Below, piece after piece: positions 1 through 33,343 of a stretch of 33,343 nt of DNA; position 1 is the stretch's first letter; each line of letters begins with the position of its first letter. The notes below the pieces were generated by a model that was given only the letters and a program-made list of their open reading frames with translations, had not been told where the DNA came from and searched no databases. Both the position numbers and the translations under genes were made by a program. Source of the stretch: a virus; the IMG/VR virus record IMGVR_UViG_3300007735_000636, positions 1 through 33,343 of that record. One strand, 5' to 3'.

Positions 1-43
1 GTTTCCCGGCCTTAAACCTGTAAGGTTTTGACCCGCCCCCCGG
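1..43. other. Window left end, possible cos-proximal region
   Basis: Non-coding stretch between the window edge and the HNH endonuclease stop codon. It holds a 6-bp inverted repeat, AAACCT-GTA-AGGTTT (14-28), followed by a C-rich run. In cos phages the cohesive-end site lies between the HNH gene and terS, which is where this piece would fall if the ends were joined. The exact nick positions cannot be read from the sequence. Confidence 0.35.
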
Positions 44-331
44 TCACACCGGCCAGCCATCCAACCCCACAGCGACCTTCACCCGATGCCCCATCGCCTC
101 GTTCGTCACGTCCACATGGCATTGACGACACAGCGCCCGCAGATTGCTGCGTTCCGTTGCGTGACCACCCAGGTGCAACGGGATTTCGTGATCGACTTCA
201 GCGGCTGCCGTGACCCGATCACTGCTCAGACAGATGCGGCACAGCGGCTCGGCTGTCAGCACCTCGCGCCGAATGCGCTGCCATGCTCTTCCACGAACGC
301 GCTCGGTTGCTGCGGTCATATCGCTGGCCAT
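44..331 (-). CDS. HNH homing-type endonuclease (packaging-associated)
   Basis: A 95-residue HNH nuclease. Visible motifs are a zinc-binding pair CRIC (C31, C34), the core DHE (D47-H48), the conserved N63, and a second pair C68 with C71-H72. In cos phages HNH proteins encoded next to terS work with the terminase in cutting the cos site (family knowledge). Here the gene points off the left edge and terS starts just inside the right edge, so they would be neighbours in a circular genome. The frame stays open back to 397, but that extension runs through the terminator at 380-414, so I chose the ATG at 331, giving the usual start shortly before the GRAWQRIR helix. No strong ribosome site supports this start. 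Confidence 0.85.
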   Translation of the reverse strand: MASDMTAATERVRGRAWQRIRREVLTAEPLCRICLSSDRVTAAAEVDHEIPLHLGGHATERSNLRALCRQCHVDVTNEAMGHRVKVAVGLDGWPV

Positions 332-379
332 CTGATGCGTGGGCTTGTGTCGTGGCCAGCGCCCCGTGAGGGGAAGCCT

Positions 380-414
380 AAAGAAAAACCCCCACACCGG
401 GCGAGGTGCAGGGG
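380..414 (-). terminator. Intrinsic terminator ending the early leftward operon
   Basis: Read on the minus strand, a 10-bp stem with two wobble pairs (CCCCTGCACC / GGTGTGGGGG) closes a 6-nt loop and runs straight into TTTTTCTTT. It lies about 70 bp beyond the last early gene (stop at 486) and before the HNH gene, so it would separate the early operon from the late one. Confidence 0.75.
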
Positions 415-440
415 CTTCACTTAATCAAGCGCGCTAGGCG

Positions 441-459
441 CAGCTACAATCAATAGCTG
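441..459. promoter_or_regulatory. Inverted repeat in the gap before the late operon
   Basis: Perfect 6-bp inverted repeat CAGCTA-N7-TAGCTG between the last early gene and the terminator. The spacer reads TTGATT on the minus strand, which could serve as a weak -35 element for late transcription. A regulator-binding site or late promoter element is possible; the placement is suggestive but there is no direct evidence. Confidence 0.3.
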
Positions 460-485
460 TTTCCTATCATCTGCCGCGCGGGTCG

Positions 486-995
486 TCAAGCGGCCAGATC
501 GCCAACCGATCTGCCATGTGCAGCTAGATATGCTCCAAGCTCATCAAGGCACTTTTTTCCAAAGTTCGGTGTGCGCATCCATTCACGCTTAGACAGCGCG
601 CAAAGCTGGTCAATTGACCTAGGGTCGAGCCGATTGTTTACTATCGCGTTTGCAAGGCGGATGGAAAAACCCATAAGGCGCGTAGCGGCTAAAGCCTCAG
701 CAAATTGCCGCTGCTCCTCTTCTCTCACCCAGCCCTGCCAGCGATACACATGCAAGTCGTATTGAGGCGCGCGGCGATCTGCTTCCTCGGCAAAATGTTT
801 AGCTGCAACAAGCACGGCTTGGGCAATCGTGACTTCTACATCGGTGCAATCAAAATCAATTTTGTCGAAGATCAAGTGGCGCGCTTCGACGCTGTCAAAG
901 AAGTATGACGCCAACGAACGGCGCGGCCTGGTTTCGCAACGGATAAGCCGCCTGCCATATTCGGTAACGACCTCCATCTTTCCGTTCCAACTCAA
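486..995 (-). CDS. RNA polymerase alpha-CTD-like phage protein
   Basis: A 169-residue protein whose C-terminal 60 residues closely follow the C-terminal domain of the host RNA polymerase alpha subunit: SIRLANAI (residues 111-118) and RTPNFGKKCLDEL (141-153) match alpha-CTD segments of the form TVRSANCL and KTPNLGKKSLTEI. Residues equivalent to the E. coli UP-element contacts R265, N268, G296, K298 and E302 are present as R113, N116, G146, K148 and E152; C269 and S299 are replaced by A and C. I do not recognise the N-terminal ~105 residues. The start is TTG at 995, overlapping the upstream stop (TTGA) and preceded by AGGA; an ATG at 977 is the alternative. It is the last gene of the early operon. 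A role in redirecting transcription, perhaps turning on late genes, is inference. Confidence 0.72.
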   Translation of the reverse strand: MSWNGKMEVVTEYGRRLIRCETRPRRSLASYFFDSVEARHLIFDKIDFDCTDVEVTIAQAVLVAAKHFAEEADRRAPQYDLHVYRWQGWVREEEQRQFAEALAATRLMGFSIRLANAIVNNRLDPRSIDQLCALSKREWMRTPNFGKKCLDELGAYLAAHGRSVGDLAA

Positions 996-1525
996 GCCAC
1001 GTTCCTCTCACCCAGCACCTTCCACGCCAGAAGATCATCCGCAACATAACCGATCTGCATCTGCGCCCGCAACCGTGCCGCATCCCTGCTCCCAATGCAT
1101 AGCCGCCGCGCTGTCTGATCAAACGTCTCGCGGTCTGGCGGATCAAGCGCCTCGCACGTCAAGATCATGGCCGCCTGGTCACGGCAGGCATTGCGCATCG
1201 CGGCATAACGCTGCCGGCGCGCAAACAGCCGTTCTGCGCTGTTGCCCATGCCCTCCCCTGTCGGCTCACACAGCGCGCTGCGAACGGTGCCATAGCCCGC
1301 GTCATCGGCAGCCTGGGCGAACAGCACCAAGATGCCCCGTTGATCCACAGACAGCCAAGACCACCGCATAGCTGGGCAAGCGCGCCGTTTGGTGTGCAGC
1401 GCCTCCCGCTTCACCTCGCCGGGCATCATCACCACCCGCGCATCGGTGAAGCCCTCCCCTGCCCTGATCTGATCAACGAAGTCGCCGATGGGCTGCGGCG
1501 TGGCTTTGCGCTTGGCTTTGGGCAT
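992..1525 (-). CDS. Hypothetical early protein, 177 aa
   Basis: Not recognised. It is basic at the N-terminus (MPKAKRKATP), has several Trp, Cys and Arg residues, and is predicted to be soluble with no membrane segment. The ATG at 1525 has a good AGGAG ribosome site 9 nt upstream. It lies between the replication ATPase (27 bp away) and the alpha-CTD-like protein, with which it overlaps by 4 nt, so the two are probably translationally coupled. The central R-R-Q-R-Y and R-D-A-A-R-L-R segments could bind nucleic acid, but this is only a guess from charge. It may be a partner of either neighbour. Confidence 0.65.
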   Translation of the reverse strand: MPKAKRKATPQPIGDFVDQIRAGEGFTDARVVMMPGEVKREALHTKRRACPAMRWSWLSVDQRGILVLFAQAADDAGYGTVRSALCEPTGEGMGNSAERLFARRQRYAAMRNACRDQAAMILTCEALDPPDRETFDQTARRLCIGSRDAARLRAQMQIGYVADDLLAWKVLGERNVA

Positions 1526-1551
1526 CGGTGCAACTCCTGGCTGGTGGGCGA

Positions 1552-3042
1552 TCAGAACAGCAGTTCTTGGTTGTCGAACTCGGTGAGGTCATCGGGTGCG
1601 TACCAAGGCACATCATTAAGCTCGGCCTGCACTGCTGCGAGATAGCCTGCGTCATCCGGCAACGGCTGCGGCCCAGCTTCCAGATCGTAATCTGCTTCTC
1701 CGGTGGGGGTGCCATCGGCCCCACCGGATATATACGAAGTATATAGGGGGGTGTGTGGGCGGGTTTGGGCGGGGTTTGGGCGGGGTTTGGGCGGGGTTTG
1801 GTGCAGGGTTTGCGCAGTGGTTTGGGCGCTTGAAGAACTGCGCGCAAACTCTTGAAACATAGCTACTTTATTCTCAAAAACAGCGTCGATGTCCGTTTCG
1901 GGGCTTTTGGGTTTGGGCGGGGTTTGGGCGGCCTTGTTTCGGGCCAATCCATAGGTCATCCGGCGCTTCTTTTCGTCCCGCCAAAGCTCTTCATTGGCGA
2001 CGATTTCCTTGCTGGCGAAGAGCCGTTCCATCGCCTGCTCTAGTGCCTTGCGAGACACGCCAGACGCTTCCGGCATTGCGGCAAAAACCTTTGGGGCGAA
2101 GTTGGCAGCGGGCATGTGCGAGACGTGACGGCGCTGCTCAGTGACCGCATCCAGGCATCGCAGGAACGCCACCTCTTCCTGCACAAGACGCCCCTCAGTG
2201 CCGGCAATCTGGCTCTCATCGTGGAATGCGCCTTCATGCCAGATCATTGTCAGACGCTCACCCTTGCGGGCGCTGTTGGCCTTGCCGCGTGTCAGGATGC
2301 GGCGGTCGCTGTCCTCTACTTCCTCGCCCTTTTCATCAATCTCGCGCTTGAGAAACAGGCGCATACGCACCGCGTTTTCCCATGCCATCGTGCCGGCAAA
2401 CTCACTGCCCTGTGCCTTGGCAACGTGGCCAGCGAGGATCACCGCCGCGCCCGTTTCAATGGCCAAGCGGGTGAGTGCGTTGCAGAACACCGTCACTTCG
2501 CGCGGGTCGTTGAGGTTGCCCACATAAAGCTGCATGGCGTTGTCCAGCGCGATGACCTTAGCGCCGACCAGCAGCGCGGCATCGCGGATGTCGTCAAAGA
2601 ACTGGTTAGGCTTGAACTTGCCGTCATCGCCGATCACGCCAATGGGGTTGTCCATGCCCAAGCGCGCGACCAGGTGAAGCTGGCCGGCATAGGATGCCAT
2701 GCGCCGGTTGAACGTCTTGGCGATGGCGGCTTGGCGGCGTTGCAGTTCTTCCGCGTCATCCTCGCAATTGACATAAAGCGCCGGCACCGGGGCTGTGCCG
2801 CGCGTTCCCATAAAGCCATCGCCCAGCGCAATTGCAGATAGCCATTGCTGGATCAGCAGCGACTTGCCGGTGCCACCCGCGCCTGAAATCAATGTGACGG
2901 CGCGCGGCAAAATCCAGCCAGGCACCACCCACTGGCGCTCTGGCAGGGTAACGCCTTCCCAGCTACCCACGTCAATCAGGTCAAGGCCACCAACAGCCTG
3001 CTGCTTTGCGTCTGCGCCCCACTGACCGTAATGAGCGTTCAT
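1552..3042 (-). CDS. RepA-type AAA replication ATPase/helicase
   Basis: A 496-residue RecA-fold ATPase of the RepA/AAA_25 type, expected to be the replicative helicase or helicase loader. Walker A is SGAGGTGKS (residues 53-61), a VNCEDD strand end follows (91-96), Walker B is AKVIALDN (161-168), and VILAGHVAKA (201-210) matches the sensor/H-motif strand. The C-terminal third is a Pro/Lys/Thr-rich linker and an acidic tail; part of the linker is encoded by the 11-nt G/C repeat. An open frame reaches 3099, but I chose the ATG at 3042 because AGGGGG sits 5 nt upstream; ATG at 3060 is possible. It lies just downstream of the 198-aa gene. No separate primase was recognised. Confidence 0.85.
   Translation of the reverse strand: MNAHYGQWGADAKQQAVGGLDLIDVGSWEGVTLPERQWVVPGWILPRAVTLISGAGGTGKSLLIQQWLSAIALGDGFMGTRGTAPVPALYVNCEDDAEELQRRQAAIAKTFNRRMASYAGQLHLVARLGMDNPIGVIGDDGKFKPNQFFDDIRDAALLVGAKVIALDNAMQLYVGNLNDPREVTVFCNALTRLAIETGAAVILAGHVAKAQGSEFAGTMAWENAVRMRLFLKREIDEKGEEVEDSDRRILTRGKANSARKGERLTMIWHEGAFHDESQIAGTEGRLVQEEVAFLRCLDAVTEQRRHVSHMPAANFAPKVFAAMPEASGVSRKALEQAMERLFASKEIVANEELWRDEKKRRMTYGLARNKAAQTPPKPKSPETDIDAVFENKVAMFQEFARSSSSAQTTAQTLHQTPPKPRPNPAQTRPHTPLYTSYISGGADGTPTGEADYDLEAGPQPLPDDAGYLAAVQAELNDVPWYAPDDLTEFDNQELLF
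1757..1831. repeat. G-rich 11-nt direct repeat inside the replication gene
   Basis: GGGCGGGGTTT is repeated in tandem on the plus strand: three exact units (1767-1799), a 10-nt first unit, then diverged units to about 1831. Another unit and a half occur at 1915-1931. Many closely spaced G-runs make it a strong G-quadruplex candidate. It lies in the coding sequence of the replication ATPase. Repeats within a replication gene can act as origin iterons, but no other origin signal was seen. Confidence 0.7.
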
Positions 3043-3061
3043 ATCGTCCCCCTCATCCATT

Positions 3062-3658
3062 TCAGGCGGCCACCAGTTCCGGCTTGCGCACGCGCACAAC
3101 CGGCAGTCTGGCGGCCTTCAAGATCGCGTCGGCCAGCGGTTGCCGCAGGCTTGGCGTGTCGATTTCAATGCTGTCTGCGCCCATGATCGCGGCGAAGTTG
3201 CCAATGCGGTCAGGCGTTCCGATCATGGCAAAACCGGGCAGCGCGGGCTGCTCAAACATTTCAGGCGTGCGGTGTGCCTCGCCCACTGCCTTAATGCGTG
3301 ACCACGCGGCGCGGCGTTCGTTTACCCAAGCGCGGGCAAGGGTCAGACCATTGGCATAGACGCGCAGATGACCGGCGCTGCGGTTGCCGCCCCAGAAGCC
3401 AACAGCGCGGTCATCGTCGGCCCAGCGCATTTCGCCAGACACGCCGTCGATCAGCAGGATGTCGCCGTCAACGTTCAACGTGTCGCTGGCAGCGATCCAC
3501 CACATGCCATCGACTTGGATCGGCGCGAACGGCAGCATCGACCACCAATCGGCCCAATCGCAGCGCAGCGCCTTGGCCATCGCATCATGTGCGGCGGTGC
3601 GTTCCTCGCGCTTATAGATCGCGCGGCGGGCGGCATACCAGGCGGCGGCAACGGTCAA
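3062..3658 (-). CDS. Hypothetical early protein, 198 aa
   Basis: Not recognised. The N-terminal ~50 residues are helical and basic; residues 38-80 are Trp-rich and beta-like (DWADWWSMLPF, VDGMWWIAAS); the C-terminal half is mixed alpha/beta with a PLADAILKAARLPVVRV helix-strand. It sits directly upstream of the replication ATPase, ending 20 nt before its chosen start. It could be a replication accessory protein, but no catalytic motif is visible. The start is TTG at 3658, which overlaps the upstream stop in a TTGA junction. This is one of three such junctions in the genome, so I keep it, although an internal ATG is possible. Confidence 0.65.
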   Translation of the reverse strand: MTVAAAWYAARRAIYKREERTAAHDAMAKALRCDWADWWSMLPFAPIQVDGMWWIAASDTLNVDGDILLIDGVSGEMRWADDDRAVGFWGGNRSAGHLRVYANGLTLARAWVNERRAAWSRIKAVGEAHRTPEMFEQPALPGFAMIGTPDRIGNFAAIMGADSIEIDTPSLRQPLADAILKAARLPVVRVRKPELVAA

Positions 3659-3909
3659 AACAGCACCACCACATCAAGCGCGGCCCGCCACGCATCCGGC
3701 CCAAGCTCGCGCTTAATGATGGCCAGCGCCTCGCTGCGGTCAGTGCTGCCCCAAGCGTTGACTTCAATGCCGTTCAGCCAGCCCTTCAGATCATGCGCGC
3801 CGTGCGATGCGCAGCGGGCTTCGACCAGCTTGGCCCGGTCGCGGGTGAGCTTGATCTGTGCGCTTTCACGGGCGCTCGGATCAGGACGGAACTGGCCAAA
3901 GCCGCTCAC
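3655..3909 (-). CDS. Hypothetical early protein, 84 aa
   Basis: Small charged protein of unknown function. It has a basic amphipathic helix (RESAQIKLTRDRAKLVEARC) and a second helical segment near the C-terminus. The frame is open to 3921, but GTG at 3909 overlaps the VRR-NUC stop in a GTGA junction and has a GGGGGTGG ribosome-site-like run just upstream, so I prefer it. It overlaps the next gene by 4 nt at its 3' end. Position between nuclease and replication genes suggests a DNA-metabolism role, with no motif to support anything more precise. Confidence 0.55.
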   Translation of the reverse strand: MSGFGQFRPDPSARESAQIKLTRDRAKLVEARCASHGAHDLKGWLNGIEVNAWGSTDRSEALAIIKRELGPDAWRAALDVVVLF

Positions 3910-4349
3910 ATCCACCCCCAAGACCGCAGCGCAGCCAGCGCCTCATCAAGTGACGTAACAACCGCCGCCTTAAAACCATCGGCCTCCAAGTGCGCCAGTG
4001 TCGCCACTTGCCGCTCAGACAGCACACCGCCGGCCCGCTTGACTTCCAGCAGCCCAATTTCTGGCCCGCCGCGTTTCAGCGGTCGCAGCACCAGCAAGTC
4101 GGGAAAGCCGGCGACCTCGCCGTCCATCCTTTTGGCCATCGCCATGCGAAGCCGTGCGATGCTGTCGCCGTTGTATTGGCCACCGTTTGGAATGTGGATC
4201 ACGCGCAGATGCCGCTCTCGCAATCCCTTGACGATGCCGCGCTGGATGACGCGCTCGGTCGGGCCACCCTTGACCGCCTTGCCCACGCGGGTGCGCTTCA
4301 CCGGCTTTTCAAGCGCGGCAAGTTGTTCGGGCGTCCAGGCGCGGCTCAT
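3906..4349 (-). CDS. VRR-NUC domain nuclease
   Basis: A 147-residue PD-(D/E)XK nuclease of the VRR-NUC family. The pattern is clear: an N-terminal TERVIQ helix with E32, the IPNGG turn (54-57), GFPDLLVL with D84, GLLEVKRAGG with E102 and K104, then LSERQ with Q114. Stand-alone VRR-NUC proteins are common in phage early operons; they are thought to cut branched DNA such as Holliday junctions during replication and packaging (family knowledge). It overlaps the 45-aa gene upstream (ATGA) and the 84-aa gene downstream (GTGA). Length and motif spacing look complete and functional. Confidence 0.88.
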   Translation of the reverse strand: MSRAWTPEQLAALEKPVKRTRVGKAVKGGPTERVIQRGIVKGLRERHLRVIHIPNGGQYNGDSIARLRMAMAKRMDGEVAGFPDLLVLRPLKRGGPEIGLLEVKRAGGVLSERQVATLAHLEADGFKAAVVTSLDEALAALRSWGWM

Positions 4350-4483
4350 GCGCCGCCCCGACGAAACAGATAAACCGCCACGTCATCAATCGGCTGCCCG
4401 ACCAGCATGGCGATTTCGTAAACCGACTTGCCAAAGAAGTTCATGATGCGCGCCGCCCAGCGCCAGGGCAGAAGCGCGATCAT
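4346..4483 (-). CDS. Small hypothetical protein, 45 aa, HTH-like
   Basis: A short ORF filling exactly the gap between the DnaA-like gene and the VRR-NUC gene, with ATGA overlaps at both ends; this tiling is the main evidence that it is real. The N-terminal half is aromatic and hydrophobic (LLPWRWAARIMNFFG). The second half, KSVYEIAMLVGQPIDDVAVY, has the spacing of a helix-turn-helix (a three-residue turn between two short helices). It may be a minimal DNA-binding protein or a membrane-associated peptide. No family is recognised. Confidence 0.55.
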   Translation of the reverse strand: MIALLPWRWAARIMNFFGKSVYEIAMLVGQPIDDVAVYLFRRGGA

Positions 4484-4770
4484 GCCTGCGCCGCCATGTT
4501 GCGTGCGCGTGCCTGCCGCGACCACTCAGTGTTGCGCCTGCGCTTTTTGTCCCGGTTAAATGCGGCCCATACGCTGCTCGGCACCAAGCCAAGGAAGCGC
4601 GCAATCTCAGACTGACCCATACCGCACTCGGCAGCCAGCGCGCGGATCGCGGCATCACGGGCGCGCACAACTTCCTGAAACTTTGACCAGCCATAGATCG
4701 CAGCCGGGTTGACGCCGTGAGCATCAGCAATGCGATGCACGACCGCGTGACGTTTTTCGTAAGGCGTCAT
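4480..4770 (-). CDS. DnaA C-terminal-domain-like DNA-binding protein
   Basis: A 96-residue protein. Residues 36-78 (RARDAAIRALAAECGMGQSE followed by IARFLGLVPSSVWAAFNRDK) resemble domain IV of DnaA, which binds DnaA boxes through a helix-turn-helix. The usual DHSTV signature is replaced by PSSVW. The N-terminal part (VVHRIADAHGVNPAAIYGWS) looks like a second small helix-turn-helix. The C-terminus is very basic. ATG at 4770 has AAGGTGG upstream and overlaps the previous gene's stop by 4 nt. It may mark the phage origin for replication or act as an early regulator; there is no ATPase domain, so it is not a full DnaA. Confidence 0.65.
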   Translation of the reverse strand: MTPYEKRHAVVHRIADAHGVNPAAIYGWSKFQEVVRARDAAIRALAAECGMGQSEIARFLGLVPSSVWAAFNRDKKRRRNTEWSRQARARNMAAQA

Positions 4771-5267
4771 GCGGCCACCTTTTCGCTAGGCAGATACCAG
4801 CGCCCATCAGCGCCAAGCTCTCGCAACACCCACCCGTGCCTCGCCGCGACTTCACGAAAATGCTTTTCAAATTGCCGGGTTGCGTGCCGATCAACCGTCT
4901 CAAAGCAGCCGCCAGTTTGCGCACGCGGCACCGGGCCGGGTTCGCTGCGCTTCAACGTGATCGGCTCGGCAAGCAGGCGCGCAAGTCGGCGGGTGACGCT
5001 GTGATGCGAAAGGCCAAACTTGCGGGCAATCTCGCCGCGCGTCCGACCGGCTGCCGTCATCTTCAACAGGATCAAATCGCGCTCATCGTTCCAATTGGCA
5101 GCACGGTCGCCAAGCAAATCACGATCACGCAAATGGCGCACACGACCGCGCACTGAGTCCTGGGTGCGGCCTGTCAGTCGGGCGATAGAGTTATAGCTAA
5201 GGTTGCGCGCAATCATGTCTGCCAGCGCGGCATCTTCCTGCTGCGTCCATATAGTGTAAGAAACCAT
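4767..5267 (-). CDS. Double Myb/GcrA-like HTH DNA-binding protein
   Basis: A 166-residue protein with two tandem Myb/SANT-like three-helix units. The first (residues ~6-48) contains WTQQEDAALADMIARNLSYN then SIARLTGRTQDSVRGRV; the second (~54-96) contains WNDERDLILLKMTAAGRTRG then EIARKFGLSHHSVTRRLARL. Both carry the leading Trp and acidic pair typical of the fold. Such proteins are frequent in alphaproteobacterial phages and resemble the N-terminal half of GcrA. A C-terminal region ends in a WVLRELGADGRWYLP motif of unknown role. The frame is open to 5495, but the ATG at 5267 overlaps the preceding stop (TGATG) and begins exactly before the first Myb unit. It probably regulates early or late transcription. 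Confidence 0.72.
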   Translation of the reverse strand: MVSYTIWTQQEDAALADMIARNLSYNSIARLTGRTQDSVRGRVRHLRDRDLLGDRAANWNDERDLILLKMTAAGRTRGEIARKFGLSHHSVTRRLARLLAEPITLKRSEPGPVPRAQTGGCFETVDRHATRQFEKHFREVAARHGWVLRELGADGRWYLPSEKVAA

Positions 5268-5437
5268 CAGCGCACACCGGCAGCAGCAAGCAGGCGCGTG
5301 CGGCGCTTGGACAGTCGTTCGCGCGCCTCTGTGCAAATGTAGGCAGCGGCATAAGCGGTAACGGGCCGGGAGCTTTGGGGGTTGCTCAACCGGCCCGACC
5401 GGCGCGCAGGGTGGGAGGCGCGCGGGTTCTGGATCAT
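5267..5437 (-). CDS. Small basic protein, 56 aa
   Basis: Unknown, strongly basic (about one residue in five is Arg) with a helical C-terminal half (EARERLSKRRTRLLAAAGVR). The ATG at 5437 overlaps the cro stop codon (ATGA), and its own stop overlaps the next start (TGATG). An upstream extension to 5527 would lie entirely within cro and is rejected. It is the second gene of the leftward operon, the position of CII-type or other immediate-early regulators in lambdoid phages, but no CII-like motif is present. Confidence 0.55.
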   Translation of the reverse strand: MIQNPRASHPARRSGRLSNPQSSRPVTAYAAAYICTEARERLSKRRTRLLAAAGVR

Positions 5438-5616
5438 GCGGCGGCGTCCGGTGCTGAAGCCATCTCGCGCAACTTTTCGACAATCTTTTCCGCACGCCAA
5501 GCCGGTACGCGACCGGTGCGGAGCCATGAGTGTACGGTGCTAGTCGGCACCTCCAACATTCGCGCGGCCTTGCGTTGACCGCCGGCCACCTCGATCAGGG
5601 TTCTGATTTCACTCAT
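5434..5616 (-). CDS. Cro-like repressor
   Basis: A 60-residue single-domain helix-turn-helix protein: GGQRKAARMLEVPTSTVHSW (residues 12-31) fits the Cro/YdaS pattern, with helix 2 QRKAARML, the turn EVP, and recognition helix TSTVHSWL. It is the first gene of the leftward early operon and is transcribed divergently from the CI-like repressor, the classic immunity-switch arrangement. A 15-bp operator begins 10 bp upstream of its ATG and overlaps a TAATAT sequence that could be the -10 of its promoter, so it should be shut off by CI. Length is typical for the family. Confidence 0.82.
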   Translation of the reverse strand: MSEIRTLIEVAGGQRKAARMLEVPTSTVHSWLRTGRVPAWRAEKIVEKLREMASAPDAAA

Positions 5617-5626
5617 GACCCCATTT

Positions 5627-5641
5627 GTGCGATATTAGCAC
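5627..5641. promoter_or_regulatory. Repressor operator site 1
   Basis: GTGCGATATTAGCAC, one of four 15-bp sites with the pattern GTGCGA-N5-GCAC. It lies just upstream of cro and overlaps its likely -10 region (TAATAT on the minus strand), so a bound repressor would block leftward early transcription. Confidence 0.75.
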
Positions 5642-5660
5642 GCGACTTGCAAGCAGAAAC

Positions 5661-5675
5661 GTGCGATGGCAGCAC
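5661..5675. promoter_or_regulatory. Repressor operator site 2
   Basis: GTGCGATGGCAGCAC, 34 bp from site 1 (about three helical turns), in the cro-cI intergenic region. The spacing and orientation suit cooperative binding by CI-like dimers. Confidence 0.75.
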
Positions 5676-5757
5676 TTCCGCTGTCTAGGGGGACATGAAC
5701 GGGTGCGAAAAAGCCGCTAGCAACAGCGTGGCCTTTACGCAATGTTGAGGCATGAAC

Positions 5758-6318
5758 ATGCTACTTGTACGACAAAGGATGCGTGAGCTGGGCCTCACAC
5801 AGGAACAGGTCGCCGGGCATCTTAAAATTGACCGCACGGCGGTCAGCAAGTTCCTTAAAGGGACGCGCCAGCTATCGGCGCGTGAAGCGCAGACGCTTGC
5901 AGAATTGCTACAAATTGACGTTGTCGGCTTTCCATCCATTCGACAACTTCCAGTGATTGGCCTGGTGACAGCAGGCGGGTGGGCGCTGGCCGTAGAAGAC
6001 CCGCAATATCTTATGCCTGCTCCCGCGCCCGATCTGCCATCACAGGCGTTTGGCGTCATCATAACCGGCGACAGCATGGACAGGATCATGCCCGAAGGCT
6101 CGGTTGCAATCGTTGACCCGCAAGACCTTGATCTAGTGACGCGCGGTGTTTACGTTGTGATGAACGCTGATGAAGAAAGCACCATCAAGCAGTTCATGCC
6201 CGATCCTGCGCGCCTTGAACCCGTCAGCTTCAACCCCGACCACAAGACCATTTACCCAGGCCGCGAACCTTTCCGCATCATCGGGCGCGTGATCTGGCGC
6301 GCAGAACGGATGCGTTAA
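5758..6318 (+). CDS. CI-like S24 repressor
   Basis: A LexA/CI-type lysogeny repressor of 186 residues. The N-terminal helix-turn-helix covers residues ~3-52 (LTQEQVAGHLKIDRTAVSKF). The C-terminal S24 self-cleavage domain follows: possible cleavage pair A72-G73, catalytic S106 in GDSMD and K144 in STIKQF. It should hold both early operons off by binding the four GTGCGA-N5-GCAC operators and be cleaved on RecA activation during DNA damage (family knowledge). Two starts compete: ATG at 5752 lies only 1 nt after GAGG, while ATG at 5758 is 7 nt after it, so I use 5758. Divergent from cro. Confidence 0.9.
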   Translation: MLLVRQRMRELGLTQEQVAGHLKIDRTAVSKFLKGTRQLSAREAQTLAELLQIDVVGFPSIRQLPVIGLVTAGGWALAVEDPQYLMPAPAPDLPSQAFGVIITGDSMDRIMPEGSVAIVDPQDLDLVTRGVYVVMNADEESTIKQFMPDPARLEPVSFNPDHKTIYPGREPFRIIGRVIWRAERMR

Positions 6319-6332
6319 TCGCACGCTATTTT

Positions 6333-6347
6333 GTGCGATAGTCGCAC
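6333..6347. promoter_or_regulatory. Repressor operator site 3
   Basis: GTGCGATAGTCGCAC, an almost perfect palindrome downstream of the cI stop and upstream of the recombination operon. It pairs with site 4 to put the rightward operon under the same repressor. Confidence 0.75.
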
Positions 6348-6363
6348 TTTTCTATTGCACAAC

Positions 6364-6378
6364 GTGCGAATATAGCAC
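6364..6378. promoter_or_regulatory. Repressor operator site 4
   Basis: GTGCGAATATAGCAC, 31 bp from site 3. TTGCAC (6355-6360) just upstream is a plausible -35 element for a rightward promoter, so the site would sit within the promoter of the recombination operon. Confidence 0.75.
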
Positions 6379-6429
6379 ACTGTCCTCCCGCACCGCATAG
6401 CCCAAGAGGCTGCGGCGAGGGAGACGACA

Positions 6430-6963
6430 ATGCAATACCTTGCGCACAGAGGCGGCCCGCAGTGGGTCAGCGATGGCGAACCGTCAGACCAGGCCATTGA
6501 CGCCGCGCTGTTGACTGAGATCGCCCGCCGCGTGGGCATGGATTGGTTTGAGGCCGACGCCCAAATCCAGAACCACGCACCCGACGAAACCGAAGCAGAA
6601 GCCGCGACCGATCAGGCGCGGGCTTACACTGACGATATGCTGGCCCACGCGCTGCTGCGCATGATGGCCGAACGCCAGGCTGAGATGGTGCGGTTTCAGG
6701 CGGCACGGCTCATGCACATGACCGCCCGCGATGTGATGGAGCCGGTCAAATCAGCGCCCCAGATCGACGATTTTGACGAAGCTGCTTGCGACCGCTGGCA
6801 TGACGGTTGGTTCTTGGGGTTTCGCGGCAGCGCCTGCCCGGTTGATCCAGACGCGGCTGAAGGCTGGCGCGATGGCGTTGAGGCGCGGAAGGTGCGCCCT
6901 GTCCTGATGGAGCGCCCAGAGGGGTATTACCACGGCGCGATTGAAACGGAGGGTCGGCCATGA
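6430..6963 (+). CDS. Hypothetical protein with Rmf/CrpP-like C-terminus
   Basis: A 177-residue protein, first gene of the rightward recombination operon, with GGGAGA upstream of the ATG. The N-terminal ~110 residues are acidic and helical and are not recognised. The C-terminal segment (residues ~117-150) reads CDRWHDGWFLGFRGSACPVD followed by a Trp-Arg-Asp-Gly step, matching the spaced-Gly/CP/W-x-x-G layout of the ribosome modulation factor/CrpP fold found in many phage proteins. That match is weak and by eye. Its stop overlaps the next ATG. It may have no recombination role and simply be the first immediate-early protein on this side. Confidence 0.6.
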   Translation: MQYLAHRGGPQWVSDGEPSDQAIDAALLTEIARRVGMDWFEADAQIQNHAPDETEAEAATDQARAYTDDMLAHALLRMMAERQAEMVRFQAARLMHMTARDVMEPVKSAPQIDDFDEAACDRWHDGWFLGFRGSACPVDPDAAEGWRDGVEARKVRPVLMERPEGYYHGAIETEGRP

Positions 6964-7163
6964 CCGGCACCCGCGCACGCCCGTGGCTGCCAGCCATCAA
7001 CCAGCACGAACGCGACAGCCGCGCCGCGCTGATCGACCGCCGCCCAGAGCCGGGGTTCTGGCTTACGCTGGGCGCTGCGATCCACAATTACCCGCGCACT
7101 TGGCGAGTGTTCGTCACTATCACCGCTGGCATCTTGCTGGCGCAGATTGGGGCAATGCTGTGA
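6960..7163 (+). CDS. Small membrane protein, 67 aa
   Basis: It has a hydrophilic, Arg-rich N-terminal 45 residues, then a single predicted transmembrane helix at the C-terminus (VFVTITAGILLAQIGAML), giving a likely tail-anchored, N-in topology by the positive-inside rule. ATG overlaps the preceding stop (ATGA), and its own stop overlaps the GTG start of the exonuclease. Function unknown; small membrane proteins in early operons are sometimes superinfection-exclusion factors, but nothing specific supports that here. Confidence 0.6.
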   Translation: MTGTRARPWLPAINQHERDSRAALIDRRPEPGFWLTLGAAIHNYPRTWRVFVTITAGILLAQIGAML

Positions 7164-7864
7164 GCGCGCCCGACCACATCACCTATCACGATGCGTTTGA
7201 TCAGGGCAGCGACCAGTGGTTGCAGGCCCGCTGCGGAGTGCTGACCGCCAGCAACATCAAACTGATCATCACGCCGACGCTGAAGATGGCCAACAACGAT
7301 AAGGAACGCGCGCATCTGTTTGAACTGATGGCGCAGCGCATCACGGGCCACGTTGAGCCGCTGTATGTGACGGACGACATGCTGCGCGGCCACAGCGACG
7401 AAATCTTGGCCCGCGCCAAATACGCCGACATGTTCGCGCCCGTCACTGAGTGCGGTTTCATCACGAACAACCGCCACGGTTTTACGCTGGGCTATTCGCC
7501 AGATGGGCTGGTGGCAGATCGCGGCCTGATTGAGATCAAGAGCCGCCGCCAAAAATATCAGATTGAGACGCTGACCACGCACTATCTGGCCGGCGACTGC
7601 CCGCCTGATTTCCTGCTGCAATGCCACACCGGGATGCTGGTGAGCGAACGGCAATGGCTCGACCTGATCAGCTATTCGGGCGGCCTGCCAATGGCGGTAA
7701 TCCGCGTCTGGCCAGACGAAAAGGTGCAGGCCGCAATCCTTGAGGCCGCTGCCGGGTTTGAGGCGCGTCTGTCTGCCCGCCTGGCTGAATATCACGATTT
7801 GCTGGCGACCGATCCGCGCCTGATCCCCACCGAACGCACTATTGAAGAGGAGATGGTAATTTGA
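7160..7864 (+). CDS. YqaJ/lambda-type recombination exonuclease
   Basis: A 234-residue YqaJ-family nuclease, the lambda Exo relative that degrades one strand of a DNA end to start single-strand-annealing recombination. An N-terminal WLQARCGVLTASNI segment (20-33) is the usual R-x-G-x-TAS motif. Catalytic residues are D115 in GYSPDGLV, E125 and K127 in LIEIKSR, and Q154 in LLQCHTGM. Start is GTG at 7160, overlapping the previous stop (GTGA); the longer ORF upstream in this frame runs across the previous two genes and is not used. The next gene is coupled by a TTGA overlap. Confidence 0.88.
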   Translation: MSAPDHITYHDAFDQGSDQWLQARCGVLTASNIKLIITPTLKMANNDKERAHLFELMAQRITGHVEPLYVTDDMLRGHSDEILARAKYADMFAPVTECGFITNNRHGFTLGYSPDGLVADRGLIEIKSRRQKYQIETLTTHYLAGDCPPDFLLQCHTGMLVSERQWLDLISYSGGLPMAVIRVWPDEKVQAAILEAAAGFEARLSARLAEYHDLLATDPRLIPTERTIEEEMVI

Positions 7865-8538
7865 ACGCCCCCCTAGATATGAGCAAGTTCATCGAAGCCC
7901 GCAGCGACCAGATCGGGGCAGATGATCTGATCGGCGGCCCGCGCACATTTACCGTGCGCGGCGTAACGGCCAACGAAGGCGAACAGCCGGTCAACGTCTG
8001 GTTGGAAGGCGAGGAGCGGGTGTTTCGCCCCTGCAAGACGATCCGCCGCGTCATGGTGGCGATGTGGGGCGCAGATGCCAACCAGTATGTTGGTCGCTCA
8101 ATGACGTTGTTCCGCGATGCCGAAGTGCAATTCGGCGGAATGAAGGTCGGCGGCCTTCGCATTAGCCATATGTCTCACATCGACGGCGCGCGTGATGTGG
8201 TTGTCATGAAGGCTAAGGGCAAAAAGGCCGGCATGAAAATCCTGCCGCTGGCAACGAACACCCGCCCGCCTGCGCTGCCTGTCACGCCTGCCCCAAGTGC
8301 TGCCGATCCAGTGGTGGCGCAAAAGGTGGAACTGCCAGCAACGGCCCAAGATTGGATCGCTGAGACGATGCGCCAAGTCGCCGCCTGCAAGACGATCACC
8401 GACCTGGCTGAACTGCAAGCCGGCAAGGCGAAGGGGTTGGGCCGGCTTGAAGCGTTCCCCAAGGCTCATGCCGATGTGGTGGCGCTGTTCAATGATCGGC
8501 GCGCGGCAATTGAGACGGCGGAATCACCGCCGCACTGA
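7861..8538 (+). CDS. Probable recombination partner of the YqaJ nuclease
   Basis: A 225-residue protein directly coupled to the exonuclease. TTG at 7861 overlaps its stop (TTGA) and has GAGGAG 8 nt upstream, so I prefer it over ATG at 7879. Residues ~25-115 form a beta-rich region (FTVRGVTANEG, VNVWLEGEERVFRP, GRSMTLFRDAEVQFGGMKVG) compatible with an OB-type fold; a Pro/Ala linker and a helical C-terminal ~70 residues follow. The position is where phages usually encode the annealing or single-strand-binding partner. It does not look like RecT, Erf or Bet, so the role is inferred from context alone. Confidence 0.6.
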   Translation: MNAPLDMSKFIEARSDQIGADDLIGGPRTFTVRGVTANEGEQPVNVWLEGEERVFRPCKTIRRVMVAMWGADANQYVGRSMTLFRDAEVQFGGMKVGGLRISHMSHIDGARDVVVMKAKGKKAGMKILPLATNTRPPALPVTPAPSAADPVVAQKVELPATAQDWIAETMRQVAACKTITDLAELQAGKAKGLGRLEAFPKAHADVVALFNDRRAAIETAESPPH

Positions 8539-8613
8539 ACTGCAAAAGTTTACCCTCGCGCTGCGCCGCATTGCCCCGCATCGCAACGTCCTTTAACCGT
8601 CACTGAGGATCGC

Positions 8614-8934
8614 ATGACCCGCCCCTACACCCCCGCTACCCTGGCCGAACACTGGGAGTGCAGCGAGACGACAGTTCGCGCCCTTATTAAGAGCGGGCGG
8701 TTGCGCGCTTTCAAATTGGCCGGCAAGTTGTATCGCATTCGTCCCGAAGAAGTGGAGCGGTTCGAGTGTCAGAATTCAGACTGGTCAAGCACCGAGACAA
8801 CTGGAGCCTCGCCTACACCGATGGCGAACGAGGCCGTGTTCGTGTCGCGCTTGGGACGGATGACCGGGGCCTCGCAGAGGCCCGCGCTCGTTCAATCTGG
8901 CACGCACGAAACGCCGCGCCCAGCGAACGGGTAG
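8614..8934 (+). CDS. Excisionase-like HTH protein
   Basis: Residues 5-50 form a MerR/HTH_17-type winged helix: TPATLAEHWECSETTVRALI then SGRLRAFKLAGKLYRIRPEE, as in phage and plasmid excisionases, which bend attachment-site DNA and steer the integrase toward excision. ATG at 8614 has GAGG upstream. The frame continues for another 56 residues through the start of the integrase gene (169-nt overlap), giving a low-complexity Ser/Thr/Pro-rich tail that is probably not folded. Placement directly before the integrase supports the excisionase call. Confidence 0.75.
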   Translation: MTRPYTPATLAEHWECSETTVRALIKSGRLRAFKLAGKLYRIRPEEVERFECQNSDWSSTETTGASPTPMANEAVFVSRLGRMTGASQRPALVQSGTHETPRPANG

Positions 8935-9737
8935 CCGATCTGTGGCCAGCCTACGTCCGCGACCGGCTGACAGAGGTGGCCCGCACAGACCGCTTCACGT
9001 CGATCTGGGCGGCGTTGCAGCCGCACTTTGGCCACCGCCTGGGCAAAGCCATCACGCCCGACGATTGCCGTGCGTACGCCGCTGTCAGAAAGCGCGCCGG
9101 CAAGCGCCCCTCAACCATCAAGACCGAACTGGAATTACTGCGGGCGTGCCTGCGCTTTCACTTTGGCCAAGCCGCGCCGAAGCTGTGGACGCCGCCCGCC
9201 AGCCCGCCCCGCGACCGATGGCTAACACCAGATCAGGTGAACGCCCTGCTTGCCGCAACCGACGCGCCCCATGCGCAGTTGTTCATCGTGCTGGCGGTAA
9301 CGACCGGAGCGCGTATGTCGGCCATCCTCGACCTGACATGGGATCGCGTGGACATGGCAACCGGCACGATAGATTTTCGCCCGGCAGGCCGCCACCAAAC
9401 CAATAAACGCCGGGTGGTCGTTCCCATGAACAGCCGCGCCCGCGCTGCGCTGGAGGAAGCATACGAAGCCCGGCTAACAGATCACGTCATCGAATACGCC
9501 GGGCAGCCGGTGGCCAACATCAAGAAGGCTATCGCCAACGCCGCCCGCCGATCTGCCATCGAGTGCAGCCCGCATGTGTTCAGACACACGGCAGGCGTTT
9601 GGATGGCTCAAAAAAATGTGCCGATGCAGCTAATCGCGCAATTCCTGGGCCACACCAGCAGCCGGGTGACGGAACATACATACGCCCGCTACAGCCCGTC
9701 TTTCATGGTTCCAGCGTCCAATGCGCTAGAGTTTTAA
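8766..9737 (+). CDS. int: Tyrosine-recombinase integrase
   Basis: A 323-residue phage integrase. An N-terminal strand-rich arm-binding region (NWSLAYTDGERGRVRVALGT) and a core-binding region (~55-140) precede the catalytic domain with all active-site residues: R183 in TTGARMSAIL, K214 in the beta hairpin, H270 and R273 in HVFRHT, H296 in LGHTSSR, and the nucleophile Y306 in HTYARYS. Start is GTG at 8766 with GGAG 8 nt before it, inside the excisionase gene. The attP core with a tRNA-Val 3' end lies 65 bp past the stop, so the enzyme and its target are adjacent, as usual. Confidence 0.93.
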   Translation: MSEFRLVKHRDNWSLAYTDGERGRVRVALGTDDRGLAEARARSIWHARNAAPSERVADLWPAYVRDRLTEVARTDRFTSIWAALQPHFGHRLGKAITPDDCRAYAAVRKRAGKRPSTIKTELELLRACLRFHFGQAAPKLWTPPASPPRDRWLTPDQVNALLAATDAPHAQLFIVLAVTTGARMSAILDLTWDRVDMATGTIDFRPAGRHQTNKRRVVVPMNSRARAALEEAYEARLTDHVIEYAGQPVANIKKAIANAARRSAIECSPHVFRHTAGVWMAQKNVPMQLIAQFLGHTSSRVTEHTYARYSPSFMVPASNALEF

Positions 9738-9745
9738 GCGGGTTT

Positions 9746-9761
9746 TGGTTCATTGGAACCA
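9746..9761. repeat. Palindrome left of the att core
   Basis: TGGTTCATTGGAACCA, just after the integrase stop. A near copy lies on the other side of the att core (9944-9960). Flanking GCGGG/CCCGC extends it into a longer hairpin (9740-9765) without a T-run. Possible integrase-arm or accessory-protein site, or a weak terminator for the int mRNA. Confidence 0.5.
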
Positions 9762-9802
9762 CCCGCCCCTCTCGGCAGAATCGGCTAAGTCATTGGCGGC
9801 GT

Positions 9803-9849
9803 TGGTGGGCGCTGAGGGTTTCGAACCCCCGACCCTCTCGGTGTAAACG
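9803..9849 (-). other. attP: attP core: 3' end of a tRNA-Val(UAC) gene
   Basis: On the minus strand this reads as the 3' half of a tRNA: anticodon loop TTTACAC (anticodon UAC) and the 3' anticodon stem CGAGA, then T-arm GGGGG-TTCGAAA-CCCTC, acceptor strand AGCGCCC, discriminator A and CCA (CCA at 9803-9805). No matching 5' half is present: upstream is GACGCCC rather than a D-arm and the TCTCG stem. It is therefore a tRNA remnant that would restore the host gene after integration, not a functional tRNA. Phage genes flank it on both sides, so it is attP, not attL or attR. Confidence 0.8.
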
Positions 9850-9867
9850 GGCGTCCCTGCGCCGCGC

Positions 9868-9930
9868 ACCGTGGAGAAAAGCCGATTTACCGTGGACGAT
9901 TCTCGCAAAAAACGCCGGATGCACCGTGGA
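9868..9930 (+). repeat. Direct repeats ACCGTGGA beside attP
   Basis: ACCGTGGA occurs at 9868-9875, 9889-9896 and 9923-9930, with spacings of 21 and 34 bp, all on one side of the att core. This layout matches arm-type binding sites for the integrase N-terminal domain. The region 9738-9980 carries no gene. Confidence 0.55.
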
Positions 9931-9943
9931 AGCCCGCGCGGGG

Positions 9944-9960
9944 TGGTTCATATTGAACCA
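9944..9960. repeat. Palindrome right of the att core
   Basis: TGGTTCATATTGAACCA, a near copy of the palindrome at 9746-9761. It is also 20 bp past the last late gene (Rz1-like) and may serve as a structured end for the late mRNA, although no T-run follows on either strand. Confidence 0.5.
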
Positions 9961-9980
9961 GTGGAGCCTCTCGGAAAATT

Positions 9981-10226
9981 TCACGGCTTAGGCCACGCTG
10001 ACAAAAGAGTAGCCCGCTTTGCCTCGCACGCCGCGATAGCTGCCCCCCGATCAATCAGCGCCGCCTCCACATCGGCAGCCGATCCGCCTAGCAGCGGCGG
10101 GATGGCGCAGGGCTGTAAAGCCTCACTGGGAGGTGACGGCACCCGCAACGGCGGTGTCACTGTCCGCGATGGCCCGCAGCCGATCAGCAGACAGGCAAGC
10201 AACATTGGCAGCAGGATTCTGAACAT
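9981..10226 (-). CDS. Rz1-like outer-membrane spanin lipoprotein
   Basis: An 81-residue lipoprotein. The signal sequence MFRILLPMLLACLLIGCGPS has the lipobox LIGC with the acylated Cys at residue 17, followed by a Pro-rich stretch (PPLRVPSPPSEALQPCAIPP) and a short helical tail, as in Rz1 proteins. Its start lies inside the Rz-like gene in another frame (104-nt overlap), the hallmark of Rz/Rz1 pairs. The outer-membrane spanin joins the inner-membrane spanin across the periplasm to fuse the membranes at the last step of lysis. AAGGA precedes the ATG. It is the last late gene. Confidence 0.85.
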   Translation of the reverse strand: MFRILLPMLLACLLIGCGPSRTVTPPLRVPSPPSEALQPCAIPPLLGGSAADVEAALIDRGAAIAACEAKRATLLSAWPKP

Positions 10227-10491
10227 AAAATGTCCTTGTGTTCAGTTTCTGAACATTGGCCAAACGGTCAATCGCAGCCGCCTGCTCAGACAGCGCAACA
10301 CCAGCAGCATCGACCTGGGCTTGCATGGCCGCGCTTTTGGCCTGTGCGGCTCCTACAGCGGCGATCTCACGCGCCTGCCACTTTGCCCGCTCTGCCTGCG
10401 TGCCGTTGCTGTAGGCCCAAAAATACGCCCCCACCGCCAGCAATACGCCAGCGGCGTATGGTGCAAGCCGGATTGCCCACAGCGGTATCAT
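10123..10491 (-). CDS. Rz-like inner-membrane spanin
   Basis: A 122-residue protein with one N-terminal transmembrane helix (LAPYAAGVLLAVGAYFWAYS, residues 9-28), then a long periplasmic helical/coiled-coil region (residues ~30-85) rich in Ala, Glu and Gln, and a C-terminal tail. This is the i-spanin layout. The Rz1-like lipoprotein gene begins within it in a different frame. ATG at 10491 overlaps the previous stop by 4 nt and is preceded by AGGAA. Confidence 0.82.
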   Translation of the reverse strand: MIPLWAIRLAPYAAGVLLAVGAYFWAYSNGTQAERAKWQAREIAAVGAAQAKSAAMQAQVDAAGVALSEQAAAIDRLANVQKLNTRTFYVQNPAANVACLSADRLRAIADSDTAVAGAVTSQ

Positions 10492-10625
10492 GGTGTATTC
10501 CTGAAATGCATCGTCACCGTTGGTTGTGGCGCTGTGCCGTTCGCCGTCTCATTTGGCGGAGCCTTGCAAGCCGAACGGATCGTGCTGCCGGCGTTTGGAT
10601 TGGGCGTTCCCGGTCGCGCCGGCAT
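10488..10625 (-). CDS. Small lysis-cassette protein, 45 aa
   Basis: A short hydrophilic protein rich in Pro, Asn and Thr (MPARPGTPNPNAGSTIRSAC) lying exactly between the holin-like and Rz-like genes. Its ATG overlaps the holin stop (TGATG) and its stop overlaps the Rz start (ATGA); this close tiling is the evidence that it is translated. The frame is open back to 10763, but that part runs antisense-free through the holin in another frame and is rejected. Function unknown. Confidence 0.5.
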   Translation of the reverse strand: MPARPGTPNPNAGSTIRSACKAPPNETANGTAPQPTVTMHFRNTP

Positions 10626-10804
10626 CACTCGCCCTTCGTCGTCGGCGCTGCCATCATGCCAGCACCCAGCACGCCAAAGATCACCGCGTCTTTGACATCG
10701 GCATAGCTGAAACCTAGCGGCCCCGATGCGAACGCTGCCACTAGCACGATTGCACCGGCCCATGTGCTGCGCTCACTCAGTCGCGCGCGAATGTATTTGA
10801 TCAT
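10625..10804 (-). CDS. Holin-like two-TM protein, 59 aa
   Basis: It begins MIKYIRARLSERSTWAGAIV: a basic N-terminus, then a hydrophobic helix (~residues 15-32), a short loop (SYADVKDA) and a second hydrophobic helix (~40-53, VIFGVLGAGMMAAP), ending in TTKGE. The size, two membrane segments and charged ends fit a class II holin, which forms the membrane lesion that releases or activates the endolysin. Its ATG overlaps the endolysin stop (TGATG). No specific holin family is recognised by name. Confidence 0.75.
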   Translation of the reverse strand: MIKYIRARLSERSTWAGAIVLVAAFASGPLGFSYADVKDAVIFGVLGAGMMAAPTTKGE

Positions 10805-11307
10805 CAGCCTTCTCCCGTTGTGTCAGCAGCGGCAGAACCAGCCCACGGTGCAGGCGATGACCGCGCAACACCCTTGGGCCAGCGCAGATCAAGCAGTCGC
10901 GCACGCGGAAAACGGCGCACGTTGACCGCATCGCCTTGGTTGCCGCCCAAAATGTTCAGCGATCCGTCAGTGTTGACGCTTTCAACGAAACCGACATGCC
11001 CGCCGCCGTCTCGGCCAAACACGGCGACACAGCCCAGCGGTGGACGCGTAGCAGTCGTGCCGACGCTATCACCCCAAGACGCCCACGCCTTCGCACGGAT
11101 GGCAATGGGTGGCGGTTTCAGGCCAGCTTGGGTGATGCAATGGGCTGCGAACAGACCGCACCAAGGCACCCCATCGTTGCCGTATGCGATGCCCAGCACC
11201 TTAGCGCCAAGACGGTTGCCCCACGCCATGATCACCGGATTGCTGGCACCGCCTGGTACCTCGCGCAGCCCGATGTGGCGGCGCGCTTCGTCAAGCCATT
11301 TGAGCAT
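10804..11307 (-). CDS. Endolysin, TIGR02594/CHAP-like
   Basis: A 167-residue cell-wall hydrolase of the TIGR02594 family (NlpC/P60-CHAP superfamily). Visible features are the N-terminal LDEARRHIGLREVPG helix, the catalytic Cys50 in VPWCGLFAAHC, His104 in GGHVGFVES and the polar residue N123 in GGNQGDAVNV. It should cut the peptide part of peptidoglycan. There is no signal peptide or SAR helix, so it depends on the adjacent holin. The ATG at 11307 has a perfect GGAGG 4 nt upstream. The Ala/Ser-rich C-terminal ~20 residues look disordered. Confidence 0.88.
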   Translation of the reverse strand: MLKWLDEARRHIGLREVPGGASNPVIMAWGNRLGAKVLGIAYGNDGVPWCGLFAAHCITQAGLKPPPIAIRAKAWASWGDSVGTTATRPPLGCVAVFGRDGGGHVGFVESVNTDGSLNILGGNQGDAVNVRRFPRARLLDLRWPKGVARSSPAPWAGSAAADTTGEG

Positions 11308-11360
11308 GTGGCCTCCTGTGATTTAATTTTGCGCTTTATTTCGCAAGGCTGGCGGCCAAA

Positions 11361-11534
11361 TCAGCCGGGCTGATCGGCCCCCGTTGCCCGCCTGATGGCG
11401 TCTTGAAACTCTTGCTGGCGGCGCTTGATGATGCCGGCAAACTGGCGCTCAACCTCGGCCACAGCGCGCGTGATGGCGGCATCGCGGGCTTCATAGGCTT
11501 CGTGCAGCGCGTCCAAGGCGTCGAGGGTGTTCAT
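11361..11534 (-). CDS. Small coiled-coil protein, 57 aa
   Basis: Almost entirely helical: MNTLDALDALHEAYEARDAA followed by an amphipathic helix with QFAGIIKRRQQEFQDAIRRA. It overlaps the phosphoesterase stop by 4 nt (ATGA), which sets the start at 11534; the longer frame upstream lies inside that gene. Function unknown. Position just before the endolysin makes it a member of the late operon, possibly a lysis or virion accessory protein. Confidence 0.5.
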   Translation of the reverse strand: MNTLDALDALHEAYEARDAAITRAVAEVERQFAGIIKRRQQEFQDAIRRATGADQPG

Positions 11535-12703
11535 GCTGCCTCCAGCATTTCGGGCCGCACGGTGTTGCGCGCGACTTCGCCAAACTGTGCGTGGTAGGTG
11601 ATGCCAATGGCCGCCCGCTCTGCATGGTAGCCGCCCCGTGCGCTGTAGGCGTCCTTTGCCGATAGCGTTGGGTGTTGCTCCACAATCGCGCCGCCATCTT
11701 CCTTCAATCGGCGGTGATGCAAATGCCCGGTGTGCAGATAGACCTTGCTGCACCGCCCCCACATGGCCCGAAATTGCGCGGCAAATATGCTTGTCAGGCC
11801 ATCCATCTTGGAAAGGTGCGTATGGTGCCAGCCCAGCATGATCGAGCCAAACTCAAAGGCGTAATAGGGCAGTTCGCTGTCGATCACCTCAACGCGCGGC
11901 TCATGTTCGTAGAGCGCCTTGAACATGTGCCGCAGCCATACCGACGATGCCAGATCGTGGTTGCCCTCGGCCATCAAGACGATGACGCGGCGATGCTTGA
12001 GCAAGGCACGGTCAACCAGCCCACGCAGCGCCTTGATGGTGGCACTCACCATCTTGGAAAATCGCCCGTCTGCATCAAGCGGGTGGCCGCTGGTAGGCGT
12101 GGCAGCAACCAGCCCATCGTAATGCAGGAAGTCGCCAAGCTGGGCGATCACGCATGTATCGGCGGCAGGCGCACCGGCAACCATCGCCGCAAACGCACCG
12201 TCAAGAACACGCGAGGCAATGCCGATGTCCCAATCAGCGCCGCCCTCTTTGTGCCAGGCCAGCATCCCCATGTGATAATCGGTGAAGGTGTAGACGTTGC
12301 ACAGCAAGGCAGACGTGACACTCGGCGGTGCAACAGGATCGGCGCGCGGCAAGGATGATGCCATCGCCTCAAACGCGGCGCGGATAGCCTCATCACGGCG
12401 CTCTTGGTCAAGGCTTGTCTTGACCCACTGCCCGCGTTGGTTGCCGTCCGCGTCAAAATAGGTGGAGACGCCCTTGACGACATAGGCACCGCCGCCGTCA
12501 CGTTCCGGCGAGGCAGGGATGCCGCCTGTATAGTCGCCCGTGCGGCGCTGATGGCGCTTGCAAGCCTGCTGCACTGCCGACCGGCTCACGTTCAACTCGG
12601 CGGCGGCTTTGTTCATGCTGCCTAGCTGTTCAGCGAGATCAGCAATCGCGGCATCCTGCGCCGGGTCAATCTCCGTTGCATTGCGCGCCAGCGTGATGCT
12701 CAC
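11531..12703 (-). CDS. Calcineurin-like metallophosphoesterase with N-terminal HTH
   Basis: A 390-residue protein. Residues ~30-52 (MNKAAAELNVSRSAVQQACK) form a helix-turn-helix. Residues ~135-365 carry the metallophosphoesterase signature: D142-x-H144 in TDYHMGM, GD (190-191), GNHD (247-250), H293-H294 in GWHHTHL and GHLH (326-329). It should be a two-metal phosphodiesterase or nuclease. Similar HTH-phosphoesterase proteins occur in alphaproteobacterial phages, with roles unknown to me. It is encoded late, between the tail-tip and lysis genes, an unusual place for a DNA or nucleotide enzyme. The start overlaps the upstream stop (ATGA). Confidence 0.85.
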   Translation of the reverse strand: MSITLARNATEIDPAQDAAIADLAEQLGSMNKAAAELNVSRSAVQQACKRHQRRTGDYTGGIPASPERDGGGAYVVKGVSTYFDADGNQRGQWVKTSLDQERRDEAIRAAFEAMASSLPRADPVAPPSVTSALLCNVYTFTDYHMGMLAWHKEGGADWDIGIASRVLDGAFAAMVAGAPAADTCVIAQLGDFLHYDGLVAATPTSGHPLDADGRFSKMVSATIKALRGLVDRALLKHRRVIVLMAEGNHDLASSVWLRHMFKALYEHEPRVEVIDSELPYYAFEFGSIMLGWHHTHLSKMDGLTSIFAAQFRAMWGRCSKVYLHTGHLHHRRLKEDGGAIVEQHPTLSAKDAYSARGGYHAERAAIGITYHAQFGEVARNTVRPEMLEAA

Positions 12704-12906
12704 TTAGGCGCACCCCACAGGAACGCCGCAATCCCCGCGATGGCCGCCAGCACACCGACTAGCCATTTCAGCACAACGCCGCCAACCTTAGCTGCCTGAT
12801 AGACCTCGCTGACCGGCGTGATCTTGGCGTCAAGCGCGTCTAGTCGCTCTTCAAGGCGCGCAATTGAGACTGCCAAATCGGCATGGCTGGGCTGGTTTGG
12901 CTGCAT
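12700..12906 (-). CDS. Coiled-coil plus single-TM protein, 68 aa
   Basis: The N-terminal ~45 residues form a helix with heptad character (LAVSIARLEERLDALDAKIT), followed by a C-terminal transmembrane helix (VLKWLVGVLAAIAGIAAFLW). This is the layout of XhlA-type or antiholin-like phage proteins that associate with lysis cassettes. AGGAGC precedes the ATG at 12906. It could modulate the holin encoded 2 kb downstream. Confidence 0.65.
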   Translation of the reverse strand: MQPNQPSHADLAVSIARLEERLDALDAKITPVSEVYQAAKVGGVVLKWLVGVLAAIAGIAAFLWGAPK

Positions 12907-12993
12907 GGGTTGCTCCTGATCTTACAACGCAGCCTGCCAGCCGTGATCCTCGCCGGCAGACGATACGCAAACGCAACGAGTGGTGGTGGGTGT

Positions 12994-13131
12994 TTAGTCG
13001 GTTGTGCTGGGCGGATTGCACGGCCTGACGGTGCAGTCTGTTGGCGTGTTGGCCTGCAAATCTTCCAGGTTGCTCACGAAAATTGTTTTTAAAACGCTTC
13101 CAGAAGCGTCAACGACTTCATACCAGCCCAT
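12994..13131 (-). CDS. Small hypothetical protein after the tail-tip gene, 45 aa
   Basis: Short protein beginning MGWYEVVDASGSVLKTIFVS, ending in a Cys/Pro/Thr-rich tail (CTVRPCNPPSTTD). The ATG at 13131 lies 3 nt after the J-like gene's stop, with AAGGTGA upstream in the end of that gene. Small proteins just after a tail-tip gene are common in phages, sometimes as fibre-assembly factors, but no family is recognised. The next 87 bp (12907-12993) hold no feature apart from the ribosome site of the following gene. Confidence 0.5.
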   Translation of the reverse strand: MGWYEVVDASGSVLKTIFVSNLEDLQANTPTDCTVRPCNPPSTTD

Positions 13132-13134
13132 GAA

Positions 13135-16100
13135 TCACCTTCTGATTTCCGTGCCAACAAGCGTCAGGTTTTCAAATGTGACCCCGCCATTTTGTCTGAC
13201 TTGAATGGTGTATTTCACCGACCCGCTAGTGCCGTGGTTGTCTACCCATACGATAGATGGCGTTGTGGCCATCGTGTAATTGATAGTTGCAGTGCCAAAA
13301 TTGCCGCCTACTTCAACAGTCATATTGGCTGCCGTCAGCGTGTTGAGAAACGTGTTGTAAATTGTAGTGTCGGTGCCTCCGACCGTCCTTATAATGCGCA
13401 ATTCTGCTGACGCGCCAAATGTTGACGACACGTCCATGATCACGCGCATTGAGGCATCAACGCGGACTGAGGTGCCGCTGGCGACTGTTAGCGTCACATC
13501 GCTGTAGGTCGTCCAGGTGTTAGAGGTCGGGTTTATGCCCGTCGCAACATTGACCGCCACAACGCGAGTGATGGCCTGCAACGCCACCTGAGACGTGTCC
13601 ACGCCAGCGTTTGCAATGCTCAACTGCCCACCGCTGTTGGTCAACTGCAAGCCGTTGAGATTTAGTCTGTTGGTGTTAATCGTTCCGGCATCAATCTTGT
13701 CGGCGCTCAGATTGAAAATCTTGGCGTTGGTGATAACGCCGTCTGCTATCTGCGCAGAAGCCGTGATCAGGTTGGAAGTTGCAAGCTGCGTTGAGGTGAT
13801 GGTGTTGGCTTGCAGCCGGTTGCCGGTAATGGTGCCGGCTGCAATTTCGTTTGCCGTAACCGCGCCAGCCGCCAGCTTTGCTGTCGTCACCGCCCCCGCC
13901 GCAATCTCGGAAGCTGTGACAGCCCCTGCCGCAATCTTGTCAGCAGTGATCGCGTCAGCGGCCAGGGTTGCGGTCGTGACGCTGCCAGCCGCCAGCTTCG
14001 GCGTTGAAATCGCGCCGTCTGTAATCTGCGTGCCGGTGATTTGCCCTGTCACCTTGGCCGCTGCGATTGCCGAAAGCTGCGCGTCGGTCAGTTGTCCAGA
14101 GACTTTTCCAGCAGCCAGCGCCGCAATTTGCGCGTCCTGCAATTGGCCTGAAATGCGATCCGCAAGCGTTCGACCGTTAATGATGAGGCCGCTGCTATCA
14201 ATCGCGGCACTGACGCGGCCAGAGACATCATCTGCGGACATCGAGCCAACAGGGGTGCCAGCAGGCGCGCCAACCGTGGCAGTGCCAAGATAAACCATGC
14301 TAATTTCGTGGATTCGGATTGTTTCCGGGATCGTGCCGTCAAAGTCAATCCGCACCCGCCTAACGATTTCATCGCGCCAGGCGTTGCCGCCCATTGTCAG
14401 GTTGTGCATGTCCAGCAACACTTCAAACGGCGTTCCGTTTGTCGGGTGGTTTGCGGGAATCCAATCACCGTTTTTGGAGCGTGTCCCGTCAATTGGCGCG
14501 TAGGCGTTGGTGCTGAAATAGACTTCGACGTTACGCATTCCCGCAGACAACGAGGCAGTGGCTGAAAGGATCAGCCGCAGATAGCGTCCGACCTGGCCAT
14601 CAATGCCTAGCAGATCAGGCGACATCCAAGACGTGTCAGTTGAATTGGCGGTGTAGGTCACAAACTGCGACCCGGCGGTTACTGTTGGTGCAGAGCCGCT
14701 CTGCGCAACGCCAGACCAACCGTTAAGCGACTGGTTGTTAAACGCCCATTGCCGCACCGCCACACGCTGCGAGGTGTTGCTGATCTCGCCATCGGTCAGG
14801 GTGCGCCCGCCGCTGTCAAGCAAGTTGGTTCCGGCGACTGCGCCAACCGTCGCATTATCAGCAGGGCGGCCCGTGCCGGTGACACTCGGCCAGAGCGCAG
14901 TCGTTCCGGCGGTGGAGATGTTAGTTGCCACTGTTGCCGCTGGCGTGCCGCCCAGCGCGTTTGCATTGGCTGCCGTGTTGGCGCTGGTAACATCGGCACC
15001 AGGCGCAATATCCGCCATCAGCCAGCTTGCAGCCGCCCGGCTGTCAAACACCACGGGCGCAACCGGCGTAACCACGGCGCTTTCGCTGGCCGACCACGCA
15101 TAGATCGCTGCGTTTTCCTCACGCAGCACAACGTCAACCGTTGCGTCATCGTTGAAGCCCAGCGACCGGACGCGGAACAGCTTGGCCGTCCACCCGCGCG
15201 CCGATGATGTGACGGCAACCACCATGTTGCGCCGCAGCAGCCAGCCACGCACACCCAGCGTGACGGAAAACGTGCCTTGATAGAGGTTGCGCTGGGCTGC
15301 CTGCTTGGCGATGCGCTCGGCACGGCGCGGCTCTTGGACGGCGCTCAGTTCCAGCGTCAGCGGACGCGGTGCCAGCGATGTGCGCGCGATGGCGACTTCG
15401 GGATAATCCACCAAGCCATAAAGCGTTGCGCCTGGTGCGCTGTAACGGCCACGCACCACCGTGTATTGCTGCTCAATCGGTGCGGCGGGCTTCCACGAAT
15501 AGCCGCTGACAAAATCATCATCGGTCAGCGTGAACGAAGGCGTCAGATCATTGACCGCAAGCCGCAGCGAAAGCCGCCCGCCATCGTCCACCAGTTCGCC
15601 GTTCATGGCGTCCAGCAGCGTGCGGATCACCGCCAGCGGATCGTCACTGTCGGCAAAGGCCCGGCCCGCCTCATAGCGGCGCTGTGAGCCAAAATCCGCC
15701 AGCGCAACGCTTTCATCGCACAACGCCGCAGCGGTGGCGAAGGATGGCAGATCAATCGTATCAACAGGCAGGCCACAGCCGACCGACACAACGCCGCCGA
15801 TCCGCCAGCCCAGCAGATAGGTGAGCAGTTGCAGCGCCGGGTTATTGCCGCGCGCTGCGCCTGCTGTGTAAGCCCAAGTCGTTTGCGTGGCCGCGCGCTG
15901 TGCGCCACTGCCGCCCGCAACCGTGCTGTCTTGCGCCGGATCATAGACCGGGATGCCGCGACCAATGACAGCCCAACGGCCATTAATGCCGCTGCTAAAC
16001 GGCGATTGGCTGTTCTTACTGTTGTCGCTGCGCTTCACCCGCACCTTCATTGTGGTGCAGCCCGTCATCCGCGTGTTGCTGCCCCAAATCGTGCCAGCGT

Positions 16101-16596
16101 TGACGGTGTGATATGCGCCGCTGCCGGCTTCTAGAATGACCTCGACAGTCAGATAGCCAACGTATTTGCCTTGAGCGCCCCCGCCCACAGTCCATGCAAG
16201 ATCGTCCTCGATATAGATTTCGGTGATGGCGTCCGACTTGTGCGCGGCCAGGGCGAAGATGTAGTCGATATATTCCTGATTGGTGCCGCTTGGCTCGGCA
16301 TATCGCAGATCAACCACAAACGTGGTCTGGCCAAACACCAACTTGCGCGGCGATGCGGGATCGGGGTTGATGCTCTTGGGGTCAAACGGTGTAAGTGCGC
16401 GGCGCGCTGCGGTGGTTAACAGGCTCCCGCCAGCGGTTGCAGCAATTGACACAAGGGTGGCAACCGAAGCGATGCCCGCCGCCGCCGATGCAATCCCCGC
16501 CGCTGCTATGCCAGCGCCTGCTGCTGCGCCGACCCCTGTCGCAGCCAAAGCGACAACGGCGGCAATCGTGCCGATAGTTTTTAGCGCCTTACCCAT
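13135..16596 (-). CDS. J-like central tail-tip/host-specificity protein
   Basis: The largest gene (1153 aa), at the end of the tail block where lambda gpJ sits. It opens with an Ala/Gly-rich hydrophobic stretch (residues ~8-60), then a tail-hub region (to ~520) with DDFVSGYSWKPAAPIEQQYT-like segments. A linker with a jelly-roll-like region follows (~600-770), then a helical/decapeptide repeat region (AAGAVTTAKL type) and a beta-rich C-terminus (IIRTVGGTDTTIYNTFLNTL, then FENLTLVGTEIRR). The hub domain should close the tail tube and the C-terminal part should contact the host receptor. It overlaps the 136-aa gene by 8 nt. Confidence 0.85.
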   Translation of the reverse strand: MGKALKTIGTIAAVVALAATGVGAAAGAGIAAAGIASAAAGIASVATLVSIAATAGGSLLTTAARRALTPFDPKSINPDPASPRKLVFGQTTFVVDLRYAEPSGTNQEYIDYIFALAAHKSDAITEIYIEDDLAWTVGGGAQGKYVGYLTVEVILEAGSGAYHTVNAGTIWGSNTRMTGCTTMKVRVKRSDNSKNSQSPFSSGINGRWAVIGRGIPVYDPAQDSTVAGGSGAQRAATQTTWAYTAGAARGNNPALQLLTYLLGWRIGGVVSVGCGLPVDTIDLPSFATAAALCDESVALADFGSQRRYEAGRAFADSDDPLAVIRTLLDAMNGELVDDGGRLSLRLAVNDLTPSFTLTDDDFVSGYSWKPAAPIEQQYTVVRGRYSAPGATLYGLVDYPEVAIARTSLAPRPLTLELSAVQEPRRAERIAKQAAQRNLYQGTFSVTLGVRGWLLRRNMVVAVTSSARGWTAKLFRVRSLGFNDDATVDVVLREENAAIYAWSASESAVVTPVAPVVFDSRAAASWLMADIAPGADVTSANTAANANALGGTPAATVATNISTAGTTALWPSVTGTGRPADNATVGAVAGTNLLDSGGRTLTDGEISNTSQRVAVRQWAFNNQSLNGWSGVAQSGSAPTVTAGSQFVTYTANSTDTSWMSPDLLGIDGQVGRYLRLILSATASLSAGMRNVEVYFSTNAYAPIDGTRSKNGDWIPANHPTNGTPFEVLLDMHNLTMGGNAWRDEIVRRVRIDFDGTIPETIRIHEISMVYLGTATVGAPAGTPVGSMSADDVSGRVSAAIDSSGLIINGRTLADRISGQLQDAQIAALAAGKVSGQLTDAQLSAIAAAKVTGQITGTQITDGAISTPKLAAGSVTTATLAADAITADKIAAGAVTASEIAAGAVTTAKLAAGAVTANEIAAGTITGNRLQANTITSTQLATSNLITASAQIADGVITNAKIFNLSADKIDAGTINTNRLNLNGLQLTNSGGQLSIANAGVDTSQVALQAITRVVAVNVATGINPTSNTWTTYSDVTLTVASGTSVRVDASMRVIMDVSSTFGASAELRIIRTVGGTDTTIYNTFLNTLTAANMTVEVGGNFGTATINYTMATTPSIVWVDNHGTSGSVKYTIQVRQNGGVTFENLTLVGTEIRR
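13717..13992 (-). repeat. Decapeptide repeat region in the J-like gene
   Basis: About nine 10-residue units of the type AAGAVTTAKL, AAGAVTANEI, AADAITADKI, seen in DNA as a 30-nt period. Repeats of this kind form shaft segments in tail fibres and can expand or shrink by recombination without a frame change. Confidence 0.7.
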
Positions 16597-16999
16597 CTGA
16601 ACGCCCCACTGGCCAAGCGATCACAGGCGCAATTTGCACCATGCCATCCTCGCTAAAAGCAAAACAGCCGTGTGCGGCCTTGATGCCAAGCACGCTGCCA
16701 TCGGACACCACATCGCCCCGGTGCGCCTGCAAGGGTGCAATGCGGTCACCCAGCATGGCATCAGCGGCGGCGGGCATATCATCCCAGCCAAACTCACGCA
16801 GCGCCCGCGCTTGGCCTGCCTGCGTCTTGTAGGGGCGCAATTCCAGCGCCAGCTTTTCGCCGGTCACAGCTTCAATGCCAGCCAACACAAACGCGGCGCA
16901 ATCGTGGCCCAGCGTGAACGTATAGGAGCGCGGCGTCCAATCCTCGACACACCTAGCAAGGCGCGGCTCCCAATCGGCATGGCGGGTCGGCAGCCTCAC
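16589..16999 (-). CDS. DUF6950-like tail assembly protein, NlpC/P60-like
   Basis: A 136-residue protein in the place of lambda gpK, between the gpL-like protein and the J-like protein. LGHDCAAFVLAGIEAVTG (residues 30-47) holds a candidate catalytic Cys34 in the NlpC/P60 pattern, and HRGDVV and AHGCFAF occur in the second half, where the His of such peptidases usually lies. It may trim or be part of the tail tip and act on peptidoglycan at infection. Whether it is catalytically active is uncertain. It overlaps both neighbours by a few nt. Confidence 0.7.
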   Translation of the reverse strand: MRLPTRHADWEPRLARCVEDWTPRSYTFTLGHDCAAFVLAGIEAVTGEKLALELRPYKTQAGQARALREFGWDDMPAAADAMLGDRIAPLQAHRGDVVSDGSVLGIKAAHGCFAFSEDGMVQIAPVIAWPVGRSDG

Positions 17000-17625
17000 A
17001 GATCACGCTCCTTGGCGTCCCATTGCGGGAAGTTGCCGCCGCCGCTTGGTATGCCCGGCGTTGTGCTGGCCATGCGCACCGCACCGGACAGATCGCCGGC
17101 ATCGTAGAGGGTGGACTGCACATAAGTGCGGTTCTGCGCGCCACTGAGAAGAGCCAGATAATTCTCTGCTTCCATCGTGATGACGTAGCTGCTGGCGTCA
17201 GCCTCTTGTGACGGCTGCGCCATGTAGCCGCGATATAGCGGGCGCAATTCGGTAACGGTCGCGCCGCTGCTGGTGACGGTTGCCGGGTTATAGATCGCCA
17301 GCCACACCCGCACGCGCCGGCCAGCATAAAGCGCCGGGTTTTCAATGGCTGACATGAGCGCGGTGTCGGCAGGGTCAGCTTGCAGCGTAAAGGCAAGCGT
17401 ATCGTTGCCGCCGTCATCGTGACTGACACCACCGACTTGCAAAACCTTGCTGTCGATCACGTCAAACGTGAAGCCGGCGCAATCGCTGTCGCTATCGGTC
17501 AGGCCGGTTGGGACATGGATCGGGCAAGGCGCATAAGCACCGCGCAACGGCAGATCAACGAAGTCAGCAAAGAACAGGATGGCTGAGTTTGGCGTACTGG
17601 TCAGCGTGGCATCGACCAACGGCAT
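16996..17625 (-). CDS. Minor tail protein (gpL position)
   Basis: A 209-residue, mainly beta protein (VWLAIYNPATVTSSGATVTE, LYRGYMAQPSQEADASSYVI). It occupies the slot of lambda gpL, between the gpM-like protein and the NlpC-like protein. Cys residues near positions 34 and 49 could bind a cofactor or metal as in gpL-type proteins, but the usual four-Cys pattern is not complete. It ends in PQWDAKERDL, commonly seen at the end of such distal tail proteins. Overlaps of 1 nt (upstream) and 4 nt (downstream) show tight coupling. Confidence 0.7.
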   Translation of the reverse strand: MPLVDATLTSTPNSAILFFADFVDLPLRGAYAPCPIHVPTGLTDSDSDCAGFTFDVIDSKVLQVGGVSHDDGGNDTLAFTLQADPADTALMSAIENPALYAGRRVRVWLAIYNPATVTSSGATVTELRPLYRGYMAQPSQEADASSYVITMEAENYLALLSGAQNRTYVQSTLYDAGDLSGAVRMASTTPGIPSGGGNFPQWDAKERDL

Positions 17626-18245
17626 CAGAAGAACTCCTCTGCCGTTAACCGTTGGAAGTCATACACGCCGCCCGGAGACACTGCCCAATTCACGGCGCTG
17701 TCATTCAGCCGCATAGCCGCGACCGGAAAGTGAATTTGCACCACAGCGTTGTCAGCCGGTGGGCCGCGCAAAGGGGTTGCCAGCGTTGCAGCCGCCTGCC
17801 CGCTGCCGTTGGCAATCAGCGCGCTGCGCAACACGATTAGCTGCCGGTCGTCGGTCGTGATCGGGACAGAGATCATTGCACCGGCAGGGAGGTTCGTGAC
17901 GCTGGCTTGCAGGCCATCCAGATTAAGCGTCTGGCCTAGCTGGTTGGCACCATTGACCAGGCACGTCACCGGCACCGGAGCGACAGCCTGCGCGGCTTCC
18001 ACAGCTTGCAGGCGGAACCCATCACCGGGCTGCGCCATATCGGCCAGGAACTCGCGCAACAGGTTCAGCGCGGTCACGCTGTTCGTCGGTACGAACTCCA
18101 GATCGCACGTCCACCGCGCGCTCGGCCCGATGCGCAGTTCGCGCGTCTTGCCGGTGAACTCGCTGCGGTTGCGGACAACGCCGCCCGATTGCCGCCAGTT
18201 GACAGCGCGCAGGGGGAGTCCAGCGGGGAAGTCTATAATTGCCAT
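17625..18245 (-). CDS. Distal tail protein (gpM position)
   Basis: A 206-residue beta-rich protein directly after the tape measure gene. The N-terminal section (LPLRAVNWRQSGGVVRNRSE) and the central RWTCDLEFVPTNSVTALNLL pattern resemble phage distal tail proteins that cap the tail tube. The C-terminus (FPVAAMRLNDSAVNWAVSPG then VYDFQRLTAEEF) is likewise beta. Specific family not assigned with confidence; the call rests on gene order and fold character. Confidence 0.68.
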   Translation of the reverse strand: MAIIDFPAGLPLRAVNWRQSGGVVRNRSEFTGKTRELRIGPSARWTCDLEFVPTNSVTALNLLREFLADMAQPGDGFRLQAVEAAQAVAPVPVTCLVNGANQLGQTLNLDGLQASVTNLPAGAMISVPITTDDRQLIVLRSALIANGSGQAAATLATPLRGPPADNAVVQIHFPVAAMRLNDSAVNWAVSPGGVYDFQRLTAEEFF

Positions 18246-18247
18246 GA

Positions 18248-20008
18248 TTACACCCCCGCCGACATGGGCATCCGCTGGCGCGTGGATTTGCGGAGCGTCT
18301 CTTGCGCTGCCGCCTGCGCGCCCTGCGCCACTGTCGTGATGAACAGCGGCGACGGGTTGACTGTCACGTTGACCGACTGCTGCCCGCCACCACCCTGCCC
18401 GCTCGGCACACGCGGCATGATGTAACCGGCGCTTGATGGCACAAACAATTCGGGGCGCTTTTCGCCCACGACATAAGCCTTGCCCGGCATCACGCTGCCG
18501 CCCGTCTCGCGCTTGCCGCCAAAGATGCTACCCAGCGCGCCCAGGCTGTCACCAAAGCTGGTGCCAAGTTTGCCGCCGCTCAGGATGTTGATCAGGCCGC
18601 TTGCCGCGATCTGCTGCGCCAAGCCCTTCAGCACATCGCCAAAGTTGCGCCCGTAGATAACAGCCTGCGCCAGCCCTTCCGTCAGCGTGCGGGTGTAGTC
18701 CTCGGCAAGCGCGATCTGCTCTTGGCCGATTGGGTTAATCTCAAAGTCATAGGATTGCAGATCGCTTAGTGTGGCAGCAACGCCGCGCAGCGCCTCGTTA
18801 GACAGTTCAATGTTTGCCGGTGTGCCAGCCTCAAGAAGCTGCCGCAGTTCAAAGCCGCTCTCCATGTTGGCGGCGGTAAACTCTTTGGCAGTTTTGCCTT
18901 TTTTCTTTTTTGGCTTGGCCGGCGATGCCATTTTAGGCAATGCGCCAAAGCTGCCCCGGCTGTTCAAGGGAAAGCGGTTGACCGTGTCTGCCATGTCCAT
19001 GTCAGCAAGCTGCTGATCAACAGACGCCAATGACTGCTTGGCGTTGGCAATGGCCTGCGGTGCTACGGGCAGAAAACCAAAAGTGCCGGCTTCTAAATCA
19101 GTCACTTGCCGACGAAGGCGCTTTTGCGCGGCAGTCAAGCTGTCACGGCTTGAGCTATCAATGCGGCCAAAGATGCTATCAATTCCAGCACCGACACGTT
19201 CAAAAAATGACAGCGTATCAGCGCCAAAGATCATCATTGACGCCTTTGCGCGGGTCACAAAGCTATCAATCCGCTCATTGGCATCAGCCAACTTGGCAAC
19301 ATACTCTTCTGAGATTACGCCGCCTGCCTGCCGGAAAGCCTGTTCGCTGGCTTGCAAAGCAGCGCCGCCATCCTTCAACGCGGCGGCAAGCTGCGGCCCT
19401 AGCTTGCTACCGACAATGGCAGACACATCGGCAACATATTGGGCCTCGGTCGCATAGTTGCCGGCAGACGATGCAATAGCATCAAACAGTTCGTCGGTGG
19501 TATCGACTTCGCCATTCAGGATGCGGGCCTGCACACCCATGCGCTCAAGCGCCTCAGTGACGGCCTTGCCTGCTGTGCCGCCCTGCACCGCACCCAAAGT
19601 GTCAATAAGGCGTCGGAACATCTTATCGGCCTGGTCGCCGTCAATTTCGAGCGCCCGCAAACCTTCCTTCAGGCTTTGATAACGCTCAACAGCAATCCCG
19701 GCTTGATCTGCGGCGGTGCTAAGATCGCCGGCCATTTCCAAAACGGCACGGCTAAAACTTAAAACGCCGCCAACGCTTAACGCGCTAACAAAGCCGGCAA
19801 TACCGCCTGCCGCAAAACCGGCCATCTTGGACACGCCGCCAAAGCCCGCGCCGCCCAATCGCTCCAATGCTGACCCGGCGCGGTTTGCGCTGCGCTCGGT
19901 CTTGTCAGCAAAATTGTCCACATCGGCGCGCGCTTTAGCCACTTCCTGCCGCAACAGGGTGGCGCTGGCGTCGATCTGCAAAAGCAGGCGCTGCACATCT
20001 TCGGCCAT
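18248..20008 (-). CDS. Tail tape measure protein
   Basis: A 586-residue protein, helical at the N-terminus (LLLQIDASATLLRQEVAKAR, residues ~7-26), with Gly/Ala-rich hydrophobic stretches (~52-85), long helical regions and a Lys-rich patch (KPKKKKGKTAKEF). The C-terminal VVGEKRPELFVPSSAGYIMP motif is typical of phage tape measures. The length is at the short end for siphophages, predicting a tail of roughly 90 nm if the usual ~1.5 Å per residue applies. It follows the two tail assembly chaperones, the standard order. Confidence 0.88.
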   Translation of the reverse strand: MAEDVQRLLLQIDASATLLRQEVAKARADVDNFADKTERSANRAGSALERLGGAGFGGVSKMAGFAAGGIAGFVSALSVGGVLSFSRAVLEMAGDLSTAADQAGIAVERYQSLKEGLRALEIDGDQADKMFRRLIDTLGAVQGGTAGKAVTEALERMGVQARILNGEVDTTDELFDAIASSAGNYATEAQYVADVSAIVGSKLGPQLAAALKDGGAALQASEQAFRQAGGVISEEYVAKLADANERIDSFVTRAKASMMIFGADTLSFFERVGAGIDSIFGRIDSSSRDSLTAAQKRLRRQVTDLEAGTFGFLPVAPQAIANAKQSLASVDQQLADMDMADTVNRFPLNSRGSFGALPKMASPAKPKKKKGKTAKEFTAANMESGFELRQLLEAGTPANIELSNEALRGVAATLSDLQSYDFEINPIGQEQIALAEDYTRTLTEGLAQAVIYGRNFGDVLKGLAQQIAASGLINILSGGKLGTSFGDSLGALGSIFGGKRETGGSVMPGKAYVVGEKRPELFVPSSAGYIMPRVPSGQGGGGQQSVNVTVNPSPLFITTVAQGAQAAAQETLRKSTRQRMPMSAGV

Positions 20009-20015
20009 CGTTCAC

Positions 20016-20135
20016 CTACTCGGTTGGCGGGTTGTGGAACTCGCGCAGCACCTCAAACGCCGCCCAAAATTCGTGCGGGGTGGCGTGAATGAATTGATGC
20101 GCTGTCCATTTAAAATGGCAAAGCGCGATCCCCAT
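20016..20135 (-). CDS. Small tail assembly chaperone, 39 aa
   Basis: A short ORF between the 137-aa chaperone and the tape measure: MGIALCHFKWTAHQFIHATP then HEFWAAFEVLREFHNPPTE. The W-x6-TP-HEFW pattern matches the Phage_TAC_6/TIGR02216 chaperones found before tape measure genes in GTA-like phages, but it is shorter than usual. ATG overlaps the stop of the upstream chaperone (TAATG), so it may be made by re-initiation. A C-run just upstream could also allow a -1 frameshift fusion. Confidence 0.7.
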   Translation of the reverse strand: MGIALCHFKWTAHQFIHATPHEFWAAFEVLREFHNPPTE

Positions 20136-20548
20136 TAGCCGGCGGCGGGGGTCTGCGCTTTGTTCGCCGGCTCTTTCCACTCCCCCGATACCGTAACCCC
20201 GCCGGTCACGGCCCCGCGCAGCACGACAACAAGCCGCGCCGAAACGGCAAACAGGCCCGAATCATATACCAGTTCAGTGACGCGCTTGGCGTTGCTGTTG
20301 GCAGCATGGCGCTGCGCAATGTCATCGCCTTCGCGGTATTCGCGGCCCCATGCCTTGATCATTTCGCAAACGATAATGCCGGCAGTTTCCAAGCTCATCG
20401 TCCCGGTTGCGGCTTCGTCATGCAACTGGATCAAAGATTTTCCGGTGGCTTTCTCAGCTGTCATGATTGCGGCAAACGAAGGCCGCAAAACATAGGTCGC
20501 ATCAAGATCAATCGTGACCTCGCCGCGTGTGTTGGCTTCACTCATCAA
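20135..20548 (-). CDS. Tail assembly chaperone, GTA gp10-like
   Basis: A 137-residue protein matching the Phage_TAC_11/GTA-gp10 type: GEVTIDLDATYVLRPSFAAI, EKATGKSLIQLHDEA, and a conserved SLETAGIIVCEMIKAWG helix. These proteins bind the tape measure and prevent premature tube assembly. It sits immediately upstream of the small chaperone and tape measure. Position 20548 is the first of two adjacent Met codons; the start is inside the preceding gene's end (11-nt overlap). Confidence 0.8.
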   Translation of the reverse strand: MMSEANTRGEVTIDLDATYVLRPSFAAIMTAEKATGKSLIQLHDEAATGTMSLETAGIIVCEMIKAWGREYREGDDIAQRHAANSNAKRVTELVYDSGLFAVSARLVVVLRGAVTGGVTVSGEWKEPANKAQTPAAG

Positions 20549-20798
20549 TCACCGTTTCGTTGGTTGCGATTGCATCAAGCAGCGCCGCCCGCCACGTCCA
20601 TTCGCCTGCCTCTGCCGCCATTGCGCTGGCCAGTTCAGGAACGGTGGCCTTGTGACGAAGCAGTGGCGCAGCGATTGCGGCCATGACGCCAAAGCCTGGC
20701 GGCAGCGGGCCGGTCAGTGCATCGCGCGGGGTGGTGCCGATGCGATCCAGCACCGCATCGGCATAGCCTGAAGGCGCGCGGCCCAGCTTATCAATCAC
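20538..20798 (-). CDS. Hypothetical tail-region protein, 86 aa
   Basis: A small helical protein between the second tail tube gene and the assembly chaperone. It starts MIDKLGRAPSGYADAVLDRI, has a Pro/Gly-rich hinge (TGPLPPGFG) and a C-terminal helical part (ELASAMAAEAGEWTWRAALL). It begins 3 nt after the tube gene stop and overlaps the chaperone by 11 nt. No family recognised; position suggests a tail assembly factor. Confidence 0.6.
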   Translation of the reverse strand: MIDKLGRAPSGYADAVLDRIGTTPRDALTGPLPPGFGVMAAIAAPLLRHKATVPELASAMAAEAGEWTWRAALLDAIATNETVIDE

Positions 20799-20801
20799 TG
20801 G

Positions 20802-21218
20802 TTAGACCAGCACATCGGTGGACGGCGCAGCGACAGGCGTGAACGCAACATTGACGGTGTTCACGTCATTGAGCGGGCTGCCGGTGTTCATCGACGCAAC
20901 GCGCATTGAGCAGGCAAAAACTACCGTAGGCGTGCCGGTCTTGACGATCTGAATGATTGTTGCGGCACCGCTGGCGAAGATCGTTTCGAGGCGCGTGTGG
21001 CCTGCCGCATCAGGCAGATCGGGGCGATACTCAAGCGAGAGGCTGTAGTTCCGCATCGCGCGCCCGGTGGTTTCCACCAGCGCAGATTTGTCGATAGTGC
21101 TGAATGAAGTCTCGCCGCGATCCAGCGTAACGCTGATCTGGCCAGCAACCTCGGCAAAGGTGCCAGGCGTGGCGCTGTCAACGCGCACGCGATATTCATT
21201 TGATGAAAGTTTAGCCAT
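20802..21218 (-). CDS. Tail tube protein, copy 2
   Basis: A 138-residue beta-rich tail subunit (RVRVDSATPGTFAEVAGQIS; DRGETSFSTIDKSALVETTG; SLEYRPDLPDAAGHTRLETI) and a close paralogue of the gene just upstream, with both ends nearly identical (MAKLSSN and FACSMRVASMNTGSPLNDVN). Tube subunits stack as hexameric rings to form the tail. It differs from copy 1 mainly at residues 12-24 and 86-101, which are likely exposed loops. TTAGACC starts the gene's 3' boundary and only 12 bp separate the two copies. Confidence 0.82.
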   Translation of the reverse strand: MAKLSSNEYRVRVDSATPGTFAEVAGQISVTLDRGETSFSTIDKSALVETTGRAMRNYSLSLEYRPDLPDAAGHTRLETIFASGAATIIQIVKTGTPTVVFACSMRVASMNTGSPLNDVNTVNVAFTPVAAPSTDVLV

Positions 21219-21230
21219 CGCAATAGCTCC

Positions 21231-21647
21231 TTATGCCAGCGTGTCAGTGGTGGGGGCAGCAACCGGCGTGAATGCCGCGTTGACCGTGTTCACATCGTTC
21301 AGTGGGCTGCCGGTGTTCATGCTTGCCACCCGCATGGAGCAGGCAAACACCACGTCACCCACGGCAAAAGGTGACTTGCGGACTTGAACGCCAATGGCCG
21401 CGCCGCTGGCGTAAACAGTTTCGAGGCGCGTATGGCCTGCCGTGTCGGGCAGATCAGGGCGGTATTCCAGCGCAAGGCTGTAGTTGCGCATCGCCCGGCC
21501 CGTCACTTCAACGACAGACGCCTTGTCGATGGCGCTGAATGAAGTTTCGCCGCGATCAACAGTGGTGCTGATCTGGCCGGCAACGGCGCTAAAGACAGAC
21601 GCAGTGTCGATGAAAACGCGGTAATCGTTAGATGAGAGTTTAGCCAT
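21231..21647 (-). CDS. Tail tube protein, copy 1
   Basis: The upstream member of the tandem pair, also 138 residues and about 70% identical to copy 2 by eye. Conserved blocks are VAGQIS, DRGETSF, TGRAMRNYSL, LEYRPDLPD, GHTRLET and ASMNTGSPLNDVNTVN. It carries an extra KSPFAVGD loop near residue 95. Copy 1 lies directly after the tail completion protein, where a single major tail gene is normally found. Which copy is the main tube subunit cannot be decided from sequence. Confidence 0.82.
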   Translation of the reverse strand: MAKLSSNDYRVFIDTASVFSAVAGQISTTVDRGETSFSAIDKASVVEVTGRAMRNYSLALEYRPDLPDTAGHTRLETVYASGAAIGVQVRKSPFAVGDVVFACSMRVASMNTGSPLNDVNTVNAAFTPVAAPTTDTLA

Positions 21648-21659
21648 GGGTGCCGCTCC

Positions 21660-22073
21660 TTAAAGAATAATCAGATCAAAGGTTTGCCGGCCAACATGCA
21701 CAAGGTTGGCATCGGTCACTTCTTCACCAACGCCGCTTGCTTGCAGCCTGCACTCGGAGACGGAAAACCCGGCAACTGTCAGCTTGTGGCCTTCGAGAAG
21801 GTTGAACACCCTGCCCACGATGGCCTGCGCGCTGGGCTTGCTGCGGCCTCGGTAGATCGTAACGATGCTCACACTGGCGCGGCGCGGGGTGGCGTCCTTG
21901 CTCTCGCTGGGCTGCAAATCCACGCCATCAACAACCACGATTGCCGGCAGCACTTCGTCAGGCGCACGCTGGTAAGCCGGCACAGCAAGCGTCACGCCGC
22001 CCTCGGTGTATGTGATGCCGGCCAGGCGCGCGAAAACCGCCGCAGCGATTGCGGCAGTAGGATCGTTTGCCAT
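21660..22073 (-). CDS. Tail completion protein, DUF3168-like
   Basis: A 137-residue protein of the DUF3168/gpU-like tail completion type: an N-terminal helix (AIAAAVFARLAG), VPAYQRAPDEVLPAIVVVDG, and a beta-rich C-terminal part with SECRLQASGVGEEV and VGRQTFDLIIL. It should form the ring that ends the tail tube and joins the head. The frame is open to 22139, but ATG at 22073 comes just after the previous gene's stop, so the extension is rejected. Confidence 0.75.
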   Translation of the reverse strand: MANDPTAAIAAAVFARLAGITYTEGGVTLAVPAYQRAPDEVLPAIVVVDGVDLQPSESKDATPRRASVSIVTIYRGRSKPSAQAIVGRVFNLLEGHKLTVAGFSVSECRLQASGVGEEVTDANLVHVGRQTFDLIIL

Positions 22074-22077
22074 GTCA

Positions 22078-22563
22078 TCAGCCCCCTGCGGATAGCCGCT
22101 TGATTGCTTTGGCCAAGATGCCCCGCAGATCGTTGCCAAGGGTGCGCTGCATAAACTGCACCGCTCGGCCTCTGACGAAATCGTAGCGGTTGGCGCTGAT
22201 AGCCTTCACGCGAATGATGTATTGCGCTGTGCCGCCCGATACTGGCCGCCGCCGCTTTACCGTGACCGTCCGCGCCTTGCGCCCGTACTCAAGGATGCGG
22301 GCGTAAAAAAACTTCTGTTGCACCGTCTTGGTTAGCAGGCCGACACGAAGGCGCAGTGTCTTGGGGAAAATCTTGTAATTCAGTGCGGCCCGTAACTTGC
22401 CTGGGCGGCCCGGCACCTCACCGCGCGCTTGGGCCAGAATAGCCGGGGCGTGCCGTTGATACGCAGCCAAAACCTCTTGCTGCGCTTGCGGCCCGATGCC
22501 CGTTAAAAGCCGCCTCACCCGAATCCGATCTCGCGTGGCAAACTGGCTTTTGCCGCGCGCCAT
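22078..22563 (-). CDS. HK97 gp10-like head-tail protein
   Basis: A 161-residue protein, strongly basic, with the HK97 gp10 pattern: an N-terminal helical region with QEVLAAYQRHAPAILAQARG, then a beta region containing KLRAALNYKIFPKTLRLRVG, YARILEYGRKARTVTV and a final FMQRTLGNDLRGILAKAIKR helix. It fits the usual place between the stopper (22563-22904) and the completion protein. The ATG at 22563 overlaps the upstream stop by 1 nt. Confidence 0.78.
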   Translation of the reverse strand: MARGKSQFATRDRIRVRRLLTGIGPQAQQEVLAAYQRHAPAILAQARGEVPGRPGKLRAALNYKIFPKTLRLRVGLLTKTVQQKFFYARILEYGRKARTVTVKRRRPVSGGTAQYIIRVKAISANRYDFVRGRAVQFMQRTLGNDLRGILAKAIKRLSAGG

Positions 22564-22904
22564 TAGGTCGGCACGCCTGCGGTCACAAACGCCACCAACT
22601 CATGCCGCCGCCCGTCTGGATCGGCGATGCTATCAATCCGCAAATCAACCGCATCGCCGTCAGAGCGCAGCCACACTAGCCGGCAATCGACCGGCACATC
22701 TGCACGGTAGCGCATACGCAACTTGAAACGCTGCTGGCCAATTGAGATTAGCCCGCCTTCCAAATCTTTCCCGCCGCCGGTTGGCATCAGTTCCGCAAAC
22801 ACCGTGGCAACGGTTGCCCAGATCGTCACCTGACCGCCAGCGCCGTCGCTGGTGTGTGCGGGGCGATCAATCCGCACGCGGTCGCGCAGCTTGCCGATAC
22901 GCAT
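22563..22904 (-). CDS. Head-tail adaptor/stopper, SPP1 gp16-like
   Basis: A 113-residue protein of the phage head-tail joining family: MRIGKLRDRVRIDRPAHTSD, GGQVTIWATVATVFAELMPT, FKLRMRYRADVPVDCRLVWL and a final RRHELVAFVTAG. The family forms the stopper ring below the connector that retains DNA. It overlaps its neighbours by single nucleotides and lies directly after the gp8-like connector, the standard order. Confidence 0.82.
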   Translation of the reverse strand: MRIGKLRDRVRIDRPAHTSDGAGGQVTIWATVATVFAELMPTGGGKDLEGGLISIGQQRFKLRMRYRADVPVDCRLVWLRSDGDAVDLRIDSIADPDGRRHELVAFVTAGVPT

Positions 22905-23803
22905 CAGGCCACCATCAGAACGCGATAGGCGCTGGTTAGAGCTTCATACGCTAGCGGCACATCAGCCGGCGTGCCGTCGCTGGTCACGGCTTCGCGGTGT
23001 TCATACCAGTGGCCGATCAGCAGCAGCGCGGCGTGCCGCAACGAGGCCGGCACTGCGTCATTGCTGGCATAGCCGGCCTGATACGTCACGCGCACCGTGC
23101 CGATGCCAAGCTCTACCGCAGGCCACGTCACAGCGTTGGCCGGCACAATCCACGATGCACCGGCAAAGCTACGCACCCGATACTGATTTGCTGCCAGCAC
23201 CTGTTCAGCACCAGATTCGTCGTCGTAAGCAACGCCCGTCACCGACACGACCGGCCCGCGCCACAACGGCAGGCGCTGGCGGCCATTGGTTGCCCAACCA
23301 TCAAACGCCACGCTCACCGCGCGCTGGCGCAGCACCAGCCCGGTGTCGCGTTCGATCTTGTCGGCAGCCGCGCGGATCAGGCCAACAATGTGGTCATTCT
23401 CGCTGTCGTCCACCACGCGCAGATGCGCCTTGGCTTCGGCCAGGGTCAGCGGCGCATTGAGCGCATCCGACTGTGCCACCCGCACCAGCACAGACCGCTG
23501 GAACGTGCGCGCCGGGCTGGCGTTGGTGGTCACGGTCGCGGTGACGACTGCCAACACACCCGCCGCAAACGCTGCGTTGCTGGGCTGCGCACAGGTCAAC
23601 CAGAAGCGCACCGACTTGGAAACGGCGATAGGTGCATAGCTGCCTGAACCCAGCGCCAGGCCAACGCCCGTGCTGGCCGCGTCAATCGCCACCGATTGCA
23701 GCGCAACGGTTTCGTTTGCGTCGAGCAGATCGTCAAAGGCGATCACATAATCCGCCACATCGGACGGATCGTGCATACCGGCGAACAGCGGTGCCTCGCT
23801 CAT
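22904..23803 (-). CDS. Fusion: adaptor domain plus phiE125 gp8-like connector
   Basis: A 299-residue protein with two parts. Residues ~117-299 match the phiE125 gp8/TIGR02215 head-tail connector (LTLAEAKAHLRVVDDSENDH, IERDTGLVLRQRAVSVAFDG, VPASLRHAALLLIGHWYEHR), which normally stands alone at ~190 residues. Residues 1-111 (DPSDVADYVIAFDDLLDANE then TVALQSVAIDAASTGVG) are a beta-rich domain resembling the phage fibre-adaptor proteins that usually are separate genes. The ORF is continuous with no internal stop, so the fusion is real in this sequence. It overlaps the repeat protein by 4 nt. Confidence 0.75.
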   Translation of the reverse strand: MSEAPLFAGMHDPSDVADYVIAFDDLLDANETVALQSVAIDAASTGVGLALGSGSYAPIAVSKSVRFWLTCAQPSNAAFAAGVLAVVTATVTTNASPARTFQRSVLVRVAQSDALNAPLTLAEAKAHLRVVDDSENDHIVGLIRAAADKIERDTGLVLRQRAVSVAFDGWATNGRQRLPLWRGPVVSVTGVAYDDESGAEQVLAANQYRVRSFAGASWIVPANAVTWPAVELGIGTVRVTYQAGYASNDAVPASLRHAALLLIGHWYEHREAVTSDGTPADVPLAYEALTSAYRVLMVA

Positions 23804-24993
23804 AATCGTGTCTCCCGCCTACCGCCCAACAAATTCAACGTCCGCGATCCGCCAGCCACATCAGCGGCCCGGTCGCCACCAGACGGCGATGCCGCACGCA
23901 CAGCGCCCGCAACACCAACACTTCGGCTTTGGCCATCAACGGTCAGCACCCTATCGCCCACCGGCACCAAGTTACCGACAACCAAGGCCGCTTGATCACC
24001 AACCAGGCCAATCGTGCCGTCATTGGCCGCAACACGCGCCAGAGCGCCCAGCGCCGCATTGCCTGCCACCAAGCCCACAACGCCCGCATTGGCCGCCAGC
24101 GTGGCGCTGGCTTGCGTTACGGTCGCAGTGCCACTCAATCCAACTGTGCCGGCACCAACCGACAGATCAGCCGGCGCTTGCAACGTCAGCGCATCGGTCA
24201 AACCCAGCGTGCCAGCGTTAGGCAGCAAGGCCGCATCGGCTGCCAAAGCTGTAGAGCCGCCCAGCAAGCCAAGCGCGCTTGGTGCCATCACCAACGCGGC
24301 ATTTGCTGTTAAGGCCGCCGCGCCGCCAGACAGCCCGCTAGTTCCGGCATCAACAGACAGCGCGGCATCCGCTGCAAACGTTGCCGCGCCAGCAGAGAGG
24401 CCCAGCGTGCCTGCATTGGCAAACAACGCCACGCCAGACGCAAACTGCGCATCTCCGCCTGCAATACCTAGCACGCCCCCGTTGGCCGCTAGACTTGCTG
24501 CACCGCTAAAGGTTGCCGTGCCGCCGACCAGGCCAATGTTGCCTGAATCCGGCGCAATCGCTGCGACAGCGGCAAAGGTTGCCGCACCGCCAGTTAGCCC
24601 AACTGCGCCCGCTGCGCCGGTTAGCGTTGCCGCTGCCGCAAACGCAGCATCGCCGCCAGACAGCCCAAGCGCGCCGCTGTCAGCCGCTTGGCTGGCCGCT
24701 GCCGTAAACGTTGCAACGCCGCCCGTTAGCCCAAGCAAACCGGACGCGCCTGCTAGTGCAGCCGCCGCCGTAAATGTCGCAGTGCCACCCGAAAGGTCGA
24801 TGCTGCCGGCGTTAGGCGTAATCGTAACCGCGTTGCTGGCCGGTGGTGCGAGGCCAACAACCGGCTGTCCGGCCAGTGTGTAATCAAGCGTGTTTGACGA
24901 AGGCGAAAGCGCCTTAGCTTCCAGGTAAGCGGCAGGCTGCCCTGCGCCCGTAAAATCAAGCGTTAGAACATCACTCCGGGTCGGCAGCGGCAT
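23800..24993 (-). CDS. Repeat protein with 13 x 22-residue units
   Basis: A 397-residue protein, very rich in Ala and Gly. An N-terminal ~58 residues (LDFTGAGQPAAYLEAKALSP, LDYTLAGQPVVG) resemble the LDY-x-GQP segments of phage fibre-like proteins. Residues 60-344 hold 13 tandem 22-residue units (type ANAGTLGLSAGAATFAADAA) with a G-x-L-G-L core, and the last 53 residues are different (VLTVDGQSRSVGV). Predicted extended beta-type structure, perhaps a solenoid fibre shaft. It lies between the spike-like and connector genes. No family recognised; function as a structural fibre is inferred. Confidence 0.75.
   Translation of the reverse strand: MPLPTRSDVLTLDFTGAGQPAAYLEAKALSPSSNTLDYTLAGQPVVGLAPPASNAVTITPNAGSIDLSGGTATFTAAAALAGASGLLGLTGGVATFTAAASQAADSGALGLSGGDAAFAAAATLTGAAGAVGLTGGAATFAAVAAIAPDSGNIGLVGGTATFSGAASLAANGGVLGIAGGDAQFASGVALFANAGTLGLSAGAATFAADAALSVDAGTSGLSGGAAALTANAALVMAPSALGLLGGSTALAADAALLPNAGTLGLTDALTLQAPADLSVGAGTVGLSGTATVTQASATLAANAGVVGLVAGNAALGALARVAANDGTIGLVGDQAALVVGNLVPVGDRVLTVDGQSRSVGVAGAVRAASPSGGDRAADVAGGSRTLNLLGGRRETRL
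23962..24816 (-). repeat. 66-nt tandem repeat array coding 22-residue units
   Basis: Thirteen consecutive units of 22 residues (one of 21) within the repeat protein gene. The units are diverged, so the array is old rather than a recent expansion; conserved positions are G4, the G-x-L step at 7-8 and small residues in the second half. Confidence 0.8.
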
Positions 24994-25174
24994 CTGTCAT
25001 AACCTCCGCTGCCATCTGTTCCTGCATCATCGCGTCGAAACGCGCAGCCTCGGCCTGTATCTCTTCATCTGTCAAGTCGTCTTGAAACTTGAACGCCACG
25101 GTCTGGCCGTTGATAGCCACGCGAACGCGCCACTTGCCGGCGTCGTCCTGCTCACGGTCGATGATCTCGTACAT
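24971..25174 (-). CDS. Small acidic protein, 67 aa
   Basis: MYEIIDREQDDAGKWRVRVA, then NGQTVAFKFQDDLTDEEIQA and a helical acidic tail with several Met. The first half looks like a small beta sheet (EIIDREQDDAGKWRVRVAIN), the second is helical. Start ATG at 25174 follows the spike gene stop by 2 nt; the longer frame to 25300 lies inside that gene. It overlaps the repeat protein by 23 nt. Small proteins of this type often accompany phage fibre genes, but no family is recognised. Confidence 0.6.
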   Translation of the reverse strand: MYEIIDREQDDAGKWRVRVAINGQTVAFKFQDDLTDEEIQAEAARFDAMMQEQMAAEVMTDAAADPE

Positions 25175-25176
25175 GG

Positions 25177-27507
25177 TCAGACCTGTGTCGCTGTGAGATT
25201 GCAGACGTAGCCGCTGAAAGTCGTACCGCCGAAAGCGTGAGCGTAGATGTCCACCGCGCCAGCTTTCGTCGGCGTAAACGTAATTGTCACCGTTTCCCAA
25301 GTGTTGGCCGCCGCCGTCATGTCGGCGAACGCGCTCGTTTCAACGCCAGTGATCTGACCGCCGGGGCAGATCAGGCGCATGGTCAGGCCGGTGTTGCTAC
25401 GCTGCATACGGGCCGTAACCGTCACGGCGCTACTGGCGGCGCAGACCACCGTACCCAGTTTGAGCAGCAGCGGGCTATTTGCAGTGGCATTGGCTGACGT
25501 CGGACGCATCCGCCACGAGGTTGTGGCGGGGCTGTCAACGACTGCGGTCTGCTGGTTTACGGTACCAATGCCGGGTTGAAAAACCCAGCTATTATTGTCG
25601 GTGTCGTCGAGGCGATTGGCGTAAACAAATCCCGGCACGGGATTGCTGCTGCTAACCTCTGTGGCTTCGTTGATGGTGAAGTTGTTAAGATAAAGCTGGC
25701 CGGAAAAAAAAGACACGCCCCCAGTATGCCCGGAACTGCTCCCGCCGTTTATGGAGTTGCCGAACGCAGTGCCTCCATTCAAAATGGCAGGTGATACCGC
25801 ACTGTTGGTTAGTGTGGCTGTACCGATAGTGCAGTTAAACGAACCCTCAAATCTAACAGCGCCACTCGAAACACTTGTGCCGCTATTGCCGCTAATAATG
25901 GAACCAACGGCATGGGAGTTTCCGCTAAAATCTAAACCAAAAGTTGTATTATTGGACGCCAGTTTTACATCTGTAATAGTTGAGCCTGTGCCTGCAAGCG
26001 CAATACCCTCGTTGTTGTTATTGACCCACAACGAAGAGGTGTTAACGCCCACAACAAACGAAGACCCAAAGTCGAAACCAGTGGTGCCACAAGCGGTTAT
26101 GTAGGCAGAGCCAACCGTAATGTTGTTTGATGATGACGTAAACTGGATGCCCCTCTCGTAACGGCAAAAGTTCAAGCGGTCGATCTGGATGAACGAACGC
26201 GCACTGGCCTGCAAGCCGATGCCATTGCCGTTGCTCCCGTCATACCATGTCTGTCCGGTCTGCGTGGACATGTCGGTGCGGTTCCAACCGCCGCTGTAGG
26301 TGATGAGGCTGCCGGGGTTGCCTTCGTCATTAACAGCAGCCACAATCGTAGTGCCTGTAGCAGCAGGCACTGTCTTAGTCGTCTCGCGCTTGTAGGTCGT
26401 AACCGTCTCTGTGACGCCGTTGTAGCCTCGAATGGCCGTGTTTTGGCTGGTATTGGCGTTGGCGTTGGCCAGCATGATGACATCGTGATTGATGCTTTGA
26501 ATGGCGTACCACGCCTCATCGCCCGTGCCGTCCGATTTGGAGATCAGCGAGTTCAACGTCACGCTATCGGCGGATGAGGCGGCTTTGCAGGCCACGATGT
26601 TGTCAAGTCTAAAAGTCTGCGCGCCAAGATCGGTGACGACATAGAACGCTACTGATCGAATGGCGGCGTTGAGGTTAGTACCCAAATTGACCGTCACCGG
26701 CACCCATACGGCAATCCCGCCCAGCGCGGGAATGTCGCACTGGTGAACAACCGTGTCACCAATGGTATCGGTGCAAAGCGCCAAATACGCCTGACCCGCA
26801 GCACCTACGGTTCCAGTGTTCAAGCGCGCCCAAAACGTCACTTGCTGGTAGGCGGAAAGGTCAAGCGTTGCAGGTAGCGTATAGTAGGCTGCTTTGCCAG
26901 TTGCAAACCCAGCAGCAACATCAATGTTGGCACAGGAGTTACCCTCTTTCCAAATTGTTGTGTTCTGCGCTGTCGTGACGTTTGCACTTGCCGTCCACTG
27001 GGGCTTCTGCCCCAAGCCGCCGCACAGGGCAATATTCTGCACCAGCGGAGTTGCTGTCTTGACCATACAGTTGTTGACTTTGGTAACGCCACCACTTGCG
27101 GGGCCAACGGCGTTACCCGTAGTGTTACTGCCGTCCATGTTAAGAATTTGAAATGTGTTAGCTGTCGTGGTGCCAACTTTCCAGACGCCGATGGCGTTGG
27201 TATTGCTGGCCTGACCCGTAAGCGAGATATAGTCGCCCGCCACCAATCCGTGCGCGTTGAGCGTAACGACAATAGGCGTGGTATTTGTAGACGACGGAGA
27301 CCCTGCGAGGCTAGCAGGACGCCCGCCGCCCGTCCACGTCGCGTTGCCGATGCTGGTCGGATCGGGCGAGGCCATGATCCTGATGGTATCGCCCACCGCA
27401 AGGCGACCAGCCGTAGCGCCATTGGTGATGGTTTTCCACCGCAAGGCAAAAGTCGTGCCATTGTTGGCGTCATTGCCGCCGTCTTGGTCGAGGTAATAGG
27501 TGGGCAT
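25177..27507 (-). CDS. Beta-helix spike/fibre-like protein
   Basis: A 776-residue protein with three recognisable parts. The N-terminal MPTYYLDQDGGNDANNGTTF start, followed by WKTITNGATAGRLAVGDTIR, is the usual opening of right-handed beta-helix proteins. Residues ~190-310 form a jelly-roll-like domain (LDLSAYQQVTFWARLNTGTV; FRLDNIVACKA). Residues ~430-620 carry beta-helix rungs rich in Asn/Ser/Gly (ITDVKLASNNTTFGLDFSGN). The C-terminal ~120 residues resemble a carbohydrate-binding beta-sandwich (TWETVTITFTPTKAGAVDIY). A receptor-binding or polysaccharide-degrading role is likely. It is encoded in the head gene cluster, not with the tail fibres. Confidence 0.75.
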   Translation of the reverse strand: MPTYYLDQDGGNDANNGTTFALRWKTITNGATAGRLAVGDTIRIMASPDPTSIGNATWTGGGRPASLAGSPSSTNTTPIVVTLNAHGLVAGDYISLTGQASNTNAIGVWKVGTTTANTFQILNMDGSNTTGNAVGPASGGVTKVNNCMVKTATPLVQNIALCGGLGQKPQWTASANVTTAQNTTIWKEGNSCANIDVAAGFATGKAAYYTLPATLDLSAYQQVTFWARLNTGTVGAAGQAYLALCTDTIGDTVVHQCDIPALGGIAVWVPVTVNLGTNLNAAIRSVAFYVVTDLGAQTFRLDNIVACKAASSADSVTLNSLISKSDGTGDEAWYAIQSINHDVIMLANANANTSQNTAIRGYNGVTETVTTYKRETTKTVPAATGTTIVAAVNDEGNPGSLITYSGGWNRTDMSTQTGQTWYDGSNGNGIGLQASARSFIQIDRLNFCRYERGIQFTSSSNNITVGSAYITACGTTGFDFGSSFVVGVNTSSLWVNNNNEGIALAGTGSTITDVKLASNNTTFGLDFSGNSHAVGSIISGNSGTSVSSGAVRFEGSFNCTIGTATLTNSAVSPAILNGGTAFGNSINGGSSSGHTGGVSFFSGQLYLNNFTINEATEVSSSNPVPGFVYANRLDDTDNNSWVFQPGIGTVNQQTAVVDSPATTSWRMRPTSANATANSPLLLKLGTVVCAASSAVTVTARMQRSNTGLTMRLICPGGQITGVETSAFADMTAAANTWETVTITFTPTKAGAVDIYAHAFGGTTFSGYVCNLTATQV

Positions 27508-27521
27508 CGCAGCGGCCTGGC

Positions 27522-27884
27522 TTACACCAGCGCCGTCGCGGTCACGGTAAACGCGGCCACGTTGATGGCCGATCCGCTGTTAGCCGTCTGCGCGGTGCCG
27601 GTCGTCACATAGACCAGCGCAGATGCCGTGCAGAGCGCAACGTGGTCGATGTTGCCGCTGCTGTTGGCGGTGGCGCTTTTAGCAGCAACAGTCAGCACGC
27701 GGTTGCCGGTGCTGGTTGTCTTGGCATAATCACCGCCAGCCATCGTGATAGCCGCAGCGTGACGCGCCTTGCTGATTGCGTCGGCACGGTCAGTCGGCTG
27801 ACCGTTGCAGATGTAGAGTTCTGTCGCCGTAGCGATCACGTCTAGCGGCGCGTCTTGAACCGCCAGAGATGCAAATTTGGCCAT
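27522..27884 (-). CDS. Hypothetical decoration-type protein, 120 aa
   Basis: A 120-residue Ala/Thr-rich protein directly after the capsid gene, the usual place of a head-decoration protein. It begins MAKFASLAVQDAPLDVIATA and contains NRVLTVAAKSATANSSGNID and a beta-rich C-terminus (VYVTTGTAQTANSGSAINVA). A start at 27884 is favoured by AAAGG upstream; the frame is open to 27905. No family recognised, but size, composition and position fit an outer-capsid or fibre-base protein. No coiled coil or membrane segment. Confidence 0.6.
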   Translation of the reverse strand: MAKFASLAVQDAPLDVIATATELYICNGQPTDRADAISKARHAAAITMAGGDYAKTTSTGNRVLTVAAKSATANSSGNIDHVALCTASALVYVTTGTAQTANSGSAINVAAFTVTATALV

Positions 27885-27910
27885 TTCGCGCCTTTCGTGT
27901 TTCAAGAAGT

Positions 27911-27941
27911 TGGGGCCGGCGCACTTCCAACGCCGGCCCCA
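27911..27941. terminator. Strong hairpin after the capsid gene
   Basis: A perfect 11-bp inverted repeat (TGGGGCCGGCG / CGCCGGCCCCA) with a 9-nt loop, 13 bp downstream of the capsid stop. No T-run follows on the minus strand, so it looks more like an mRNA 3'-end stabiliser or partial terminator that lowers expression of the genes after capsid than a full terminator. Confidence 0.55.
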
Positions 27942-27953
27942 GTTCTCAGGCTG

Positions 27954-29153
27954 TTACGAAGCGGCGTTCTGGAAGAACTTCACCGCGCCAGAGTCCAGCA
28001 GATTGCCGCCCGAACGCAGCCAGCCGCAGAAGCCGATCTGGCCCTTCAGCATGAACGCGCTGTCGTCGAAGCGGCGAAGCGTGATGCCCATTGCATCGCG
28101 GATCGTGTAGCGGCTGAAATTGCCGAACAGGATCGACTTGGCCGACGCGGCCATGCTGGCAACGTCCTGGTTGATCTGGATGCCGTAACCCAGCAGCGTA
28201 TCGGGAGCGCCGCTGGGGACGCCCTGCTGATAGCCGGGGTTAAAGATCGGCATACCGGAGCCGTCCTTGATCTTGCGCAGCACGCCAACAGTCGCATCGT
28301 TCATCATGAACAGCGCGCCATCGCGGTAAGCGGGATCAACGGAGTGGATGAGGTTAACAAGGCTGTCGTAGGTCACTGCCGTCACCTGGGTGCTGCCGTT
28401 GGCAGCAACCACACCCGAACCAGCGCCCGTCACCACACCGCGCGGCTGCGAGGAGCCGGTGCCGGTGGTGAAGTGCGTGTTTGTGATGCGGCCAAGGCGC
28501 GTCACCAGCAGCGCGTTCACATAGGCTTCGATGTCGATGTTGCTGTCCTGCAACAGCTCAATCGGCACGGCCACAGACTTGGACGAATACTTGTAGACCG
28601 GCAGCGAAACCGTCCCGAAGGCGGTATCGGCGGCGGTCGCAGTGGCGTTTTCAGCCAAGATTTCGCCCACTTCAGCAGTAGCGTCAGCAGTCGGGAACGA
28701 CAGCGGCGCACCAGTGGCGGTCACCAGCACGTTGGCAACAGCGCGCATCCCACCGAACGCCTTCAGGCTTTCGATCAGGGTGGACGCGGTTTCGGTCGGG
28801 ACGGTGAAACCGCCTTCGCTGCCGGTGGTGGTGGACATGGTGTTGAAGAACGTCACGGCTTCTTCAGCCGACAGCGAACGCTCACCAGCGCGCAGCCACT
28901 TGGCAAACACGGCAGAAGCCGGCGAAGCCTTGTCCTTGGCAGTGCGTTCAGCAGCTTCGATCACGTTGCCGCGAGTGTTGGCTTCAGCCACCAGCGCGTT
29001 GGCCTGCTCAATGCGCTTGATCTGACCGCCAAGGGCCGTCACTTCGTCCATCAGGGCGTCGAATGCTTCCGGCGTGTAGCCAGAGCCGTTAACCAGTTCG
29101 TTTGCAGCGGTTGCCTTTGCCGCGCGCTGCTCGCGGAGAGCCTGAATGCTCAT
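27954..29153 (-). CDS. Major capsid protein, HK97 fold
   Basis: A 399-residue HK97-type capsid protein. Residues 1-~100 are a helical, charged delta/scaffold region (ALREQRAAKATAANELVNGS; MDEVTALGGQIKRIEQANAL) expected to be removed by the adjacent protease. The mature part begins near TTTGSEGGFTVPTE and has VYKYSSKSVAVPIELLQDSN, ITNTHFTTGTGSSQPRGVVT and LLGYGIQINQDVASM, all typical for the family. GGAGA precedes the ATG at 29153. It builds the icosahedral head. Confidence 0.93.
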   Translation of the reverse strand: MSIQALREQRAAKATAANELVNGSGYTPEAFDALMDEVTALGGQIKRIEQANALVAEANTRGNVIEAAERTAKDKASPASAVFAKWLRAGERSLSAEEAVTFFNTMSTTTGSEGGFTVPTETASTLIESLKAFGGMRAVANVLVTATGAPLSFPTADATAEVGEILAENATATAADTAFGTVSLPVYKYSSKSVAVPIELLQDSNIDIEAYVNALLVTRLGRITNTHFTTGTGSSQPRGVVTGAGSGVVAANGSTQVTAVTYDSLVNLIHSVDPAYRDGALFMMNDATVGVLRKIKDGSGMPIFNPGYQQGVPSGAPDTLLGYGIQINQDVASMAASAKSILFGNFSRYTIRDAMGITLRRFDDSAFMLKGQIGFCGWLRSGGNLLDSGAVKFFQNAAS

Positions 29154-29167
29154 GTTTGCTTCTCCAT

Positions 29168-29190
29168 AAAAAAACCCCGCCGAAGCGGGG
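29168..29190 (-). terminator. Intrinsic-terminator-like hairpin in the capsid leader
   Basis: On the minus strand CCCCGC-TTCG-GCGGGG is followed by seven T's, the textbook form of an intrinsic terminator with a very stable UUCG tetraloop. It lies after the protease gene and 14 nt before the capsid start, with GGAGA between. It would cut most readthrough from the protease unless the capsid mRNA has its own promoter, or it may act as an mRNA end or cleavage point. Confidence 0.75.
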
Positions 29191-29216
29191 CAGGGTCTGC
29201 TCGGCGCGGCTTGCGC

Positions 29217-29969
29217 TTAGGCAGCGGTGGCGAGTGCCAAACGTGCCATTGCACGGCGGCGCTCATGTTCTGGGTCAGCCTGCGCGACAACTTCAGCGGC
29301 AGGCGGCGGTTCAGCGTCAGCAATCACAGCCGGCGCATTGGCGTAGGCGCTCAGATCGAACGCCATGTTCATTTTCTTTTCAGCCCTCTCGGCAACGCGA
29401 TTGACCAGCCCGGCTTCAACCGCCTCGGCTGCCGTGAACCACGTTTCAGCGGTCATCAGCGCCGCCCAATCTTGGGTGTCGCCGGCCTTTTCGCGGTATG
29501 CTTCCACAAGCTGACCGTCGATCTTTTCAAGCAGGCCAGCGGTCGCCATCATGTCGTCGGCGTTGCCCATCGCGATTGTCCACGCCTTGTGGATCATCAC
29601 CATGCCAGACGGCGAAATAACCGCCTCATCAGCGGCGGCGACAAGTAGGCTGGCGGCGCTGGCGGCATAGCCGTCAACATGCGCCGTCACGCGGCCTTGA
29701 TGCTCGCGGATGGCTTGCGCCATCGCCACCCCGGCAAACACGTCACCACCTGGGCTGTTGATGCGCAGAGCCACATCAGCGTCACCGGCAGCGCGGATTG
29801 CGGCGATCACAGCCTGGGCCGAAACGCCGCCAAAAAACGCCGCGTCTGCCTCGCTGGCCACAATCACGTCATAAACCTCAATGGTCACGCCGCCCGCAGC
29901 CTGCACCACCGCCAGCGGCGCGCCCTTGCCCCGGTTGGCCTCATAGAAGGCCATCAGCCCTTTACGCAT
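29217..29969 (-). CDS. ClpP-like head maturation protease
   Basis: A 250-residue S14/ClpP-type prohead protease. The NSPGGDVFAG loop (71-80) forms the oxyanion region; catalytic Ser104 is in GYAASAASL, His127 in MVMIHKAW, and a candidate Asp151 lies in KIDGQLV. A charged C-terminal ~50 residues (AEVVAQADPEHERRRAMARL) may act as an in-built scaffold or targeting tail. It removes the capsid N-terminal region during head maturation. It overlaps the portal gene by 8 nt at the 5' end and is followed by the hairpin before capsid. Confidence 0.9.
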   Translation of the reverse strand: MRKGLMAFYEANRGKGAPLAVVQAAGGVTIEVYDVIVASEADAAFFGGVSAQAVIAAIRAAGDADVALRINSPGGDVFAGVAMAQAIREHQGRVTAHVDGYAASAASLLVAAADEAVISPSGMVMIHKAWTIAMGNADDMMATAGLLEKIDGQLVEAYREKAGDTQDWAALMTAETWFTAAEAVEAGLVNRVAERAEKKMNMAFDLSAYANAPAVIADAEPPPAAEVVAQADPEHERRRAMARLALATAA

Positions 29970-31272
29970 TGGCCTCTCCTGTCTGTTGCAACGCGGTCAT
30001 GCCGCGCTCGATCTGGTCGCCGCCCTCAAGTTCAGGCAGATTGAGCTTCCGGCGCACTTCGCTTTCAGTCATGAAGCCCGGCTTGCCCTGGCCGCCCAGC
30101 GCCACGCTGAAGGCGTTGAACAGCGTTTCAGTGTCGGCGCGTTCAAGCTCTGTCGTATCAAACTCGGCAAACTTGCTGACTTGCCTAAAGAACTTGCGGT
30201 TGATCTCGTTGGTGAAGGCGTGAAGGTGCGTCCGCAGCGTGTAACGGACAAACCCCGTCCCCATCGCTTCAACGCCGCTGCCCCAGCTTGTCGTCTTTTC
30301 GTTGTGGCCGATCATGAACGGCGGCACGCCAAAGATGCGCGCGATTTCCTCAACCTGAAACTGCCGCGTCTGGAGCAACTGGGCATCTTCAAACGGCATC
30401 GTGATCGACTTAAACTCTAGCCCACCTTCAAGCAGCATCGGGCGGTGCGACTTGGAAAAGCCGCCGTGCGCTTCGTCGATCTGCTTTTTCAGGTTGGTGA
30501 ACTGCTCATCAGACAGGCGAACAGCGCCGGCTGCCGATTGAATTACAAAGTCAGGCCGCGCACCGTTGGCAAAGAACCTGGCTGCATATTCCTGCGTTGC
30601 CATTGCGCCAGAGCCGGCCACACGCAGGCTGTAGCGCAGCGGCGACGGTGTGCGGATGCCATCAAAGCCATCGCCCGGCACATGCAACATGTCGTCCTGG
30701 TCATAGACCTCAACGGCACTACCCATTGCAGCGTTGACCGGAAAAACCGCATACACAAGACGATCTTGCGGCGTCTCATAGACTTCGACGCGGCGCGGAT
30801 GAACCGGCTTCAGGTGGCGGATGCGGCCCAGCGGATCGCGCTGGATAATGGCAAACGCATCGCCGTGCAGCAGCCGCGATCTGGCCATAAACGTCCAGCC
30901 TGCCGCCGAACTCCAGCGCGGGTGAAATTCCTCGTTGAGCGTCCACCACAGCGCATCGTCGTAAATCTGTTCGCGCGAACCATCTTGCTGCCGGCGGAAC
31001 GTGTTCATCGGCAGCACGGCAATCGCGCCACTGATCACCGCAACGCAGGCATTGATGGCTGCAACCGTCTGCGCCGTCTGTTCAGTCAGGCCCGGCAACC
31101 CGCCGCCCGTGTCGCCCGTGAAGGCCATGAACACTTCGCTGCCGCGCGACACGCTGCCAACCGGCACGGCGGCGTTCATGAACCGCGCCTCGCGGGCAGC
31201 CTGGGCCGCCTGCTTGTCGGCCTGGGTGACCGTAGGCCAGACGTTATCGCGGATCGCGTCAAGCAAACCCAT
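29962..31272 (-). CDS. Portal protein (HK97-type)
   Basis: A 436-residue phage portal. Typical segments are MGLLDAIRDNVWPTVTQADK, AINACVAVISGAIAVLPMNT, HPRWSSAAGWTFMARSRLLH, GDAFAIIQRDPLGRIRHLKP and ARIFGVPPFMIGHNEKTTSW, the last being the conserved clip/crown motif of the family. It forms the dodecameric DNA channel at one vertex. ATG at 31272 overlaps the terminase stop (TAATG); the longer open frame to 31443 lies inside the terminase and is rejected. Confidence 0.92.
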   Translation of the reverse strand: MGLLDAIRDNVWPTVTQADKQAAQAAREARFMNAAVPVGSVSRGSEVFMAFTGDTGGGLPGLTEQTAQTVAAINACVAVISGAIAVLPMNTFRRQQDGSREQIYDDALWWTLNEEFHPRWSSAAGWTFMARSRLLHGDAFAIIQRDPLGRIRHLKPVHPRRVEVYETPQDRLVYAVFPVNAAMGSAVEVYDQDDMLHVPGDGFDGIRTPSPLRYSLRVAGSGAMATQEYAARFFANGARPDFVIQSAAGAVRLSDEQFTNLKKQIDEAHGGFSKSHRPMLLEGGLEFKSITMPFEDAQLLQTRQFQVEEIARIFGVPPFMIGHNEKTTSWGSGVEAMGTGFVRYTLRTHLHAFTNEINRKFFRQVSKFAEFDTTELERADTETLFNAFSVALGGQGKPGFMTESEVRRKLNLPELEGGDQIERGMTALQQTGEANA

Positions 31273-32879
31273 TACAGCACCCGCAGCATGGGTGTGCTGG
31301 CGGCTGGCTCTTCCTTGCTCATCGCCGCCACTCCCATTGCCATCGCAAGCGCAACAATGCCGTCGATGCGGCCTGTGCTGCGTGCCTTGTCTAATTTCCT
31401 GTTTCCGGCAGGGTCGCGGATCGCAACCGCATTGCCGGCGCACATATTTAGCACCGGATGACCACCGTGCTGTATCAATTCCTGCAAGGCCGCCTCTTCA
31501 AGCGCCGCTACTGCCGGCGACATGCTGGCGTAACCCTGGCCATATTCCTGCAACGGCAACGCCAGCCCTAGCCGGTCAATCTCAAGCATCAGGCCAGGCA
31601 TCCGCCAGCGGTCAAACGCTATGGCCTTCACCGGCAGCCCGGTCGTGACCTCGGCGATCTTGGCCGCCACCCAATCCAAGGCCACCACCTTGCCGGGCGT
31701 GGCTTCGATCAGCCCTTGCTTGTGCCAAACGTCATACGGCACCCGGTCAGCCCGCGCCCGTTCTGGCACCAGCCCCTCGGCCATAAAAAACCACGGCCTG
31801 ACATGAAACCGGCCATTGTAGCGCGCCACCAAAACGAACGCGGTCAAGTCGGTGGTCTGGCTCAAATCCAAGCCGCCGTATACTTCGCCAAACCGGAACG
31901 CCTCATGATCCGCCGCGGTGCTGTTCGCTTCCCAAACCGACCGCGACAAGAACGGGCTGAACGGGTTGACGCGCTGGTTCAAGTGCAACCAACGAAAGGT
32001 GTTTTCAGCTTCCGGCAAACGCGCCGCCTTGGCCGCGCCGTCGATCAGTTCCTGCCGCGACTTGAACAGATCAAGCGCCGGGTTGGCAGCCTTCCAAGCC
32101 GCCTCATCGTCAAGTTCGCAATCTTCAGGCGCGCGATACACATGGCAGACCGTCGCCGGATCACCACTGGCCGCCGCGTCATCAATCAAGCGGTTGAACA
32201 GGTCGCCATCGGTGCGGCCCTGCGTTGAAATCCATATTTCCAGCGGTTTTTCGTATGCGCCCTGGCTGGTCGTAATCGCTTCAAAAAAAGCGTCATATGG
32301 CCCTTGCACTTGGCCGGCTTCGTCCAAGATGGCCACCAGCGGGCTGCCGCCGTGTGCCGTTTTGCCTTCTGCCGCCAGCGCCTCATATTCGGTGTTCATC
32401 GGCAGCCCGACAAGCCGCTTGGATGATGGCACCGGGCGAACGAGCTTGCTGATCGTTGGCGACATGGCCGCCATCTTGCTGGCGTAGTTGTAAACCTCAC
32501 CGGCCTGCTTGCGGCTCAACGCACCCGATGCCAGCCGGGCGTTCTGCACCGCTTCAGGCCCAACCAGAAACACCAGCAGGATGATGGCAATCGTCGCAGT
32601 CTTGCTGTTCTTTCGCGCAATCGACAGGATCGCACGCCGGGTGTGAACCGCGTTGTCGAACACAGCGTAAAAGAAATCTTCCTGAAACGCTGCCAGCCTG
32701 ATTGGCTTCCCAACCAGCTTGCCCTCTGGCACCACCAGATGACGTTCCGCGAAACACATCGCCCGCTCGGCGCGCGTCAACTTGTTGCTTGGCAGGCTGC
32801 GCCAATCTCTGCGTTTTGAAACCGGCCCCGAAAGGATCGCCGGGTTAGTTGAGCGTCGGGCGCGCGATGAAGTCGTCAT
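31272..32879 (-). CDS. terL: Terminase large subunit
   Basis: A 535-residue packaging motor of the Terminase_1/HK97 type. A Walker-A-like SIARKNSKT (86-94) and Walker B LVAILDE (181-187) mark the ATPase; the coupling motif is near ISTQG (217-221). The nuclease domain has D338 and D344 in GGLDLSQTTD and a late Asp in GRIDGIVALAMAMG near the C-terminus. It pumps DNA into the head and cuts it at cos. The start at 32879 overlaps terS by 35 nt; a shorter start is possible. Confidence 0.93.
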   Translation of the reverse strand: MTTSSRARRSTNPAILSGPVSKRRDWRSLPSNKLTRAERAMCFAERHLVVPEGKLVGKPIRLAAFQEDFFYAVFDNAVHTRRAILSIARKNSKTATIAIILLVFLVGPEAVQNARLASGALSRKQAGEVYNYASKMAAMSPTISKLVRPVPSSKRLVGLPMNTEYEALAAEGKTAHGGSPLVAILDEAGQVQGPYDAFFEAITTSQGAYEKPLEIWISTQGRTDGDLFNRLIDDAAASGDPATVCHVYRAPEDCELDDEAAWKAANPALDLFKSRQELIDGAAKAARLPEAENTFRWLHLNQRVNPFSPFLSRSVWEANSTAADHEAFRFGEVYGGLDLSQTTDLTAFVLVARYNGRFHVRPWFFMAEGLVPERARADRVPYDVWHKQGLIEATPGKVVALDWVAAKIAEVTTGLPVKAIAFDRWRMPGLMLEIDRLGLALPLQEYGQGYASMSPAVAALEEAALQELIQHGGHPVLNMCAGNAVAIRDPAGNRKLDKARSTGRIDGIVALAMAMGVAAMSKEEPAASTPMLRVL

Positions 32880-33312
32880 CGGCAGCCGTCACCCCTTGTT
32901 CAATCGCCTTGGCCTGCGTCTTGCGCTTGCCGGCGTCCCTGGCCTCGCCTTGCACCGCACGCGCGTGAAGCTGAAGGTTGCGGCGCAGCGACATGATCGA
33001 ATTGGTCAGATCGCGCGCAATGCCGTGGCGCGGGTTGGCCATCGACTTGTCGCCAACCACCAGCACATAGCCCTCAGTCCGCAGCTTGCCGCGTTCCTGC
33101 TCAAGATCGGCCATCGCCTTGGAAAGCTGGGCGGCGACTTCCAACTGGTGGGCCGTCCAATCCGCCTTTGGAAACTCAGCAATCACGCTGGCCCAGAACG
33201 GCAGATCACCGGCAGTCAGCGGAACATGCGCAGGCGGTGCAATCTCGCGCCCGGCAGAGGCTGCGATGACCTTGGCCGCCGCTATGCTGTCAACGCGCTG
33301 GCGTCTGGCCAT
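32845..33312 (-). CDS. terS: Terminase small subunit, P27-like
   Basis: A 155-residue helical protein. The central PFWASVIAEFPKADWTAHQL pattern with QLEVAAQLSKAMADLEQERG and PRHGIARDLTNSIMSLRRNL is the P27-type small terminase signature. It recognises the packaging start on DNA and recruits the large subunit. The ATG at 33312 has AGGAAAG upstream. No gene precedes it in the window; the HNH endonuclease gene at 44-331 points toward it across the window ends. Confidence 0.85.
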   Translation of the reverse strand: MARRQRVDSIAAAKVIAASAGREIAPPAHVPLTAGDLPFWASVIAEFPKADWTAHQLEVAAQLSKAMADLEQERGKLRTEGYVLVVGDKSMANPRHGIARDLTNSIMSLRRNLQLHARAVQGEARDAGKRKTQAKAIEQGVTAADDDFIARPTLN

Positions 33313-33343
33313 TGGCTTTCCTGTGTTAGCGTTATTTTTTGTG

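Follow-up and report, generated by a model that had tools for sequence, protein, structure and literature searches.

The window analysed here is the whole 33,343-nucleotide stretch of the IMG/VR virus record IMGVR_UViG_3300007735_000636. Its minus strand encodes, in transcription order, TerS, TerL, a portal protein, a protease, an HK97-type capsid protein, a 119-aa protein, a 776-aa protein, a 67-aa protein, a repeat protein, a 299-aa connector, a head completion protein and the tail proteins. The repeat gene, which is our subject, thus lies between the capsid gene and a gp6-like connector gene, that is, among the head genes, where the initial annotation had placed it without giving a strand. 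A cassette that begins with the 776-aa beta-helix gene and continues with the 67-aa ORF has the repeat gene in third place. The 67-aa ORF runs 23 nt into the repeat gene, whose stop codon in turn overlaps the connector start (23800/23803); the genes are therefore translationally coupled. The repeat protein itself is made up of three tracts: an amino-terminal module (N-module), an array of repeats and a carboxy-terminal tail (C-tail). The features of the locus are as follows.

27522–27881, minus: small protein of 119 aa (127 aa in the ORF list, which starts it at an upstream TTG), a candidate fibre ‘bead’ by gene order only; homologues adjoin Gp77 in L171 and in Microcystis phage Mae-JY22
25177–27507, minus: 776-aa beta-helix protein, the partner of the N-module (AlphaFold2 pLDDT 93.4, pTM 0.89)
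24971–25174, minus: 67-aa cassette ORF (MYEIIDREQDDAGKWRVRV...), with the 23-nt overlap
23800–24993, minus: repeat protein (candidate tether), 397 aa, a complete ORF with an ATG start at 24993
24850–24993, minus: N-module (residues 1–48), with two LDxxxxGQP motifs (residues 12–20 and 36–44)
23953–24807, minus: 13-unit array with a 22-residue repeat (residues 63–347); AlphaFold2 pLDDT about 70–87 over most of it
24151–24213, minus: lone 21-residue unit (residues 261–281)
23803–23958, minus: C-tail (residues 346–397), with RxPhixPhi motifs spaced 9, 18 and 9 residues apart
23468–23803, minus: Gp77-like domain (podophage GP4 fibre–tail adaptor), connector residues 1–112, a full-length profile match
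22904–23467, minus: gp6-like head–tail connector core (Phage_connect_1, E 5.9e-11; phrog_442, E 7.9e-30)

Repeat array: exchange, length and fold

The units of the array start at residues 63, 85, 107, 129, 151, 173, 195, 217, 239, 261, 282, 304 and 326. They follow one another without gaps and all measure 22 residues save the one of 21, exactly as first described. Identity at a lag of 22 is 0.425 over residues 56–345, as compared to 0.150 ± 0.021 in 300 shuffles, of which the maximum was 0.20. Within the twelve 22-residue units, G1, G4, L5 and F/L12 are each conserved in 11/12 and A10 in 10/12, further conserved positions are L3, A14, A16 and L18, and the repeats as a whole are rich in Ala and Gly. 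Mean pairwise identity between units is 42% for amino acids and 51% for nucleotides. With about half of their nucleotides differing, the units are old duplications, and the array is not a recent expansion. (Elsewhere in the window, at 1756–1828, an 11-bp tandem repeat of 6.5 copies within a 515-aa helicase-like ORF encodes a proline-rich C-terminal stretch.)

The repeat protein has no match in Pfam or PHROGs at E ≤ 1 and none in a sequence search of the PDB, and tblastn with the whole protein and with its L018 homologue found no match in the phage collection. The initial annotation's statement that no known family comes to mind thus holds for these databases, but its description of the protein as new does not extend to the 22-residue repeat. 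The same type A unit, of the GxYxLTGxxAxL type, is present in gp72 of EBPR siphovirus 2 and in UOF81327 of MW202742 (a Manatee Spring phage). Neither of these proteins has the N-module that precedes the array in the window: gp72 is a fusion of the repeats with a further long domain, whereas in UOF81327 the array stands alone.

Relatives of the repeat protein in viral contigs are of two kinds. Those in L002–L005 are close (462 residues, or fragments), and those in L006–L014 belong to other phages and share little with the window protein past its first 48–80 residues. In the latter, the N-module of about 48 residues is 85–98% conserved while the part downstream of it differs, and can consist of 22-residue repeats of type B or C, of two type A units, or of almost nothing (in a protein of 69 aa). 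Repeat types A, B and C each have a period of about 22 residues (C also 23); a common origin of the three was considered, and profile–profile comparison detected no similarity between them. The arrays also change in length. Those of L002 and L004 are exactly 65 residues longer than that of the window, which corresponds to three units (22+21+22). Homologues with different repeat numbers, which had been proposed as a check, are at hand in these two contigs. The N-module, the array and the C-tail have different histories. The 22-residue pitch is not universal: the N-module is followed by an array with a 14-residue period at L123 8565–9617 and by Thr/Ser tracts at L141 8401–9771.

In the AlphaFold2 model the array forms a beta-solenoid, to which each unit contributes three short strands, and these strands coincide with three hydrophobic Phi-x-Phi stretches; the N-module and the C-tail have pLDDT below 60. 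Structure comparison with the AlphaFold2 model of the repeats returned right-handed beta-helices with Z up to 22 (VIA Z 22.2 to 2odl). A Foldseek search of the array model against the PDB and BFVD gave no match at E ≤ 0.001, and we did not use this null result as a sign of a new fold. The solenoid or fibre shaft that was initially suggested is thus what AlphaFold2 gives, and the Phi-x-Phi pattern agrees with it. However, AlphaFold2 builds beta-solenoids for 41% of random perfect repeat sequences (PMC11795689), so the fold of the array is not established, and it may be either a solenoid rod or an extended chain that carries beads.

Amino-terminal module and its beta-helix partner

The two N-terminal segments noticed at the outset (as LDY-x-GQP) have the form LD[FY]xxxGQP in the window protein, and proved to be part of a real and widely conserved module, whose HMM retrieved 62 distinct proteins. 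Mean column identity is 94% among six near forms. The module co-occurs with the beta-helix gene in both directions. We counted 108 copies of the beta-helix gene that are followed by at least 1.5 kb of sequence (redundant contigs included); a module gene lies within 3.5 kb of 102 of these, and the small ORF is conserved downstream in 73. The partner gene is present for 87 of the 91 module genes, mostly at a spacing of 165–190 bp. The pair is found in unrelated phages, in the Methanosarcina virus MetMV and in a Methanoperedens contig. Such co-occurrence can be linkage only. In L006, two beta-helix partner genes stand in tandem (3070–5406 and 5644–7914) upstream of a single module protein whose type B array measures 687 aa.

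The 776-aa partner is predicted by AlphaFold2 to be a right-handed beta-helix that starts at residue 1. The model resembles the pectate lyase Pel9A, alginate lyases/epimerases and the tailspikes of Sf6, P22 and CBA120 (TSP2), with Z of 18–28 and rmsd of 2.2–4.4 Å in single-domain alignments; this likeness in fold is that of the partner, not of the repeat protein. It differs from these tailspikes and enzymes in having inserted jelly-roll-like regions and in being without an N-terminal virion-binding domain of its own. Because the modelled helix begins at the first residue, which leaves no room for the usual N-terminal virion-binding domain, we expect that such a spike should need an adaptor.

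Carboxy-terminal tail and the neck

On its other side, the repeat gene adjoins that of the connector, which carries an added domain in residues 1–112. Against the Gp77 profile (PF23148), this domain scores 22 bits in the window, which is below the Pfam cut-off of 27, and 28.6 bits in the orthologue from L018. The domain is present in the window, L002–L005 and L018, and absent from L016, L017, Pan4 and Mae-JY02. In the distant virus G034, the order of genes is beta-helix, 81-aa ORF, module/repeat protein, a separate Gp77 protein, connector and head completion. We considered Gp77 as a general partner of the cassette and rejected this idea, with a Gp77 match in only 4 of 40 cassette-bearing records; since most of these records show no Gp77, docking there must differ. 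(In L018, whose capsid is 94% identical, two proteins stand in place of the beta-helix at 10647–13381, one of 562 aa and one of 348 aa that has PYITAYPWSGSGFGTKFSNPATLP-type repeats.)

The C-tail co-occurs with this domain. Its nine-residue RxPhixPhi spacing recurs in proteins encoded upstream of Gp77 in L018, L175, L179, L185, Mae-JY22, Itty13, BcepMigl and POI1126. We scanned 9790 ORFs of at least 60 aa, and found two or more nine-spaced motif pairs in 15, each of which precedes a Gp77-type domain directly or at a short distance (the Gp77 match in L185, counted among the 15, is weak at 25.5 bits). A Fisher p of 2e-20 for the association should be read as no more than a rough guide, since several cases had been seen before the motif was defined. 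Phages examined after this definition also carry the motif, with two pairs in BcepIL02 and one pair each in JC1, PBC5 and Atu_ph08. It is missing from about half of the Gp77 loci examined (L140/G034, L169, L170–L174, L177, L180, L184 and Aegeus). Repeats of period 20 or 22 are encoded by the gene before Gp77 in L179 and L184 (prophages from one phylum) and in the archaeal contig L169. In this last contig, from Methanoperedens, the gene at 270–1478 encodes a 402-aa protein with a 22-residue period and no Arg tail; it is directly upstream of Gp77, which there forms the N-terminus of a 426-aa protein.

Recombinants bear on where on the virion the protein might be attached. As compared to the window, L004 has unrelated head genes (TerL 28%, portal 26%, capsid 29% identity), yet its 119-aa protein, beta-helix protein, 67-aa ORF, connector and tail genes are 84–96% identical, and its longer repeat gene has 61% identity in the best segment. 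L016 has a capsid (96%) and a head completion protein (98%) that are nearly those of the window, and its cassette is replaced. The exchange of head genes in L004 around a cassette, connector and tail that are retained, save for the repeat gene with its variable length, disfavours the attachment to the head that had been inferred originally. The other half of that proposal, an elongated appendage near the neck, is the best reading of the Gp77 domain, the order of genes in G034 and the tail motif. The assumption that the N-terminus is the anchor looks reversed, however: by these associations, the N-module goes with the beta-helix spike gene, and the C-tail with the neck adaptor domain. Among the tail genes of the window, two adjacent and similar tail-tube-type genes (20802–21218 and 21231–21647, minus strand, 138 aa each) form a tandem duplication that is kept in L002 and L004.

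A candidate fibre tether and its alternatives

The reading in which we place about half of our confidence is that a siphovirus carries a side fibre at its neck in which the repeat protein serves as the tether, or ‘rope’, with its C-tail on Gp77 and its N-module on the beta-helix spike. The C-tail, with its nine-residue RxPhixPhi motif, would dock on the Gp77-like adaptor domain that is fused to the gp6-like connector. The double LDxxxxGQP module would hold the 776-aa spike, which is encoded two genes upstream. The 13 units would set the reach of the fibre: they may fold by themselves into a beta-solenoid, or stay extended and be strung with small bead proteins like the chain-like fibre of GP4. 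The sequences themselves show the three tracts, the coupled cassette, a different partner gene for each end, and an array that is exchanged and changes in length. For this arrangement we infer that there is physical binding at both ends, that the protein is present in the virion, and that the spike binds or cuts a sugar of the host surface. A broader version, which we put forward tentatively and think somewhat doubtful, is that of a plug-in adhesin system of bacterial and archaeal tailed viruses, in which a spike that lacks a virion-binding domain is hung by a tether. The (LDxxxxGQP)2 plug would fit the spike, the nine-residue ladder would fit Gp77, and the middle would be swapped freely at a 22-residue pitch.

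Fibre I of GP4 reportedly consists of five bead dimers joined by an elongated rope protein. The GP4 structure (PDB 8jou) contains gp77 in three chains and a 140-aa bead protein (8jou_a) in ten. The bead is homologous to BcepMigl gp56 (E 2.5e-59), and gp77 and the bead together are homologues of the genes that flank the repetitive protein in Bcep22-like phages. The gene order in these phages is bead, repetitive protein with the tail motif, (in BcepMigl) a pectin-lyase-like gene, Gp77 and tail fibres. The period of the repetitive protein is 20 residues in BcepIL02 gp56 and 22 in JC1 gp54. Annotations of BcepIL02 and BcepMigl call the protein virion-associated; in JC1, virion proteomics detected its neighbours gp53 and gp55 (bead and Gp77) but not gp54 itself.

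The window shares with the Bcep22-like phages (BcepIL02 gp55–gp57, BcepMigl gp56–gp59) three traits of a rope-type protein docked on Gp77, namely repeats with a period of 20–22, a nine-spaced RxPhixPhi tail and a Gp77-like domain encoded closely downstream. Both also have a gene for a small protein near the repetitive gene (a virion protein in the Bcep22-like phages), and the pectin-lyase-like gene beside the repetitive protein of BcepMigl has a counterpart in the 776-aa beta-helix gene. At the level of sequence, tblastn between the window repeat protein and the Bcep22-type protein gave no match either way, and the accepted cases themselves have unlike repeat sequences; there is likewise no detectable sequence homology between the window protein and the GP4 proteins. 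The 119-aa protein was considered as a homologue of GP4 gp80 or of phrog_644, and profile comparison was not significant. The window protein may be said to belong to the GP4 kind of fibre in a distant sense. New with respect to that kind are the addition of the module and its beta-helix partner, the fusion of Gp77 to the connector, and the interchangeable 22-residue arrays. A further likeness concerns a neighbouring gene, not the repeat protein. The ‘Tail wing arm, gp31’ of PDB 9d93, whose source phage we take to be mycobacteriophage-type, is a homologue (E 7.4e-9) of the phrog_644 small protein, which occurs in 58 loci, mostly cassette loci (L012 5083–5487 and 57 others); at this position the window encodes another small protein.

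Several alternatives to a tether were weighed. The repeat protein could be a self-folding beta-solenoid fibre, as a monomer or a trimer, that projects from the virion, with the N-module as its virion anchor, a receptor-binding far end, and the beta-helix as a separate spike. We think this unlikely, although phage fibres are usually anchored N-terminally, and the three modelled strands per unit, the beta-helical structural neighbours and the three Phi-x-Phi stretches all agree with it. The model is of a kind that AlphaFold2 also produces from random repeats, and had no Foldseek match. Moreover, the N-module is near-identical across phages with unrelated heads and necks, yet tracks the beta-helix gene, and it is the C-tail that tracks the neck adaptor. 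It is improbable that the protein is an assembly factor or chaperone for the spike which is not retained in the virion. Tight coupling to the spike gene, the minimal 69-aa versions and the absence of the related-position JC1 protein from virion proteomics are consistent with such a role, for which long, exchangeable arrays of variable length would be unusual, and the proteins in homologous position in BcepIL02 and BcepMigl are annotated as virion-associated. Quite improbable, too, is a low-complexity passenger with no functional link, located at a recombination hot spot that lies between the genes for capsid and connector: relatives differ at this site and the repeats are Ala/Gly-rich, but the association with the partner (102/108), the 22-residue period common to three unrelated repeat types and the restriction of the tail motif to Gp77-adjacent ORFs argue against it. 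Finally, a capsid decoration or head fibre on the major capsid protein, as the position of the cassette just downstream of the capsid gene might suggest, is very improbable, given that L004 keeps the cassette despite its unrelated capsid, that in L015–L017 the capsid is 96% identical and the cassette gone, that in L012 the cassette sits between portal and scaffold, and that in the relatives Pan4 and Mae-JY02 the site is almost empty, with only a 61-aa gene.

Receptor-binding parts of phages swap between unrelated virions, and the joints that permit this exchange are poorly defined. Each end of the repeat protein co-occurs with a different partner gene, and its middle is replaceable; the joints are therefore predictable from sequence. 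If the protein is indeed a tether, it shows how unrelated bacterial and archaeal viruses exchange adhesion parts. By the LDxxxxGQP module, candidate anchors of beta-helix spikes can be recognized in viruses of both domains, and the nine-residue tail motif marks many ‘hypothetical’ genes beside Gp77 as candidate fibre tethers. One of these is an unannotated 184-aa ORF of Agrobacterium phage Atu_ph08 (L199, 5441–5995, plus strand), which has the nine-spaced Arg tail and lies directly upstream of Gp77; the GenBank record has a minus-strand gene there instead.
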